Below are positions 1 through 64,000 of a DNA stretch of 64,000 nt, one piece after another; the stretch's first letter is position 1, and each line of letters starts with the position of its first letter. Location of the stretch: the NCBI RefSeq assembly GCF_002284575.1, contig NZ_NPKJ01000071.1:1-64000 (forward strand), in the 5' to 3' direction. Origin of the DNA: Mesorhizobium temperatum (GTDB taxonomy: Bacteria > Pseudomonadota > Alphaproteobacteria > Rhizobiales > Rhizobiaceae). The translations under genes and the position numbers were made by a program. Under the pieces are notes generated by a model, which searched no databases, had not been told where the DNA came from, and was given only the letters and a program-made list of their open reading frames with translations.

Positions 1-89
1 CCATCCCGAATCTCCCTGCTGCGACCATCACCACAGAATCACCGTTCGGCTTCTGTGCAAAGGTCTCACAAGGGGAGAAGGCAGGGCGC

Positions 90-593
90 TCAACCGCCGA
101 CCGCCACATGCGGCGCGAGCCGGCGGATCGCCGCGATCATGTCGGCGCCGGTGATGTCGAGCGAGGAGATCTCCATGTGCACGATGTTCTTGCCGAAGGG
201 CAGCAAGAGGCCGAGCGCGTTGGCCGGCGCGTATCTGATGGCATCGGGAGGTGGCTCGGTCAGCTCGAAGCTGATCATCCCCGCGTCCTTGCCGGGGTGC
301 ACTCTGCGCACCTTCTCCCAGGGCACCAGCACGTCGCCGCCGCGCCGGTCGCGAAAGCCCCTGTCGTCGAGCACCACCTGGACGCCGGTGTCGAACGCCC
401 CGCGCGCCAGGAACAGACCCAGCGCCAGGCAGCCAAGCGCCAGCACCGCCACCCAAAGCAGCCGCCCGGCCGGCGCGCCTGACGCAAGCCCCTTCAGCGC
501 GAAGAAGCCGAAGATTGCCGCGATCAGGAACGGCCCGAGCGCGGGAAAGAGCTTCCCGGTGAGGCTGTTGCGGATTTCGACGGGCGCGGACAT
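90..593 (-). CDS. Small membrane protein with PH-like C-terminal region (STM3941-like)
   Basis: The 167-residue product has two hydrophobic segments near residues 15-35 and 43-63, followed by a soluble beta-rich half with the pattern VVLDDRGFRDRR and VPWEKVRRV. That arrangement (two membrane helices, then a PH-like domain) resembles STM3941-family proteins, whose biochemical role is unknown. The start ATG lies 7 bp after the stop of the upstream membrane-protein gene, so the two are probably co-transcribed. The family assignment comes from the pattern alone and is tentative; that the ORF is a real gene is more secure, from codon use and domain-like layout. Confidence 0.7.
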   Translation of the reverse strand: MSAPVEIRNSLTGKLFPALGPFLIAAIFGFFALKGLASGAPAGRLLWVAVLALGCLALGLFLARGAFDTGVQVVLDDRGFRDRRGGDVLVPWEKVRRVHPGKDAGMISFELTEPPPDAIRYAPANALGLLLPFGKNIVHMEISSLDITGADMIAAIRRLAPHVAVGG

Positions 594-600
594 GGGCCAC

Positions 601-1125
601 TCATCGGCCTGATTTCAGCAGGGTCCAGATCCAGCCGATGAAGGTGAGGACCAGAAACGGATACCCAGCGGCAGGCAAGGGCGCCGAGGTCGGCAGCAAA
701 GGCGCGCCCCAGAGGATCAGGCCTGCCGAGACAATAAAGAGCACAGCGGCCACGACAGCAGTCAGACGCATCCACAGAGCGAAGGTTTTCGGCGCGCTGA
801 CCATGACAAGCGCAGCCGCCCAAAGCGAGATACCCCCGACATAGGAGGGAACGCTGGCCTGGAGGCCTGCGGCATTGCCGGCCAGGAGCAGGCTCTCGCC
901 CGCGACAAAGGTCAAAAATCCGGCCGCTACGCAGTCGTTGCCCTGCCGCTGATACTTCATCGTCAGCAGAGCGGCTGCCACCACGAGTGCCACGCCGTCG
1001 ATCGTCCAGAGTGTTTCGCGCAGCTCGGCGCTGTCCACGAAGGTTCCGGCAAGGCCAAAAGCGCCACCGATGGCGAGGCCGATCGCGGCGACGATGTCGG
1101 AGAAGGCAGGGTTGGCGGAACGCAT
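601..1125 (-). CDS. Hypothetical polytopic membrane protein
   Basis: The 174-residue product is largely hydrophobic, with five to six predicted membrane-spanning stretches (about residues 10-28, 42-57, 65-84, 96-110, 118-140 and 150-170). No catalytic motif or known family pattern is recognisable. It is followed after 7 bp by the PH-like membrane protein gene, suggesting a two-gene transcript. The ATG sits after a GGGGGATCTC purine-rich stretch on the minus strand, which can serve as ribosome binding site. Function is unknown. Confidence 0.65.
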   Translation of the reverse strand: MRSANPAFSDIVAAIGLAIGGAFGLAGTFVDSAELRETLWTIDGVALVVAAALLTMKYQRQGNDCVAAGFLTFVAGESLLLAGNAAGLQASVPSYVGGISLWAAALVMVSAPKTFALWMRLTAVVAAVLFIVSAGLILWGAPLLPTSAPLPAAGYPFLVLTFIGWIWTLLKSGR

Positions 1126-1232
1126 TGAGATCCCCCTTCCAAGCCCAAGGATACTTCAGGAAAGGGCATTCTCCAATCGTTGGTTTTCGTGGCCTCCGGC
1201 CCTCATCCTTCGCGATTGCGGGCGCTGCTCCC

Positions 1233-3038
1233 TCAATCGCCCATCTTCAGCGCCTGGATAAACGCCTCCTGCGGGATATCCACCTTGCCGAACTGGCGCA
1301 TCCGCTTCTTGCCCTCTTTCTGCTTGTCGAGCAGCTTGCGCTTGCGCGAGACGTCGCCGCCGTAGCATTTGGCGGTGACGTCCTTGCGCAGCGCCGAGAT
1401 CGTTTCGCGGGCGATGACCTTGCCGCCGATCGCAGCCTGGATCGGGATCTTGAACAGATGGTGCGGGATCAGCTCCTTCAGCTTCTCACACATCAGCCGG
1501 CCGCGCTTTTCCGCCGCCGTGCGGTGGACCAGCATCGACAGCGCGTCGACCGGCTCCTCATTGACCAGGATCGACATTTTCACCAGGTCGCCCTCGCGAT
1601 AGTCGGTCAGGTGATAGTCGAAGGAGGCGTAGCCCTTGGAGATCGACTTCAGCCGGTCGTAGAAGTCGAAGACGACCTCGTTGAGCGGCAGATCGTAGGT
1701 CAGCATGGCGCGCTTGCCGACATAGGACAGATCGGCCTGAATGCCGCGCCGGTCCTGGCAGAGTTTTAGGATGCCGCCGAGATACTCGTCCGGCGTCAGG
1801 ATGGTGGCGCGGATCCACGGCTCCTCGATCGCCGCGATCTTGACCACGTCGGGCATGTCGGCCGGGTTGTGCAGTTCCTTCGTCGTGCCGTCGTTCAGAG
1901 CCAAGCGGTAGACGACCGAGGGCGCCGTGGCGATGAGGTCGAGGTTGAACTCGCGCTCCAGCCGCTCCTGGATGATTTCGAGATGTAAGAGGCCGAGGAA
2001 GCCGCAGCGATAGCCGAAGCCCAGCGCCGCACTGGTTTCCATTTCAAACGAGAAGGAAGCGTCGTTGAGGCGCAGCTTGCCGACCGCGGCGCGCAGATCC
2101 TCGAAATCGGCGGCGTCGACCGGGAACAGGCCGCAGAACACCACCGGCTGCGCCGGCTTGAAGCCGGGCAGGGCCTGCGCCGTCTGGCGCTTGTCCTCGG
2201 TGATGGTGTCGCCGACGCGGGTGTCGGCGACTTCCTTGATCGAGCCGGTGAAGAAGCCGAACTCGCCGGGCCCGAGCTCGTCGACATTGATACGGGCAGG
2301 GGTGAAGACGCCGGTGCGCTCGACCAGGTACTTGGCGCCGGTGCCCATCATGCGGATGGTCTGGCCCTTCTTCAAGACGCCGTCGATGACGCGGACCAGC
2401 ACGATGACGCCGAGATAGGCGTCGTACCAGCTGTCGACCAGCATCGCCTTCAGCGGGGCGGTGATGTCGCCCTCGCGCGGCGGCGGCAATTCGTTGACGA
2501 TCGCCTCCAGCACGTCGGGAATGCCGAGCCCGGTCTTGGCCGAGATCAGCACGGCGTTGGAGGCGTCGATGCCGATCACCTCCTCGACCTGCTCGCGGAT
2601 GCGCTCGGGCTCGGCGGCCGGCAGGTCGACCTTGTTCAGCACCACGACGATCTCGTGGTTGTTGTCGATGGCCTGGTAGACATTGGCCAGCGTCTGCGCC
2701 TCGACGCCTTGCGAGGCATCGACGACCAGCAGCGAGCCCTCGCAGGCGGCCAGCGACCGCGACACTTCGTAGGCGAAGTCGACATGGCCGGGCGTGTCGA
2801 TCAGGTTGAGGATATAGTCCTCGCCATTGTTGGCGCGGTATTTCAGCCGCACGGTCTGCGCCTTGATGGTGATGCCGCGCTCGCGCTCGATGTCCATCGA
2901 GTCCAGCACCTGCTCCTTCATGTCGCGCAGCTCCAGCCCGCCGGTGGACTGGATCAGCCGGTCGGCAAGCGTGGATTTGCCATGGTCGATATGCGCGACG
3001 ATGGAGAAATTGCGGATGTTCTTGATCGGCGTGGTCAT
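1233..3038 (-). CDS. lepA: Elongation factor 4 (LepA) GTPase
   Basis: This is a ribosome-associated translational GTPase of the EF-G-like family, thought to act on stalled or mispositioned ribosomes and in 30S biogenesis. The 601-residue product has the G1 motif AHIDHGKST near residues 15-23, G3 DTPGHVDF, G4 NKVD, then the EF-G-like domains and the LepA-specific C-terminal domain ending in ALKMGD. The open frame continues 44 codons upstream to 3170, but that extension is Arg/Ala-rich and unlike the family. The ATG at 3038 ([16 protein letters not shown]) gives the usual length of about 600 residues. It looks like a stand-alone gene. Confidence 0.97.
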
Positions 3039-3266
3039 GTCGCGCGCTTTAGCAGGGGCAGCTTGCCCGGGCAAGCGGCGGGCGCGTGCCCAGGGCAATC
3101 GCTTCAGGTTTGCGCTTACCCGCCTGTGTTTCCAGCGCTGGCGGCTAGCGAAAGCCGAAGCAGCATCCATCGGTGCCGGCCATTTCCCGGTCTCGTCCGG
3201 TGTCGATAAATGACCACACAGCTATGCAAGGCTCGCATCCTTCCGAACTCACGAAAGGACAAACCA

Positions 3267-3428
3267 ATGGCGAGCAAGCTGGTTTGGGGCATTCTCGGTG
3301 GGGTGGTGCTGGGGGCCGCGTTCGGCAATGTGGGCGGCAACACCGGGATCTGGATTGCCGTTTGTATCGCGGCCGGTGCTGTCGCGGCCGGCCTATGGTA
3401 CTACATGGACACGCGGCGCCAGGGCTGA
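3267..3428 (+). CDS. Glycine-rich mini-membrane protein
   Basis: A 53-residue protein starting MASKLVWGILGG, with two short hydrophobic segments rich in Gly and Ala and a charged C-terminus (YYMDTRRQG). The start at 3267 is preceded by a GAAAGGA ribosome binding site at about 8 bp spacing, better than the in-frame ATG at 3210. No family is recognised; the glycine-zipper look suggests a small inner-membrane protein. The lone position between divergent lepA and the DUF1223 gene says little about its job. Confidence 0.6.
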   Translation: MASKLVWGILGGVVLGAAFGNVGGNTGIWIAVCIAAGAVAAGLWYYMDTRRQG

Positions 3429-3583
3429 GCGCAGGCGGCCGAAGACGCCGTTGTTCGCGGCATCGCGCCGGCAGCAAACGAAGGTAGACGATCACGAAGC
3501 GGTGATCGCTGTAACGAACCGCATTGCGGCGCCGAAGTGTGGACATGACGGCGCTTCACGCCCGTCGCAGCGGAGGACAGCCG

Positions 3584-4309
3584 ATGATCGGATCAAGAGC
3601 CAAACGCAGCAGAAGCGTGATGCAATCAAGCGCAGGCGCGGTCCTTGTAGGGCTCGCCGCTGCTCTGTTTTCGGCAACCGGCGCGGCCGGCCAGCCGCTC
3701 ACCGTGGTCGAGCTGTTCACCAGCCAGGGCTGTTCGTCCTGCCCGCCGGCCAACGCCAATCTGATCAAGGTCAGGGACCGCCCAGGCGTGCTGGCGCTCT
3801 CCTTCAACGTCACCTACTGGGACTATCTCGGCTGGAAGGACACTTTCGGCAGAGAGGAATTCACCCAGCGCCAGGTCCGCTACGAACCGTCGCTCGGCCG
3901 TTCGGGTCCGTTCACGCCGCAAGTGGTGGTCAATGGCAATGCCGATGCGGTCGGCGCCCGGCCCGGCGAGATCGAGCAGCTGATTGCGAGCAGCGGCCGC
4001 GCGAAAGGACCCTCGCTGTCGCTCGACGGCGGCAAGATCGCCATCGGCGCCGGCCCGGTGTCAGGCGGCAAGGCCGATATCTGGCTGGTGCGCTACCGGC
4101 AAGGTGTTATCGAAGTGCCGGTGGCGCGCGGCGAAAACACCGGACGCACGCTGCCGCACGCCAATGTCGTGCATTCCCTCTCCAGGCTTGGCGCCTGGAC
4201 CGGCGATGCCCTCGCGCTGCCGCTGCCGGCACCGCCGAGCGGGCTCAGCACCGCAGTGCTGGTGCAGGTGCCAGATGGCGGACCGATCCTGGCCGCCGCG
4301 ACGAACTAG
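3584..4309 (+). CDS. DUF1223 family exported thioredoxin-fold protein
   Basis: The 241-residue product has a basic N-terminus and a hydrophobic stretch around residues 12-32 (signal peptide or anchor), followed by VVELFTSQGCSSCPPANANL, the hallmark CxxC-containing motif of DUF1223 proteins. These are predicted to have a thioredoxin-like fold with a beta-rich C-terminal half; their substrate is not known. Several in-frame starts exist upstream (3524, 3545), but the ATG at 3584 follows a GGAGGA site at good spacing. It is followed in the same orientation by the methionine-rich MxKDx gene and an exported MsrA, so a role in extracytoplasmic thiol or sulfoxide chemistry is possible, but that is inference. 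Confidence 0.85.
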   Translation: MIGSRAKRSRSVMQSSAGAVLVGLAAALFSATGAAGQPLTVVELFTSQGCSSCPPANANLIKVRDRPGVLALSFNVTYWDYLGWKDTFGREEFTQRQVRYEPSLGRSGPFTPQVVVNGNADAVGARPGEIEQLIASSGRAKGPSLSLDGGKIAIGAGPVSGGKADIWLVRYRQGVIEVPVARGENTGRTLPHANVVHSLSRLGAWTGDALALPLPAPPSGLSTAVLVQVPDGGPILAAATN

Positions 4310-4389
4310 AATCCAAAGATCTGCGCAACGCCGCATGAGCGGCGCCGCACCTACCGGCCGCATCAGCGTGCCACCCAGAGGAGACCACC

Positions 4390-4662
4390 ATGACCAACTT
4401 CACCCGCCTGACGCTGCCGGTGCTCGCCTTCGCGCTTTGCTCGACGGCGCTTTTCGCCGGCGGCACTACCCGCGCCGAAGATGCGATGAAGCCCGCGGAC
4501 CCGATGGCCACGGATGCCATGGCCACCGACGCGATGAAGCCGGCCGACCCGATGGCCGCCGAGAAGATAAAGGACTGCATGGTCAAGGCAGCCATGGAAA
4601 CGGACGTGATGAAGAAGGATGAGGCAACGAAAGCCTGCGACGCGATGGGCATGGCCAAGTAG
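4390..4662 (+). CDS. Exported methionine-rich pentapeptide MxKDx-type protein
   Basis: The 90-residue precursor has a clear signal peptide (hydrophobic core LTLPVLAFALCSTALFAGG, processing likely near the Ala-Glu around residues 29-30). The mature part is built of short repeats with Met every five residues or so (AMKPADPMATDAMATDAM), then a segment with two Cys (about residues 63 and 83). About 10 of the 61 mature residues are Met. This matches the MxKDx repeat family, a poorly characterised group of small secreted proteins. An AGAGGAGA ribosome binding site precedes the ATG. The msrA gene for an exported methionine sulfoxide reductase lies 199 bp downstream on the same strand. Confidence 0.85.
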   Translation: MTNFTRLTLPVLAFALCSTALFAGGTTRAEDAMKPADPMATDAMATDAMKPADPMAAEKIKDCMVKAAMETDVMKKDEATKACDAMGMAK

Positions 4663-4760
4663 GTTTCGGGGCCATCCCTGCTCGTTCCTGTCGAGATCAG
4701 GGACAGGCCCTTGCGGCCCGGCGCGGGGGCAACCCTGCGCCTGCGCAGCATTCCAGATAC

Positions 4761-4800
4761 GCACGGCCCGAACTATGCGCGGCCCGAACTACGCACGGCA
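4761..4800 (+). repeat. Two-and-a-half-copy 16-bp tandem repeat
   Basis: The unit GCACGGCCCGAACTAT at 4761-4776 is followed directly by GCGCGGCCCGAACTAC at 4777-4792 and a third partial copy GCACGGCA. It lies between the MxKDx gene and msrA, about 60 bp before the msrA start, so it could be part of the msrA promoter region or slippage debris. Confidence 0.8.
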
Positions 4801-4861
4801 ATGTGAAACGCCGGCGGACTTATATGTTCTATAGTCAAAACACCATCATGGGAGATCCGAC

Positions 4862-5602
4862 ATGACCGGTATTCGAGAACCCGTTGCGAGGCGGTCGATG
4901 AACTTCGCCAGGGGCGCGCTTGCGGCGCTGATGCTCGCGGCGGCCAGCGCCGCCTTGTGGCAGACGCCGGCAAGCTCGGCCGAGGAGGCGGTGGTGATCC
5001 CGCCGCCGGCGATGGACGAGAAACCCGCCGCCAGCACCGCGAAGGCGGTCTTCGCCGGTGGCTGCTTCTGGGGCGTGCAAGGCGTGTTCCAGCACGTCAA
5101 GGGCGTGACCAGCGCCGTCTCCGGCTACGCCGGCGGCGACAAGGACACTGCCGTCTACGAGACGGTCGGCACCGGCCGGACCGGGCACGCCGAAGCCGTC
5201 GAGATCACCTACGAGCCGACAGAGGTGACCTACGGCCAGTTGCTGCAGGTGTATTTCTCGGTCGCGCACAACCCGACGCAGCTGAACTATCAGGGTCCGG
5301 ACCGCGGCCCGCAATACCGTTCGACGATCTTTGCCGAAAACGATGCCCAGAAGAAGATCGCCGAGACCTACATCGCCCAGCTCGACAAGGCCAAGGTATT
5401 TCCGGAGCCGATCGTGACCACGCTGGAGACCGGCAAACCATTCTATCCGGCCGAAGACTATCACCAGGACTTTTTGACGCTGAACCCGACCTACCCCTAC
5501 ATCGTCTACAACGACCTGCCCAAGGTCGAGAATCTGAAGCGGCTATTCCCCAGCCTTTACAGCGACAAGCCGGTGCTGGTGCTGGCCACCAACAAGAGCT
5601 GA
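4862..5602 (+). CDS. msrA: Peptide-methionine (S)-S-oxide reductase MsrA, exported form
   Basis: MsrA reduces the S epimer of methionine sulfoxide. The catalytic motif GGCFWGVQG places the active Cys at residue 68; the family motifs GYAGG, GHAEAV and YYxxEDYHQ-like FYPAEDYHQDF follow. About 40 residues precede the catalytic domain and look like a signal peptide (hydrophobic stretch near residues 19-33, then SSAEEA), implying a periplasmic enzyme rather than the usual cytosolic one. Cys68 is the only cysteine after the signal region, so no resolving cysteine is present; regeneration would need an external reductant. A GGGAGA site precedes the ATG. The neighbour upstream is the exported Met-rich protein, a plausible substrate. 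Confidence 0.93.
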   Translation: MTGIREPVARRSMNFARGALAALMLAAASAALWQTPASSAEEAVVIPPPAMDEKPAASTAKAVFAGGCFWGVQGVFQHVKGVTSAVSGYAGGDKDTAVYETVGTGRTGHAEAVEITYEPTEVTYGQLLQVYFSVAHNPTQLNYQGPDRGPQYRSTIFAENDAQKKIAETYIAQLDKAKVFPEPIVTTLETGKPFYPAEDYHQDFLTLNPTYPYIVYNDLPKVENLKRLFPSLYSDKPVLVLATNKS

Positions 5603-5623
5603 TCTTTTGCCAGCGTGTACTTG

Positions 5624-5643
5624 GTGCGTCCAAGTGGACGCAC
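5624..5643. terminator. Possible bidirectional terminator hairpin
   Basis: GTGCGTCC-AAGT-GGACGCAC is a perfect 8-bp stem with a 4-base loop, placed just after the msrA stop and facing the 3' end of the convergent amino-acid ABC operon. There is no U-tract on either side, so intrinsic termination is only possible, not certain. Confidence 0.4.
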
Positions 5644-5794
5644 GGCGGCGTAAGGTGTGTTGAGATTCGGGCTAGGCCGAGCCGAAAATGGTGGATTCTG
5701 AGAACCGGAACGGAGCGTGCTTTCGGGTACGCGAGTACCGGAAGCGCAGGAAGCCGCCGTTTGCAGGCCGGCATCACCTGAATATCAATATACC

Positions 5795-6520
5795 TTATTG
5801 CACGCCCAGAAACTGCCGGAGCTCCGGCGTCCTGGGGTTGGCGAAGACGTCCTCGGGGGCGCCGATCTCGTGGACGCGGCCCTGATGCATGAAGACGACG
5901 CGCGAGCAGACGTCGCGGGCGAAGCGCATCTCGTGGGTGACCATCACCAACGTCATGCCTTCCGCGGCCAATTCCTTGACGACGGCCAGCACTTCGGCGA
6001 CGAGTTCGGGGTCGAGCGCTGAGGTGATCTCGTCGCATAGCAGCGCGATGGGCTGCATGGCGAGCGCTCGAGCGATCGCCACGCGCTGCTGCTGGCCGCC
6101 GGACAGTTCGTCCGGCAATGCGTCGAACTTGTGGGCGAGACCGACGCGGTCGAGCATTTTTCGCGCGACCGCCTCGGCGTCCTTTTTCGGCGTCTTCTTC
6201 ACCACCATCTGCGACAGCATGACATTGCCGCCGGCCGTGAGATGCGGGAACAGGTTGAATTGCTGAAAGATCATGCCGACCTTCAGGCGCAACGCCTTGA
6301 GATGAACCTCGTCGGGCAGGAACTGGGCGCCGGCGACGACGATCGAACCTTCATCGATGGTCTCCAGCCCGTTGATGCAGCGCAGCAGCGTCGACTTGCC
6401 CGAACCGCTCTTGCCGATGATGGCGACGACCTCGCCCGGCGCGACGTCGATTGAAATCCCCTTCAGCACCTCGTTGTCGCCGAAGCGCTTCTTCACCTCA
6501 GTGATTGCGATGAGCGACAT
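5795..6520 (-). CDS. Polar amino-acid ABC transporter ATPase (GlnQ/HisP type)
   Basis: This is the cytoplasmic ATPase of an amino-acid importer. The 241-residue product shows Walker A GKSGSGKST, signature LSGGQQQRVAIARAL, Walker B LLCDEITSALDPE and the switch His in MVTHEMRFA. The Walker B region has Ile where most relatives have Pro (DEITSALD for DEPTSALD). The start MSLIAITEVKKRFG at 6520 overlaps the upstream permease gene by 23 bp; a longer open frame to 6598 is shadowed by that permease. It is the last gene of a four-gene operon reading binding protein, permease, permease, ATPase. Confidence 0.95.
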   Translation of the reverse strand: MSLIAITEVKKRFGDNEVLKGISIDVAPGEVVAIIGKSGSGKSTLLRCINGLETIDEGSIVVAGAQFLPDEVHLKALRLKVGMIFQQFNLFPHLTAGGNVMLSQMVVKKTPKKDAEAVARKMLDRVGLAHKFDALPDELSGGQQQRVAIARALAMQPIALLCDEITSALDPELVAEVLAVVKELAAEGMTLVMVTHEMRFARDVCSRVVFMHQGRVHEIGAPEDVFANPRTPELRQFLGVQ

Positions 6521-7157
6521 TGAGCTTCCTTTCCAGGAGCTGGCTGGATTTCGACAGCGGCCAGCACAAAGCAAAATAGATGAGCGCGACCAGGCCATAG
6601 ACGGTGAACGGCTGGAACGTGGCGTTGGTGACGATCGAACCGGCCTTCGATAATTCGACGAAGCCGATGATCGAGGTGAGCGCGGTGCCTTTCACCACCT
6701 GCACCGAGAAGCCGACGGTCGGCGGCACCGCCACTTTCAGCGCCTGCGGCAGGATGACGTAGCGCATCTGCTGGAGGTAACCCATGCCGAGGCTGGCGGA
6801 CGCCTCCCACTGGCCCTTGGCGATGCTCTCGACGCAGCCGCGCCAGATTTCGGCGAGGAAGGCGGCGGTCCACAGGATGAGCGCGACACAAGCGGCAAGC
6901 CAGGCGGGAACGTCGATGCCGAACAGGCCAAGGCCGAAGAAAGCGAGAAAAAGCTGCATCAGGAGCGGCGTGCCCTGAAACAGCTGGATGTAGCCGCGTG
7001 ACAGCAGCCGCGCCCAACGCTGGCCGCCGATGCGCAGGAAAAGCAGGGCCGCCCCGACAATGCCGCCGCCGATGAAGGAGACCAGCGAGAGGACAACGGT
7101 CCAGCGGGCGGCCAGAAGCAGATTACGCAGGATGTCCCAGAAGCTGAACTCGGTCAT
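6498..7157 (-). CDS. Amino-acid ABC transporter permease (HisM/GltK type)
   Basis: The 219-residue product has about five membrane segments and the ABC permease EAA loop (EASASLGMGYLQQMRYVILPQA), the site that docks on the ATPase. It belongs to the His/Glu/Gln/Arg family of inner-membrane permeases, and would form a heterodimer with the product of the gene immediately upstream. It is 10 bp downstream of that gene and overlaps the ATPase gene by 23 bp. Substrate cannot be read from the permease alone. Confidence 0.93.
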   Translation of the reverse strand: MTEFSFWDILRNLLLAARWTVVLSLVSFIGGGIVGAALLFLRIGGQRWARLLSRGYIQLFQGTPLLMQLFLAFFGLGLFGIDVPAWLAACVALILWTAAFLAEIWRGCVESIAKGQWEASASLGMGYLQQMRYVILPQALKVAVPPTVGFSVQVVKGTALTSIIGFVELSKAGSIVTNATFQPFTVYGLVALIYFALCWPLSKSSQLLERKLNVAHRNH

Positions 7158-7167
7158 GGCGCATGTC

Positions 7168-7839
7168 TCATCGCGACGCCTTCCTTGGGAACAGCATCCA
7201 GCCCAGGCCGGCCAGCAGCTGGCGCAGCAGGATGGCGAGGGCCAGGTAGATCAAGGTGGAGACGGTGTAGGTTTCGAAGGCCCTGAAATTGCGCGACTGG
7301 ATAAAGTTGGCGGCGAAGGTCAGGTCCTCGGCGGCAATCTGCGAAACGACGGCCGAACCTAGCATGACGATGACGATCTGCGACGACAGCGCAGGCCAGA
7401 TGCGCTGCAGCGCCGGGACCAGAACCACATACCAGAAGGCCTGGAACGGGGTCATGGCGAGACTCGCGCCAGCCTCGAACTGGCCACGTGGCGTGGCCTG
7501 GATGCCGGCGCGGATGATCTCGCAGCTATAGGCGCCGAGGTTCACGATCATGGCGAGGTTGGCCGCGCTCAGTTCCGACATCCTGATGCCAAGCGACGGC
7601 AGGCCGAAGAAGATGAAGAACAGCTGGATCAGAAAGGGCGTGTTGCGGATCAGCTCGACATAGGCCGCGACGACGGGCTTTAGCCATTTCGGCCCGAGTG
7701 CGCGCACCCAGGCGCAGGCAATGCCCAATGCCACGCCGAACACCGCGCCGATCAGGATGAGCTGCACGGTGATCCGAATGCCCTTGAACAGCACCGGCAG
7801 AGACTCGATCAGCCAGCCGAAATCGAACTGATAGGTCAT
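7168..7839 (-). CDS. Amino-acid ABC transporter permease (HisQ/GltJ type)
   Basis: The 223-residue product is the second permease of the importer, with about five membrane helices and an EAA loop (EAGASLAMTPFQAFWYVVLVPA). The segment LIRNTPFLIQLFFIFFGLP is typical of this family. It starts 40 bp after the binding-protein gene and is followed within 10 bp by the partner permease, consistent with one transcript. Confidence 0.93.
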   Translation of the reverse strand: MTYQFDFGWLIESLPVLFKGIRITVQLILIGAVFGVALGIACAWVRALGPKWLKPVVAAYVELIRNTPFLIQLFFIFFGLPSLGIRMSELSAANLAMIVNLGAYSCEIIRAGIQATPRGQFEAGASLAMTPFQAFWYVVLVPALQRIWPALSSQIVIVMLGSAVVSQIAAEDLTFAANFIQSRNFRAFETYTVSTLIYLALAILLRQLLAGLGWMLFPRKASR

Positions 7840-7879
7840 GGCTTGCTACCTGACCTAAACCACACGCGGCGGGCGGCGA

Positions 7880-8671
7880 TCACAGATCAGCCGGCAGGTC
7901 CACCTTCAGCCATTTTTGCGAAATCGTGTTGAGGGCGCCGTCGGACCTGGCAGCGGCGATGATGCCGTTGATCTTGGCCATCAGCGCCGGCTGCTCCTTA
8001 TTCATGCCGATGTAGCAAGGCGAGTTCTTGATCAGGAATTTGAGCTCCGGCCGCTTGGGTGGGTTCTTTTCGAGGATGGCGGCGGCGACGACATTCCCGG
8101 TTGCGATCACCTCGACCTGGCCCGAAAGGAAAGCCGAAATAGTGCCGTTGTTGTCCTCGTAGCGCTTGATCTCGACGCTTGCGGGGACGACCTTGGTGAG
8201 CTCGAGGTCTTCGATCGCGCCGCGGGTGACGCCAACGGTCTTGCCAGCAAGGTCTTCCGCCTTCGCGACCGCGACGTCCGCCGGAGCGAACACGCCATTG
8301 TAGAAGGGAGCGTAGGCTTCGGAAAAGTCGATGACCTTCTCGCGATCGGGATTCTTGCCGAGGCTGGAGATGACCAGGTCGACCTTGTTGGTCTGAAGAT
8401 AGGGAATGCGGTTGGCGCTGGTGACCGGGACGATCTCGACCTTGGCGCCGAGCTTTTCGCCAATCAGATTGGCGATATCGATGTCGTAGCCTTGCGGCGT
8501 CATGTCGGCGCCGACACTTCCGAAGGGTGGGAAATCCTGTGGGACGGCGATGCGGATGGTGCCCCGCGCCCCGATGTCGCTCAAGGCGTCAGCCCGCGCC
8601 TGCGGGAACGGAGCCATGGCGATTCCAGCCACGGCGGCGAAGGCCAGCATGCATACATTGCGACGGTTCAT
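7880..8671 (-). CDS. Periplasmic amino-acid-binding protein of ABC importer (SBP family 3)
   Basis: The 263-residue product is the solute receptor of the importer encoded downstream. It has a signal peptide (hydrophobic residues about 7-27, ending FPQARADAL) and the family-3 fold signatures IRIAVPQDFPPFGS, GYDIDIANLIGEKLG and NRIPYLQTNKVDLVISSLGK. The ligand is probably a polar or acidic amino acid or related compound, but the sequence does not fix it. A CAAAGGGA ribosome binding site precedes the ATG. As first gene of the operon it is probably the most expressed; its promoter should lie in 8672-8850. Confidence 0.93.
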   Translation of the reverse strand: MNRRNVCMLAFAAVAGIAMAPFPQARADALSDIGARGTIRIAVPQDFPPFGSVGADMTPQGYDIDIANLIGEKLGAKVEIVPVTSANRIPYLQTNKVDLVISSLGKNPDREKVIDFSEAYAPFYNGVFAPADVAVAKAEDLAGKTVGVTRGAIEDLELTKVVPASVEIKRYEDNNGTISAFLSGQVEVIATGNVVAAAILEKNPPKRPELKFLIKNSPCYIGMNKEQPALMAKINGIIAAARSDGALNTISQKWLKVDLPADL

Positions 8672-8849
8672 TATTTTTCCCTTTGACTGAACAAAACCGA
8701 TTGGTCGTCAGGGAAAGCAACAGACATGCCAAACCATCGAAATCAGCGCGAATCAGGCTTTCCCAGTAGGATTGGGAAGGCCGTCTTCACGATCCAATGC
8801 CGCCCGACCAGCAGGCTGCCTAAATATTGTGCAGTGCGGCGGTTGCCTG

Positions 8850-9854
8850 TCAGTCGTAGGTCAGATCCGTCGCCTTGCCGCCGAACACGCGGTAGGCATA
8901 AAACGAATAGAAAATGATGATCGGCAGCACGACCACCGTGCCGGCCAGGATGATGGCGAGGCTTTCAGGCGCGGACGCCGCCTGCCAGATGGTCAGCCTG
9001 TCGGGCACGACGAAGGGATAGAACGACCAGGCGAGCCCGGCAAAGCCCAGCGTGAAGATGGCGGCCAGCGTCAAGAACGGCGTCAGCGCATGGCGGTCGT
9101 CCGTCTTAGGCAGTTGGAAGGTCTGCCGCCACAGCCACGCGAACAGTACCGCCGACAGGATCGGCAGCGGCGACAGGTAGAGCATGGCGGGCCAGACGAA
9201 CCATTTGTCGAAGATGCGCGGACTGGCGAGCGGCGTGGCCAGCGAGACGGCGACCATGCCGAGCGCGGTCAGCACCAGCGCCCGGCGCAGCCAGAGCACC
9301 GCCTTCTTCTGCAATTCGCCGTCCGTCTTGTAGATGACCCAGGCCGCGCCCATCGCCGCATAGGCGGCGGCAAGACAGAGCGCCACCAGCGCGCCGAAGG
9401 CCATGCCGCCGAGGCCGACATCCAGGCCGAGCACATAGATCCCCAGCATGTAGCCCTGCGCCAGCGAGGCGATGACCGAGCCCAGGAAGAAGATGCGGTT
9501 CCAGCGATGCTTCCGGCCGGCCGGCACCTTGGCACGGAAATCGAAGGCAACGCCGCGCAGGATCAAGCCGACAAGGAGCAGGAAGACCGGAATGTAGAGC
9601 GCGGTGAGGATGGTGCCGTGCGCCAGCGGGAAGGCGACCAGCAGCAGGCCGACGGCCAGCACCAGCCAGGTCTCGTTGGCGTCCCAGAACGGGCCTATTG
9701 CCGCGATCATCGTGTCCTGCTCGGCGTCCTCGGCAGCCGCGAACAGGATGCCGATGCCGAGATCGAAGCCGTCGAGGATAACGTAGATCAGGATGGCAAG
9801 GCCCATCAGGCCGGCGAAGATGAGGGGGAGCAATGTCGGCCAGTCGAGGGTCAT
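8850..9854 (-). CDS. cydB: Cytochrome bd-type ubiquinol oxidase subunit II (CydB/CioB)
   Basis: Subunit II of the bd oxidase, a membrane quinol:O2 oxidoreductase. The 334-residue product begins MTLDWPTLLPLIFAG and has the family segment VILDGFDLGIGILF plus WDANETWLVLA, with about eight to nine membrane helices. Two ATGs lie six bases apart; the AGGAGGA site sits one base before the first (9860) but at proper 7-base spacing from the second (9854), so 9854 is preferred. A much longer reading frame runs upstream through cydA in another frame and is not real. No cydX-like mini-gene was seen downstream. Confidence 0.95.
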   Translation of the reverse strand: MTLDWPTLLPLIFAGLMGLAILIYVILDGFDLGIGILFAAAEDAEQDTMIAAIGPFWDANETWLVLAVGLLLVAFPLAHGTILTALYIPVFLLLVGLILRGVAFDFRAKVPAGRKHRWNRIFFLGSVIASLAQGYMLGIYVLGLDVGLGGMAFGALVALCLAAAYAAMGAAWVIYKTDGELQKKAVLWLRRALVLTALGMVAVSLATPLASPRIFDKWFVWPAMLYLSPLPILSAVLFAWLWRQTFQLPKTDDRHALTPFLTLAAIFTLGFAGLAWSFYPFVVPDRLTIWQAASAPESLAIILAGTVVVLPIIIFYSFYAYRVFGGKATDLTYD

Positions 9855-9865
9855 CACCATTCCTC

Positions 9866-11224
9866 CTATTTCGCCGCCGGCTGCGACAGCGGCGCGTCGA
9901 GAACGCCCGGCAGCGGCGAGGTATCGCCGTCCTTCGCCGCCTTCAGCGCCAGATAGACCAGCACGCCGAGATAGGCGGTCAGAAGCAGCGCATAGAGGAT
10001 GAGATAGACCGCAAGCGACAGCGCGACCTGGCTGCCGGCGACCGGGCCGACGGCATCGACGGTCCTGAGCACGCCGGCGACCAGCCAGGGCTGGCGGCCG
10101 ATCTCGGTGGTGTACCAGCCGGCCAGCGTCGCCAGCCAGCCGGACAGCGCCAATGGCACCATCACCAGCGCCAGCGGTTTCGGCAGGCTGTGGCGGCGCT
10201 TGAGGAAAAAGGCGGCCGACCAGGAGACGACGAGCATCAGGACGCCGGTGCCGACCATGATGCGGAAAGCCCAGAACACCGGGAAGACCGGCGGGTGGTT
10301 GCCGGCATAGTCGTTCAGCCCCGGCACGACGCCACTGGCGCTGTGCCTGAGGATGAGGCTGGCGCCGTCGGGGATGGCGACTTCGAATTTGTTCTCCCTT
10401 GCCGCCTCGTCGGGAAGCGCGAAGAGGACCAGCGGCACATTGGGGCCGGTGTTCCAGTTGGCCTCCATGGCGGCGATCTTCTGCGGCTGGTGTTCCAGCG
10501 TGTTGAGGCCATGCTGGTCGCCGGCGAAGATCTGGATGGGGATCAGGATCGCCGCGGTGAAGACACCGGTGCGCAATGCCTTCCACATCGATTCCGAGCG
10601 GTCGCCATAGAGATAGCGCAGCGCCGACAGGCCGGCGATCAGGAACGAGACCGTCAGGCCGGAGGCAATCAGCATGTGGACGAGCCGGTAAGGCATGGAC
10701 GGATTGAAGACGATCGCCCACCAGTCGGTGGCGTGGGCGACGCCGTTGCGCATCTCGAAGCCGACCGGCGTCTGCATCCATGAATTGAGCGCGATGATCC
10801 AGAAGGCGGACAGGGTGGTGCCGCCGGCCACCAGCACGGTTGCCAGGGTGTGGATGCGATTGGAGACGCGGCGGAAGCCGAACAGCATGATGCCGAGGAA
10901 TGCCGCCTCGAGGAAGAAGGCGGTGAGGATCTCATAGGCGAGCAGCGGGCCGGCTATGTTGCCGACGGTCTCCATGTAACCCGGCCAGTTGGTGCCGAAC
11001 TGGAAGCTCATGGTGACGCCTGAAACCACGCCCATGGCAAAGGACAGCGCGAACACCTTCACCCAGGTAAAATAGGCGCGCATCCAGGCGGAATCGCCAG
11101 TGGCGTTGTAGCGAAGCTTGAAGAACAGCAGCACCCAGCCAAGCGCAATGGTGATAGCCGGAAACAGGATATGGAACGAGATGTTCGCGCCGAATTGGAT
11201 GCGCGAAAGGATGAGCGGGTCCAT
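9866..11224 (-). CDS. cydA: Cytochrome bd-type ubiquinol oxidase subunit I, cyanide-insensitive (CioA) type
   Basis: Subunit I carries the haems and the quinol site. Visible residues matching E. coli CydA positions are His18 (b595 ligand), Glu98 and Glu106 in [16 protein letters not shown] and His183 (b558 ligand). At 452 residues it is short, and the loop after [20 protein letters not shown] is brief, as in the short-Q-loop CioA group; [12 protein letters not shown] is also characteristic. It is 11 bp upstream of cydB. Such oxidases support respiration at low O2 or with poisoned haem-copper oxidases. Symbol cioA would be equally apt. Confidence 0.94.
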
Positions 11225-11454
11225 GGTGGGCTCCGGCTGCTGCTATGTCAGGGAAGATAGGCCGGATGCGCCGACCGGTCAAAGCGGCGTGGCGTCACGC
11301 GAGGCGGAACGCCGCAGGACCGCGGCAGCGGTGGATGCGTCTTCACATACCGATGTCCAGAACTGTCAGGAGTGCCATTGACTTCCGGCGGCGCGCACCG
11401 ACATTCAGCGGACTAAAATCAACAGACCTCCTTTCAAGCAGCCGTTTTTCAGCC

Positions 11455-12381
11455 ATGCCATCCATCATTTCCATTTCCGGGGTCACCAAGACCTACGCCA
11501 CCGGTTTCAAGGCGCTGAAGGAGATCAACCTTGATATCGAGCGCGGCGAGATCTTTGCGCTGCTCGGGCCGAACGGCGCCGGCAAGACGACGCTGATCTC
11601 GATTGTCTGCGGTATCGTCAACCGCTCGTCGGGCACGGTCACCGTGGACGGCAACGACATCAGCCGGGATTATCGCACCGCGCGCAGCCTGATCGGGCTG
11701 GTGCCGCAGGAACTGACCATCGACGCGTTCGAGAGCGTATGGGCGACGGTCAACTACAGCCGCGGCCTGTTCGGCAAGCCGGCCGACCACGCCTTCGTCG
11801 AGAAAGTACTGCGTGACCTGTCGTTGTGGGACAAGAAAGACGCCAAGGCGATCACCCTGTCCGGCGGCATGAAGCGGCGGCTGATGATCGCCAAGGCGCT
11901 GTCGCACGAACCAAGGGTGTTGTTCCTCGACGAGCCGACAGCCGGCGTCGACGTCGAGCTGCGCCAGGACATGTGGGCGATGGTGCGCCGGCTGCGCGAG
12001 GATGGCGTCACCATCATCCTGACGACGCACTATATCGAGGAGGCCGAAGCGATGGCCGACCGCGTCGGCGTCATCAATCGCGGTGAGATCGTGCTGGTCG
12101 AGGACAAGGCCGAACTGATGCGCACGCTTGGCCGCAAACGGCTGTTGCTGGCGCTGCGCAGTCCGCTCGCCAGCATACCGGCGACGTTTTCGCGCTACGC
12201 GCTGGAGCTTTCACCGGACGGCAGTCAACTGACTTACACCTATGACAACCAGAGCGAACGGCCGGGCGTCGCCTCGCTGCTCCGCGATCTTGAGACGGCC
12301 GGCATCCAGTTTCGCGATATCGACACGCAAAACAGCTCGCTCGAGGAGATCTTCGTCAAACTGGTTAGGAGGGACGCATGA
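11455..12381 (+). CDS. ABC-2-type transporter ATPase (YadG/NodI-like)
   Basis: The 308-residue ATPase has Walker [11 protein letters not shown], signature [15 protein letters not shown], Walker [13 protein letters not shown] and the switch-His LTTHYIEE, followed by a C-terminal extension of about 80 residues typical of drug/polysaccharide exporters. The start MPSIISISG at 11455 is chosen because homologues begin there; the frame stays open upstream to 11245 but the extension is basic and low-quality. The permease gene overlaps the stop by 4 bp (ATGA), so the two are translationally coupled. Exported substrate unknown; it is not beside nodulation genes here. Confidence 0.93.
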
Positions 12382-13139
12382 ACCTGCGAGCCGTCTGGGC
12401 GATCTACAAGATGGAAATGGCGCGCGCCTTCCGGACCGTGCTGCAGAGCATTGTTTCGCCGGTCATCTCGACATCGCTCTATTTCGTCGTCTTCGGCTCG
12501 GCGATCGGCTCGCGCATCACCGAGATCGACGGCATCAGCTACGGCGCCTTCATCGTGCCGGGGCTGATCATGCTGTCGCTGCTGACGCAGTCGATCTCCA
12601 ACGCCTCCTTCGCCATCTATTTCCCGAAATTCGTCGGCTCGATCTACGAATTGCTGTCGGCGCCGGTGTCCTATCTGGAGATCATCATTGCCTATGTCGG
12701 GGGTGCGGCGACCAAGTCGATCATCCTCGGCCTGATCATCCTGGCGACCGCGGCGCTGTTCGTGCCGCTGACCATCGAGCATCCGTTCTGGATGCTCGCC
12801 TTCCTGGTGCTGACGGCGGTGACCTTCAGCCTGTTCGGTTTCATCATCGGCATCTGGGCGAGAAGCTTCGAGCAACTGCAGCTGGTGCCGCTGCTGATCA
12901 TCACGCCGCTGACCTTCCTTGGCGGCAGCTTCTATTCGATCGACATGCTGCCCGGCATCTGGCGCACAGTGACGCTGTTCAACCCCGTCCTCTATCTGGT
13001 CAGCGGCTTTCGCTGGAGCTTCTACGGCAAGTCCGACGTCTCGATCGGCATCAGCCTCGGCATGACCGTCGTTTTCCTGTTTATCTGCATAGCGATCGTC
13101 GCGTGGATCTTCAGGACCGGCTACCGGCTGCGGACCTGA
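12378..13139 (+). CDS. ABC-2-type transporter permease (YadH/NodJ-like)
   Basis: The 253-residue product has about six membrane helices and the ABC-2 permease signature around [19 protein letters not shown]. It pairs with the ATPase encoded immediately upstream (ATGA overlap) to form a half-type exporter. The family contains YadH of E. coli and the lipo-oligosaccharide exporter NodJ; nothing here distinguishes the substrate. Confidence 0.93.
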
Positions 13140-13141
13140 CG

Positions 13142-13476
13142 GATTGGCTGAGGGCAATCGCTGCCTCCCAGTCCTGCAACCGGGCATCCGCAGGGGCCGG
13201 CAGGATCAGCCGCGTATCCACACCGACACGATTGACCCGGTATCCAAGCCCGGCCAGCACGCGCGCCGTCTGATCGCCGATCTGCACGAACCAGGGTTAC
13301 CGGCGGCCTCAACGAAACGCCTGATATAGTCGGGCCGATCGGGTGGGTGAACCACGGGGTCGCCGAGCGCGAAATGGTGCTTCATCTTGGTGCCGAAGGC
13401 GATGTAGCCGGGCGGCGGTCGAATAGGCGAGCGAAAAATCGCCATGCCGGCGGACCAACGCCAAGGCGTTCGACAT
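13142..13476 (-). pseudogene. Remnant of a DUF2156 / phosphatidylglycerol lysyltransferase C-terminal domain
   Basis: Three reading frames of the minus strand give consecutive parts of one protein. First, from an ATG at 13476, MSNALALVRRHGDFSLAYST. Then, after a +1 or -2 shift near 13417, GYIAFGTKMKHHFALGDPV and DRPDYIRRFVEAAGNP. Then, after a one-base loss near 13291, FVQIGDQTARVLAGLGYR and VNRVGVDTRLILP. These are the consecutive motifs of the DUF2156 acyl/aminoacyl-transferase domain found at the C-terminus of MprF-type lysyl-PG synthases and alone in many rhizobia. The expected C-terminal part after DTRLILP is missing. A TGA lies two codons before the ATG, so only a fragment survives. It lies downstream of the ABC exporter gene pair, in convergent orientation. 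Confidence 0.7.
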
Positions 13477-13652
13477 GGGTCAGCTCCCGCCGGGAGACCT
13501 TGGGCGCGGCGCCCTCGAGCAACCGGTCGAAATGAATGCGCAAGGAGGGCACTGTCGAGATTCCGCGTGCCGCGCTTCGTTATCAGGGAATACCCGCCAG
13601 CCCGCGGGCTTCGAATCACTGGTGGCAGCGAGAATTGAACGGAAGCCCTGCC

Positions 13653-13683
13653 AATTGGGCATAAATTGGCAATTGGGCATAAA
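13653..13683. repeat. Close direct repeat AATTGGGCATAAA
   Basis: AATTGGGCATAAA occurs at 13653-13665 and again at 13671-13683, in a short AT-rich patch between the DUF2156 remnant and the 3' end of phoX. The rest of 13477-13753 contains no gene I can support. The repeat may be a binding site pair or simple duplication. Confidence 0.5.
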
Positions 13684-13753
13684 AAGGAGGCGCTTCGGTC
13701 GAGCCAAAACCCCTCCTCCACGATTTACCGGCGTGGACCTGGGGTGAGATGAG

Positions 13754-15748
13754 CTAGACCGCGATTTTGCCACCGCCCTGTTTGGTGATGGCGACGACCG
13801 ACGGCCGCACCGGCATATCGGGCTTGAAGTCGGGCCAGCGGGTCGACGGGTCCTCGTAGTAAGAGGGACGGCCAAAAGCCTCCCAGTCTTCGCCGCCATC
13901 GGCCGGATGCTGGACCGCGACGAAAGCGGTCTGGTCGTCGGGCGTGAATAGCGGGCCGCACAGTTCAGCACCGATCGGCACGCGGAAGAACAGCTTTGAT
14001 GTCGCCCGCGCCTCGCCTTCGGTGTCGACCGCCCACAGGCCGTCGGTGCGGCCGGTGGCCTTCGGACCCTGGCCATCGGTCGAGACCCAGAGCCGGCCGG
14101 CTGAATCGATGGCGCAATTGTCCGGCATGCCGAACCAGCCATTGGCGGTGGTCGCGGTCGAGAAGGTGGCGCCGACTTCGGCCACAGCGGGATCACCGCA
14201 TTTCAGCAGCACTTCCCACTTGCCCTTGGTGGCAGTGAAATCACCGCCGTCCTCGACGATCTCGATGATATGGCCGAAGGCGTTTTCGGCGCGCGGGTTG
14301 GCGGCGTCGGCCTGCTCGGCCTTGCGCTTCGAATTATTGGTCAACATCAGATAGACCTTGCCATTGGTGGCATTGGGCTGGACGTCCTCGGGGCGATCCA
14401 TCTTGGTGGCGCCGAGCAGGTCGGCGGCGCGGCGCGTCTCGATCAGCACGTCGGCCTGGCTGGCAAAGCCGTTCTCGGCGGTCAGCGGCCCCTGGCCAAA
14501 GACGACCGGCAGCCATTCGAGCGACCCGTCCTCGGCGAATTTGGCGACATAAAGCGTGCCGTCGTCGAGAAGATCCATGTTGGCGGCGCGGTCCTCGGCG
14601 TTGAACTTGCCGGCCGTGACGAATTTATAGACATAGTCGAAGCGCTCGTCGTCGCCGAGATAGAAGACGACACGGCCATCCTTGGCGACGATCGATTCAG
14701 CGCCCTCATGCTTGAAGCGGCCCATGGCAGTGCGCTTCCTTGGCACCGAGGTCGGATCGTTGACGTCGACCTCGACGATCCAGCCGAAGCGATTCGGCTC
14801 GTTCGGCTCCTTGCCGATGTCGAAGCGGTCGTAGTGCGCCGCCCACTCATAGGCGCCTTCGGGAATACCCAGGCGCTTGTGGTTGGCGGCTTCCTTGTGG
14901 CCTTCCGGCAGTTCGCCCGAGAAATAGCCGTGTATGTTTTCCTCGGCCATGACATAGGTGCCCCAGGGCGTGACGCCGCCGGCACAATTGTTGACGGTGC
15001 CGATGGCCTTCGTGCCGGTCGGATCGGCACTGGTCTTGACGCGGTCGTGGCCGGCGACGGGGCCGGACAGTGCCATCTCGGTGTTAGAGGTTATGCGGCG
15101 ATTGAGCTTGCCGTCGCGCACTACTTGCCATTTGCCTGACACCTTGCGGATCTCGACGATGGTGCCGCCATGCGCGGCCATCTCGATATCGACCTGTTCC
15201 TTACTCAGCGGCGCCTGCTTGGCGGCCTCGCCCTCGACGATAGTGACGAGGCCCGGAAACATCAGATGCGGGTTGGTGTATTCGTGGTTGACCACCAGCA
15301 GGCCATGCTCGGCCGAGCCGTCGAGCGGGATGTAGCCGACATAGTCGTTGTTGTAGCCAAACTGTCTTTCCTGGGCCTGCGCCGACTGTTTTGTCGGATC
15401 GAATTCCGGCGAATCGGCAAACAGTGGATCGCCCCAGCGCAACAGCACGTCGGCGTCATAGCCGGCGGCGACATGGTGCTTGTCGTCGACGCCCGCCTCG
15501 ACCTCGTCGAAGGTGAAGGCCGAGCCGCCGTTGGCGCGGGCATCGTCGGCGAGGATCAGCGCCAACGGGCTGACGGTGACGGCGATGGCGGTCGCCGCGA
15601 GCGATCCCTGCAGGAAACCACGGCGCGAGAAACGCGCGGCGATGATCTCGCCCATCGTCTGGTTGTCGGTGGGATTGGCACCTGGCCCATCGTTTTCCTC
15701 AAGCAGGCTGGTGCGGAAATGGGCGTCGGGGGAGCGATGTTCAGTCAT
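13754..15748 (-). CDS. PhoX-family (DUF839) phosphatase, Tat-exported
   Basis: A 664-residue protein of the PhoX/DUF839 family: Ca/Fe-dependent alkaline phosphatases with a beta-propeller fold, exported folded by the Tat system. The twin-arginine signal is internal, FSRRGFLQGSLAATAIAV near residues 39-56, after a 38-residue N-terminal extension, which is common for this family in rhizobia. Family segments are VNHEYTNPHLMFPG, NNCAGGVTPWGTYVMAEENI and the C-terminal FTPDDQTAFVAVQHP. It would release phosphate from organic esters in the periplasm. No pho box was identified upstream. The gene stands alone. Confidence 0.9.
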   Translation of the reverse strand: MTEHRSPDAHFRTSLLEENDGPGANPTDNQTMGEIIAARFSRRGFLQGSLAATAIAVTVSPLALILADDARANGGSAFTFDEVEAGVDDKHHVAAGYDADVLLRWGDPLFADSPEFDPTKQSAQAQERQFGYNNDYVGYIPLDGSAEHGLLVVNHEYTNPHLMFPGLVTIVEGEAAKQAPLSKEQVDIEMAAHGGTIVEIRKVSGKWQVVRDGKLNRRITSNTEMALSGPVAGHDRVKTSADPTGTKAIGTVNNCAGGVTPWGTYVMAEENIHGYFSGELPEGHKEAANHKRLGIPEGAYEWAAHYDRFDIGKEPNEPNRFGWIVEVDVNDPTSVPRKRTAMGRFKHEGAESIVAKDGRVVFYLGDDERFDYVYKFVTAGKFNAEDRAANMDLLDDGTLYVAKFAEDGSLEWLPVVFGQGPLTAENGFASQADVLIETRRAADLLGATKMDRPEDVQPNATNGKVYLMLTNNSKRKAEQADAANPRAENAFGHIIEIVEDGGDFTATKGKWEVLLKCGDPAVAEVGATFSTATTANGWFGMPDNCAIDSAGRLWVSTDGQGPKATGRTDGLWAVDTEGEARATSKLFFRVPIGAELCGPLFTPDDQTAFVAVQHPADGGEDWEAFGRPSYYEDPSTRWPDFKPDMPVRPSVVAITKQGGGKIAV

Positions 15749-15953
15749 GGGGGCTTGCCTCTGGCTTCTTGGGATGGCTGGAGCGTCTTGCTTGACTGAC
15801 CGCCTATCGCGAGCAGATCACAGTTTGATGACGTTGCCGGCCAATTTCCAGCCTCGATTTCGTGTCCATGATCAGCCTCGCTTGACCGCGACCCGAGCTT
15901 CGGAAACAAGATCTGCGGCAGGCGCGGAAGGACCGCGTCGAGAGGGACAAAAA

Positions 15954-16292
15954 GTGAGTTTCTGGGGACTGGGGCAGCTCGGCATTTCGACGGTGATCTT
16001 CCTGCTGGCGGCGACGGCGGCCAAGCAATGGGGACTGGCGCCGAGCCTCGGCAAGATCGTTTTGACGCTGGCGCTCTATTCGGCGGGCAATCTGATAATG
16101 CTGAGGCTGATCCGTGAATTCGGCATGTCGGTGTCGTTCAGCCTGTCGGCGGTGATCCAGCTGGTGTCGGTGAACGTGGTAGCACTGGTGTTCTTCGGCG
16201 AGCGCGTCAATGCGTTGCAGGCGACCGGCATCGTGCTCGCCGTCGCTGCTGTGGCGCTGATCACACTCGGACCCTATCTGCAAAAACTGTAA
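15954..16292 (+). CDS. Small four-helix DMT-superfamily transporter (SMR/EamA-like)
   Basis: The 112-residue product, from a GTG start (VSFWGLGQLGISTVIFLL) preceded by GAGAGGGA, has four hydrophobic helices and ends FGERVNALQATGIVLAVAAVALITLG, the typical last-helix pattern of half-size drug/metabolite transporters. The conserved Glu of EmrE helix 1 is not present, so it is not a classical multidrug SMR; it resembles the ArnE/ArnF-like or half-EamA type that acts as a dimer. Substrate unknown. The open frame extends upstream to 15480, but that part is antisense to phoX. Confidence 0.75.
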   Translation: MSFWGLGQLGISTVIFLLAATAAKQWGLAPSLGKIVLTLALYSAGNLIMLRLIREFGMSVSFSLSAVIQLVSVNVVALVFFGERVNALQATGIVLAVAAVALITLGPYLQKL

Positions 16293-16294
16293 TT

Positions 16295-16397
16295 GCGCAT
16301 GACCCCGAAAATCGGAATCGATTTCGCTGGGGATCATGCGCGAAAATTAAAGTGCTACAGCGTCCTTTGCGCGTCAAAAGGACGCGCGGCGCTGTAG
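16295..16397. repeat. Intergenic mosaic repeat, two palindromic modules
   Basis: Module one (16295-16341) has inverted ends GCGCATGACCCC and GGGGATCATGCGC around a GAAAATCGGAATCGATTTCG core. Module two (about 16356-16397) has ends CTACAGCG and CGCTGTAG around GTCCTTT/AAAGGAC. Half of module one recurs at 46280-46305. Such mosaics are abundant in Mesorhizobium and related genomes. It fills the gap between the DMT gene and the PAP2 gene. Confidence 0.8.
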
Positions 16398-16410
16398 GAC
16401 GATTGGGCCG

Positions 16411-17112
16411 ATGAAGAATACCGCAAGCAAGCTGCTCAACTGGATCGAATTCCCGGTGCTGCTGGCCGGACTGGTCATCGCCGGCGGACTGTGGGGGTTC
16501 GAGGAACTGATGGAGGTGGCGCGAGACACTACGCCGCACGCCTTCGACACGGAAATCCTGCTCGCCTTCCGTGAAGCCGGCCAGCCCGACAATCCGATCG
16601 GACCGCCGTGGCTGGAAGGGGCGATGCGCGACATCACCAGCCTCGGCAGTGCCAGTGTGCTGGTGCTGATGACGGCGGCGGTGATCGTCTATCTGCTGCT
16701 GATCCACAGGCCGGGACCAGCGTTTCTCGTTTTCGTAGCAGTGGCGGGCGGGCAGGCCCTGTCGAGCACGCTGAAGCTCGGGATCGACCGGCCGCGCCCC
16801 GATCTGGTCTCGCATCTCGCCGACGTGGCATCGCTTTCGTTTCCGAGCGGCCACGCGATGCTGTCGGCGGTGACATATTTGACGCTGGGCAGCATGGCGT
16901 CGCGCTTCCTGCCTGGGCGAACGACCAAGGTCTATGTGCTGGCACTGGCGGTGCTGACCACCCTGCTGGTCGGCATCAGCCGCGTCTATCTCGGCGTTCA
17001 TTGGCCATCCGACGTGCTGGCCGGCTGGTGCGCCGGCTTCGCCTGGGCGATGCTGTGCTGGCTGGCCGCATGGGCGCTGCAGCGATGGCGCGGGCAGACC
17101 GACGGCGGCTGA
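16411..17112 (+). CDS. PAP2-family membrane phosphatase
   Basis: A 233-residue integral membrane phosphatase with the three-part acid phosphatase motif: KLGIDRPRPD near residues 122-131, PSGHAM at 145-150 and SRVYLGVHWPSD near 190-201. These contain the catalytic His residues and phosphate-binding Arg/Lys. About six membrane helices are predicted. Substrates in the family are lipid phosphates such as phosphatidic acid, PG-phosphate or undecaprenyl diphosphate; which applies here is not visible. The ATG at 16411 follows a mosaic repeat by 14 bp, so any promoter must sit in or before that repeat. Confidence 0.93.
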   Translation: MKNTASKLLNWIEFPVLLAGLVIAGGLWGFEELMEVARDTTPHAFDTEILLAFREAGQPDNPIGPPWLEGAMRDITSLGSASVLVLMTAAVIVYLLLIHRPGPAFLVFVAVAGGQALSSTLKLGIDRPRPDLVSHLADVASLSFPSGHAMLSAVTYLTLGSMASRFLPGRTTKVYVLALAVLTTLLVGISRVYLGVHWPSDVLAGWCAGFAWAMLCWLAAWALQRWRGQTDGG

Positions 17113-17380
17113 ACCGGCTGGTCAGAACGACGCTGTGTCGGTCAAATCAGCGTGTTGACGAGCTCATGCCCGCAACCTGCCAGCAGGAAAAACCGTCGAC
17201 ACCAAGAACGTCGATCTCATCAAAGCCTTGAAAACTCTCAACTGCTTAATCCCTTTGAATTTCGATTGCTGAAAATTGAAGACCGCCGTGGCTATTTCCG
17301 CCAGACGACGCGTAACGCGCGAGCTCTGCAGGACACAAGCGGTTTTGGTGTGTGCATGCCTGACATGTGCATCATGATGA

Positions 17381-17409
17381 TTGAACCATCATAATGATGA
17401 TATTATACA
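17381..17409 (+). promoter_or_regulatory. Sigma-70-type promoter in an AT-rich inverted-repeat region
   Basis: TTGAAC at 17381-17386, a 17-bp spacer and TATACA at 17404-17409 make a good vegetative promoter 35 bp before the XRE gene. It overlaps ATCATGATGAT (17371-17381) and ATCATAATGATGAT (17388-17401), an imperfect inverted repeat that could be the regulator's own operator. The rest of the 331-bp gap 17113-17443 shows no gene, repeat or RNA that I can recognise; it is noticeably more AT-rich than its surroundings. Confidence 0.55.
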
Positions 17410-17443
17410 TGGGAATGCAGACTCAGACGGGGGTTCTTAGCCG

Positions 17444-17713
17444 ATGATCACTGCCGCGCAGATGCGCGCCGCAAGGGCGCTGGCCGGCATCGATCAGAAG
17501 ACGCTCGCCGAGCGTGCCGGGGTTTCGCTTCCAACCATTCAGCGCATGGAAGCGAGCGACGGCGTGGTCAGGGGCGTGGTCGATACGCTGATGAAGGTCA
17601 TCCAGGCCCTCAATGAGGCCGGCGTGGAACTGATCGGCGAGAACCAGGCCAGCGAGCGCGGCGGCAGGGGCGTGCGCCTCAAGCCGGTCGTGCCGCAGAA
17701 GCCGCCAGGCTGA
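17444..17713 (+). CDS. XRE-family HTH transcriptional regulator
   Basis: The 89-residue protein is almost entirely a Cro/CI-type helix-turn-helix: QMRAARALAGIDQKTLAERAG, then VSLPTIQRMEASDG as turn and recognition helix, and a third helix region ending in a short basic tail. It has no sensor domain. Small XRE proteins of this form are common in rhizobia, often of unknown target. It sits 128 bp upstream of a SulP transporter on the same strand, with a mosaic repeat between them, so co-regulation is possible but not shown. A strong promoter with an inverted repeat lies just upstream. Confidence 0.85.
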   Translation: MITAAQMRAARALAGIDQKTLAERAGVSLPTIQRMEASDGVVRGVVDTLMKVIQALNEAGVELIGENQASERGGRGVRLKPVVPQKPPG

Positions 17714-17780
17714 GCCGATAAAAGTCGCGACGGCGACCGCCGACAGTCCTGCCGACGATCCCGCCGCCTCCTTGGTTTTT

Positions 17781-17824
17781 ATGCGTGCCCCAAACCGCTG
17801 TGCACTTTTGGGCGGCATGCATCA
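17781..17824 (+). repeat. Mosaic repeat module, copy 1 (CCAAACCGCTG...TTTTGGGCG)
   Basis: ATGCGTGCCCCAAACCGCTG followed by TGCACTTTTGGGCGGCATGC forms a hairpin-capable module. Related copies lie at 46681-46742 and 56894-56943. It ends 17 bp before the SulP start codon, so it lies in the 5' leader of that gene. Confidence 0.75.
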
Positions 17825-17841
17825 GGAGCGGAAGGCAATCC

Positions 17842-19563
17842 ATGGATCGAACCCGGCGGGCAATTCATCAACCGGCGCAGCCGACATTTTCCGAACTGTT
17901 CACGCCGAAGCTGGTGACGGTGCTGCGCGAGGGCTACACATCAGAGCATTTCAAGGCCGATGCCGTCGCCGGACTGACCGTGGCCATCGTGGCGCTGCCG
18001 CTGTCGATGGCGATCGCGATCGCATCGGGCGTGACGCCGGAGCGCGGGCTCTACACCGCCATCATCGGCGGCTTCCTCGTCTCGGCGCTCGGCGGCAGCC
18101 GCTTCCAGATCGGCGGGCCGGCCGGCGCCTTCATCGTGCTGGTGGCGGCAACGGTGGCGCGGGTCGGTGTCGACGGGTTGCTGCTGGCGACGATGATGGC
18201 CGGCATCTTCCTGCTCGCCATCGGTTATCTCAGGCTTGGCACCTACATCAAATTCATTCCCTATCCGGTGACCGTCGGCTTCACCGCCGGCATCGCCGTC
18301 ATCATCTTCTCCGGCCAGATCGTCGAGCTGTTTGGACTGAAGCTCGCCGGCAAAGAACCTGGACCGTTGGTGCCGAAGCTGATGGCGATCGGCGAGGCAG
18401 CCGGCACGATCAATCTCGCAGCCACCTCTGTGGCCGTACTGACCATCGTCGCCATTGCTCTGATGAAGCGGTGGCGGCCGAAATGGCCCGCCATGCTGAT
18501 CGCCATTGGTCTGGCGTCGCTTGTTGCGGCGCTGTTTTCGCTGCCTGCCGAAACGATCGGCACGCGCTTCGGCGGCATCCCGCGCAGCCTGCAAATGCCT
18601 GCCTTTCCGCCGATCAGCTTCGACAGGGCGATCGACGTCCTGCCGGACGCCATAGCCTTTGCGCTGCTCGGCGCGATTGAATCGCTGCTGTCGGCAGTGG
18701 TCGCAGACGGCATGACGGGAAGGCGGCACCGCTCCAATTGCGAACTCGTGGCGCAAGGCTTTGCCAACATCGCGTCCGCCCTGTTCGGCGGCATCTGCAC
18801 CACCGGCACCATTGCCCGCACGGCGACCAATGTGCGGGCCGGCGCGCATGGACCGGTTTCGGGCATGATCCACTCGGTCCTCCTGCTTGCCCTGATGCTG
18901 GTCGCGGCGCCGCTGGCCAGCTACATCCCGCTTGCAGCCCTTGCCGGCGTGCTGGCGGTGGTGTGCTGGAACATGTTCGAGAAGCAGGCCTTTGCCACGT
19001 TGCTGCGTGCCTCGCGCGGCGACGCGCTGGTGCTGATGGCGACGTTCCTGATCGTCATCTTCCGCGATCTCACCGAAGGCATCGTCGTCGGCTTCGCGCT
19101 GGGCTCGATCCTGTTCATCGACCGCATGGCCAAGAGCATTGCGGTTGAGCCGGACCAGAGACTGGTGCAGGACGATGTCGCCGACAGAACCGGCGCCGAC
19201 AGCGCATACGATTCCAGCGAAGCCAGCGATGCCGACACCGTCGTCTACCGGATTTCGGGCGCCTTCTTCTTCGGCGCCGCCTCGACCGTCGCCACGGTGC
19301 TGGACCGCATCGCCGATCAGCGCAAGAACTTCATCCTCGACTGCTCGGCGGTGCCGTTCTTCGATTCGACGGCGGCCAACGTCATCGAGGGCGCTGCTTA
19401 CAAGGCGAGGCGCGCCGGCGTGCGCTTCATCATATCAGGCGCTTCGCCGCAGACACGCCGCATGCTGATCAACCACGGCGTCAAACGGCCGCTGGTGACA
19501 TACGCCGCCTCGATCAGGGATGCGCGGGCGCAACTGAAAAAAGCCCCCCCGGGAGAGGTCTAA
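17842..19563 (+). CDS. SulP/SLC26-family anion transporter with STAS domain
   Basis: The 573-residue product has a transport domain of ten or more helices (about residues 40-420, with PLSMAIAIASGVTPERGLYT and QIGGPAGAF, the classic SulP signatures) and a C-terminal STAS domain (about 450-565; LDCSAVPFFDSTAANVIEG). SulP proteins carry sulfate, bicarbonate or dicarboxylates; the substrate cannot be read here, as no carbonic anhydrase or cys gene is adjacent. The start MDRTRRAIHQP at 17842 follows GGAGCGGAAGG; the frame continues upstream through the repeat but family alignment begins after it. Confidence 0.93.
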   Translation: MDRTRRAIHQPAQPTFSELFTPKLVTVLREGYTSEHFKADAVAGLTVAIVALPLSMAIAIASGVTPERGLYTAIIGGFLVSALGGSRFQIGGPAGAFIVLVAATVARVGVDGLLLATMMAGIFLLAIGYLRLGTYIKFIPYPVTVGFTAGIAVIIFSGQIVELFGLKLAGKEPGPLVPKLMAIGEAAGTINLAATSVAVLTIVAIALMKRWRPKWPAMLIAIGLASLVAALFSLPAETIGTRFGGIPRSLQMPAFPPISFDRAIDVLPDAIAFALLGAIESLLSAVVADGMTGRRHRSNCELVAQGFANIASALFGGICTTGTIARTATNVRAGAHGPVSGMIHSVLLLALMLVAAPLASYIPLAALAGVLAVVCWNMFEKQAFATLLRASRGDALVLMATFLIVIFRDLTEGIVVGFALGSILFIDRMAKSIAVEPDQRLVQDDVADRTGADSAYDSSEASDADTVVYRISGAFFFGAASTVATVLDRIADQRKNFILDCSAVPFFDSTAANVIEGAAYKARRAGVRFIISGASPQTRRMLINHGVKRPLVTYAASIRDARAQLKKAPPGEV

Positions 19564-19617
19564 ACCTCCTCCTCATTTGTCAACGATCTCGGGACGGATA
19601 CCGACGCAAGCACCGCG

Positions 19618-20565
19618 TCAGCCGGCGGCGCCGGGCGCGCTGGCATCTTCGCGCGGCGCAGCGGCCAGATCGTCACGCACTTTGCGCGCGAGTTTCCTTG
19701 TCGAGCGCCTGGGGCTGTCGCCGAACAGATCGGCTGCCGCGGCGAGACAGGTCTTTTTCAGGCTTTTCTCCGAGCGCTTCAACAGCTTGCTCAGGAGCCG
19801 CGTTTCTTGAGGAGAGCCGAGCGGCCGGTCGTCGGCATCGAGAAGCGTACGCAGGACGAACACATCATGCAGTTCGCCCAGCTTTTCGCCGAGTTCGTCG
19901 ACCGCCTTGCGCCGGGCCTTGATCGGCGTCGGCCACAGCCTTCCGAGCAGCGACAGATGCATGCCGTGAGTCTTTGCCGCCTTGCGCAGATCATGGAAAT
20001 CATCGGCCTCACCGCGGGAGCCTGCCTTGTCCAGCGCCTTTCTGGCACGACGCAGAGTGATGCGGGCACCTTCGGCAAGCACATCGGCGGCCTGTTCGGG
20101 CTGGTCGGGCAAGGCCAGCGTATCGATCCGGCTGATACCCTCCTCGCAAGCGGCAATCGCGGCAGCTATCACTGCGCCGAGGCCGGCTCGACCATGCAAT
20201 TCGTGCTGGCGCGCGACGAGCGTGTCGCGAACAGCATCGAGACCGCCGCCGGCGCTTTGCTCGGAAAAGCTTGCTGCCAGCCGGTCGATGGTTTCAACCA
20301 GCGCGGTTGCCTCGCGCGGACCGGCAAGCAGGGCAGCCACCTGTCGGTAACACTGATTCTCGGTCCCGCAAAATGTTTCGTCTCCGGAACGGACCAGACG
20401 CAGCAAGGCGCGCACGTTCTTCAGCCGCTTGCGGCATTTGTGCAGCGCCTGCTCCGGCCTGTCATGCGCCGCGTCCAGTTGGACGAGCGCCTTGCCGATC
20501 TCCTCGGCGAGGATGCGCCTGACCTCGCCGGTTAACGGCAGGCGCGGATCGATGCGATAGCTCAT
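19618..20565 (-). CDS. CHAD-domain protein
   Basis: A 315-residue, very basic alpha-helical protein of the CHAD family (conserved histidine alpha-helical domain). CHAD proteins bind inorganic polyphosphate and often localise to polyphosphate granules. Visible signatures: ALHKCRKRLKNVRALLRLVR near residues 44-63 and FHDLRKAAKTHGMHLSLL in the second half, carrying the repeated conserved His and basic residues. Start MSYRIDPRLP at 20565 overlaps the CYTH gene by 4 bp; the upstream open frame is a shadow. Many bacteria fuse CYTH and CHAD in one protein, here they are separate but coupled. Confidence 0.92.
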   Translation of the reverse strand: MSYRIDPRLPLTGEVRRILAEEIGKALVQLDAAHDRPEQALHKCRKRLKNVRALLRLVRSGDETFCGTENQCYRQVAALLAGPREATALVETIDRLAASFSEQSAGGGLDAVRDTLVARQHELHGRAGLGAVIAAAIAACEEGISRIDTLALPDQPEQAADVLAEGARITLRRARKALDKAGSRGEADDFHDLRKAAKTHGMHLSLLGRLWPTPIKARRKAVDELGEKLGELHDVFVLRTLLDADDRPLGSPQETRLLSKLLKRSEKSLKKTCLAAAADLFGDSPRRSTRKLARKVRDDLAAAPREDASAPGAAG

Positions 20566-21035
20566 GCGGCGATCTCCGGAACCCCCTCGATGGCGAGCGA
20601 CGCGTTGTAGAACCTCTGCTCGCCGGTGACTTCGCGGCCGAGCCAATCTGGCAGCATTTCGTCCTGCACGTCCTCGAGCGTCTCAAGTTCGGCGACCACC
20701 AGACCGCTAAGCGTCCCGCCGAAGACATCGATTTCATAGAGATGGCCGCGATGCCTAACATGGTGGCGTGTCTTCTCGATGACACGTCCGATGGCGAAGG
20801 CCAGCATCTCTTCCGCCTCCGCCAGAGGGATCGGATACTCGAATTCGTCACGTTCGCGGGCCTTGCTGCCGAATTTGAGCGTCAGCTTCGCCGAGGCGCC
20901 GTCGCTGATGCGCACGCGGACCGAGCGGTCGGGTGCGGCGGCGAGATAGAACTGGCGAATGCGGATGTCCGCCTCGACCAGATCCCGCCACTGCGCGCCG
21001 GAGACCAGGAACTTGCGCTCGATTTCCTTGACCAT
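20562..21035 (-). CDS. CYTH-domain protein (triphosphate tunnel metalloenzyme family)
   Basis: The 157-residue protein starts MVKEIERKFLV, the ExExK motif of CYTH/triphosphate tunnel enzymes, followed by RQFYL, RVRISDG, KLTLKFGS and YEIDVFGG, the alternating charged strands of the tunnel. Bacterial members hydrolyse inorganic tripolyphosphate or ATP with Mg or Mn. The first codon of the longer frame (21071) is less likely because homologues begin at the ExExK Met. Its stop overlaps the start of the CHAD gene (ATGA), so the two products are probably made in similar amounts and act together in polyphosphate or tripolyphosphate metabolism. Confidence 0.92.
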   Translation of the reverse strand: MVKEIERKFLVSGAQWRDLVEADIRIRQFYLAAAPDRSVRVRISDGASAKLTLKFGSKARERDEFEYPIPLAEAEEMLAFAIGRVIEKTRHHVRHRGHLYEIDVFGGTLSGLVVAELETLEDVQDEMLPDWLGREVTGEQRFYNASLAIEGVPEIAA

Positions 21036-21093
21036 GGCTCGCACTAAAGCGCGTGCGGCTGGAGATGGCAAGATGGAGATGGGCGGGGTTGAC

Positions 21094-21115
21094 TTTAATC
21101 ATTCGATTGATTAAA
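21094..21115. promoter_or_regulatory. Palindromic operator at the tetR start
   Basis: TTTAATCA-TTCGAT-TGATTAAA is a perfect 8-bp inverted repeat whose last base is the A of the first ATG of the tetR gene. It lies between divergent tetR and CYTH genes. Position and symmetry fit an autoregulatory TetR operator; no binding data exist here. Confidence 0.6.
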
Positions 21116-21807
21116 TGCTTGGTATGAGCAAGCCGACAAACGCCAAAATTTCACGTCGCGAGGCATCTCCCGCCGACATGACGCGCGCAGCACTTGTCCG
21201 CGCGGCGCTGACGCTGTTCGGACGGCAGGGTTTCGACGGAACCTCGACGCGCGAGATCGCGGCTGAGGCCAGGGCCAATATCGGCTCGATCGCCTATCAT
21301 TTCGGCGGCAAGGAAGGACTTCGCGCGGCAGCGGCCGATTATATCGTCGACACCATCCAGGCCATTGCCGGCCAGGCGATCGGCGATCTGCAGGCGCCAA
21401 ACGACCCTGAAGCGGCGCAGGCACAACTCTTCACCGCATTGGAGCGGATGGTGGCCTTCATCGTGGCTAGGCCGGAGGCCGGTGAAATCGTGCAGTTCGT
21501 CCTCCGTGAACTTTCGCATCCTACGGCGGCACTCGACCGCATCTATGACGGCGTGTTCGAGCCGACGCATCGCCGGCTCTGCCTGATCTGGGAGCAGGCA
21601 ACTGGCGAGCCGGCCGAAAGCGAGGCTACCCGACTCACCGTGTTCACGCTGATCGGCCAGGTCGTCTATTTCCGCATCGGCCGCGAAGCGGTGATGCGCC
21701 GCATGGGCTGGCGAGGGATCGGCGATGCCGAGGCCACCAAGATTGCGGCGGCGGTGACGGACAATCTTGGGGCGATATTGGCCGCCCGGAAGGATCGTAG
21801 GTCATGA
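21115..21807 (+). CDS. TetR-family regulator (CerR/DUF1956-type C-terminus)
   Basis: The 230-residue product has an N-terminal TetR helix-turn-helix (ALVRAALTLFGRQGFDGTST then REIAAEARANIGSIAYHFGG, about residues 25-65) and a ligand-binding C-terminal domain of the CerR type. It is the first gene of an efflux operon: its stop overlaps the HlyD gene by 4 bp. CerR-type TetR regulators (for example YbiH) control ybhGFSR-like exporters with the same gene order, so it is very likely the repressor of this operon. Starts at 21115 and 21124 are both possible; neither has a clear ribosome binding site. Confidence 0.92.
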   Translation: MLGMSKPTNAKISRREASPADMTRAALVRAALTLFGRQGFDGTSTREIAAEARANIGSIAYHFGGKEGLRAAAADYIVDTIQAIAGQAIGDLQAPNDPEAAQAQLFTALERMVAFIVARPEAGEIVQFVLRELSHPTAALDRIYDGVFEPTHRRLCLIWEQATGEPAESEATRLTVFTLIGQVVYFRIGREAVMRRMGWRGIGDAEATKIAAAVTDNLGAILAARKDRRS

Positions 21808-22757
21808 GTTTCCTCTGCTCTTTGCCGCTCGCCGCCCTGCTTTTCAGTGCCTGCGCACCGGCGCTGCCGCTCGCCGTCGGCTATGTCGAAGGCGACTATG
21901 TGCTGCTCGCGCCGATCGAGGTGGCGCAGGTAGAGACGATTTCGGTCAAGCGCGGCGACCGCGTCGCGCCGGGTACGCCTGTGGTGACGCTGGAAAACGC
22001 CGACGCGAAAATAGCCGTCGCACAAGCCGAGGCGGCCCTTGCCCAGGCTCAGGCGCAACTTGCCGACCTGCAGGTCGGCAAACGGCCGGAAGAGATTGAG
22101 GTGCTCAAGGCGCAGGTCGACATGGCCAAGGCGCAGGCCGCCGACGCCAAACGCAGATACACCCGCGCCAGTGATCTGTTCAAACGCGGCACCGGCACCC
22201 AGGCCGATTTTGACACCGCCTCGGCCACGCTGGAGACAGCCAACGCGCAGGTCGGCCAGGCGGAGGCCAATCTCGCCGTCGGCGGCCTGCCGGCACGGCC
22301 CGAAACGATCAAGGCCGCCGAGAATCAGGTCAGCCAGGCGCAATCGACGCTGGAGCAAGCGCGATGGCGGCTGTCGAAGCGCGTACTGGCGGCGCCGTCG
22401 CCCGGCCGCGTCAACGACGTGATCCGCAACCCGGGCGACACCGCCGGCCCGACCGCACCTGTCATTTCGATGCTGCCGGATGGCGCGGTGAAGCTCAGCG
22501 TCTATGTGCCGGAAAACGCGTTCTCGTCGGTGAAAGTCGGCACACTGCTTAACGTCCATTGCGACGGCTGCGGGCCGGACGTGAAGGCTCGCGTCAGCTA
22601 TGTGTCGCCGGATCCGGAGTTCACGCCACCGGTGATCTACTCGCTCGAGACCCGGCAGAAGCTGGTCTATCTGGTCGAGGCGCGGCCGGAGGGCGATGCC
22701 GGCGCGCTGCAACCGGGGCAGATCGTCGATGTCGATCTGGCGGATATCGGCAAATGA
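21804..22757 (+). CDS. HlyD/YbhG-type membrane fusion protein
   Basis: The 317-residue periplasmic adaptor has an N-terminal signal or lipoprotein-like segment (LAALLFSACAPALPLAV; the FSAC could be a lipobox), a biotinyl-lipoyl-like domain split by an alpha-helical hairpin (about residues 60-170, rich in AQAEAALAQAQAQL heptads), and a beta-barrel C-terminus. It bridges the inner-membrane ABC pump to an outer-membrane channel, which is not encoded nearby. ATGA overlaps on both sides couple it to tetR and to the ATPase gene. Confidence 0.92.
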   Translation: MSFLCSLPLAALLFSACAPALPLAVGYVEGDYVLLAPIEVAQVETISVKRGDRVAPGTPVVTLENADAKIAVAQAEAALAQAQAQLADLQVGKRPEEIEVLKAQVDMAKAQAADAKRRYTRASDLFKRGTGTQADFDTASATLETANAQVGQAEANLAVGGLPARPETIKAAENQVSQAQSTLEQARWRLSKRVLAAPSPGRVNDVIRNPGDTAGPTAPVISMLPDGAVKLSVYVPENAFSSVKVGTLLNVHCDGCGPDVKARVSYVSPDPEFTPPVIYSLETRQKLVYLVEARPEGDAGALQPGQIVDVDLADIGK

Positions 22758-23674
22758 ACGCCATCGATGTCCATGGCCTGGTCAAGCGTTTTGGTGACAA
22801 GACCGTCGTCGACCATGTGACAATGACGGTGGCCGAGGGCGAGATCGTCGGCTTCCTCGGCCCGAACGGTTCGGGCAAGACGACGACGATCCGCATCATG
22901 TGCGGCCTGCTGACGCCGGACGAGGGCGAGGGCACGGTGCTCGGCTTCGACATCCGCACCGACAGTCTGAGGATCAAGCGCGAAGTCGGCTACATGACGC
23001 AGAAATTCTCGTTCTACGAGGATCTGACCATCGCCGAGAACCTTGAATTCGTGGCGCGGCTCTATGGGCTGAAGCCGCTTGACGAGCATGTCGGCAGGAC
23101 GCTGGAGGATCTTGGCCTCACCTCGCGCAAGGACCAGTTGGCCGGTACGCTGTCCGGTGGCTGGAAGCAGCGGCTGGCACTGGCCGCCTGCATCATGCAC
23201 AAGCCCAGATTGCTGTTGCTCGACGAGCCGACGGCGGGCGTCGATCCGAAAGCCAGGCGTGAATTCTGGGACGAGATCCATCGGCTGGCCAGTGGCGGAC
23301 TGACCGTGCTGGTCTCCACCCATTACATGGACGAGGCCGAGCGCTGCCACCGCATCGGCTACATCTCGTACGGCAAGATGCTGGCCACCGGCACGGTCGA
23401 CGAGGTGGTCAGGAATGCCGGGCTGACGACCTTCGTGGTGCAGGGCCCGCAGCTCGATCGGGTTGCTGCCGCACTCAGCGGCCGGTCCGGCGTCGACCAG
23501 GTGGCGCCGTTCGGCGCGACGCTGCATGTCGTCGGTTCCGACAAGAAGGCGCTTCAGGCAGCACTCGCCGATGTCGAGAAAGAGTACAAGGGCGTGACGG
23601 TTTCGCCGGGCGAGACCAGCCTGGAGGATGTGTTCATCCAGTTCATGTCCGGCTCGAAGGACAATATGGGATGA
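22754..23674 (+). CDS. ABC-2 exporter ATPase (YbhF-like, single NBD)
   Basis: The 306-residue ATPase starts MNAIDVHGLVKRFG and shows Walker A FLGPNGSGKTTT, signature LSGGWKQRLALAACIM, Walker [14 protein letters not shown] and switch-His VSTHYMDE. E. coli YbhF carries two nucleotide domains; this one has one, so it presumably dimerises. It overlaps the adaptor gene (ATGA) upstream and the permease gene (ATGGGATGA region) downstream. Confidence 0.94.
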   Translation: MNAIDVHGLVKRFGDKTVVDHVTMTVAEGEIVGFLGPNGSGKTTTIRIMCGLLTPDEGEGTVLGFDIRTDSLRIKREVGYMTQKFSFYEDLTIAENLEFVARLYGLKPLDEHVGRTLEDLGLTSRKDQLAGTLSGGWKQRLALAACIMHKPRLLLLDEPTAGVDPKARREFWDEIHRLASGGLTVLVSTHYMDEAERCHRIGYISYGKMLATGTVDEVVRNAGLTTFVVQGPQLDRVAAALSGRSGVDQVAPFGATLHVVGSDKKALQAALADVEKEYKGVTVSPGETSLEDVFIQFMSGSKDNMG

Positions 23675-24819
23675 AAAACCGGATAAACAGCGTCTTTTCC
23701 TTCGCCAGGCTCGGCGCGCTGCTAATCAAGGAGTTCATCCAGATGCGGCGCGACCGCATCACCTTCGCCATGATGCTGGGCGTGCCGCTGATGCAGCTGG
23801 TGCTGTTCGGCTATGCCATCAACAACGATCCGAAAAGCCTGCCGGCGGCCCTGGTGGCGATGAGCAGCGATCCTTACACGCGGGCCATGGTTTCGGCGCT
23901 GCAGACCACCGGCTATTACCGGTTCGACCGTGTCGCGCAAAGCGCCGCCGAGGCGGAATTCCTGATGGCGCGTGGCGACGTCGCCTTCGTCGTCACCATC
24001 CCCGCCGATTTTGCCCGGCGGGTCGAGCGCGGCGACCAGCCGCAGATCCTGATCGAAGCGGACGCGACAGACCCGGCCGTCGCCAGCGGCGCCATCTCGA
24101 CGCTCGGTACCGTCGCCAACCAGGCGCTGCTCCGGGCACGCGGCATGCAGGAGACGGCCGCCGAGGCTGCCCGGGGCCAGCTCGAAGTGGTGGTCCACCG
24201 GCGCTACAATCCGGAAGGTATCTCGCAATACAATATCGTGCCCGGCCTGCTCGGCGTCATCCTGCAGATGACGATGGTGATGATGACCTCGATCGCGCTA
24301 ACGCGCGAGACCGAACGCGGCACGATGGAAAACCTTCTGGCGATGCCGTCCAGCCCGCTCGAAATCATGTTGGGCAAGGTGCTGCCCTACCTGGCGGTCG
24401 GCGCCGTGCAAGTGGTGGTGGTGCTGGCGGCGGCGAAGCTGCTGTTTGCCATTCCATTCACCGGGTCTATGCCGCTGCTGCTGACGGCGGTCCCGATCTT
24501 CGTGCTGGCGCTGGTGCTGCTCGGCTACACCATTTCGACGATGGCGCGCACGCAGATGCAGGCGCTGCAGCTCACCTTCTTCTTCTTCCTGCCGTCGATC
24601 ATGCTGTCCGGTTTCATGTTCCCCTATCGCGGCATGCCAGGCTGGGCCCAGGCTTTCGGCGAAATCCTGCCGTTGACGCATTTCCTGCGCATCATCCGCG
24701 CGGTGATGCTGAAGGGCGCCGAACTGCCTGCGGTCGCGACGGAAATCGGCTGGCTCGTCGTGTTCGTAGCGCTGTTTTCCGGCGTCGCACTGGTGCGGTT
24801 CCGCCGAACGCTGGACTAG
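23671..24819 (+). CDS. ABC-2 exporter permease (YbhS/YbhR-like)
   Basis: The 382-residue permease has an N-terminal helix, a large periplasmic domain (about residues 50-180) and five C-terminal helices, with ABC-2 signatures TRETERGTMENLLAMPSSPL and PYRGMPGWAQAFGEILPLTH. It is the last gene of the tetR-hlyD-ATPase-permease operon. YbhFSR-type pumps export cationic drugs and contribute to Na/H exchange in E. coli; only one permease is present here, so it may act as homodimer. Confidence 0.93.
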   Translation: MKNRINSVFSFARLGALLIKEFIQMRRDRITFAMMLGVPLMQLVLFGYAINNDPKSLPAALVAMSSDPYTRAMVSALQTTGYYRFDRVAQSAAEAEFLMARGDVAFVVTIPADFARRVERGDQPQILIEADATDPAVASGAISTLGTVANQALLRARGMQETAAEAARGQLEVVVHRRYNPEGISQYNIVPGLLGVILQMTMVMMTSIALTRETERGTMENLLAMPSSPLEIMLGKVLPYLAVGAVQVVVVLAAAKLLFAIPFTGSMPLLLTAVPIFVLALVLLGYTISTMARTQMQALQLTFFFFLPSIMLSGFMFPYRGMPGWAQAFGEILPLTHFLRIIRAVMLKGAELPAVATEIGWLVVFVALFSGVALVRFRRTLD

Positions 24820-24931
24820 GATCAAAACTCAGTCAGGCCGGCTGCCGTCAATGGCCGACGCGTGGGACCATGCCGTTTGAAGTGGTCGGCGGAACCGAGC
24901 ACGGAGCATGAGCGGACGTTGCCGGCCCTGT

Positions 24932-26602
24932 CTAGCTTCGGCTGCGGTGGGCCTTTCCTTCATTCGCCAGATACTGGTGAACGAATGCGATCGCCATGCT
25001 GCCGTCTCCGACCGCTGACGCAACCCGCTTGACCGGGCTCAGGCGTACGTCGCCGCAGGCAAAGACGCCGGGCGCACTGGTTTCGAGCAGATAGGGGTCG
25101 CGGTCGTGCGACCAGCCCCCGGCCTTCTTCACATCGTCCCCGGTCAGCACGTATCCGCGGGCATCGCGCACGACGTCGGCCGGCAGCCACTCGGTCTCTG
25201 CGTTGGCCCCAATGAAAACGAACAGCCCGCCGCAATCGTGCCGGCTCACCTCATTGCCGGCCTTGTCGAGAATGTCGATCGCCGTCAGGTGAGTCTCGCC
25301 GTGCACGGCCTGGACTTCGGACCGAAGCTGGACTTTTACGTTCGATTTCGCCCTGAGCTGCTCGATCAGGTAGTGAGACATGCTGTCTGCAAGCGCCGGA
25401 CCGCGCACGAGCAGTGTCACGCTGCGCGCATGGCCCGAAAAATGCAGCGCTGCCTGGCCGGCCGAGTTGCCGGCGCCGATCAGGAAGACGTCCAGTCCAT
25501 GGGTGGTGCTTGCCTCGCTGCGCGCGGCTCCATAATAGACGCCCTTGCCAATAAGCCGGTCGAAGCCGTCGATGGCGAGACGACGCCATGTCACGCCTGT
25601 CGCAAGAATGAGGCTGCGCGCCCGCACGGCATCGGTACCGTCGAGAAACAGCTGGTGCGTCGCCGGATCGATGCCGGCGACGGAGCGGGTGACCAGGATT
25701 TCGGCGCCCAGCCGCCTCGCCTGCTGCAGCGCGCGGCTGGCCAGTTCGTCGCCGGAGATTCCGCTGGGAAAGCCGAGATAGTTCTCGATCCGCGACGATG
25801 TCCCCGCCTGTCCGCCAGGCGCCTCGCGCTCGACGACAATGGTGCGCAGCCCCTCGGATGCGCCGTAGACCGCCGCGGCAAGGCCGGCCGGCCCGCCGCC
25901 AATGATCGCGACATCGTACTCGGCGCCGCGCGGGCGCGTCTGCAGCCCGAGGCGCATGGCAAGATCGCGCACGGCGGGATTTTCCATGATCTCTCCGTCC
26001 GTCAGCCGGGCAACGGGACCATCGAGAGCCGGCCTGCCCATGCCAGACCAGAAAGCCTCGGCATCGGATGTGTCGGGTAACAGCCAGGTGAATGAGATCT
26101 GGTTGCGGGCCAGAAACCGGCGCAGCTCCGCGCACGCCGTATCCCAGCGATGGCCGACCAATGTCACGCGCGGCTTCTGCGGCTCGGCGGTGATGCTCTG
26201 CAGCCCGCCCATCCGCTCACGCGCAAGCGCGCTGACCTTCTGGGCCACGTCCTTCGAGACCGCGGCGATGGAGTAATATTGCTGAACCTCGAGGCGCATG
26301 ACGCGGGACGGCTCAGTGGCGCGATAGCCGCCCGGAAAACCCGAGCCCAGGGCAATCGGCACCTCACCGAATATCGTTCCCGGCAGCCGCCAGCCGAGCG
26401 TCCGCTCGATGCCGTCGAAGATCTTTACGACTTCGATCCTGCCGGCGAGAACCGCAAACAGCGCGGCCTCTCCGCCCTCATGAACCGCGAACTCTCCGGC
26501 GCTGAGATGAAGGTCGGCCGCCGTCCGCGCCAGCCGCTCCAGCTCGCCCGCCGGCAAACCCGAAAACAACGGGATCGCTCCCACTTCATCAATTGTCAGC
26601 AT
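24932..26602 (-). CDS. Three-domain FAD reductase: cNMP-binding, glutaredoxin-like and TrxR-like
   Basis: The 556-residue protein has a cyclic-nucleotide-binding-like domain (about 1-125; FAVHEGGEAALFAVLAGRIE and PGTIFGEVP), a glutaredoxin-like fold (about 143-215; RVTLVGHRWDTACAELRRFL) and a thioredoxin-reductase-like FAD/NAD(P)H module (about 228-550; VAIIGGGPAGLAAAVYGASE, FLIGAGNSAGQAAL, GVFACGDVR). At the place of the TrxR CxxC there is GVYYGAARSEA, without cysteine, and the glutaredoxin domain has one Cys only. It is therefore not a standard thioredoxin reductase; an NADPH-dependent flavoenzyme with unknown acceptor, possibly gated by ligand binding, is more likely. It stands alone. Confidence 0.88.
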   Translation of the reverse strand: MLTIDEVGAIPLFSGLPAGELERLARTAADLHLSAGEFAVHEGGEAALFAVLAGRIEVVKIFDGIERTLGWRLPGTIFGEVPIALGSGFPGGYRATEPSRVMRLEVQQYYSIAAVSKDVAQKVSALARERMGGLQSITAEPQKPRVTLVGHRWDTACAELRRFLARNQISFTWLLPDTSDAEAFWSGMGRPALDGPVARLTDGEIMENPAVRDLAMRLGLQTRPRGAEYDVAIIGGGPAGLAAAVYGASEGLRTIVVEREAPGGQAGTSSRIENYLGFPSGISGDELASRALQQARRLGAEILVTRSVAGIDPATHQLFLDGTDAVRARSLILATGVTWRRLAIDGFDRLIGKGVYYGAARSEASTTHGLDVFLIGAGNSAGQAALHFSGHARSVTLLVRGPALADSMSHYLIEQLRAKSNVKVQLRSEVQAVHGETHLTAIDILDKAGNEVSRHDCGGLFVFIGANAETEWLPADVVRDARGYVLTGDDVKKAGGWSHDRDPYLLETSAPGVFACGDVRLSPVKRVASAVGDGSMAIAFVHQYLANEGKAHRSRS

Positions 26603-26749
26603 GGCTCCCTCGCGGGAGCCAGTTAGCGTTGTTTTCCCGTTTTGATCAACAAAAAGGGCGGAGTCTCGCCTCGGCGACTAGGTCGTGAAGCAGCGCGCTT
26701 TGAAAGTGCATCGGGTTGTGCCGATAGGCATGATCATTCGGATCGAGGT

Positions 26750-27403
26750 TCATGCCGGCTTGGCCTGAGCCGGGACCGGCGGCAATTCAGGCGCATTCAG
26801 TCCTTTGAAAGGATCGCGCCAGGCGTCGATTTCTTCAAACTGACGATACCAGCGGCTGACAGAAGGATAATCAGCGAGCGGCAATCTGGCGACATCGTTG
26901 AAGGGCAGAAACGTCGCCATTCGAAAGTCGGCATAGGAAACCGAATTTTCAACCAGCCATTCTCGCTCGGAAAGCTCGGCCTCAAGTGTTGCAGCGGCCG
27001 TGCGGAAGTCTCTCAACCCCTCCTCAACCCGGTCCTGATCGATCGGGCCGAGCCCATACCGCTGTTTGGTCCCGCGTTCGAAATGCACGACGTCGCAAGC
27101 TCTTGCGAAGTTCTCTTTCCCCCAACTGAGCCATCGGATCATCTCGGGTTCGTCATCGCCGGTGCGCCAGAGATCCGAATGCGCGTCGCGTGACAGCCGG
27201 CAGGCTATGGCATCGGTCTCCCAGAGGCTTTTTCCCGAGCCCACGAGTATGGGCAGTGAAAGATTTGGATTTAGCGGGCGATATCGCTCAGCCTGCCCGG
27301 GAGCGAAGGGGGAGGCGAATTCAAACTCGACCTTTGCGTCGAGATAGCGTGCCACCGCGACCGCGAGGCGAGGATTGGGATTGCGGCTGAAGAGCAGTTT
27401 CAT
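26750..27403 (-). CDS. Glutathione S-transferase family protein
   Basis: A 217-residue cytosolic GST. The N-terminal thioredoxin-fold domain begins MKLLFSRNPNPRLAVAVARY and continues to LPILVGSGKSLWETDAIACRL, the Pro-Ile strand and the Glu-Thr/Ser glutathione contact. The C-terminal helical domain carries YADFRMATFLPFND (N-capping box region). Specific substrate cannot be inferred. It lies 41 bp downstream of the threonine dehydratase stop with the same orientation and may share its transcript. Confidence 0.88.
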   Translation of the reverse strand: MKLLFSRNPNPRLAVAVARYLDAKVEFEFASPFAPGQAERYRPLNPNLSLPILVGSGKSLWETDAIACRLSRDAHSDLWRTGDDEPEMIRWLSWGKENFARACDVVHFERGTKQRYGLGPIDQDRVEEGLRDFRTAAATLEAELSEREWLVENSVSYADFRMATFLPFNDVARLPLADYPSVSRWYRQFEEIDAWRDPFKGLNAPELPPVPAQAKPA

Positions 27404-27444
27404 TCCGTGTCAGCCTTTTTGAATGGTGCTGGTTCGGTCGCCAC

Positions 27445-28422
27445 CTAAGCCGCCGCCATGATCTCCGCATAGGTGGCGAAATCGACATTGCCGCCGGAGA
27501 GCACCACGGCAATGCATTTGCCTGATAGCTCGATCTCGCCCGACGACAGCGCGGCCAGCCCGACGCAGCCGCCGGGCTCGACCACCAGCTTGAGATGGGC
27601 CATGGCGTCGCGCATCGCCTGCGCCGCCGCTCTGTCGGAAACGGCAATGCCGCCGGCGAGATTCCTGCGGTTGATCTCGAAGGTGATCGCGCCCGGTTCA
27701 GTGGTGAGGAGCGCATCGCAGATCGAAGTGTGTCCGGGTTCGATCGAAACCCGCGCACCTCTAGCCAGTGAACGACAGGTGTCGTCGAAATGCTCGGGCT
27801 CCACGGCCCAGACGGCCGTGGCAGGGGAAGCGTCCTTGACGGCGATGGAAATACCGCTGCTCAAGCCGCCGCCGCCGCAGGGGATGACGACCGCGTCGAG
27901 GCTCACGCCGAGCGCTTTCGCCTGCGCCATCAGTTCGAGGCCGATCGTGCCCTGGCCGGCGATGATGGCCGGATCGTCGAAAGGTGGGACCAGGACCATG
28001 CCCCGTTCGATGTACGGGCGAACCACCGTCATGCGGTCATCGCGGAAACGGTCGAACGGCACCACTTCCGCGCCCATTTTCCTGACATTGCCGACCTTCA
28101 TCGCCGGCGCATCCGTCGGCATGGCGATGACCGCCTTGACGCCGAACATCGCCGCCGAGGCGGCGACGCCTTGCGCGTGATTGCCCGACGAGAAGGCGAC
28201 GACGCCACGGCTGCGCTCCTCATCGCTCAGCGACGACAGCTTGTTGTAGGCGCCGCGGAACTTGAACGAGCCGGTACGCTGCAGCGTCTCCGGCTTGAAC
28301 AGGATCCTGGCGCCGAAGCGCTTGTTCAGCTCAGGCGATTCGATCAGCGGCGTTTCGACGATCAGGCCGGACAATCGCGCTGCTGCGGCGCGGATGTCGG
28401 CGATGCCGGGAGGGGTGGTCAT
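27445..28422 (-). CDS. PLP-dependent threonine/serine dehydratase
   Basis: A 325-residue fold-type II PLP enzyme that deaminates threonine to 2-oxobutanoate (or serine to pyruvate). The PLP lysine is Lys54 in GSFKFRGAYNKL; the Asn loop SSGNHAQG and phosphate-binding PCGGGGLSSG are present. It lacks the ACT-like regulatory domain of biosynthetic IlvA, so it is the short catabolic TdcB/serine-racemase-like type. The start MTTPPGIADI at 28422 fits the family; 20 further in-frame codons upstream do not. Symbol not assigned because catabolic and biosynthetic forms cannot be separated here. Confidence 0.92.
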   Translation of the reverse strand: MTTPPGIADIRAAAARLSGLIVETPLIESPELNKRFGARILFKPETLQRTGSFKFRGAYNKLSSLSDEERSRGVVAFSSGNHAQGVAASAAMFGVKAVIAMPTDAPAMKVGNVRKMGAEVVPFDRFRDDRMTVVRPYIERGMVLVPPFDDPAIIAGQGTIGLELMAQAKALGVSLDAVVIPCGGGGLSSGISIAVKDASPATAVWAVEPEHFDDTCRSLARGARVSIEPGHTSICDALLTTEPGAITFEINRRNLAGGIAVSDRAAAQAMRDAMAHLKLVVEPGGCVGLAALSSGEIELSGKCIAVVLSGGNVDFATYAEIMAAA

Positions 28423-28600
28423 GGCGAGGTCCTGCAGAAGTGAGATCGCCCATGGTGCACGGAAAACCAGGCCGCGCACCACTGGAAAAATGTGACCGTT
28501 ACAATTCGCCTTTGGCGAAGGAAGGGGTGTGTGCCTGTCACCTACCGCCTCCCCGGCCCTCCGCTATGGCTTGCTGCCCTTCGGGCGTTCAAGCAGCAGA

Positions 28601-28690
28601 CCTTCGAGATTGGCCGAAGCCTCCCCAACTTCGTCATCCCAGGACGGAGCAGGAGCGAAGCGACCGTAGCGTAGACCTGGGATGGCGAAG
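28601..28690. repeat. Intergenic repeat with TCATCCCAGG...CCTGGGATG ends, copy A
   Basis: TTCGTCATCCCAGGACGGAG at 28629-28648 is followed by CAGGAGCGAAGCGACCGTAG and ends in ACCTGGGATGGCGAAG. It is preceded by CCTTCGAGATTGGCCGAAGCC, also found with copy B (44395-44474). Copy C is at 50999-51058. The family is a short hairpin-forming element typical of rhizobial intergenic DNA. Confidence 0.8.
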
Positions 28691-28713
28691 CTACGGAGGC
28701 CTCCGGCCGCTTC

Positions 28714-29037
28714 TCACCCCAAAAGCGCCCTTTTCCGTTTGGCGCCGCCCATCTTGCGCCAGGTATTGAAGCGATGGGTGGCGGCGGCGAAGGAGATCTT
28801 CATCTGCTGGGCAACCGAATAGCGCGACTTGCCCTCGTCGAACATGCGGTAGCAGCACTCGACGCCCTCCTCGGTCAGCTTGCCGTCGGGGGCTTTGTTG
28901 TGCGGATTGGCCGGATCGAATTTTTCGACCTGCTGCTCGACCAGGCCTTTGAGGCGCTGCAAATCGGCCTCGATACCGGCGATCAGGTCGAGAACGGGTT
29001 TCGGGTCGAATGCATGCGTGGACTGTTTTGCCGGCAT
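28714..29037 (-). CDS. Conserved hypothetical protein with C-terminal helix-turn-helix-like region
   Basis: The 107-residue protein starts MPAKQSTHAFDPKPVLDLIA, continues with an amphipathic helix (EADLQRLKGLVEQQVEKF) and ends with GKSRYSVAQQMKISFAAATH followed by RFNTWRKMGG, which resembles a helix-turn-helix with basic tail. No named family is recognised. AAAGGA precedes the ATG. It is divergent from mbfA with a 178-bp gap that holds the Irr-type palindrome close to mbfA; no evident link to iron. Confidence 0.7.
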   Translation of the reverse strand: MPAKQSTHAFDPKPVLDLIAGIEADLQRLKGLVEQQVEKFDPANPHNKAPDGKLTEEGVECCYRMFDEGKSRYSVAQQMKISFAAATHRFNTWRKMGGAKRKRALLG

Positions 29038-29176
29038 CTACGGATTCCTTTCTCTTGGCTTAGGTTCAGCTATATAGGTGAACATTCGCCAATAATTAAG
29101 GGGCAGAGAAGGATTCCCGGAGCCCCTAATTTTGAACGTCCGGCCGACGGGCGCGATTGACCAATGGCGCGCCAAA

Positions 29177-29205
29177 CCCTAGTTTAGAATTATTCTAAAC
29201 TAGGG
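29177..29205. promoter_or_regulatory. Irr box (iron control element) of mbfA: 29-bp perfect palindrome
   Basis: CCCTAGTTTAGAAT, a central T, then ATTCTAAACTAGGG form a perfect 14+1+14 palindrome containing the Irr recognition core TTTAGAA-N3-TTCTAAA. It ends 10 bp before the mbfA ATG. In Agrobacterium and Bradyrhizobium, Irr binds such ICE motifs to repress mbfA when iron is low. The downstream arm includes AGGG, the only candidate Shine-Dalgarno, so the operator and translation start region overlap. Confidence 0.85.
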
Positions 29206-29215
29206 TGAATTTCTC

Positions 29216-30199
29216 ATGCTTTCCCGTGTTTTCGGTTTTGGCCGCCGTCCTTTCGAGTCGCTCTCGGAGCAAGAGATCCTGGCACTCGCCATCTCTTCCG
29301 AGGAAGACGACGGGCGCATCTACCGTGCCTATGCCGACGGGCTGGCGGATAGCTTTCCGCATTCGGCCAAAGTGTTCGTGGAGATGGCCGAGGAAGAGGA
29401 CGGCCATCGCGACTCGCTGATCGAGCTTCACCGCGAACGTTTCGGCGAACGCATCCCGCTGATCCGGCGCGAGCATGTTAAAGGCTATTACGAGCGCAAG
29501 CCCGACTGGCTGGTCAGGCCGCTCGGCATCGAGCATGTGCGCAGCCAAGCCGAGGCGATGGAGCGGCAGGCGTACCTGTTCTACGTCGAGGCGGCGAAAC
29601 GCACCAGCGACGCCTCGACACGAAAGCTGCTCGACGATCTGGCGGTGGCCGAACAAGGCCACGAGACGCTGGCGCAGCGGCTGGAGCAAAAGCATGTGCC
29701 GGGCGCGGTGAAGGACGCGGAAGAAGCGGCCGAGCAGCGCCAGTTCATCCTGACCTATGTGCAGCCGGGCCTGGCCGGGCTGATGGACGGATCGGTGTCG
29801 ACGCTGGCGCCGATCTTTGCCGCAGCGTTCGCCACGCATGACACATTCCAGACCTTCCTGGTCGGGCTTGCCGCCTCGATCGGCGCCGGCATCTCGATGG
29901 GCTTCACCGAGGTCGCCTCGGACGACGGCAAGCTGTCGGGCCGTGGCTCGCCGGTCAAACGCGGCATCACCACGGGCGTCATGACCGCGCTGGGCGGTCT
30001 CGGTCACGCCTTGCCCTACCTCATTCCGTATTTCTGGACCGCGACAATTCTCGCGGTGGTGGTGGTGTTCTTCGAACTATGGGCGATCGCCTTTGTGCAG
30101 AACCGTTATATGCAGACGCCGTTCTGGCGCGCCGCCTTTCAGGTGGTGCTGGGCGGCGGATTGGTGTTCGCGGCGGGCGTGCTGATCGGGAATGCTTAG
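29216..30199 (+). CDS. mbfA: Membrane-bound ferritin MbfA (ferritin-like domain fused to VIT1/CCC1 domain)
   Basis: MbfA exports iron and protects against iron and H2O2 stress. The 327-residue protein has an N-terminal ferritin-like (rubrerythrin) domain (about 12-160) with two ExxH motifs, Glu61-Asp-Gly-His64 and Glu146-Gln-Gly-His149, plus other carboxylates that form the di-iron site. The C-terminal VIT1/CCC1 iron-transport domain (about 180-325) has MDGSVSTLAPIFAAAFA, GISMGFTEVASDDGKLSGRG and about five membrane helices. ATG at 29216 is 10 bp after the Irr box. The gene is monocistronic as far as can be seen; the next two genes run towards it. Confidence 0.95.
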   Translation: MLSRVFGFGRRPFESLSEQEILALAISSEEDDGRIYRAYADGLADSFPHSAKVFVEMAEEEDGHRDSLIELHRERFGERIPLIRREHVKGYYERKPDWLVRPLGIEHVRSQAEAMERQAYLFYVEAAKRTSDASTRKLLDDLAVAEQGHETLAQRLEQKHVPGAVKDAEEAAEQRQFILTYVQPGLAGLMDGSVSTLAPIFAAAFATHDTFQTFLVGLAASIGAGISMGFTEVASDDGKLSGRGSPVKRGITTGVMTALGGLGHALPYLIPYFWTATILAVVVVFFELWAIAFVQNRYMQTPFWRAAFQVVLGGGLVFAAGVLIGNA

Positions 30200-30206
30200 A
30201 AAGCCC

Positions 30207-30551
30207 CTACCCATGCAGCGCCCGGCTGTCCTCAGGCGCCTCTGCACGTTCGGTCAGGCCATAGTCGCGCACGACGTGGGCGATGCGCAGACGGTAGCCG
30301 GTAAAGATGCCGCCACGGCCGGCCTTCTGAGCCCGCCTATGTTCCTCCGTGTTGCGCCAGGCCTTCACCGCCTCCTCGTCGCGCCAGAACGACAGCGACA
30401 GGATGCGGTTCGGGTCGGTGAGGCTCTGAAAGCGCTCGATCGACAGAAAACCGTCTATGCCGTCGAGCAGCGGGCGCAGGTCGGCGGCAAGGCTGAGATA
30501 GGCGTCGCGCTTGCCCGCCGCCGGCTCGACCTCGAAGATGACGGCGATCAT
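30207..30551 (-). CDS. ABM-fold (antibiotic biosynthesis monooxygenase-like) protein
   Basis: The 114-residue protein has the ferredoxin-like dimeric alpha/beta-barrel pattern of ABM domains: MIAVIFEVEPAAGKRDAYLS, then GFLSIERFQSLTDPNRILSL, then SFWRDEEAVKAWRNTEEHRR. Related proteins include haem-degrading and quinol monooxygenases and many of unknown role. Its start overlaps the NIPSNAP gene stop by 4 bp, so both are made together. Convergent with mbfA, with only 7 bp between their stops. Confidence 0.85.
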   Translation of the reverse strand: MIAVIFEVEPAAGKRDAYLSLAADLRPLLDGIDGFLSIERFQSLTDPNRILSLSFWRDEEAVKAWRNTEEHRRAQKAGRGGIFTGYRLRIAHVVRDYGLTERAEAPEDSRALHG

Positions 30552-30934
30552 AGTTTCACCTTTCCTTCAGGCATGATCTCGGTCTGAAATGACAGCAACT
30601 TCTGGGGATCATGCCTCGGTGCGTGCGGCCCGGACGCGAGTTTCAGAAAAGTCCGATCCTCTTTCAGGATGAATTTTTCACGCCGGGCGAATTCGTAATT
30701 CGCATTGCCGGCCGGATCGGCGGCGAGCCTGGCACGGTAAGCTTCGTAAGCCGCCAGGCTGTCGATGTTGTAAGCGGCATAGGCGGTAGTGGCCGAGCCC
30801 TCATGCGGCGCAAAATAGCCGATCAGATCGGCGCCGCAGCGCGGGATCGCCTGGCCCCAATTGCGGGCATACTCCTCGAATGCCGCCTTGCCGAACGGGT
30901 CGATCTCGTAGCGGATGAAGCAGGTGATGGTCAT
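30548..30934 (-). CDS. NIPSNAP-family protein
   Basis: The 128-residue protein begins MTITCFIRYEIDPFGKAAFE and includes EYARNWGQAIPRCGADLIGY and a C-terminal FILKEDRTFLKL, the NIPSNAP/dimeric alpha-beta-barrel pattern. Function is unknown in bacteria. It is the first gene of a two-gene unit with the ABM-like protein (ATGA overlap). A CAAGGAGACAAAT site precedes the ATG. Confidence 0.85.
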   Translation of the reverse strand: MTITCFIRYEIDPFGKAAFEEYARNWGQAIPRCGADLIGYFAPHEGSATTAYAAYNIDSLAAYEAYRARLAADPAGNANYEFARREKFILKEDRTFLKLASGPHAPRHDPQKLLSFQTEIMPEGKVKL

Positions 30935-31022
30935 ATTTGTCTCCTTGCTGAATTTGGTTTCTTGCGCCGACAGTTCGAGCGGTGTCGAAACGTTCTGTGG
31001 TTCTAGGCAATTTCCACGCTGG

Positions 31023-31250
31023 TCACGCTTGCCAGAAGGACTTCGCGCATTCGCGGCGAACGTCTTCTGACGTCAGGCCAAGATCGCGCAAAAGATGCTC
31101 GTCAATCTCGGCGAGGTCGAGGCGCTGCAGATGGCGGTCGTACCACCGCGCCGGGAGCCACAGATGCAACCGGTGTAAGATGATGAACGGAAACGGCCGA
31201 CGGCCGAAGCGGCTGACAAGCACGGTGTGGGGAACGGTTCTTGCGGTCAT
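31023..31250 (-). CDS. DUF1127 (YjiS-like) small protein
   Basis: The 75-residue basic protein carries the DUF1127 core in its C-terminal half: HLQRLDLAEIDEHLLRDLGL followed by TSEDVRREC. Small DUF1127 proteins in rhizobia and Agrobacterium influence phosphate, carbon and RNA turnover, partly through RNA binding; this one has a longer N-terminus of about 35 residues. AAGGAGA lies 5 bases before the ATG. It is divergent from an ArsR regulator gene with a 68-bp shared promoter region. Confidence 0.88.
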   Translation of the reverse strand: MTARTVPHTVLVSRFGRRPFPFIILHRLHLWLPARWYDRHLQRLDLAEIDEHLLRDLGLTSEDVRRECAKSFWQA

Positions 31251-31318
31251 CGTCGTCTCCTTGATCTCAGCGGAGGATAGTGGTTATCTGACGACAATGC
31301 TTCGATGAAGGACGAACT

Positions 31319-31993
31319 ATGCGTGAAGGACCAGACATAGCCCGCATCGCCAGCCTGGTCGGCGATCCGGCGCGGGCAAACATGCTGACCGCGCTGATGG
31401 GTGGCACGGCACTGACAGCGAGCGAACTGGCGCTCGAGGCCGGCGTGTCGCTGCCAACCGCCAGCTCGCATCTGTCGAAACTGATGGAGGGTGGGCTGCT
31501 GACGCTGGCAAGCCAGGGGCGGCATCGCTACTACGGCCTCGCCGGGCCGCAGGTGGCTGGCATGATCGAGGCGATTACCGGCGTCGCCGCTGCGGTCGGG
31601 CCGCAGCGGGTGCGGCCGGGCCCGCGCGACGCCGCCATGCGTGTGGCGCGGGTCTGCTACGACCACCTCGCCGGCGAGCAGGCCGTGGCGATGCTCGACC
31701 GTCTTGTCGCTCGACAAGTGCTCCTGCGCCACGACAAGGAGATCCGGCTCGGGCCGTCGGCCGCCTCGCACTTCGCCGCGATCGGCATCGATGTCGAGAG
31801 CAAGGCGCGACGACCGGTGTGCCGGGCCTGCCTCGACTGGAGCGTGCGGCGCTCGCATCTGGCCGGCACGCTGGGTGCGGCCATTCTCGACAAGATTATC
31901 GCCGAGAAATGGGCGCGACGCGAAAAAGACAGCCGCGCAGTGATCTTTTCGCCGATGGGCAAGCAGGCGTTCGAGAAGGTGTTTCTCGGCTGA
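31319..31993 (+). CDS. ArsR-family HTH regulator
   Basis: The 224-residue protein has an N-terminal ArsR winged helix (about 5-85; IARIASLVGDPARANMLTAL, ELALEAGVSLPTASSHLSKL) and a C-terminal part of about 130 residues with two closely placed cysteines (RPVCRACLDWSVRRSHLAG). The VCRACLDW pattern is typical of the long ArsR group and could bind metal or sense thiols. GAAGGA precedes the ATG. Divergence from the DUF1127 gene suggests it may regulate that gene or itself. Confidence 0.88.
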   Translation: MREGPDIARIASLVGDPARANMLTALMGGTALTASELALEAGVSLPTASSHLSKLMEGGLLTLASQGRHRYYGLAGPQVAGMIEAITGVAAAVGPQRVRPGPRDAAMRVARVCYDHLAGEQAVAMLDRLVARQVLLRHDKEIRLGPSAASHFAAIGIDVESKARRPVCRACLDWSVRRSHLAGTLGAAILDKIIAEKWARREKDSRAVIFSPMGKQAFEKVFLG

Positions 31994-32004
31994 AAAATAA
32001 CTGA

Positions 32005-34547
32005 TCAGCCTCGCTTGAGCGGCTTGCTCTGCTTGAAAAAATCTGCCCAGGGATCGGCTTTCGCCAACTGCTTCAGCGTCGTCTTGTCGCCGATCGGAAA
32101 GGCGTTCGGCGCCAACCCGGCCTCGATCTCCGCCCAGGTCGCCGGCATCGAGACCGTAGCGCCTTTCTTGGCGCGCGACGAATAGGGTGCCACCGTGGTC
32201 GAGCCACGGCCATTGCGCAGATAGTCGACGAAGATCTTGCCGGTGCGCGCCTTCTTCGACAGCGTCGCTGTATACCGATCAGGGGCGGCCTGCTCAAGGG
32301 CGCGGGCGAAATCATGGGCGAAGTCCTTCACCTCATCCCAATCCGCCGACGGTTTCAGCGGCACGACGACATGGTAGCCCTTGCCGCCCGACGTCTTGAC
32401 GAAATTCGGCAATGACAGCGCATCGAGCCGGCCGTGAATTTCGAGCGCCGCCGCGCGCACCGCTTTCACGTCGACGCCTTCGTCGGGATCGAGATCGAAG
32501 ATGATCTGGTCCGGCTTGTCCAGTTCGTCGATGGTGCAGCCCCAGATATGGTCTCGACCACGCCGAGCTGGACCAAGGCAGCGACACCGTCGAAATCGCG
32601 GATGAACAGGATCTCCTCGCCGTCGGTCGGATCCTTCATCCTGGCGATCTTGTCATGCATGCCGGCCGAGGCATGTTTCTGGAAGAAGCGTTGGCCGCCG
32701 ACGCCGTCCGGCGCCCGCACCAGGCTGAGCGGCCGATTGATGACGAATTGTTGCATGCGCGGCCAGACCAAAGCGTAGTGATCGAGCAGGCCCTGCTTCG
32801 ATACCTTCTCCTGCGGCCACAGAAGCTTGTCCGGATGAGAAAGTTTTACGACGGTGTTTGCCACCCCCGTGGATTTGACAGAGGCGGATAGCTCGCCCTT
32901 GCCCCCGGCAGGCTTTGCCTTGGTGTCGGCCCTGCCAGCGGGTGCCTTCGGCTTTTCCTGCACGACTTCCTCCGCCGGTTTGTCCTCGCGCAATCCCTGG
33001 AACGAGGCGTGGCGTATTATACGGTCGGACGTCCAGGTGCGGAACTCCACTTCGCCGACAAGTTCGGGCTTCACCCAAACCACTCCTTTGCCCGGCCCCT
33101 TGCCTTTCGGCACCGCCGTATCGAAGGGCGAGGTCTTCGCCTTCAACGCATCCAGCTTTTTCTTCAGGTCGTTGGTACTCTGCATCGAAAAACCGGTGCC
33201 GACACGGCCGGCATAGTGCAGCTTGCCGCCCTCGTGATAGCCGACCAGCAAGGAGCGCAATCCGCGCCCGGTCTTCTCCGACGGCAGGTAGCCGCCGATG
33301 ACGAATTCCTGGCGTAGCGTGCATTTCGACTTCACCCAGGACAAGCCGCGGCCGCTGCGATAGGGCGCGTCGGCGCGCTTGGAGACGATGCCCTCCAGCC
33401 CCATGCGGCAGGCGTGCTCCAGCATGACCTTGCCCGGTTCGGCAAAATGGTCGCTGAAGCGGACAGCCGAATTGTCTGGCTGTTTGCCAAGCAGGTCCTG
33501 CAAAGCCTGCTTGCGCTCGACCAGCGGCTCCGTGCGCAGATCTTCGCCGTCGAGACGCATCAGGTCGAAGACGTAATAGAGAAAACGGTCCGTGCGGCCG
33601 GCCGACAGGTCAGCCTGCAGCAGCGCGAAGGACGACACGCCGCTGTCTGCCAGCACGACGATTTCGCCATCAATAATGGCGTCGGTACATTTCAGACGCC
33701 CGAGTTCTGCAACAATCTCGCCGCCGAATTTGTCCGTCCAGTCGAGGCCGGTGCGCGTCAAGAGCCGCACCTTTGTGCCGGCAAGCTGCGCCTGCATGCG
33801 ATAGCCGTCGAATTTCACCTCATGCAGCCATTCCTTGCCGGGAGGGGCATCCCTCTGCAGTGTGGCGAGGCATGGTTCGATGAATTCGAGCTGCTTTGCC
33901 GCCTTGGCCTTCGCCTTGCTGGCGGGCCGTTTGTTTGAATGCCAGACCCTTGGCTTCTTGCCATCGGCCGTCTTGCCTTCGCCGACCTCCTCGATCGTCA
34001 GGCCCGACTTCACCGATTGCGGCGCCTCCTCCAAAATGTCCTCGCCTGGGCGCGCGGCGGCATCGTCGGATTTGATCAGCAGCCAATTGTCGCGCGTTTT
34101 GCCGGGACGCGGCTTTAGCCGCACCAGATGCCAGAGACCGTTCAGCTTGTGGCCGTGCAATTCGAAGCTGATATGACCGTTTTTCATCGCCTGGGCCGGA
34201 TCGGTCTCCGGTTGCCATTTGCCTTCGTCCCAGACGATGACCGAGCCGCCGCCATATTCGCCCTTGGGAATGGTGCCCTCGAAGGACGCGTAGTCGATCG
34301 GGTGGTCCTCGACATGCACGGCGAAACGCTTTTCATGCGGATCGAGGCTCGGACCCCGGGTTATTGCCCAGCTCCACAGCACGCCGCCGTGTTCCAGGCG
34401 AAGGTCGTAGTGCAGCCGTGTCGCGGCGTGCTTGTGGACGACAAAGATGCCGCCGGCCTCACCTTTCCTGTTGCGGACGACCTTGCCGGCCGGCTCGGCG
34501 GTCTTCTTGAAATCGCGCTTGGCGTGATACTGCTCAAGGCTGGCCAT
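32005..34547 (-). pseudogene. ligD: ATP-dependent DNA ligase D (LigD), frameshifted in the polymerase domain
   Basis: LigD repairs double-strand breaks by non-homologous end joining with Ku. The first 693-codon frame (34547-32466) gives the 3'-phosphoesterase domain (about 30-150; VVHKHAATRLHYDLRLEHGG), the ligase domain (about 225-520; EVKFDGYRM with catalytic Lys245) and the start of the polymerase domain. Near 32551/32552 one base is missing: GAGACCATATC where GAGATCCATATC would restore EIHIWGCTIDEL. The remaining polymerase domain continues in another frame down to 32005 (FVKTSGGKGYHVVVPLKPS). The polymerase Asp pair in DLDPDEG lies just after the break. The ligase and nuclease domains could still be made; the polymerase would be lost. 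Sequencing error is possible. No ku gene lies in the window. Confidence 0.85.
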
Positions 34548-34631
34548 GACACGCGATCCTATGTCGGTTTAGTGGCGCCGATTTCCTGTGGCGTCGAAGG
34601 CTTCGGCTCGGCGACGCCGGCACGAGCCCTG

Positions 34632-34656
34632 AACGGATTGAAACGGTTTCAGTTCC
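34632..34656 (-). promoter_or_regulatory. EcfG-type general-stress promoter of ligD
   Basis: On the minus strand GGAAC (34656-34652), a 16-bp spacer and CGTT (34635-34632) match the alphaproteobacterial EcfG sigma consensus GGAAC-N16/17-CGTT. It lies 85 bp upstream of the ligD start codon in the 167-bp gap. LigD and Ku genes are often in the general stress regulon of rhizobia. Confidence 0.7.
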
Positions 34657-34714
34657 AGCCCAGCGAAAAGCGAGGCAAAGCCGGATTTGCCCGGCGTTGC
34701 CTGGATCGAGACTG

Positions 34715-35221
34715 CTATTCGGCGGCCTGAAGGTTGACCTTGGCTTCCGCAATCTCGGTAAGCTTGCGGTCGGTCGCCTGCTCTTCCTTGATGTTGTTGG
34801 CCAGGACATTAGCGCAGTCGGTGCGGCCAAGCTGCTTGGCCCAGGCGATCAACGTGCCGTAACGGGTTATTTCATAGTGCTCGACCGCCTGCGCGGATGC
34901 GATCAGGGCGGCGTCGAGAACGTCCTTGTCGTCGATGTCGCCGCTGACTTCATCGGCTTCCTCGAGAATGCCGTCGATGGCCGGACAGTTGACCGTCTTG
35001 GCCTTCACGCCATGCAGTTCGAACACCTTCTCGACGCGCTCGATATGACCCTTGGTCTGGCCGAGGTGCTTTTCAAGGCCGGCTTTCAGCTGCGGGTCGG
35101 TCGCCTTGTCGATCATCTTCGGCAGCGACTTCTCGATCTGTTTTTCGGCGTAATAGATGTCGCGCAGCGTGTGGACGAAAAGGTCGTCCAGCGTCTTGAT
35201 GTCTTTCGAAAAGAAACCCAT
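34715..35221 (-). CDS. DUF892 (YciE/YciF-like) ferritin-fold stress protein
   Basis: The 168-residue protein is a four-helix-bundle DUF892 member: LFVHTLRDIYYAEKQIEKSL near residues 14-33, LEKHLGQTKGHIERVEKVFE near 49-68 and AVEHYEITRYGTLIAWAKQL near 111-130, with Glu and His residues placed as in di-iron bundles. YciF-like proteins are induced in stress and stationary phase; enzymatic function is not established. An EcfG-type promoter lies about 100 bp upstream. LigD, the next gene, has its own similar promoter. Confidence 0.92.
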   Translation of the reverse strand: MGFFSKDIKTLDDLFVHTLRDIYYAEKQIEKSLPKMIDKATDPQLKAGLEKHLGQTKGHIERVEKVFELHGVKAKTVNCPAIDGILEEADEVSGDIDDKDVLDAALIASAQAVEHYEITRYGTLIAWAKQLGRTDCANVLANNIKEEQATDRKLTEIAEAKVNLQAAE

Positions 35222-35322
35222 GGCTTTTGCCTTTCCATGTTCTTGCTGGTTTGGGGTTCCGGCGGCGGTTTCGCTCGGAAGCCGCGGCCTGCTGGGCCGG
35301 GTGGGTCCCGGCTCTGGGCGTC

Positions 35323-35347
35323 AACGTGCGGCTATCGGACGAGTTCC
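35323..35347 (-). promoter_or_regulatory. EcfG-type general-stress promoter of the DUF892 gene
   Basis: On the minus strand GGAAC (35347-35343), 16 bp, then CGTT (35326-35323). It is 102 bp upstream of the DUF892 start. The 407-bp gap 35222-35628 otherwise holds no recognisable gene, repeat or RNA. Confidence 0.7.
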
Positions 35348-35628
35348 TGACTTTCCCCAAGCAAGCACGAAAATTTCGCGGCGCTGGCCAAGGCTGAAAC
35401 AGAAGCGCGTCCGAGCGACATCCAAACGAAACATATGTGATGCAAAAGTCACATCGACCGAAATGTCGACGGACTGCATGGAAAGGCCCCGAATCAGCCG
35501 CATTGCGGCCACGAACCAAGGCCTTTTCGACCAGATATTAACATCGTGTTCACCGACTATTCACGCCTAGACGCTATGATCTCCGCAATTCGGAAGGGAC
35601 ATCCGAAATCGGGACAGGGACAGGTAAA

Positions 35629-35775
35629 ATGAACTTCTTGACGCACCTCATCGGCTACGCTGCCGCCATCCGCGAATTCGTCGCGCCGACCTACCGGCCG
35701 GAGCGCTATTACATGCGCGGCCCTGGCCCCGCTTGCGCACGCCGCGGCCACACGCTCGGCATCAGCGCGCACTGA
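35629..35775 (+). CDS. Possible small ORF, 48 residues
   Basis: ATG at 35629 follows GGGACAGGTAAA and opens a frame beginning MNFLTHLIGYAAAIREFVAP and ending HTLGISAH. The N-terminal half could be an amphipathic helix; the C-terminal half is rich in Arg, Gly and Pro. No family is recognised. It lies between the divergent DUF892 gene and the DCC-family gene. Being a gene is supported only by the ribosome binding site and reasonable codon use. Confidence 0.4.
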   Translation: MNFLTHLIGYAAAIREFVAPTYRPERYYMRGPGPACARRGHTLGISAH

Positions 35776-35972
35776 TGACGACCATGGAAAGCCGTCATGA
35801 CAGCCGGATCTGCAGGCCGGCCGCCGATCACCGTGCGACGACGTATCGCGCGGAACGTCCTGCGCTCGCCGACAGGCGGCGTGCGACAACACCAAAGTTC
35901 TAAGATTCTAGAGACTTTGATCTCGCAGCCGGCAAGCTTAGTGTCGTTTGACACCAAGCAGCCGGGACTCGC

Positions 35973-36488
35973 GTGACCACCCAGCCAGACAATCCTCCTG
36001 AAAAACCCGCCTTCGAAGCAAGCCAGCCGCTGATCGTGTTCGACGGCGTCTGCGTGCTGTGCTCGGGCTTCGTGCGCATGATGGTCGGGCTCGACCGCAA
36101 AAGCCGCTTCCGCTTCGCCACGGCGCAGTCACCGCTCGACGAAGCGCTGTTTCGAAAATACGGGCTGCGGACGGACTGCTACGAAACCAATCTGGCCCTC
36201 ATCGACGGCGCCGCCTTCACCCGGCTGGACAGGTTCGTTGCCGTGATGGCCGAACGGGGCTGGCGGTGGCGGGCGGCGAAGTCGTTGCTCCTGCTGCCGC
36301 GCCCGCTCCGCAACTGGCTCTATGATCGCGTTGCGAAGAACCGTTACGCGCTGTTCGGCAGGAAAGAGAGCTGCGAGATTCTTTCCGCCGAGTTGAAAGG
36401 CGGCTGGTTGGCTAAGCGCCGAGCCCCACCAGGTTTTCGCTTTGCCCGATATCGCGGGACCCTTAGCTTTTTGGGGGAGCCGCGATGA
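35973..36488 (+). CDS. DCC-family (DUF393) thiol-disulfide oxidoreductase-like protein
   Basis: The 171-residue protein (GTG start) shows the family motif IVFDGVCVLCSGFVRMM with Cys27 and Cys30, the DxxCxxC pattern after which the DCC family is named. The fold is predicted thioredoxin-like; physiological partners are unknown. The ATG of the following saccharopine dehydrogenase-like gene overlaps its stop by 4 bp, so both were one operon. A TTGACA hexamer occurs at 35948-35953, only 25 bp before the start codon. Confidence 0.88.
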   Translation: MTTQPDNPPEKPAFEASQPLIVFDGVCVLCSGFVRMMVGLDRKSRFRFATAQSPLDEALFRKYGLRTDCYETNLALIDGAAFTRLDRFVAVMAERGWRWRAAKSLLLLPRPLRNWLYDRVAKNRYALFGRKESCEILSAELKGGWLAKRRAPPGFRFARYRGTLSFLGEPR

Positions 36489-38203
36489 AGATCCTCATCG
36501 TCGGCAGCTATGGCAGCTTTGGCGGCCGGATCGTCGAATTGCTTGAAAACGAGCCGCGCCTGACCCTGATCGTCGCCGGGCGCTCGCTGACCAGGGCCGA
36601 TGCCTACTGCAAGAGCCGCGATCGTGCCGTCGCCCGGATCGTTCCGGCGCTGTTCGACCGCGACGGCGACCTCCCCGCTCTACTCGCCTGGCTGCGGCCC
36701 GATATACTGATCGATGCCAGCGGCCCGTTCCAGGCCTATGGGGAGGGCCGATATCGCCTGATCGAGGCCTGCATCGACCAGCGGGTGAATTATCTCGATC
36801 TTGCCGACGGCTCGGATTTCGTTGCCGGCGTGTCTGCGTTCAACGAGGCGGCGCGAACGGCTGGTCTTTTCGTGCTGTCCGGGGTCTCCAGTTTTCCGGT
36901 GCTGACGGCGGCGGCGGTGCGTCGCCTGTCTGTGGACATGGCGCGAGTCGACAGCATCCGCGGCGGCATCGCGCCGTCGCCCTTGCCGGTGTCGGCGAAA
37001 ACGTGATCCGCGCCATATCCGGCTATGCCGGCCAGCCGGTCAAGCTCGTGCGGAACGGTCGTTCAGCGCTAGGCCATCCGTTCACCGAACAGACGCGCTA
37101 CACGATCGCGCCGCCGGGCCGCCTGCCACTGAGAAATACGCTGTTCTCGCTGGTCGACGTTCCCGACCTGCGCGCGCTGTCAGAGCTTCGGCCGGAAGCG
37201 AAGACCATCTGGATGGGAGCCGGGCCGGCCCCGAAATGCTTCTCTGCGCCTTGATCGGGCTTGCCTGGCTGGTGCGCGCGCGAACAGTCCGCTCGCTTTC
37301 GCCGCTGGCCCCGCTCATGCAGCTGGCGACGAACCGGCTGCGCTGGGGCGAGCACCGCGGCGGTATGTTCGTCGAGGTGGCGGGATCGGACCAGACGGGC
37401 GTGGCGGTCACACGATCGTGGCACCTGCTGGCGGAGGGCAATGACGGGCCGCTGATCCCGTCGATGGCGGTCGAGGCGCTGGTCCGCAAGGCGCTGGATG
37501 GACATGAGGCGCCGCCGGGCGCGCGGGCTGCCGTACACGATTTGGAGCTTGAGGATTATGAAGCGCTGTTTGCCAGCAAGACGATCTACACAGGTTTCAG
37601 AAACGAACCCGTTGATTTGGACACCCCGCTTTATGCCGCCTTGCTCGGCGACGCCTGGCTAAGCCTGCCGGACGAGATCCGCGCCATGCATGATGGCACG
37701 ACGACAGCGGAAGGACGGGCGCGGGTCGAGCGCGGAGGTACTATCCTTGGCCGGCTAACGGCCTGGCTGGTCGGTTTCCGAAGCCGTGCGCCGATATTCC
37801 CATCCGTGTCCGGTTTGAAACCGGCGAGGATGGCGAGACCTGGACCCGGACATTCGGCACGCACGGTTTTTCAAGCCGACAGTACGCTGGCCGGGACCGG
37901 TCGCAGCGGCTGCTGTGCGAACGCTTCGGCCCGTTGACCTTCGCGATGGCGCTGGTCGCCGAAAATGGACGGCTGACGCTCGCCCTGCGTCACTGGAGCA
38001 TTTGGGGTCTGCCGCTGCCGCTGTGGCTGTGCCCGTGCTCGACATCCTACGAAACCGTGGAAGACGGCCGGTTCCGCTTCCATGTCGAGATTTCACACCG
38101 CTTCACTGGAACCATCGTCCGTTATCGCGGCTGGCTCGAACCTTCGCAGGGCTCCAGCACGGTCGCATCGCCTGCCGCCTTGGCGAGTTCGCGGCAGCCC
38201 TGA
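36485..38203 (+). pseudogene. Saccharopine dehydrogenase-like / DUF4166 protein, three frameshifts
   Basis: Four consecutive frames give one protein of about 570 residues: an NAD(P)-binding Rossmann part (MKILIVGSYGSFGGRIVELL, ASGPFQAYGEGRYRLIEACI), a middle part (ENVIRAISGYAGQPVKLVRN; TRSWHLLAEGNDGPLIPSMA), and a C-terminal DUF4166 part (RVRFETGEDGETWTRTFGTH; ETVEDGRFRFHVEISHRFTG). The frame breaks are near 36983 (TT for TAT), 37233 (CCGAAATG for CCGGAAATG) and 37778 (TTTCCG for TTTCCCG). Each is the loss of one base, and the rest is well preserved, so loss is recent or due to sequencing. The tail after RYRGWLEP overlaps the convergent DUF1850 gene by 82 bp. Function of the intact family is not established. 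Confidence 0.85.
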
Positions 38204-38499
38204 ACCGTGCACAGCGTCCAGCCTTCACCGGTCGCGCCAGAGGCCGCAAGCACAAGGCGCCGCTGCGGCGCCATCTTGGGTTTATAGATCCACCAGCCGT
38301 CCCGCAGCACCGAGCCTTGCGGCGGCTCCATGCCGGCGCCCGAGCCCTTGATCCGTGCCTCGACGATTTGCAAGCCGGAAGGCACGACCTTCCAGTCTTC
38401 CTGCCAATGCGTCTTTTCCACCGAATGTGTCCAGGACAGCGTGAAGGCGGCCACAGTGAGCGTCACCGTCTTGCCGGCGGCCAGGATACAGAGGCTCAT
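38122..38499 (-). CDS. DUF1850 protein of a TAXI-TRAP transporter cluster
   Basis: The 125-residue protein starts MSLCILAAGKTVTLTVAAFT and includes WTHSVEKTHWQEDWKV, SGLQIVEARIKGSGAGMEPP and a Trp-rich turn DGWWIYKP. This matches DUF1850, a small protein commonly encoded beside TAXI-type TRAP transporters, with the SVE-K-W-E pattern in an extracytoplasmic part after an N-terminal helix. Role unknown; perhaps an accessory of the transporter. It overlaps the stop of the fused permease gene by 4 bp. Confidence 0.88.
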   Translation of the reverse strand: MSLCILAAGKTVTLTVAAFTLSWTHSVEKTHWQEDWKVVPSGLQIVEARIKGSGAGMEPPQGSVLRDGWWIYKPKMAPQRRLVLAASGATGEGWTLCTVQGCRELAKAAGDATVLEPCEGSSQPR

Positions 38500-40598
38500 G
38501 CGGTGGCGGACGCCTGTCGCGCACGCCAGCAGTGCCAGCCGATCCAAACAAGAGAGAGCGCCCAGCCGGCTTCGTCAGTGAGCGGCAGGGCGGCAACCAG
38601 CAGCGCGCCGGCGGCGAAGGCGACGAAACGTTCCCACCAGGCCATGCGCCGGGCGAGGAACCCGACAGCCGCCGCGCCCCACAGGACGATGCCCATGCAG
38701 GCCTTGGCGACGATATAGGCGACCTCGACGGGATAGCCGAACTGAGCGGCGATCGGTCCGGCGTCCTGCAACATCAGCGCCGGGGTGTAGACCGCCATGA
38801 ACGGCACGACGAAGCCGGCGACGGCAAGCTTGGTGGCCTGGATGCCGATCTTGAGGCCGCTCTCCCTGGCCATTGGCGCGGCAGCGAAGGCGGCTAGCGC
38901 CACCGGCGGGGTGAGGTCGGCCATGATGCCGAAATAGAAAACGAACATATGGCTGACCACCAGCGGCACGCCGAGCGACAGCAGTGCCGGCCCGGCCAGC
39001 GACGAAGTGATGATGTAATTGGGGATCGTCGGTATGCCCATGCCGAGCACCAGACAGGTGAGCATGGTCAGCAGCAGCGACAGGAACAGATTGTTCTCGC
39101 CGATGGAGATGATCCAGCCAATGAAGGTCGAGGCGATGCCGGTGAGCGTCAACGTGCCGATGACGATGCCGACAATGGCGCATGCAATGCCGACCGGCAG
39201 CGCGTTCTTTGCTCCCTCGGCAAGCGAGTCCACGCATATAAGCAGCGTCTCGCGGCCGCCCTTGAAAGCGAAGCAGGCGACAATGAGCACAGCGATCACA
39301 AGACTGAGAATGTTGACGCCGAACCTCATGAAAGAGGCAGCGGCAAGCCCCAGCGCCAGCCAAAAGACGATGCGGAAGGCAAGCGGCCCGATCAGCGCCG
39401 CCAGCGGCGTGCCGAGGATGAGCACGATGGTCAGCGCCAGACCCATGGTGCCGGCGAAGATAGGCGTATAGCCGGCAAACAGCAGATAGACGAGCACGGC
39501 AAGCGGCAGCACCAGCGGCCAATGTCTCCTCACCGCGTCCCACGGATTGGGCAGGTCCGCTTTGGCCATGCCGTGCAGGTCGGCTTTGCCGGCTTCCAGA
39601 TGCACCTGCCAGAAACAGGCGCCGAAATAGAGCATTGCCGGGATGATCGCCGCCTTGACCACCTCGGCATAGGGGATGTTCAGCGTCTCGGCCATGATGA
39701 AGGCGACCGCCCCCATCACCGGCGGCATGATCTGGCCGCCCATCGACGAGGTCGCCTCGACGGCGCCGGCGAAGGCCGGGCGGAAGCCGAAGCGCTTCAT
39801 CAGCGGGATGGTGAACTGGCCGCTGGCGACCACATTGGCGACGCCGGAGCCGGAAATGGTGCCCATCAGCGCCGAGGACAGAACGCAGACCTGGGCCGGG
39901 CCGCCGCGCCACGAGCCGACCAGGCCAAGGGCGAAATCGTTGAACAGCGCGATCATGCCGGCGCGTTCGAGAAAGGCGGCGAAGACGACGAAGATGAAGA
40001 TATAGGCGGCCGAGACGTAGACCGGGGTGCCGTATATGCCTTCTGTGCCAAAGGCGAAGGTGTCGACGAGCTGGGCGAAATCATAGCCGCGATGGATGAA
40101 GGGCGGCGGCAGATGATTGCCGAAGAAAGCGTAGGCGAGGAAGATCAAGGCGATCAGGGCAAGCGGCAGCCCCATCAACCTCCGCGCGGCCTCGAAAACC
40201 AGCACGACCAGCACCGTGCCGACGATCAGGTCTGGCGTGGTGAGGAAGCCGGAGCGCCGGATGAGGTCGGTATAGAACACCCAATTGTAGAGGCCGGTGG
40301 CGAAGCCGAGCACACCGAGCCCCCAGAACACTGCTTTCGCCGGGACGCTTTTGGCGTGCAGATTGGCGATCAGGGCAAAGCCGAGCAGCAGCAAGAAACC
40401 GACATGCATGGCACGCACCACCTGGCTCGGCAGGTTGCCATAGGCGGCGATGTAGATCTGGAAGATGGAGAACGCGATGGCGATGAGAAAGGCGGCCTTG
40501 CCGGCGATGCCTTCGCCGAAACCCGGCGGCAGGCCTTCGACCGGGGCTTCGGCCGTGGGGGAGAGAATGGTCGGGGTCTCGGGATGGGCGTCGGTCAT
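38496..40598 (-). CDS. TRAP transporter fused permease (4TM/12TM)
   Basis: A 700-residue inner-membrane protein in which the small (DctQ-like) and large (DctM-like) TRAP subunits are fused, as is usual for TAXI systems. Visible signatures are GTEGIYGTPVYVSAAYIFIF, SGSGVANVVASGQFTIPLMK, ATSSMGGQIMPPVMGAVAFI and GMGIPTIPNYIITSSLAGPA. It uses a cation gradient to import a solute delivered by the binding protein encoded upstream. The start MTDAHPETPTIL at 40598 is chosen; the upstream open frame runs through the inverted repeat. Substrate unknown (glutamate, dicarboxylates and others occur in the family). Confidence 0.94.
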   Translation of the reverse strand: MTDAHPETPTILSPTAEAPVEGLPPGFGEGIAGKAAFLIAIAFSIFQIYIAAYGNLPSQVVRAMHVGFLLLLGFALIANLHAKSVPAKAVFWGLGVLGFATGLYNWVFYTDLIRRSGFLTTPDLIVGTVLVVLVFEAARRLMGLPLALIALIFLAYAFFGNHLPPPFIHRGYDFAQLVDTFAFGTEGIYGTPVYVSAAYIFIFVVFAAFLERAGMIALFNDFALGLVGSWRGGPAQVCVLSSALMGTISGSGVANVVASGQFTIPLMKRFGFRPAFAGAVEATSSMGGQIMPPVMGAVAFIMAETLNIPYAEVVKAAIIPAMLYFGACFWQVHLEAGKADLHGMAKADLPNPWDAVRRHWPLVLPLAVLVYLLFAGYTPIFAGTMGLALTIVLILGTPLAALIGPLAFRIVFWLALGLAAASFMRFGVNILSLVIAVLIVACFAFKGGRETLLICVDSLAEGAKNALPVGIACAIVGIVIGTLTLTGIASTFIGWIISIGENNLFLSLLLTMLTCLVLGMGIPTIPNYIITSSLAGPALLSLGVPLVVSHMFVFYFGIMADLTPPVALAAFAAAPMARESGLKIGIQATKLAVAGFVVPFMAVYTPALMLQDAGPIAAQFGYPVEVAYIVAKACMGIVLWGAAAVGFLARRMAWWERFVAFAAGALLVAALPLTDEAGWALSLVWIGWHCWRARQASATA

Positions 40599-40614
40599 TG
40601 GCGGATTCCTGGCG

Positions 40615-40759
40615 GGGCGCTCTCCCTCCCCTTGAGGGGAGGGTGGACAGCCGCCGAAGGCGGATGGACGGGTGGGGTCGTTGCGGCAGTGCGCGGCCTG
40701 AACCGACCCCACCCGCCTCGCTTCGCTCGGCACCCTCCCCTCAAGGGGAGGGAGCGCCC
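40615..40759. repeat. Large imperfect inverted repeat between TRAP genes
   Basis: The outer arms (about 40615-40645 and 40731-40759) are GGGCGCTCTCCCTCCCCTTG... and its complement, near-perfect over about 29 bp. Inner arms GGGTGGGGTCG (40670-40680) and CGACCCCACCC (40704-40714) pair as well. The right arm touches the stop codon of the binding-protein gene. As RNA it would form a long hairpin between the binding-protein and permease cistrons. Confidence 0.85.
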
Positions 40760-41721
40760 TACTTCACCAGCCCTTTCTCCTTGTAATACCTCTCGGCGCC
40801 TGGATGCAGCGGCACCGGCATGCCGTCGAGCGCCTTGGCCGGATCGATTGCTTTGGCGGCGGCGTGGGCGGCGGCGAGCTGGTCGAGGTTTTCGAACAGC
40901 AGCTTGGTCATCTGATAGGCAGTCTCGTCAGAGACGTCGGCATGGGTGATGAGGAAATTGCCGACGGCGGCGGTCGCGACATCCTCGGCCTGGCCCTCGT
41001 AGGTGCCCTTGGGAATGGTCACCGAAAGATAGGGCGAGCCGATCTTGGCGACGTCCTGGGCCGGTACGGCAACGACGTTGATCGGCACCGAGGTGGCGAG
41101 GTCGCGGATCGAGGCGACGCCGAGGCCAGCCGATTGCAGCGTGGCGTCGAGCTGGCGGTTCTTGATCAGCTCGACCGATTCGGCGAAGGGCAGATACTCG
41201 ACCCGTCCGAGGTCTTCGTATTTCAGCCCGGCGGCGGCGAAGATGGCGCGGGCATTGAGCTCCGTGCCGGAGGCCGGCGCGCCGACCGACAGGCTCTTGC
41301 CCTTGAGGTCGGCGAGCGTCTTGATGCCGGACTCCTTGCTGGCAACGATCTGGATGTAGTTGGGGTAGATGGCGGCGATGCCGCGCAGCTTGTCGAGTTT
41401 GCCCGGGAAGCCGGCTTCGGTGTTGCCCTCGGCGGCCAGCTTGACGGAATCGCCGAGCGCGAAGGCGATCTCGCCCTTGCCCTGCTGCAGCAGGTTGAGG
41501 TTCTCGACCGACGCTTTGGTCGCCTGCACCTGAGTGCGTGCGCCTTCGATGCCCTTGCCATAGATTTCCGACAGCGCGACGCCGAGCGGGTAGTAGACAC
41601 CTGAGGTCCCGCCGGTCAGCACGTTGATGAACTCCTGCGCCTTGGCCGGCACCGCGCCCAGGCCTAGCGACAGCGCCAGCGCGCCGGCGGCAACAAACTT
41701 CGTTCTGAAATTGAGCATCAT
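40759..41721 (-). CDS. TAXI-family TRAP transporter solute-binding protein
   Basis: The 320-residue periplasmic protein has a signal peptide (AAGALALSLGLGAVPAKAQ) and the TAXI signatures INVLTGGTSGVYYPLGVALS, GKGEIAFALGDSVKLAAEGN and LKGKSLSVGAPASGTELNAR. It captures the solute for the fused TRAP permease encoded next. The start may be either of the two adjacent Met codons (41721 or 41718). GGAGGAAAAC precedes them. First gene of the cluster SBP-permease-DUF1850. Confidence 0.94.
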   Translation of the reverse strand: MMLNFRTKFVAAGALALSLGLGAVPAKAQEFINVLTGGTSGVYYPLGVALSEIYGKGIEGARTQVQATKASVENLNLLQQGKGEIAFALGDSVKLAAEGNTEAGFPGKLDKLRGIAAIYPNYIQIVASKESGIKTLADLKGKSLSVGAPASGTELNARAIFAAAGLKYEDLGRVEYLPFAESVELIKNRQLDATLQSAGLGVASIRDLATSVPINVVAVPAQDVAKIGSPYLSVTIPKGTYEGQAEDVATAAVGNFLITHADVSDETAYQMTKLLFENLDQLAAAHAAAKAIDPAKALDGMPVPLHPGAERYYKEKGLVK

Positions 41722-41976
41722 GTTTTCCTCCCTGAAATATCATCGGCCGTACCGCCCTCGCCAGCACGAGCCGAGGCGAGTTTAGACAGCGGGTGGGAAA
41801 TGCCAACCCGCAATAATATCCATTAGACGAACGGCTGAGTGATGCCGCAACGCATGGCCGCTTGCGCGATGTGCGATCGGAGCCGAAAGATTTTCGCAGA
41901 GCCTGTCGAAATCGCGCGAGGCCGCGCGACATACGTTCGGCTCGCAACGATGCGGCCTTCGAAAATGGAGAAGACC

Positions 41977-42330
41977 ATGCGATACATGCTTTTGATCTAC
42001 GTGAACGAAGCCGCGATGGCGGCCGCGCCGACGGAGAAGACCTACGAGATCAGCGCAGCCTATGGCGCCTATACCGAGGCGTTGAAGAAGTCCGGCTCCT
42101 GGTTGGCCGGCGACCGGCTGAAGCCGACCCAAGCCGCGACCTCGGTGCGGATGGCCAACGGCAAGACCAACGTGCTCGACGGTCCCTATGCCGATACCAA
42201 GGAGCAGCTCGCCGGTTTCTACATGATCGAGGCGGAGGACGCCGACGCGGCTATTGCCTGGGCGGCGCGATGCCCAGCTGCCAGCACCGGCACGGTCGAG
42301 GTGCGGCCGATCTGGGAACAAACCATGTGA
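41977..42330 (+). CDS. YCII-related (DGPF-domain) protein
   Basis: The 117-residue protein starts MRYMLLIYVNEAAMAAAPTE and contains VLDGPYADTKEQLAGFYMIE, the DGPF signature, and GTVEVRPIWE. YCII-like proteins have a dimeric ferredoxin-like fold with a possible His-Asp site; enzymatic roles are mostly unproven. It overlaps the start of the sigma factor gene (TGATG). This pairing of DGPF protein and sigma factor is a conserved arrangement of group ECF42. GGAGAAG lies before the ATG. Confidence 0.92.
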   Translation: MRYMLLIYVNEAAMAAAPTEKTYEISAAYGAYTEALKKSGSWLAGDRLKPTQAATSVRMANGKTNVLDGPYADTKEQLAGFYMIEAEDADAAIAWAARCPAASTGTVEVRPIWEQTM

Positions 42331-43586
42331 TGACGAATGACCTGGAGGTCGCCCGGGCGGCGGCGGAAGCGGCCGCCCGGCAAAGCTACGGCAAGCTCGT
42401 CGCCTTCCTCGCCGCCCGCACGCGCGACGTGGCCGGCGCCGAGGACGCGCTGGCCGACGCCTTTGCGGCGGCGCTGGAGCGCTGGCCGCAAACCGGCGTG
42501 CCGCAGAAGCCGGAAGCCTGGCTGCTGGCGGTGGCGCGCAGACGCCGCGTCGACGCCGTCAGACGGCGGCTGACCGGCGAAGCGGCCCGCGACCATCTCA
42601 GGCTGATCGCCGAGGAGATGGAGGCCCGCATGGTCGATGAAGACCTGCCCGACGAGCGGCTACGGCTGATGTTTGCCTGTGCCCATCCGGCGATCGAGGC
42701 TGGCGTGCGCGCGCCGCTGATCCTGCAGGCCATTCTGGGCTTCGACGCAGCGACGATCGCCTCGGCCTTCCTGCTGTCACCGGCAACGATGGGCCAGCGC
42801 CTGGTGCGCGCCAAAAGCCGCATCCGCGAGACCGGCATTCCGTTCCGGGTGCCTGAAAGAACCGAGCTCGGCGAGCGGCTGGATGCGGTGCTGGAAGCGA
42901 TCTACGCCGCGTTTGCCGAAGGCTGGTCCGACCCGGCCGGCACCGAAACCCGCCGCCGCAATCTCGCGACCGAAGGCATCTGGCTCGGCCGGCTGGTAGC
43001 CTCGCTGATGCCGGATGAGCCGGAAGCGCTTGGCCTGCTGGCGCTGATGCTGTTTGCCGAGGCGCGGCGTGCGGCGCGGCGCAACGCCGCCGGAGACTAT
43101 GTGCCTTTGGCCGAGCAGGAGCTTGCACTGTGGGACGGAGCCTTGATTGACGAAGCGGAGACATTGCTGAAGCACGCCGCGGCCAAGGGCGTCGTCGGCC
43201 GCTATCAGCTCGAGGCAGCCGTGCAATCCGCCCATACGACAAGGCGGCTGACCGGCCGGACCGACTGGGCCGCGATCAAACAGCTCTATGATGCGCTGTC
43301 GGTGATTGCCGGCTCGCCGGTGGTATCGATCAACCGCGCGGTGGCCATCGCCGAGGCCGACGGCGCCGCGGCGGGATTGAGCGCACTTGATGGGCTTGGC
43401 GACGACAAACGGCTGCATGATTATCAGCCTTATTGGGCCGCCCGCGCGGGCCTTCTGGCCAGGCTCGGCAAAACTCGGGAGGCTACTGAGGCCTATGACC
43501 GGGCGATCGGCCTCGAACGCGACCCGGCCGTGCGCCGGTTCCTGCAGGCACGACGGGCTGGGCTCGGCCGCGTGGAAAAAGCCTGA
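42330..43586 (+). CDS. ECF sigma factor, ECF42 type with long C-terminal extension (DUF6596)
   Basis: The 418-residue protein has sigma region 2 (about 15-85; EDALADAFAAALERWPQTGV, PEAWLLAVARRRRVDAVRRR), region 4 (about 110-170; APLILQAILGFDAATIASAF, SPATMGQRLVRAKSRIRE) and a roughly 230-residue helical extension with TPR-like features (LKHAAAKGVVGRYQLEAAVQ, SINRAVAIAEADG). No anti-sigma gene is present. ECF42 members use the C-terminal extension in place of an anti-sigma factor and control the adjacent DGPF genes. Start and upstream stop overlap by one base (TGATG), indicating coupling. Confidence 0.93.
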   Translation: MTNDLEVARAAAEAAARQSYGKLVAFLAARTRDVAGAEDALADAFAAALERWPQTGVPQKPEAWLLAVARRRRVDAVRRRLTGEAARDHLRLIAEEMEARMVDEDLPDERLRLMFACAHPAIEAGVRAPLILQAILGFDAATIASAFLLSPATMGQRLVRAKSRIRETGIPFRVPERTELGERLDAVLEAIYAAFAEGWSDPAGTETRRRNLATEGIWLGRLVASLMPDEPEALGLLALMLFAEARRAARRNAAGDYVPLAEQELALWDGALIDEAETLLKHAAAKGVVGRYQLEAAVQSAHTTRRLTGRTDWAAIKQLYDALSVIAGSPVVSINRAVAIAEADGAAAGLSALDGLGDDKRLHDYQPYWAARAGLLARLGKTREATEAYDRAIGLERDPAVRRFLQARRAGLGRVEKA

Positions 43587-43601
43587 GACGTGGCGATCTG
43601 T

Positions 43602-44228
43602 TCAGGCAGGCCACATGGCGTGGGAGGCGTTCAGCTTCCGCATCACCGGATGCTCCCGCAACCCGGCCCACAGGCGTTCGATATTCGGCCAGGCGCTGGG
43701 GACCTTTTCAATCTCGGGATGCCAGGCCACCAGCATGACGAGATAGATGTCGGCCAGCGAGAGCCGGTCGCCGACCAGCCAGTCGCGGCTTTCGAGGGCA
43801 GCATCGAGAATGGCCAAGCCGCGATCCATTTCCGAGATCGCTGCCTGCTTGACGGCTTCCACGCCGCCGGGATCGGCCGTGTAGCGATGAGCGTAGAAGA
43901 ACCGCAGGTCAGCCGAATAGATGACCGATGACATGAACGTCATCCAGCGCAGGAAGTCGGCGCGGGCGGGCGAACTCACCGCCGGCGCCAGAGCTGCTTC
44001 CGGGTGGCGTTCGGCGAGCAGGATGCAGATCGCTGCCGATTCGGTCATCGAGCTTCCGTCCGGCAAGATCAGGACCGGGACCTGGTTCAAGGGGCTGATG
44101 TCGAGAAAGGCCTGATCGGGCGAGGCCGACTTCGGAACGTCGATCTGGTCGAAAGGCACGCCCGCCAAAGCGAGCGCTGCCTCGACGACAAAGCCGCCGG
44201 TGTTGGGGCGCGTATAAAGCCTGTACAT
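43602..44228 (-). CDS. Glutathione S-transferase family protein
   Basis: The 208-residue protein has the GST thioredoxin-fold domain (MYRLYTRPNTGGFVVEAALA; LNQVPVLILPDGSSMTESAA, with the cis-Pro and Glu-Ser glutathione contacts) and the alpha-helical domain (VGDRLSLADIYLVMLVAWHP). Start at 44228 fits the family; the 19-codon upstream extension does not. It is convergent with the sigma factor gene, with 15 bp between stops. Confidence 0.88.
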   Translation of the reverse strand: MYRLYTRPNTGGFVVEAALALAGVPFDQIDVPKSASPDQAFLDISPLNQVPVLILPDGSSMTESAAICILLAERHPEAALAPAVSSPARADFLRWMTFMSSVIYSADLRFFYAHRYTADPGGVEAVKQAAISEMDRGLAILDAALESRDWLVGDRLSLADIYLVMLVAWHPEIEKVPSAWPNIERLWAGLREHPVMRKLNASHAMWPA

Positions 44229-44394
44229 CAAATTCTCCGCCGGCCTGCAGGTCAGCGGCGATTTGAGCCGGAAGCACCGCTCCACTCAAGTGAGCGACGG
44301 CCGCCACAGGTGTTTTTTCAGCGGTCCAGCGCTGCCATCTGGGTCCTCGGTGCACGGGTGGAGCATGCCGCCCCTTAGGTGGACTAGCGCAAAC

Positions 44395-44474
44395 CCTCGA
44401 GATTGGCTGAAGCCCACCTACCTTCGAGGGCGGAGCAGGAGCGTAGCGACGTCGCTCCGCCCTGGGATGACGAA
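44395..44474. repeat. Intergenic repeat with CCTGGGATGACGAAG end, copy B
   Basis: CCTCGAGATTGGCTGAAGCC is followed by CCTACCTTCGAGGGCGGAGC, AGGAGCGTAGCGACGTCGCT and CCGCCCTGGGATGACGAAG. It matches copy A (28601-28690) including the GAGATTGGCYGAAGCC leader, and copy C (50999-51058). It ends 7 bp before the cysK stop codon. Confidence 0.8.
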
Positions 44475-44480
44475 GTGTAC

Positions 44481-45461
<981 letters not shown>

Positions 45462-45648
45462 TGGTTTCGCTCCCAAGAGTTAGGCGGGCAAGAGTCAGCC
45501 TGGCAAGAGTCAGGCAACTAAGTCTCGACCAGGCAGGATAAAGCCTTCGGCCGCGCAAGATAGTCTGCCGTTTGAAAATATCCGAGTGGGTCGAATGCTG
45601 AAGACACACTCGCCCCCGGAAAAGCATTTCAGCCGAGGCCAAAACTGG

Positions 45649-46266
45649 CTATTGCCGGGCGGCGATCGCAGCCGCCGCTCCGACCATGAAAGCGGCGGCG
45701 GTGCGGTTCAGCGCCCTCAGCGCGCGCGGCGACTTCAGGAACCCGCGCGCTTTGGCCGCCAGCGCCAGATAGGGCACCAGCACCACCAGGAGCACGACGA
45801 GCGTCAGAGCGACGAGGATGCCGTAGTCGGCGAGCGTAATGGTCTTCAGATCGACGATGGTCGGCGTGATGGCGAGATAGAAGATCATTGTCTTCGGATT
45901 GCCGAGCGTAACGGCGAGGCCGGCAATAAAGCTCGACACCAGCCCGCCCCTGCCTTTCTTCGCCTGCACGGTTTCGGGCGTGATGCCGCTCGTCCAGAAG
46001 CGCCAGCCAAGGAAAGCGAGATAGGCGACGCCCAGCCATTTGATCGCCAGGAAGGCCATGCCGAAGGTCTGCGCGACGAGAGCGAGGCCGAGCACCACGG
46101 CGGTGAGATAGGTGAGATCGCCGAGCATCAGCCCGAAGGACATGGCGAGCGCCGAGCGAAAGCCGGATCCGAGCGCACGCGCAATAAGCGCGGTCAGCCC
46201 CGGGCCAGGGATGGCGGCGGCGATGCCGAGGGCCGCGCTATAAGCGAGAAATCCGGTGAGGGTCAT
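45649..46266 (-). CDS. LysE-family amino-acid exporter
   Basis: The 205-residue protein has about six membrane helices and LysE/RhtB signatures AAIPGPGLTALIARALGSGF, FLAIKWLGVAYLAFLGWRFW and GLAVTLGNPKTMIFYLAITP. It exports amino acids or derivatives; the substrate is not known. The start MTLTGFLAYSAALG at 46266 is preferred. Codons further upstream are encoded by a truncated mosaic repeat (46280-46305). No divergent LysG-type regulator is present. Confidence 0.93.
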   Translation of the reverse strand: MTLTGFLAYSAALGIAAAIPGPGLTALIARALGSGFRSALAMSFGLMLGDLTYLTAVVLGLALVAQTFGMAFLAIKWLGVAYLAFLGWRFWTSGITPETVQAKKGRGGLVSSFIAGLAVTLGNPKTMIFYLAITPTIVDLKTITLADYGILVALTLVVLLVVLVPYLALAAKARGFLKSPRALRALNRTAAAFMVGAAAAIAARQ

Positions 46267-46279
46267 GGTTTCGGCCTTA

Positions 46280-46305
46280 GCGCATGACCCCGAAAATCGG
46301 AATCG
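46280..46305. repeat. Half copy of the GCGCATGACCCC mosaic repeat
   Basis: GCGCATGACCCCGAAAATCG continuing GAATCGA is identical to the left half of the element at 16295-16341; the right half is missing. It lies 14 bp before the lysE-type start codon. Confidence 0.8.
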
Positions 46306-46405
46306 ACCCTTTAAGACTGAACCTTGTCGCACAACGGCGGGCAGGCGTGTACTCCCTGAGGGACGAATTCGATTGCACCAGGGCCCTCGCTTTTGTCTTT
46401 CGGCC

Positions 46406-46603
46406 TCAGTTTCCGGCCGCGTAGAAATCGTCGTCGAGGCGCTTTTCCAGCGCGACGAGATCGGCCGGCAGCGGCAGGCCCATGGCGCGCATTTCCCTCA
46501 GCTTTTCGCGCAGCTGCTCCTGCACTTCATGCTGATCCTCTGGCTGGTTGATCATCTGCTCGAGCAGCAGGCTGATCTGAGCTTTGAATGATTCCAGCGC
46601 CAT
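46406..46603 (-). CDS. Conserved small helical protein
   Basis: A 65-residue acidic protein, predicted almost fully helical: MALESFKAQISLLLEQMINQ then PEDQHEVQEQLREKLREMRA and ADLVALEKRLDDDF. AAGGAG lies 8 bases before the ATG, supporting translation. I do not recognise a named family. It lies next to hrcA, separated by a mosaic repeat. Confidence 0.75.
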   Translation of the reverse strand: MALESFKAQISLLLEQMINQPEDQHEVQEQLREKLREMRAMGLPLPADLVALEKRLDDDFYAAGN

Positions 46604-46627
46604 TTTTTTTCTCCTTGAGGTCCACCC

Positions 46628-46742
46628 AAAGCGCGTCGCGTTTGAAGGGTTCCTGCGACCCGCTTTGCTTTCTTGTTTTCATGCATGTCGTTATCCCAAA
46701 CCGCTGCTCACCCGAGGGCAGGCTTTTGGGCGACATGCATTA
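46628..46742. repeat. Composite mosaic repeat, copy 2
   Basis: A first hairpin AAAGCGCGTCGC/GCGACCCGCTTT is followed by the module ATGCATGTCGTTATCCCAAA ... TTTTGGGCGACATGCATTA. The same two-part order occurs at 56858-56946. The hrcA stop codon (46740-46742) is formed by the last bases of the repeat. Confidence 0.8.
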
Positions 46743-47855
46743 TCGCAGCATGCGGGAAATAAGCTGCGCGGTATAGTCGACCATCGGCACGATGCGTGCA
46801 TAGTTCAGCCGGGTCGGGCCGATGACGCCAAGCGCGCCGATGACGCGGGCGTCCTTGTCGCGATAGGGCGCCACGACCAGCGACGAGCCGGACAGCGAAA
46901 ACAGCTTGTTTTCCGAGCCGATGAAGATGCGCACGCCGGAGCCTTCCTCGGCAAGGTCGAGAAGCTGGATCAGCCCGTCCTGCGTCTCCAGATCCTCAAA
47001 CAAATGCCGCAGGAGCTCAATGTCGGCCTGCGCGGTGACATTTTCCAGCAGGTTGGCGCGGCCGCGCACGATGAGACGCGCCGGCAGGCCGCTCTCGGCG
47101 CCTGCCCAGACCGCAAGGCCCTTCTCGACCAGATCCTGCGACAGCGTGTCGAGGGCGGCCTTGGTCTCTTCCTTGATGCGGGCGATCTCGATCCGCGCCT
47201 CGGCCAGCGTGCGGCCACGGATATGGGCATTGAGGAAGTTCGAGGCTTCATGCAATTGCGAGACGGTGATGCCGGCGGGCAGGTCGACGACGCGATTTTC
47301 GACGTCGCCGTTCTGCGATACCAGCACGGCCAGCGCCTTGTTCGGCTCGAGCTGGATGAACTCGATGTGCTTTAGCGGCACCTCGTTCTTGGCGGCAAGC
47401 ACGAGGCCGGCGCCGCGCGACATGCCGGACAGCATCTGGCTGGCTTCGGTGAGCAGATGTTCCAGCGTCGCGCCCGAGCCGGAGGCGCGTACCTGCGCCT
47501 CGATGGTGCGGCGCTCCTCGTCGGAGAGGTCGCCAAGCTCCATAAAAGCATCGACGAAGAAGCGCAGGCCGGCCTGGGTCGGCAATCGGCCGGCCGAGAT
47601 ATGCGGCGCATAAATCAGGCCGAGATGCTCGAGATCGCTCATCACGTTGCGGATGGTGGCGGGCGACAGCGACGACGGCAGGATACGCGACAGGCTGCGT
47701 GAGCCGACCGGCTCGCCGTCCTTCAGATAGGAATCGACAATGCGCCGAAAGATGTCGCGCGAGCGCATGTCGAGCGACTGGAGCGCGGGCGATTGAAGCG
47801 CGGGCGACTGGAGCACTGCCGCCGACTGGGAACCGGGATCGACTGCCTTGGTCAT
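46740..47855 (-). CDS. hrcA: Heat-inducible transcription repressor HrcA
   Basis: HrcA binds CIRCE operators before groESL and represses them. The 371-residue product has the N-terminal winged helix (about 30-100; DMRSRDIFRRIVDSYLKDGE, SRSLSRILPSSLSPATIRNV) and the GAF-like core and dimerisation domains, ending YTAQLISRMLR. Before the domain is a stretch of five-residue repeats (QSPAL twice, then QSL), coded by near-identical 15-bp units. Start MTKAVDPGSQ at 47855 fits relatives. The repeat abutting the 3' end provides the stop codon. It is divergent from rph with a 134-bp gap; no CIRCE element was seen there. Confidence 0.95.
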   Translation of the reverse strand: MTKAVDPGSQSAAVLQSPALQSPALQSLDMRSRDIFRRIVDSYLKDGEPVGSRSLSRILPSSLSPATIRNVMSDLEHLGLIYAPHISAGRLPTQAGLRFFVDAFMELGDLSDEERRTIEAQVRASGSGATLEHLLTEASQMLSGMSRGAGLVLAAKNEVPLKHIEFIQLEPNKALAVLVSQNGDVENRVVDLPAGITVSQLHEASNFLNAHIRGRTLAEARIEIARIKEETKAALDTLSQDLVEKGLAVWAGAESGLPARLIVRGRANLLENVTAQADIELLRHLFEDLETQDGLIQLLDLAEEGSGVRIFIGSENKLFSLSGSSLVVAPYRDKDARVIGALGVIGPTRLNYARIVPMVDYTAQLISRMLR

Positions 47856-47989
47856 TCGAGCCAAATACCTCCGGCCCAAAGATATAGACTTCGGCCACAC
47901 CCGCGCAACCGGCCATTTTCCTTTGCGCCCTGCGCCCCATGCGGCTACAAGCCGGCCACGATTCCGAAAAAGATAGGAAAAAAGCCTGA

Positions 47990-48706
47990 ATGCGCCCTTC
48001 TAAACGCCAATTCGACGAAATGCGCGCCATCTCCTTCGAGCGCGGCGTCTCCAAGCACGCGGAAGGTTCGTGCCTGGTGAAATTCGGCGACACGCATGTG
48101 CTGTGCACGGCCAGCCTCGAGGAGAAAGTGCCGGGCTGGATGCGCAATTCTGGAAAGGGCTGGGTGACAGCGGAATACGGCATGCTGCCGCGCTCGACCG
48201 GCGAGCGCATGCGCCGCGAAGCTTCGGCCGGCAAGCAAGGCGGCCGCACACTCGAAATCCAGCGGCTGATCGGCCGTTCGCTGCGCGCCGTGGTCGACCT
48301 GCAGGCGCTCGGCGAGCAGCAGATCACCGTCGACTGCGACGTGATCCAGGCCGATGGCGGCACGCGCACAGCCTCGATCACCGGCGGCTGGGTGGCGCTC
48401 CATGACTGCCTGCGCTGGATGGAAGCCCGGCAGATGGCCAGCGTCGCTAAGGTGCTAAAGGACCATGTCGCGGCTATCTCCTGCGGCATCCATGACGGCC
48501 AGCCGGTCATCGACCTCGACTATCTCGAAGACTCCTCGGCCGGCACCGACGCCAACTTCGTCATGACCGGCAAGGGCGGCATCGTCGAGATCCAAGGCAC
48601 GGCCGAGGGCGAGCCTTTCTCGGAAGAGCAATTCACGGCGCTGATGGAATTGGCCAAGAAGGGCATCCAGCGACTGGTCAGCCTACAACAGATGGCTGTA
48701 GCTTAA
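47990..48706 (+). CDS. rph: Ribonuclease PH
   Basis: Phosphorolytic 3'-5' exoribonuclease trimming tRNA 3' ends. The 238-residue product has [60 protein letters not shown] and [19 protein letters not shown], the conserved phosphate- and RNA-binding regions. Forms hexamers. It opens the rph-VOC-rdgB-hemW cluster, which reads on with gaps or overlaps of a few bases. Confidence 0.97.
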
Positions 48707-48713
48707 CCCTGTC

Positions 48714-49124
48714 ATGACTCCTTCCGCCATCCTCGAATCAGCCCTCTACGTGACCGACCTCAATGCCGCGGAAGAATTCTATTCCGGCGTGCTTGGGCTC
48801 AATCAGCTGGGCAAGGTCGACGGCAGGCACCTTTTCTTCCGTTGCGGGGACAGCGTGCTGCTCATCTTCAACGCCGAGGCGACCAGGGTGCCGCCGGCGC
48901 CCGACGCCAGGCTGAAAGTGCCGCCGCACGGCACTGTCGGCGACGGCCATCTCTGCTTTGCGGCAAGCGCGGATGAGATCGTGCGCTGGAAAGCGCATCT
49001 GGAAGCGAAGAAGATTGCCATCGAAAGCGAGTTCGAATGGCCGCAAGGCGGCCGCTCGATTTATATTCGCGACCCTTCCGGCAATTCGATCGAATTCGCC
49101 GAACCAAGAATCTGGGGCATCTGA
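48714..49124 (+). CDS. VOC-superfamily (glyoxalase/bleomycin-resistance-like) protein
   Basis: The 136-residue protein shows two vicinal-oxygen-chelate repeats: [20 protein letters not shown] at the start and [15 protein letters not shown] near the end, with putative metal ligands His (DGHLCF) and Glu (SIEFAE). Specific reaction unknown. It lies 7 bp after rph, and its stop overlaps the rdgB start (TGATG). Confidence 0.9.
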
Positions 49125-49786
49125 TGCATTCGCTTGATGGGCACAGAATTGTCGTCGCCAGCCACAACGCCGGCAAATTGCGCGAATTTGCCGATCTGAT
49201 GGCGCCATTCGGCATAGAGGCGAAATCGGCCAATGAATACGGCCTGCCGGAGCCGGACGAGACCGGCACCACCTTTGAGGAGAACGCCTATATCAAGGCT
49301 TTTGCCGCCGCCAAGGCGACAGGCCTGCCGGCACTGTCGGACGATTCCGGCCTGTGTGTCGATGCGCTGGGCGGAGCGCCCGGCGTCTATACCGCCAATT
49401 GGGCCGAGGCGCCGGACGGGTCCCGCGACTTCGGCATGGCGATGCAGCGAGCGGAAGTGGCGTTGCAGGAAGTCGGCGCGGTCGCGCCTGCGCAGCGCAA
49501 GGGCCGCTTCGTCGCCGTCATCTGCCTGGCCTTTCCCGACGGCGCGGCCGAATATTTCCGCGGCGAGGTCGAGGGCACGCTGGTATGGCCGCCGCGCGGC
49601 GAACTCGGCTTCGGCTACGACCCGGTGTTCGTGCCGGACGGTTTCGAAAAGACCTTCGGCGAGATGACCGCAGAGGAAAAACATGGCTGGAAGCCCGGCC
49701 AGCCGACGGCATTATCGCACCGCGCCCGCGCCTTCCAAACATTCGCGCAAGCCAGACTGGATTTGGCACGATCGGGCGTGAAATGA
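49124..49786 (+). CDS. rdgB: RdgB/HAM1 non-canonical purine NTP pyrophosphatase
   Basis: Hydrolyses dITP, XTP and related nucleotides to keep them out of DNA. The 220-residue product has [14 protein letters not shown] at the N-terminus, the catalytic [15 protein letters not shown], and [15 protein letters not shown] and ALSHRARAF, the family motifs in order. Start at 49124 overlaps the VOC gene stop (TGATG); its own stop overlaps the hemW start (ATGA). Confidence 0.96.
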
Positions 49787-50946
49787 CCATGCTGCTCGAC
49801 CGTAGCCCCGGCTTCGGCGTCTACATCCACTGGCCGTTCTGCGCGGCCAAGTGCCCCTATTGCGACTTCAACAGCCATGTCCGCCACCAGCCGGTCGACC
49901 AGGAGCGTTTTGCGCGCGTCTTCGAGACCGAGCTTGCGACGATGCGTGACCGCACCGGACCGCGCGAGGTGACCAGCATTTTTCTCGGCGGCGGCACACC
50001 GTCGCTGATGAAGCCGGAAACCGTGGCGACGGTGCTGGACGCGGTGGCGAAGAACTGGGCGGTGCCTGCTGGCATCGAGGTGACGCTGGAAGCCAACCCC
50101 TCCTCGGTCGAGGCCGAGCGCTTTCGCGGCTACCGGGCGGCGGGAGTCAACCGCGTGTCGCTCGGCGTGCAGGCGCTGAACGACAAGGATCTGCGCTTTC
50201 TCGGCCGGCTGCACAATGTCGAGGAAGCGCTGCATGCGATCGGCCTGGCACGTGAGATCTTTCCGCGGCTGTCCTTCGACCTGATCTACGCACGGCCCGG
50301 CCAGACAGCTGAAGCGTGGCAGGCGGAACTCGAACAGGCTATCGGCCACGCCGCCGACCATCTGTCGCTCTATCAGCTGACCATCGAGGAAGGCACGCCG
50401 TTCCACGCGCTGCATGCGGCCAAGAAATTCGCCATTCCCGACAATGACCATGCCGCCGATCTCTATGCGCTGACGCAGGAGATCACCGCCGCGCATGGGC
50501 TGCCGGCGTACGAGATTTCCAACCACGCCAGATCAGGTGCGGAGAGCCGGCACAATCTCACCTATTGGCGCTATGGCGAATATGTCGGCGTCGGTCCCGG
50601 CGCGCATGGCCGCTTCGTCGAAAACGGTCGCCGCGTGGTGACGATCGCCGAAAGGATGCCGGAAACCTGGGCCAATCTGGTCGAGGCCAAGGGCCATGGC
50701 ATCACCGGCGGCGAGACCCTGACGCGCTCGGAAGAGGCGGACGAGTTCCTGTTGATGGGGCTGAGGCTGGCCGAGGGCATCGACCTCTCCCGCTACGAGG
50801 CGTTTTCCGGACGCGGCCTGTCGACCGCGCGACTGTCGGTGCTGCAGAGCGAGGGGCTGGTGGCGCCGATCGGCAATGCCCGCCTGCGCGCCACGCCGGC
50901 CGGCATGATCGTGCTCGATGCCGTGGTGGCAGACTTGGCGAGATAG
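49783..50946 (+). CDS. hemW: HemW-type radical SAM protein (haem chaperone, formerly coproporphyrinogen oxidase-like)
   Basis: The 387-residue product has the radical-SAM cluster motif with Cys20, Cys24 and Cys27 in [16 protein letters not shown] and the family segments [34 protein letters not shown] and a C-terminal HemW domain. It has the Cys after the CxxxCxxC replaced by Phe-Asn, as in HemW rather than HemN (CxxxCxxCxC), so it is a haem chaperone rather than a decarboxylase. Start [10 protein letters not shown] overlaps rdgB; MLLDRSPG at 49789 is an alternative. Confidence 0.94.
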
Positions 50947-51374
50947 GCTGGTGAAGTGGCGCCGATCGCCGACGCTGGCTGCCATTAGCTACCTTCCCTT
51001 CGTCATCCCAGGGCGGAGCAGGAGCGAAGCGACGTCGCGGAGACCCTGGGATGACGACGGGAGAGTGATTCGGCTAATTTCCAAGGTCTGCGACCCGCCA
51101 CTGAGGTTGGCCGCTAAAAGAAAATATAGACATTCGCTGCCGACCGGCCCCAACCTGTCAAACGACTGTGTCGAGGAATTAAGCGTCGTGCTTGTGGTGG
51201 CGCTTGGCGTGGTCTTCCTCGGCGTCCGCCTCACCGTCGCGAGCCGGCTTGGCGTCGCCCTTATCGCGGCGGGCGCGGTGTTGATCGCTTATCGGATTTG
51301 GGGGCGCTCCATTGCGGGAGCTTTTCGTTTCAAGGCGGGTGATGAAAATGTCGAAGCGATTGGGCATCGTCTGG
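50947..51374. other. 428-bp gap with repeat and two unresolved opposing short ORFs
   Basis: Apart from repeat copy C, this region has a plus-strand frame from GTG 51188, preceded by GAGGA, that begins with a hydrophobic run (VVALGVVFLGVRLTVASRLG) and an opposing minus-strand frame 51367-51179 ending in a charged His-rich tail (HAKRHHKHDA). Both have similar third-position GC and neither matches a known family, so I assign no gene. Confidence 0.4.
50999..51058. repeat. Intergenic repeat with perfect TCGTCATCCCAGGG ends, copy C
   Basis: TCGTCATCCCAGGG (51000-51013) and CCCTGGGATGACGA (51044-51057) are perfect 14-bp inverted ends around CGGAGCAGGAGCGAAGCGAC. Copies A and B at 28601-28690 and 44395-44474 have less perfect ends. 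Confidence 0.85.
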
Positions 51375-51572
51375 TCAGTGCTCCATCGTGCTGCCGGTGC
51401 CGGTCGAGGGCTCGATTTCCAGGTCGGTTGCCTTTGAAGGACGACGCTTTCGCGGTTTTTTGGCCGGGCCCGCGCCGGCTTTGGCGGACTGGCTCTTGTC
51501 CTTTCGCGCGGCAAAGCGCTTGCGCCCTGCATAGTAGGGTTCGAAAACGTCCTGTATCTTGAGGCTGTCCAT
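51375..51572 (-). CDS. Small basic hypothetical protein
   Basis: The 65-residue protein starts MDSLKIQDVFEPYYAGRKRF and has a Lys/Arg/Ala-rich middle (AKAGAGPAKKPRKRRPSK) and an acidic-polar tail. GGGAGGAGC precedes the ATG at 51572, a strong ribosome binding site that decides against the longer start at 51611. The basic tract suggests nucleic-acid binding, but no family is recognised. It is divergent from rsmI. Confidence 0.65.
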   Translation of the reverse strand: MDSLKIQDVFEPYYAGRKRFAARKDKSQSAKAGAGPAKKPRKRRPSKATDLEIEPSTGTGSTMEH

Positions 51573-51726
51573 CCTGCTCCTCCCGAGATCAGGGGTAAAT
51601 CCGCCGGGCACGGTTTCGTTCCGTACTGTGGCGAAGGCATGGCGACCGCTTCACTTCGGCACCGGTTTTGCAACCAGGCGTGAGCCGTGCCAAACAGGGC
51701 CGAATGCATTCAAGTGTCAGAGCCTG

Positions 51727-52668
51727 ATGGGGACACCGGTGACCGGCGAGTTGGCAAGACGCAGCTATGTGATCGGCCAGACCGAGATACCAGCCCGGCC
51801 GCTCGCGCCGGCGCTCTACCTGGTGGCGACGCCGATCGGCAATCTCACCGATATCACATTACGCGCGCTTGAAACGCTCGCCGCCGCCGATATCGTTGCC
51901 TGCGAGGACACGCGTGTCAGCCGCGTGCTGCTCGACCGCTACGGCATCCGCCGCCGCACCACTGCCTATCACGAGCACAATGCCGCCGAGGCCGGCCCAA
52001 AACTGATCGCAGCCTTGCTGGCCGGGCAGAGCGTGGCGCTGATCTCGGACGCCGGCACGCCGCTGATCTCCGATCCGGGCTATCGGCTGGTCGGCGAGGC
52101 GCTTGACCAGGGCATTCGTGTCGTGCCGATCCCCGGCCCGTCGGCGCCGCTTGCGGCGCTGACAGCGTCCGGCCTGCCCTCCGACGCTTTCCTGTTCGCC
52201 GGCTTCCTGCCGGTGAAGACTGGACAGCGGCTGGCGCGGCTGGAAGCGCTGAAAGCGGTGCCGGCGACGCTGATCTTCTTCGAATCGCCGCGACGGCTGG
52301 CCGAGACGCTTGGCGCCATGGTCGAGGCGCTGGGGGGCGCCCGCAAGGCCGCGATCGGCCGCGAGCTGACCAAGACCTTCGAGGAAATTCGGACCGGCAC
52401 CTTGCAGTCGCTTGCCGATCATTACGCGGCCGCCGACACGCCGAAGGGCGAGATCGTCATCTGCGTCGGCCCGTCGGAAGCAACCGCCGACGAACCGGCC
52501 GATATCGACCGGCTTCTGCTTTCACTTGCCGCCGAGATGCCAGCCTCCAAGGCAGCGGCGGAAGCCGCCAAGATGACAGGCGGCCAGAAGCAGGCGCTTT
52601 ACCGGCGGCTGCTCGAACTCAAGGATACTGGGAAAGAGGGCGACACCGGGAAAGACGGCGATGGCTGA
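51727..52668 (+). CDS. rsmI: 16S rRNA (cytidine-1402-2'-O)-methyltransferase
   Basis: RsmI uses SAM to methylate C1402 of 16S rRNA. The 313-residue product has [54 protein letters not shown] and [18 protein letters not shown], the tetrapyrrole-methylase-type signatures in order. Start [14 protein letters not shown] at 51727 is used; the frame is open further upstream but without homology-like sequence. It overlaps yraN by 8 bp. Confidence 0.95.
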
Positions 52669-53038
52669 ACGCCCGGTCGCCAGCCGCCAACAGGCCTATT
52701 GGCGCGGCCACCGCAGCGAGTGGCTGGCGGCGGCGGCATTGATGGTGAAAGGCTACCGGATCCTGGCGCGCCGCCACCGCACGCGTTTCGGTGAGATCGA
52801 CCTGATCGCGCGGCGCGGCGACCTGGTGCTGATCGTCGAGGTGAAAGCGCGCCGCACACTTATGGAAGCGATGGAGGCTATCGCTTACGAATCGGAGCGC
52901 CGCATCGAAAGCGCTGCCGATCTCTGGCTGTCGCGCCAATCCGACTATGGAAAATTGTCGGTGCGCTTCGACATGGTCGCAGTGCTGCCGTGGCGCTGGC
53001 CGGTGCATGTCGAGAATGTTTTTTACGGGCGGAACTAA
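52661..53038 (+). CDS. yraN: YraN/UPF0102-family nuclease-fold protein
   Basis: The 125-residue protein has the UPF0102 core: [40 protein letters not shown] and [17 protein letters not shown]. The FGEIDLIA...[10 protein letters not shown] pattern with Glu-Asp and Glu-x-Lys matches PD-(D/E)xK nucleases, though activity of the family is hardly studied. The gene overlaps rsmI, the usual pairing in Proteobacteria. Confidence 0.93.
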
Positions 53039-53045
53039 GTGCGCC

Positions 53046-53852
53046 TCACCCCCAGACGAACAGCGCCGCCAGGCCGACGGTGCCGATGACCAGCCGCCAC
53101 CAGCCGAACAGCGAATAGCCGTGGCGCGAGACGTAGTTGAGCAGGAAGCGCACGACGATGAGTGCCGCGATGAAGGCCGCGATGAAACCGGCGGCGATGA
53201 TGGGCAGATCGGCGCTGGTCAGCACATTACGGTTCTTGAAGAGGTCGAAGGCGAAGGCGCCGACCATCGTCGGCATGGCGAGGAAGAAGGAGAATTCCGC
53301 AGCCGCCCGTTTGTCGACGCCCAGAAGCAGCGCGCCGACGATCGTCGAGCCGGAGCGCGACGTGCCGGGGATCAGCGAAAGGCACTGGAACAATCCGATC
53401 TGCAGATAGAGCCTGAGCGGAAACCGCTCGACGTCATGGTAGAGCGGCTTCGGCTTGAAGCGGTCCACCCACAGCAGGACCACGCCGCCGATGATCAGCA
53501 TGACGCAGATCAGCCTCGGTGATTCAAACAGCACCGTCTTGATGAAGCCATGCGCCAGCGCGCCGATGACGGCCGCCGGCAGGAAGGCGACGAGGATGCC
53601 GAGGACGAAATGCCGCGTCACCCGATCACGCGGCAGATCGACGAGCATCTGCCACAGCCGATGGAAATAGACGCTGAGGATCGCCAGTATGGCGCCAAGC
53701 TGGATCAGGATCTCGAAGGCCTTGCCGGTCGAATGGAAGCCGAGAAAATGGCCGGCAAGCAGGATATGGCCGGTCGACGAGACCGGAATGAACTCGGTCA
53801 TGCCCTCGATCATGCCCAGCAGCAGCGCTTCGACGATGGTCTGGCTTTCCAT
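53046..53852 (-). CDS. uppP: Undecaprenyl-diphosphate phosphatase (UppP/BacA)
   Basis: Recycles the lipid carrier for peptidoglycan and polysaccharide synthesis by dephosphorylating undecaprenyl diphosphate. The 268-residue membrane protein has [20 protein letters not shown] with the catalytic Glu/His region, and [20 protein letters not shown], the second conserved motif, plus about eight helices. Start [13 protein letters not shown] at 53852 fits the family. It is convergent with yraN, 7 bp apart. Confidence 0.95.
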
Positions 53853-54019
53853 GGAAACCTCGGCGTTCGAGTGAGGGCTTTGAAGAACGGCTTGCTTGTC
53901 ATGGCGCGGAACTCCTCCTATAGGTCGCAGCACCCTGACTGACGGCCCTCTGAATCGGGGCGGCCAAGACTTACCGGCGCAGCCGGCGATTTGCCAGTGC
54001 GCTCTATTATCGCGGGACC

Positions 54020-54712
54020 ATGCTGACGCTTTTCCACCACCCGATGTTCGCCACCTGCCGGTTCGTTCGCCTCGCTTTCGGCGAGTATGGCGAGGAGCTG
54101 GCGCTGATCGAGGAAAAGCCGTGGATGCGGCGCAAGGAGTTCCTGGCGCTGAACCCGGCCGGCACGCTGCCGATCCTGCTTGCCGAGGGCGACGTACCGA
54201 TCGTCGGTGCCATGGTCATCGCCGAATATCTCGACGAGACGCGCGGCGTGCTCAAGCGCGACAAGCGGCTGTTCGCCGAGGACCCGATGGGGCGCGCCGA
54301 AATCCGCCGGCTGACCGACTGGTATCTCAACAAGGCCGATAGCGAGGTGACCCGGCACCTGGTGCGCGAGCGCGTGCTGAAGCCGATCATGCCGGAAACG
54401 GCGGGCGGCGGCTCGCCCGATTCGGCGGCTATCCGTGCCGCGCGCGCCAATATCCGCCAGCACATGAAATACACCAACTGGCTGGCCGGCACACGCCATT
54501 GGCTGGCCGGCAACAAGGTCACCTATGCCGACCTCGCGGCTGCGGCGGCGCTGTCGGTGCTCGACTATCTCGGCGAGATCGACTGGCGCGAACACGCTGC
54601 CGCGCGCGAATGGTATGCACGGGTGAAATCACGGCCATCGTTCCGGCCGCTCTTGTCCGACCGGGTGCGCGGCCTATCGCCGGTATCACATTATGCGGAC
54701 CTCGATTTCTAA
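54020..54712 (+). CDS. Glutathione S-transferase family protein
   Basis: The 230-residue protein has the thioredoxin-fold domain ([35 protein letters not shown]) and a helical domain with [20 protein letters not shown], the conserved N-capping box. The active site region [11 protein letters not shown] has a Cys near residue 12, which could make it a thiol-type (omega/beta-like) GST. It overlaps queG by 20 bp; this GST-queG order is common in Rhizobiales. Confidence 0.9.
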
Positions 54713-55853
54713 GACCGAAAACCTGCGCGCGCTGATCGACCGCGAGGCACGGCGCGCCGGTTTCGATGCCGTTGCCGTCACCACGCCCGATGCCATCCCG
54801 CAGGCGCCGGCCCGGCTTGCCGAATTCGTCGCCGACGGCTTCCACGGTTCGATGGGCTGGATCGCCGACACGCTCAAGCGCCGCGGCGAGCCGACAGCAC
54901 TTTGGCCTGAGGTTCGCTCGATCATCGTGCTGGCCATGAACTACGGGCCCGACCACGACCCGCGCGCGGTGCTGGCGAAGCGCGACCGCGGCGCGATCTC
55001 CGTCTATGCGCAGAACCGCGATTATCATGACGTGATGAAAGGCCGGCTGAAAGAGATCGCCGGCAAGATCGTGGCCCGTGCCGGCGGCGACGTAAAAGTT
55101 TTCGTCGATACCGCTCCGGTGATGGAAAAGCCGCTGGCTGAAGCCGCCGGCCTCGGCTGGCAAGGCAAGCACACCAATCTGGTCAGCCGCGAGCACGGCT
55201 CCTGGCTGTTCCTCGGCACCATCTTCACGACGGCCGAGCTTGCGCCCGATACGCCCGAGGACGACCATTGCGGCTCGTGCCGCGCCTGTCTCGACGTTTG
55301 TCCGACCGACGCCTTTCCGGCTCCCTACCGGCTCGATGCGCGACGCTGCATCTCCTATCTCACCATCGAGAACAAGGGCCCGATCCCGCATGAGTTCCGG
55401 GAAAAAATCGGCAACCGCATCTATGGCTGCGACGACTGCCTCGCCGCCTGCCCGTGGAACAAGTTTGCCCAGGCGGCATCCGAGGCAAAGCTCGTCGCCC
55501 GCGCGGACTTGCGCGAACCGCCGCTCACCGATCTCTTAGCGCTCGATGACGCTGCTTTCCGGTCGTTCTTCACTGGTTCGCCGATCAAGCGCATCGGTCG
55601 TGATCGCTTTGTCCGCAATGCGCTGATCGCCGCCGGCAATTCCGGCGAACCCTCGCTCCGCGACGCCGTGTGTGCGCTGCTCGGCGATGCCTCGCCTCTG
55701 GTGCGCGGCGCGGCGGTATGGGCGCTGTCGCGGCTTGTGCCAGAGACCGAATTTGCCAAATGTGCCAGCGCTGCACTGAAAGCAGAAGGCGACGAGGCCG
55801 TGCGACGCGAATGGCGCCTGGCGCTGGCAAATCAAATCGAGGCGCATGCATGA
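54693..55853 (+). CDS. queG: Epoxyqueuosine reductase
   Basis: QueG catalyses the last step of queuosine synthesis on tRNA, using cobalamin and two [4Fe-4S] clusters. The 386-residue product shows the two ferredoxin-type motifs, [17 protein letters not shown] and [16 protein letters not shown], with [14 protein letters not shown] between them, and the N-terminal cobalamin-binding DUF1730 part ([20 protein letters not shown]). A HEAT-like tail follows. It overlaps the genes on both sides. Confidence 0.96.
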
Positions 55854-56755
55854 GCCAGAAGCAGATCTTCATTTTCGGCGCCGGCTATTCGGGCAAGGCA
55901 TTTGCCCGCGCCAACAGGGATGCCGGCACGATCCTTGGCACGACACGCGCGTCGGAGAAATTCGAAGCGCTACGGCAAGCCGGAATCCAGTCGCTGCTTT
56001 TCGACGGCGCGCTGACGCCCGAAATCAGCGACGCGCTCAAAAAAACAACCCATCTCGTCGTCTCGGTGGCGCCGGAAGAGGCCGGCGATCCAGTGCTGAA
56101 TGCGGCGCGCGGGACAATCGCGGCGGAGATGCCGGCGCTCGAATGGATCGCCTATCTCTCCACCGTCGGCGTCTATGGCGACCACGGCGGCGGCTGGGTC
56201 GACGAGACCGCCGAATGCCGGCCGCTGTCGAAGCGCTCGATGCTGCGTGTCGCCGCCGAGCAGGACTGGCTGAAACTGGGTCGGGACATCGTCCGGCCGG
56301 TGGCGATCCTGCGGCTTTCCGGCATTTACGGGCCGGGCCGCAATGCCCTGGTCAATCTGGAAAACGGCGCCGCGCGGCGGCTGGTCAAGCCGGGCCAGGT
56401 GTTCAACCGCATCCATTGCGACGACATTGCGGGGGCGCTCTGGCATCTGCTCAAGGACAATCGCGGCGGCATCTTCAACGTCACCGACGACCTGCCGGCG
56501 CCGCCGCAGGACGTCGTCGCCTATGCCGCGGGGCTGATGGGCGTCACACCGCCGCCCGAAATTCCGTTCGAGACCGCCCAGCTTTCGCCGATGGCGCGGT
56601 CCTTCTATGGCGAGAACAAGCGTGTCGCCAACACGGCGATCAAGGCTGCCGGCTATCGCTTCCGCTTTCCCGACTACCGGGCGGCCTTCGACCATATGTG
56701 GGCCGAGGGCAACTGGCGCGACGGCGAGGCGCGCAGCCCGATGAAGCGGTCGTGA
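55850..56755 (+). CDS. NAD(P)-dependent epimerase/dehydratase-like (extended SDR) protein
   Basis: The 301-residue protein starts with a Rossmann loop ([18 protein letters not shown]), and includes [40 protein letters not shown] and a YeeZ-like C-terminus. The YxxxK pair of active SDRs is not obvious, though SVG-YG is present, so it may be an atypical member like YeeZ. Substrate unknown. It overlaps queG (ATGA), and is probably translated with it. Confidence 0.88.
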
Positions 56756-56814
56756 TCGAAACCGCGCGCCGGGCGTGATATGATTCGACTTAAATCGCAG
56801 AGGGGTTCTGCCTC

Positions 56815-57987
56815 ATGAAAACGTTGAAGCGATCGTTGCCCGGTAGAACGCTGCTGCTAAAGCGCGTCGCAACGCGCTTTAGATCTCTGTCTGTGCATGT
56901 CGTTGTCCCAAAACCGCTGCGCACTTTTGGGCGACATGCATTAGCAGCGCTCGCCGTTCTCGCCATAGCAGGGCTTGCAGCGCGACCTGCAGCGGCCGAA
57001 GAGCTGGCGAAAAACCTGTTCGGCGCCAAAAAGCTGCCGGCCGTGGCTGCGCCGCAATCGATCGGCTTTTATTCCAAGGGCTGCTTTGCCGGCGGCGTCG
57101 CCATTCCCCTGGACGGCCCGAAATGGGAGGTGATGCGGCCTTCGCGCAACCGCCGCTGGGGCCATCCGACAATGATCGCGCTGATCGAGAAACTGTCGCG
57201 CGACGCCGCGGCCGACGGCTGGCCCGGCCTGTTGGTCGGCGACATTTCGCAGCCGCGCGGCGGCCCGATGCTGAGCGGCCATGCCTCGCACCAGATCGGC
57301 CTCGACGCCGACATCTGGCTGACGCCGATGCCCGACCGCAAGCTTTCGCTCGAGCAGCGCGAAAACATGAGCGCCACCTTGCTTGTCGACGAAAAGACCC
57401 ACCTGGTGAAAGATGCGCTCTGGGTGCCGGCGCATATGCGGCTCCTGAAGCGCGCGGCAAGCTACGCGGAAGTCGAGCGCATCCTGGTCAATCCCGGCAT
57501 CAAGAAGAAGCTCTGCGACACGGTGAAAGGCGACCGCGCGTGGCTGCGCAAGGTCAGGCCGTTCTGGGGCCACGACTATCACTTCCACATCCGCATCGGC
57601 TGCCAGCCCGGCTCGCCCAATTGCAAAGCGCAGGAAAACACGGCGCCCGGCGACGGCTGCGACCAGTCGCTGGCCTGGTGGTTCACGGAGGAACCGTGGC
57701 GCCCCAACAAGAACCCGGACAGGCCGAAAGCGCGCGACGTGATGACCATGGCGAGCCTGCCCGCAGCATGCCAGGCCGTGCTCGACGGGCCAGATCCGGC
57801 TTCGGCGGAGGCGGTCACCTATTATGGCGACGGCGTGCCGGTCGCGGCTGCACCCGTTCTCATGACGGCTCCGGCGCCGGCGCGGGCATCCGCAAGCGGC
57901 GAGGCAGCGCTTCCGGCCTCGGTCAACGCCTTCGCGGCGACGCCCGAGATCGGCATCCCGCTGCCACGGCCACGACCGGGGAACTGA
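56815..57987 (+). CDS. mepA: Penicillin-insensitive murein endopeptidase (peptidase M74)
   Basis: MepA cleaves D-Ala-meso-DAP cross-links of peptidoglycan in the periplasm. The 390-residue product has the Zn-ligand motifs HASHQIGLDADIWLTPMP and WGHDYHFHIRIGCQPGSPNC, and FYSKGCFAGGVAIPLDGPKW. The N-terminus is odd: residues about 15-43 (KRVATRF...VVVPKPLRTFGRH) are the in-frame translation of a mosaic repeat (56858-56946), placed before the hydrophobic signal core ALAALAVLAIAGLAARPAAA. AGAGGGG lies upstream of the ATG at 56815, and no other start with a ribosome binding site is visible nearer the core. The C-terminal about 60 residues are Pro/Ala-rich. Confidence 0.93.
   Translation: MKTLKRSLPGRTLLLKRVATRFRSLSVHVVVPKPLRTFGRHALAALAVLAIAGLAARPAAAEELAKNLFGAKKLPAVAAPQSIGFYSKGCFAGGVAIPLDGPKWEVMRPSRNRRWGHPTMIALIEKLSRDAAADGWPGLLVGDISQPRGGPMLSGHASHQIGLDADIWLTPMPDRKLSLEQRENMSATLLVDEKTHLVKDALWVPAHMRLLKRAASYAEVERILVNPGIKKKLCDTVKGDRAWLRKVRPFWGHDYHFHIRIGCQPGSPNCKAQENTAPGDGCDQSLAWWFTEEPWRPNKNPDRPKARDVMTMASLPAACQAVLDGPDPASAEAVTYYGDGVPVAAAPVLMTAPAPARASASGEAALPASVNAFAATPEIGIPLPRPRPGN
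56858..56946 (+). repeat. Composite mosaic repeat, copy 3, inside mepA
   Basis: Hairpin AAAGCGCGT-CGCA-ACGCGCTTT (56859-56880), then TAGATCTCTGTC, then TGCATGTCGTTGTCCCAAAA ... CACTTTTGGGCGACATGCATTAG. It has the same order as copy 2 (46628-46742); copy 1 (17781-17824) has only the second module. It is read through in frame as part of the MepA precursor. Confidence 0.85.
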
Positions 57988-58045
57988 GGCCAGGATAATC
58001 GCCTCGGCTTCCGCTGATGTTGACGACGACCAACTGTTGGGGTCG

Positions 58046-58221
58046 GCGCCGCCCCTCATTGCCCTGCCGGGCATTTCTCCCCGTATAGTGACGGGGAGAA
58101 ATGGGCTGGCCGCTGCCTTGGCGCCGTTCTGCATCGTTGGAGATTAGCGAACCATCGATGAAAGCGCATCCTCTCCCCGTTTACGGGGAGAGGATGCCGG
58201 CAGGCAGGTGAGGGGCAGCGC
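58046..58221. repeat. 176-bp inverted-repeat element with two inner hairpins
   Basis: The ends GCGCCGCCCCTCATTGCCCT and AGGCAGGTGAGGGGCAGCGC are imperfect inverted repeats. Inside are TCTCCCCGTATAGTGACGGGGAGA and CCTCTCCCCGTTTACGGGGA, two strong hairpins. It fills most of the 378-bp gap between mepA and glk; the remaining part 58222-58365 holds no recognisable feature. Confidence 0.85.
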
Positions 58222-58365
58222 AAACGCTGAATGGGGCAAGGACGAAATTCGGACCTGAAGTGATTGCACCGGAACTGACTCTGAAGCGACTTTCCCTTTC
58301 CCGGGTCATGCGCTAGTCAACGAAAGAACGGCAGAACGCCACTGGGAACCGGGACGGACGAGAGC

Positions 58366-59385
58366 ATGCCAGGCGACGACGACATAGCGCTGCAGTTTCC
58401 GGTCCTGATCGGCGACATTGGCGGCACCAATGCACGCTTTGCGGTCGTGCTCGACGCGAATTCGGAACCAACCGAACCGCAGATCGTCCAGACCGCCAAT
58501 TTCAACACGATCGATGACGCGATCCAGGCGGCGGTGCTCGACCGCTCGGCGGTCCGGCCCAACTCCGCCGTGCTGGCGGTGGCCGGCCCGGTAGACGGCG
58601 ACGAGATCCCGCTCACCAACTGCCCGTGGATCGTCAAGCCGCGAAGGATGTTTGCCAGCCTCGGCCTCGGCGACGTCGTGGTGCTCAATGACTTCGAGGC
58701 ACAGGCGCTGGCCGTCGTGGCGCTCGGCGAAGAGCATATGGAAAAGATCGGCGGCGGTGCACCGGAGCCCAATGCGGGACGGGTGGTGCTCGGTCCCGGA
58801 ACCGGGCTTGGTGTCGCCGGCCTGGTCCACGCGCTGAACCACTGGATACCGGTGCCCGGCGAGGGGGGACACATGGACATCGGGCCGCGCTCGCCGCGCG
58901 ATTTCCAGGTCTTTCCGCATATCGAGAAGCTCGAGGGCAGAATCTCCGGCGAACAGATCCTGTCCGGACGCGGCCTGGTCAATGCCTACCGGGCGGTGGC
59001 CAAGGCGGACGGCAAGCCGGCGCCCTTCACCACGCCGGCCGAGATCACCTCGGCGGCACTGGCGAAGTCAGATCCGGTGGCCGAGGAAGCGCTGTCGATG
59101 TTCGTGACCTGCCTCGGGCGCACCGCCGGCGACCTTGCGCTGGTGTTCATGAGCCGCGGCGGCGTCTTCCTGACTGGCGGCATCGCGCAGAAAATCCTGC
59201 CGGCGCTGAAAACGGGCAATTTCCGCGCCGCCTTCGAGGACAAGGCGCCACACAGCGAGCTGATGCGCACCATGCCGGTCTATGTGATCACCCATCCGCT
59301 GGCAGCGCTCTCCGGGCTTGCCGCCTACGCCAGGAACCCGTCGCTGTTCGGCGTCCAGACGGCAGGACGGCGCTGGCGGGCTTAG
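58366..59385 (+). CDS. glk: Glucokinase
   Basis: Phosphorylates glucose with ATP. The 339-residue product is of the proteobacterial Glk type: the phosphate loop [15 protein letters not shown] at residues 15-29, [21 protein letters not shown] with the catalytic Asp, [25 protein letters not shown] and [12 protein letters not shown]. It is followed on the same strand by the MsbA-like exporter, 72 bp later. Confidence 0.95.
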
Positions 59386-59457
59386 ATGACGGCCGAAGCC
59401 GCGGCGAAGTTTTGCCGGTCTCGGCCATAGGCAAGCCGCCACCGGGGCGCTAAGAGG

Positions 59458-61365
59458 ATGCCGAATTGGCCCGGCCGCAGAGCCGAACCGACATCACGGA
59501 ACGATCCCGACTTGAACCAGTCGCCAAACCACCAAGCCAAAGCCCGGCCCGGCGAGATCGTGGCGGTGATCCGCCGCATCATCGCCGAGAATAGCCACGA
59601 CTACCGCTGGTATTATGTTCTGGCCGTTCTGTGCCTGGTGACGGTTGCGGCCACGACTGCCTTCACCGCCTGGATCATGAAGGATGTCGTCGACCAGATC
59701 TTCTATGAGCAGCGCGGCGATCTCATCGCGCTGATCTGTCTATCGATCCTGGGCGCCTTCATGCTGCGCGGGCTGGCCACCTACGGCCAGGCGGTGACGC
59801 TGGCCAGGATCGGCAACAATCTGGTGGCCCGATACCAACGCCGCATCTTCGCTCATCTGATGAGGCTCGGCATCGGTTTCTTCAACGACACGCGCTCGGG
59901 ACGGCTGGCCGCCCAGATCAACGAGAACGTCAACGGCATCCGCGACCTGCTGTCGATGACGCTGACATCCGTGGCACGCGACGCCGTATCGCTCATCGCG
60001 CTGATCGGCGTCATGATCTGGCAGGATCCGATGCTCTCCTTGATGTCGCTGCTGATCGGGCCGCCGCTGATCTACACCGTCGTCTACCTCACCCGCAGAA
60101 TAAGGCACGCCACGCGCGAAGCGGTGCAGATAAACTCGCGGCTGATCGGCGCCATGCAGGAAGCAACGCAAGGTATCGCCATCGTCAAGGCCTTTACGCT
60201 GGAGGACGAGCTGTCGCGCCGCATCAGCGGTCTTGTCGCCGGTGCTGAGCAGCGGGCAAACCGCATCGCCCGCGTGTCGGAACGATTGACGCCGATCTCC
60301 GAAATGCTGGCCGGCTTCGCCGTCGCCGGCGTTATCGCCTATTCCGGCTACCGGGCAGTCGTCGGCGGCCAGCCGCCTGGCGCCGTCTTTGCCTTCATCA
60401 CCGCATTGCTGCTCGCCTACGACCCGGCCCGGCGGCTGGCGCGCATGCAGGTCGGCATGGAACGGGCGCTGGTCAATGCCCGCATGATCTACGAACTGCT
60501 CGACCTCGAGCCGCAGCAGGGCGACGCGCCCGGAGCGGCCGAAGCGAAGATCACCAGGGGCGAGGTGCGCTTCAACAATGTGTCGTTCGGTTATTTCGCC
60601 GACGCTCCGGTGCTGCAGGATCTCAGCTTCGTTGCCGCAGCCGGCAAGATGACGGCCATCGTCGGTGCCTCGGGCGCCGGCAAGTCGACGCTGGTGGCGC
60701 TGCTGCAGCGTTTCCATGATGTCGAGGCAGGCAGCATAGAGGTCGACGGCCAGGACATTTCGAAAATCACCAAGCAGTCGCTGCGCAGCTCCATCGCCTT
60801 TGTCTCGCAGCAGCCCTATCTGTTCGAAGGCACCATTCGCGACAACATCCGCTACGGGCGGCTGAGCGCCAGCGACACCGAGATCGAGCTGGCCGCGCGA
60901 CAGGCCGAGGCCGATGGCTTCATCCGCCAGCAGCCGCAAGGCTATGACACCCCTGTCGGTGAAGGCGGCCTGACGCTGTCGGGCGGCCAGCGCCAGCGCC
61001 TGTCGATCGCCCGCGCCATCGTGCGGCAGGCGCCGATCCTGCTGCTCGACGAGGCGACCTCGGCGCTCGACAACGAGGCGGAAGCGCGCGTCCAGCAGGC
61101 GCTTACCCAGATTATGGAAGGGCGCACGACCATCGTCATCGCGCACCGGCTGTCGACGGTGGTCAATGCCGACCACATCATCGTGCTGGAACAGGGCCGG
61201 CTGGTCGAGCAAGGCACGCATGCGTCGCTGATGGCCGACCCGCACAGCGTCTATGCCCGGTTCCACCGGGTGCAGGGCAACAAGGGGCTGGGGCTTGTCG
61301 ACGACGGCAAGCCAATCCAAACTTCGTTGCGGCGCGCGAAAAAGGCGATCGGGAGAACTTTATGA
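59458..61365 (+). CDS. MsbA-like ABC exporter (fused membrane and ATPase domains)
   Basis: The 635-residue protein has a six-helix type-IV exporter domain (about 45-350) and an ATPase domain (about 375-610) with Walker [20 protein letters not shown]-loop FVSQQPYLF, signature [15 protein letters not shown] and Walker [20 protein letters not shown]. Likely substrates are lipids, including lipid A core, or drugs. A roughly 30-residue N-terminal extension is predicted disordered. Its stop overlaps the dapB start by 4 bp. Confidence 0.94.
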
Positions 61366-62204
61366 GCGGTACACCCACAAACGACCCCCCCGTCAATGAA
61401 CTGGGCCTGGTGGTGGTCGGTGCGGCCGGCCGGATGGGCCAGGCGCTGATCCGCGCCATCCACACGATACCGGGCGCACGCGTCGCCGGCGCGATCGAGC
61501 GGGCCGGTTCGCCGCATCTCGGCAAGGATGCCGGCGAGCTGGCCGGCATCGGCACTATCGACGTGACGATCGGCGACGACCCGCTGCCGGCCTTCGCCAA
61601 GGCCGACGGCGTGCTCGATTTCACGAGCCCGGCGGCGACAGTCGAATTCGCCGGCTATGCGGCGCAGGCGCGCATCGTCCATGTCATCGGCACCACCGGC
61701 TGCTCGGCGGACGACAATGCCAAGATCGCCGCGGCGGCGCGCCATGCTACGATCGTCAAGTCAGGCAATATGAGCCTCGGCGTCAATCTGCTGGCGGTGC
61801 TGGTGGAACAGGCAGCGCGTGCGCTCGACGCCGACGATTTCGACATCGAGATCCTGGAAATGCATCACCGGCACAAGGTCGACGCACCGTCGGGGACGGC
61901 GCTGCTGCTCGGCGAAGCCGCCGCCACTGGACGCGGCATCGATCTTGACGGGAACAGCGTGCGGTCGCGCGACGGCCACACCGGCGTGCGAAAGACGGGC
62001 TCGATCGGCTTCGCCGCGCTGCGCGGCGGCTCGGTGGTCGGCGACCACTCCGTGGTGCTGGCCGGCACCGGCGAGCGCATCACGCTCGCCCATCATGCCG
62101 AGGACCGGGCGATCTTCGCCCGCGGCGCGGTCAAGGCAGCACTTTGGGCGCGCGGCAGGAAGCCGGGACTGTATTCGATGCGCGACGTGCTCGGACTCGC
62201 CTGA
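61362..62204 (+). CDS. dapB: 4-hydroxy-tetrahydrodipicolinate reductase
   Basis: DapB reduces the dihydrodipicolinate precursor on the lysine and meso-DAP pathway. The 280-residue product has the NAD(P)H loop [38 protein letters not shown] and the catalytic segment [20 protein letters not shown]. It overlaps the ABC exporter gene by ATGA, and gpmA follows after 32 bp. Confidence 0.96.
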
Positions 62205-62236
62205 GACGATCTGATCCACAAACTGAAGGAGCAAAA

Positions 62237-62857
62237 ATGTCGGGAACTCTCGTGCTCGTGCGCCATGGCCAGAGCGAATGGAACCTGAAGAACCTGTTCA
62301 CCGGCTGGCGCGATGTCGACCTGACCGAACTGGGCCACGCCGAGGCCAAGGAGGCGGGCGCCAAACTGAAGGCGCGCGGCATGAAATTCGACATCGCCTT
62401 CACGTCGTCGCTGATCAGGGCGCAGAAGACCTGCCAGCACATTCTCGACGCGGTCGGCCAGAGCGATCTCGAGACCATCCGCGACCAGGCGCTGAACGAG
62501 CGCGATTATGGCGACCTCTCCGGCCTCAACAAGGACGACGCGCGCAAGAAATGGGGCGAGGAGCAGGTGCATGTCTGGCGCCGCTCCTACGACGTGCCGC
62601 CGCCCGGCGGCGAAAGCCTGAAGGACACCGGCGCGCGCGTCTGGCCCTATTATCTGCACGACCTGCAGCCGCATGTGCTGCGCGGCGGCACCGTGCTGGT
62701 GGCAGCGCACGGCAATTCGCTGCGCGCGCTGATCATGGCGCTGGACGGCAAGTCGGGCGAGGAGATCGTCAGACTGGAGCTCGGCACCGGCGTGCCGGTC
62801 ATCTACAAGCTCAACGCCGATTCGACGGTGGCTTCGAAGGAAGTGCTGGAGGGGTGA
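62237..62857 (+). CDS. gpmA: 2,3-bisphosphoglycerate-dependent phosphoglycerate mutase
   Basis: Interconverts 3- and 2-phosphoglycerate in glycolysis. The 206-residue product has the phosphohistidine motif [12 protein letters not shown] with His10, the second catalytic region [20 protein letters not shown] and [17 protein letters not shown]. The length is the short form usual in Alphaproteobacteria. AAGGAG precedes the ATG at 62237, deciding against the frame open to 62144. Confidence 0.96.
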
Positions 62858-62939
62858 GCCGGCGCGCGGGCGTGTTTCTTGATTGAGCAGAAAAAGCGCG
62901 TTGACACTCACCCGTTGCCCGCCTAAAGAGCCCGCACCA

Positions 62940-63024
62940 GCCCAGATGGCGGAATTGGTAGACGCGCACGGTTCAGGTCCGTGTTCCGCAAGGAGTGGAG
63001 GTTCGAGTCCTCTTCTGGGCACCA
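62940..63024 (+). tRNA. tRNA-Leu(CAG)
   Basis: The acceptor stem pairs GCCCAGA (62940-62946) with TCTGGGC (63014-63020); the D-loop region has TGGCGGAATTGGTAGACGCG, the anticodon loop is TTCAGGT with anticodon CAG, there is a long variable arm (class II), the T-arm is GGTTCGAGTCC, and ACCA (discriminator plus encoded CCA) ends at 63024. Its 3' end borders a decayed recombinase gene. Confidence 0.95.
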
Positions 63025-63105
63025 TCATCTTGACCTCGAAAAAGTCATCGCCTTCGTCAACCGCTTTCGTCTCCGGAAGCAGATCGAGACGCTGCAGAGC
63101 GACCG

Positions 63106-63730
63106 GGAACCTTGGCGAATTCGTCGCGATAGCTGACAAGCGCATTGCAGGGATGAGCCGCCCGGATGCAATCGCTCTCTCCCGATTGTTGCTTGAGGAG
63201 GAACTCGACGCACTACTGGCGATTGCCAAGGGGCCAGCCCGACCCTTCGCTGGGCGATCTTCGGGCAGGTAATTTTCGGCAGGCGGAAAATCCTGAGGCG
63301 TCTGGCTTGGGCAGTTCCCTGCCGACGGCGCCGACCGTCAAGCTGATCTCGCTCGACGAACTCTTCGAGCGCTGGGAGGCGGAAAACCGATCCGAGTGCC
63401 AGCACACTGTCCAGCTGGCGCGGCATCATGCGCGACCTGAGATCATTCGTCGGCGAGAAGGCGGACGATATTACTCGCATCACCGCCGAGGATATCGTTC
63501 GGCGGAAAGACAAGCTCGTCAGAGCCAACAAGGCGGCGGCAACCATCTCGCGAGGCTATCTCGGCTGCGCCCGTGCGCTGTTCAGGTTTGCCGTGGCGAA
63601 CAGGTTCGCGGCCTCCGATCCCTCCCAGGGCATCAAGATCGCGCGCAAGACGAAGGCGGGCAAGAAGATGCTCGGCTACAGCGGCGAGGAGGTGGCTCGT
63701 CTGCTGGAACCTGGCCAGCAATGCTTCTGA
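63106..63730 (+). pseudogene. Decayed tyrosine recombinase (phage/ICE-type integrase), N-terminal part
   Basis: Three frames in succession give integrase-like sequence: SRPDAIALSRLLLEEELDAL (about 63153-63210), then VKLISLDELFERWEAE (about 63337-63386), then, from about 63388, STLSSWRGIMRDLRSFVGEK and ITAEDIVRRKDKLVRANKAA and GYLGCARALFRFAVANRFAA. The last is a SAM-like core-binding domain. It stops at 63730 shortly after KKMLGYSGEEVARLLEPG, before the catalytic domain with the Arg-His-Arg-Tyr residues, so it cannot be active. It begins about 80-100 bp from the tRNA-Leu 3' end, the classical integration site arrangement. Confidence 0.8.
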
Positions 63731-64000
63731 GCCCTCGAAGAAGTGGCCTGTTCGGTGGGGTCGCGATCTATACCCTGGGGATAGGTAACCTCTGCTTGAT
63801 GCTCATAGACCGCGATCGACGGGCTGAGGTATCGTGGCGACAATGTCTGGGTGTTCGCATCGATGCCAAGCGCCGCATGAAGATCTTGACGGCATCGGTG
63901 GGATGGTGGGTTGGACAAGAGCGTGGAATGCCTCGTTGGCCAAGAATTGACTGCGGTGGCCTTCCTGCAGTCCCTAGTGAAGTACTAGGCCAACGGGAAA
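63731..64000. other. Window end with no recognisable gene
   Basis: These 270 bp contain only short frames (such as a minus-strand one of 80 codons at 63918-63676) without family resemblance or ribosome binding sites. They follow the broken recombinase and are probably inside or at the edge of a degraded integrative element. Confidence 0.5.

Follow-up and report, generated by a model that had tools for sequence, protein, structure and literature searches.

A candidate envelope oxidant-defence operon in Mesorhizobium that joins an exported methionine-rich peptide to an exported single-cysteine MsrA

An exported methionine-rich peptide encoded beside an exported methionine sulfoxide (MetSO) reductase raises the question of whether the two work together, the peptide as a sink for oxidants and the enzyme as its means of repair. 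Mesorhizobium includes partners of legumes in root nodules. We analyzed a 64-kb stretch of DNA (the window, contig C33) from the 7.17-Mb genome of Mesorhizobium temperatum (G000, here the source genome), in which genes for a DUF1223 protein, a Met-rich peptide and an MsrA follow one another on the plus strand (Table 1). The original prediction proposed that the peptide and MsrA could be such a pair, with the DUF1223 protein as a possible thiol donor.

Table 1. Predicted features of the peptide-MsrA locus, in window coordinates.
Feature	Position	Strand	Basis or remark
Candidate operator GATCAC-GAAGCG-GTGATC, conserved inverted repeat	3490-3507	no strand	directly 5' of the -35 element
Predicted group-16 ECF sigma promoter TGTAAC-N17-CGAA	3510-3536	+	consensus fit, spacing kept in genus
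Exported DUF1223 protein, CSSC, optional operon member	3584-4309	+	PF06764, PDB 2AXO
Exported Met-rich MxKDx-like peptide	4390-4662	+	10 Met/61 mature residues
Exported single-cysteine MsrA, Cys68 in GGCFWG	4862-5602	+	PF01625, TIGR00401

The peptide and MsrA both appear to be exported, and the cysteine of MsrA in its active-site motif is its only one. Signal peptides were called by eye and from hydropathy, with no dedicated program. The peptide ORF encodes 90 amino acids; by eye, cleavage would fall after ARA-29, and the mature part has two Cys in addition to its Met. The MXKDX model TIGR02953 gave 35.8 bits (E 5.8e-9), under its curated cut-off of 41, and for that reason MxKDx-like is a fair name for the peptide. 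Among ten relatives, four scored at least 41 bits, three scored lower and three gave no match. MsrA (246 amino acids) scored above cut-off with both domain models (PF01625, 190.7 bits; TIGR00401, 171.6 bits). GCFWG was invariant in an alignment of 19 exported MsrA proteins, and the orthologues L048-L080 have no Cys C-terminal to the catalytic one, as against seven more distant MsrA proteins (L081-L087) in which additional Cys are present. The window MsrA has no resolving Cys after its catalytic Cys. By eye, a hydrophobic leader ahead of the MsrA domain recurs in exported orthologues from other genera. The second MsrA of the source genome (contig C58) lacks an obvious leader and contains more Cys near its C-terminus.

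The DUF1223 protein scored above cut-off with its family model (194.5 bits) and matched PDB 2AXO with 120 bits (E 1.2e-33). Because 2AXO is classed as thioredoxin-like in SCOP (PMC3091736), the protein is, by homology, probably a CxxC protein of the thioredoxin fold. The original prediction had thus described the parts correctly: its counts of Met and mature residues, the single cysteine of MsrA, the gap of 199 bp between the peptide and MsrA genes, a DUF1223 protein with CxxC just upstream, and the apparent export of both peptide and MsrA all held on reanalysis. A separate msrA promoter could fit into the gap. Between lepA and the predicted promoter there is also a 53-amino-acid, hydrophobic, Gly-rich ORF (3267-3428), for which profile searches returned no family above cut-off.

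The peptide gene lies upstream of the exported MsrA gene in nearly all Mesorhizobium loci that we examined. An exported MsrA of the window type was found in 115 of 119 genomes of the genus (116 matches), and we examined 72 of these 116 loci: the 30 best, two earlier ones and 40 lower-ranked. One match, in G203, consists of the C-terminal part only and stands outside the 72. With thresholds of 7% Met and 4 Met, a Met-rich exported peptide was present at 67 of the 72 loci, counts that are not independent because the loci share ancestry. Two of the five loci without it end at contig borders (L109 and L121, with 684 and 278 nt of DNA before the MsrA match), and three are true absences (L143, L147 and L156). 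Under stricter thresholds (10% Met, 5 Met, low Arg), a Met-rich exported ORF was found at 66 of the 70 loci for which 1,400 nt or more of upstream DNA was available, and the same scan of the minus strand of these 70 regions found none. Among the best 80 of 594 matches in named genomes, the top 18 matches of the window MsrA were Mesorhizobium, and 17 of these 18 named loci were positive at 10% Met, 5 Met and low Arg; they overlap the other genomes of the genus and are not independent of them. A second Met-rich match at L122, antisense to lepA, was left uncounted. Based on this genus-wide conservation and the empty minus-strand control, we rejected chance adjacency of peptide and MsrA.

The peptides themselves vary. 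Their Met fraction ranges from 11% to 20%, and, by eye, their lengths differ through in-frame changes in DAMKPA-like repeats, and the mature part of many has no Cys. At L155 and L123 the peptide gene ends more than 1.1 kb ahead of MsrA. DUF1223 is also present at 54 of the 72 loci. The G249 genome has two exported MsrA copies: the first (L116) sits in a standard operon with the peptide, and the second (L147, contig C225) lacks both the peptide and the promoter motif.

The unit is preceded by a motif that fits promoters of group-16 ECF sigma factors. The sequence TGTAACGAACCGCATTGCGGCGCCGAA agrees with the group-16 consensus as given in PMC3420878 and PMC3511200, and GTAACG-N15-CCGA within it (3511-3535) conforms to the EcfF consensus GTAAC(g,a)-N14-15-(c,t)CG(t,a) (PMC3420878). 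Because the motif overlaps a TTG at 3524, the ATG at 3584 is the likelier start of DUF1223. GTAAC-N16/17-CGA was found upstream at 62 of the 72 loci (59 with N17, three with N16). Seven of the ten loci without the motif have at most 1,504 nt of upstream DNA, and the rest are L143, L147 and L156, which lack motif and peptide alike. Over 150 kb upstream of the genus MsrA genes, the N17 spacing occurred 59 times and other spacings 0-8 times; altered or minus-strand motifs in the same DNA occurred 0-5 times. These counts too come from loci of common ancestry and are not independent. For a motif logo, 55 N17 rows were thinned to 45 that differ by more than 15%. In these 45 dissimilar promoters, aligned on GTAAC-N17-CGA, an A follows CGA in every one, and the spacer varies. 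Where DUF1223 is missing (13 loci), the distance from the end of the motif to the peptide gene is 9-121 nt, and therefore the promoter follows the peptide, with DUF1223 an optional member. We conclude that the peptide and MsrA genes are a real unit, conserved and, as far as the genomes indicate, predicted to be co-regulated.

An inverted repeat accompanies the predicted promoter. TCAC-N5-8-GTGA lies just 5' of the motif at 55 of the 58 genus loci with enough DNA, and the spacing is identical in 41 of these, one nt shorter in 13 and one nt longer in one. The palindrome is a candidate operator of a second regulator. We dropped the idea that it marks a broad regulon, since the source genome has one exact copy (that in the window) and one copy with a single mismatch, versus two matches to a control pattern.

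The motif is not in excess across whole genomes. There were 63 sites in 13 genomes of the genus versus 84 for the reversed pattern, and the source genome was not above background (4 versus 12); our functional argument therefore rests on position and spacing only. One of the four exact sites of the strict form TGTAAC-N17-CGAA in the source genome precedes the window operon; the others lie before the gene for an exported MsrB, that for a peroxiredoxin of the AhpC/TSA family and a DUF2282-DUF692-DUF2063 (bufABC-like) operon. We classified 30 of the 63 sites, using as family queries sequences from the source genome and from one locus of the set itself. Seventeen lie before the families tested (five before the DUF1223/peptide/MsrA unit, six before exported-type MsrB, three before leaderless MsrB and three before peroxiredoxin), two of them in the source genome, and the other 13 lie before none of the four families. 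The leaderless MsrB genes of other Mesorhizobium (L252, L257 and L263) have the ECF16 motif about 70 nt upstream. The exported MsrB is of the TAT type (L006, 4029-4535 on the minus strand; G000 contig C71), has its own ECF16 motif and lies directly 3' of a group of genes for a SigK-like sigma factor, RskA and fasciclin.

A candidate sigma factor and its anti-sigma factor are encoded in the source genome. An ecfF-nrsF pair lies elsewhere in that genome (NrsF, 177 bits); the sigma factor passes NCBIfam PRK12512 (249 bits versus a cut-off of 198), and ecfF carries its own GTAAC-N17-CGA motif. Judging by its NrsF partner and this motif, the sigma factor probably belongs to group 16, and an EcfF-type sigma factor would read the motif at 3510. 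In M. composti (L174) the ecfF-nrsF pair (NrsF, 188 bits) and peptide-MsrA are transcribed away from each other, with motifs facing each way. At L070, from another genus of the same family, an ECF sigma gene is likewise divergent from peptide-MsrA, with two divergent motifs, and at L071, from the genus of L070, ecfF-nrsF is divergent from an MsrA without the peptide.

MsrP above its cut-off is rare in the genus. The best score of the MsrP model NF003767 in the source genome was about 100 bits (99.8-100.8), far under the cut-off of 207, and MsrP was above cut-off in two of 61 genus genomes, G210 (L238) and G236 (L239). G210 has no exported MsrA match, G236 has both enzymes, and in G252 no exported MsrA was matched and no MsrP passed the cut-off. 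Replacement of MsrP by MsrA is therefore not a strict either-or. The MsrP gene of G236 is on a 5.6-kb contig, near what look by eye like pieces of ecfF and nrsF. The exported Met-rich peptide that marks the MrpX/BcrX system is present in the window, and because an above-cut-off MsrP is not, we do not file the locus as a member of that system; it may well function like one.

Outside Mesorhizobium the pair is rare. At MsrA loci of other genera in the same family (L050-L080; thresholds of at least 9% Met and 5 Met), the peptide was found at one of 31, and MsrB lay within 3 kb at seven of the 31. The more distant MsrA loci L081-L087 were excluded from this set, and the scan for Met-rich ORFs found none there. 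Among the best 80 of 594 matches, the 62 named loci from other genera included none with the peptide (10% Met, 5 Met, low Arg) and 37 with MsrB within about 2.6 kb. The expectation that the pair would recur among relatives was thus upheld within Mesorhizobium and failed for the Rhizobiales at large, and we rejected a general Rhizobiales pairing. Exported MsrA occurs without the peptide in many genera, and MsrA must therefore have other substrates.

Three loci beyond the genus have a different arrangement. At L199, L223 and L232 (hosts Pseudomonas fluorescens PS858, Cupriavidus agavae and an unclassified Rhizobiales isolate) the gene for a long protein stands between those for exported MsrB and exported MsrA. 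The long protein, which we take to be DipZ by name, matches redoxin and Thioredoxin_10 above cut-off and also matches DsbD_TM, above cut-off in L232 only. These rows offer hints of how an exported MsrA with a single Cys may be reduced there.

In our view the window locus is probably an operon for the defence of the envelope against oxidants. It would run a variant of the hypochlorite-scavenging MrpX/BcrX cycle, with exported MsrA, and MsrB encoded elsewhere, in place of MsrPQ. A group-16 ECF sigma factor of the EcfF/SigF type, held by its NrsF anti-sigma factor, would be freed by reactive chlorine or similar oxidants and would start transcription of the unit immediately 3' of position 3536. 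After secretion of the Met-rich peptide to the periplasm, its methionines would take up oxidant sacrificially, and exported MsrA would reduce the Met-S-sulfoxide of the peptide and of other envelope proteins through Cys68. Since MsrA reduces one diastereomer only, Met-S-sulfoxide, a stand-in for MsrPQ also needs the exported MsrB, whose gene lies elsewhere behind an ECF16 motif of its own and whose substrate would be Met-R-sulfoxide; MsrA and MsrB together would then cover the role of MsrPQ in Azospira and Brucella. Electrons might come from DUF1223, from a thioredoxin-like protein fed by CcdA, or from both. The gene order, predicted export, conserved motif, exported MsrB with its motif and lack of an above-cut-off MsrP support this reading from sequence; we infer that the sigma factor matches the motif, that oxidants induce the unit, and that the peptide is oxidized and then repaired by MsrA and MsrB. 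A fuller version is possible but rather doubtful: a molybdenum-free periplasmic Met redox cycle with a DUF1223 relay in most species, a second regulator bound at the palindrome and a role in nodule infection. In such a cycle the repetitive Met-rich peptide would buffer oxidants repeatedly, its Met restored each time by exported single-Cys MsrA and the TAT-type MsrB.

Known systems of group-16 ECF sigma factors control MetSO reductases or MrpX/BcrX (PMC3420878, PMC8315932), and several described systems share features with the locus. Azospira suillum likewise has an exported Met-rich peptide (MrpX), a periplasmic MetSO reductase (YedYZ, MsrPQ) and a sigma and anti-sigma factor of the SigF/NrsF type, the latter known in Mesorhizobium from genes alone (PMC4623255, PMC8315932). 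However, the Azospira reductase is the molybdoenzyme YedYZ, whereas Mesorhizobium has the thiol enzyme MsrA and an exported MsrB at another locus. In Brucella melitensis (BcrXQP, with BcrS/AbcS of ECF16) an MXKDX peptide is co-transcribed with a MetSO reductase and induced by HOCl, and bcrX is driven by an ECF16 promoter, the same kind as predicted for the window operon (PMC8315932); BcrQP is MsrPQ-like, and the term MsrA is absent from the main text of that article. EcfF/OsrA of Bradyrhizobium japonicum involves a group-16 sigma factor, as predicted for the window operon, there set over three MetSO reductase genes, but its inducer is H2O2, and "methionine-rich" occurs 0 times in the portion of PMC3420878 consulted. 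RpoE2 of Haemophilus influenzae resembles the proposed scheme as an HOCl-responsive ECF sigma factor over a periplasmic thiol Msr (PMC7907618), but its anti-sigma factor is group-13-like, the reductase is MsrAB, and "methionine-rich" is absent from the article. For Bacillus cereus, exported Met has been proposed as a rechargeable antioxidant with the thiol enzyme MsrAB, although there MsrAB is cytoplasmic and the Met carriers are ordinary exoproteins (PMC5526929).

The nearest literature precedent for the use of MsrA is a remark in PMC4623255 on perchlorate reduction islands. The islands of P. militaris MP and D. hydrogenophilus LT-1 hold exported MsrA/MsrB, which were proposed in 2015 to serve the same function as the sigF/nrsF-yedYZ-mrpX methionine cycle. 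These islands are horizontally moved, whereas the Mesorhizobium unit is genus-wide and mostly without MsrP; the section of PMC4623255 on the islands makes no statement as to whether they hold mrpX. We found no description of a Met-rich peptide adjoining an exported MsrA in the open-access literature searched. The original prediction had called the pairing with MsrA one that it did not know as described, and within the literature searched this stands for the adjacency of the genes, but not for the wider idea, as exported MsrA/MsrB have been discussed together with the mrpX cycle (PMC4623255).

Expression data have been published for M. huakuii. All four msr genes were up with NaOCl, and msrA2 and msrB2 were strongly up in roots and nodules; three of the four did not respond to H2O2, which counts against the oxidant-sink model (PMC13272141). 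The words "periplasm" and "signal peptide" are absent from the main text, and the parts consulted do not state which of MsrA1 and MsrA2 is the exported one. If the proposed function is right, the oxidant-sink strategy of Azospira and Brucella would be independent of the molybdoenzyme MsrPQ, and a sigma factor and a peptide of this kind could be coupled to thiol reductases. It would also open two questions to testing, the way in which an exported single-Cys MsrA regains its reduced state in the periplasm and the function of DUF1223, and it would provide a gene set for the study of rhizobial envelope oxidant tolerance, legume infection included.

Peptide and MsrA could instead be neighbors in one regulon and not enzyme and substrate, with MsrA in general envelope repair and the peptide in another role, such as periplasmic binding of copper or soft metals. 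We regard this as somewhat unlikely. The two mature Cys of the window peptide would suit a metal ligand, but Cys-free mature parts are common in the genus (by eye). The Caulobacter SigF regulon, which answers to chromium and cadmium, has DUF2282/DUF692/DUF2063 operons (PMC3511200), and such an operon lies behind the same motif in the source genome; the homologue in Azospira, on the other hand, has a sacrificial role (PMC8315932). Exported MsrA without the peptide in many genera would agree with a general repair enzyme, yet within Mesorhizobium the peptide is almost always upstream of it. That the two genes are chance neighbors under independent regulation we consider very improbable. The width of the gap between them, a DUF1223 gene that comes and goes and a pair nearly limited to one genus could be read that way, but the conservation is genus-wide, the motif spacing is fixed while the spacers vary, the promoter tracks the peptide when DUF1223 is absent and is gone where the peptide is gone, and at L174 and L070 the same pair has an ECF sigma gene next to it.

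For the electron supply of an oxidant-defence operon, DUF1223 could be the dedicated donor of the single-Cys MsrA, along a path from CcdA through DUF1223 to Cys68; we think this unlikely. DUF1223 would be an exported CxxC protein of the thioredoxin fold within the same predicted transcript, it accompanies MsrA at most loci of the genus, and a CcdA-like protein is the only DsbD_TM match in the source genome. However, at 13 loci the operon has peptide, MsrA and promoter but no DUF1223, which rules out DUF1223 as a general donor encoded within the operon. The idea of an indispensable in-operon donor is weakened accordingly, although all 13 genomes encode a DUF1223 elsewhere. The protein with DsbD_TM-like, redoxin and Thioredoxin_10 matches that MsrB and MsrA flank in L199, L223 and L232 suggests another type of donor there. 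The source genome itself has a second DUF1223 paralogue, at contig C39:436190-436777 (L280).
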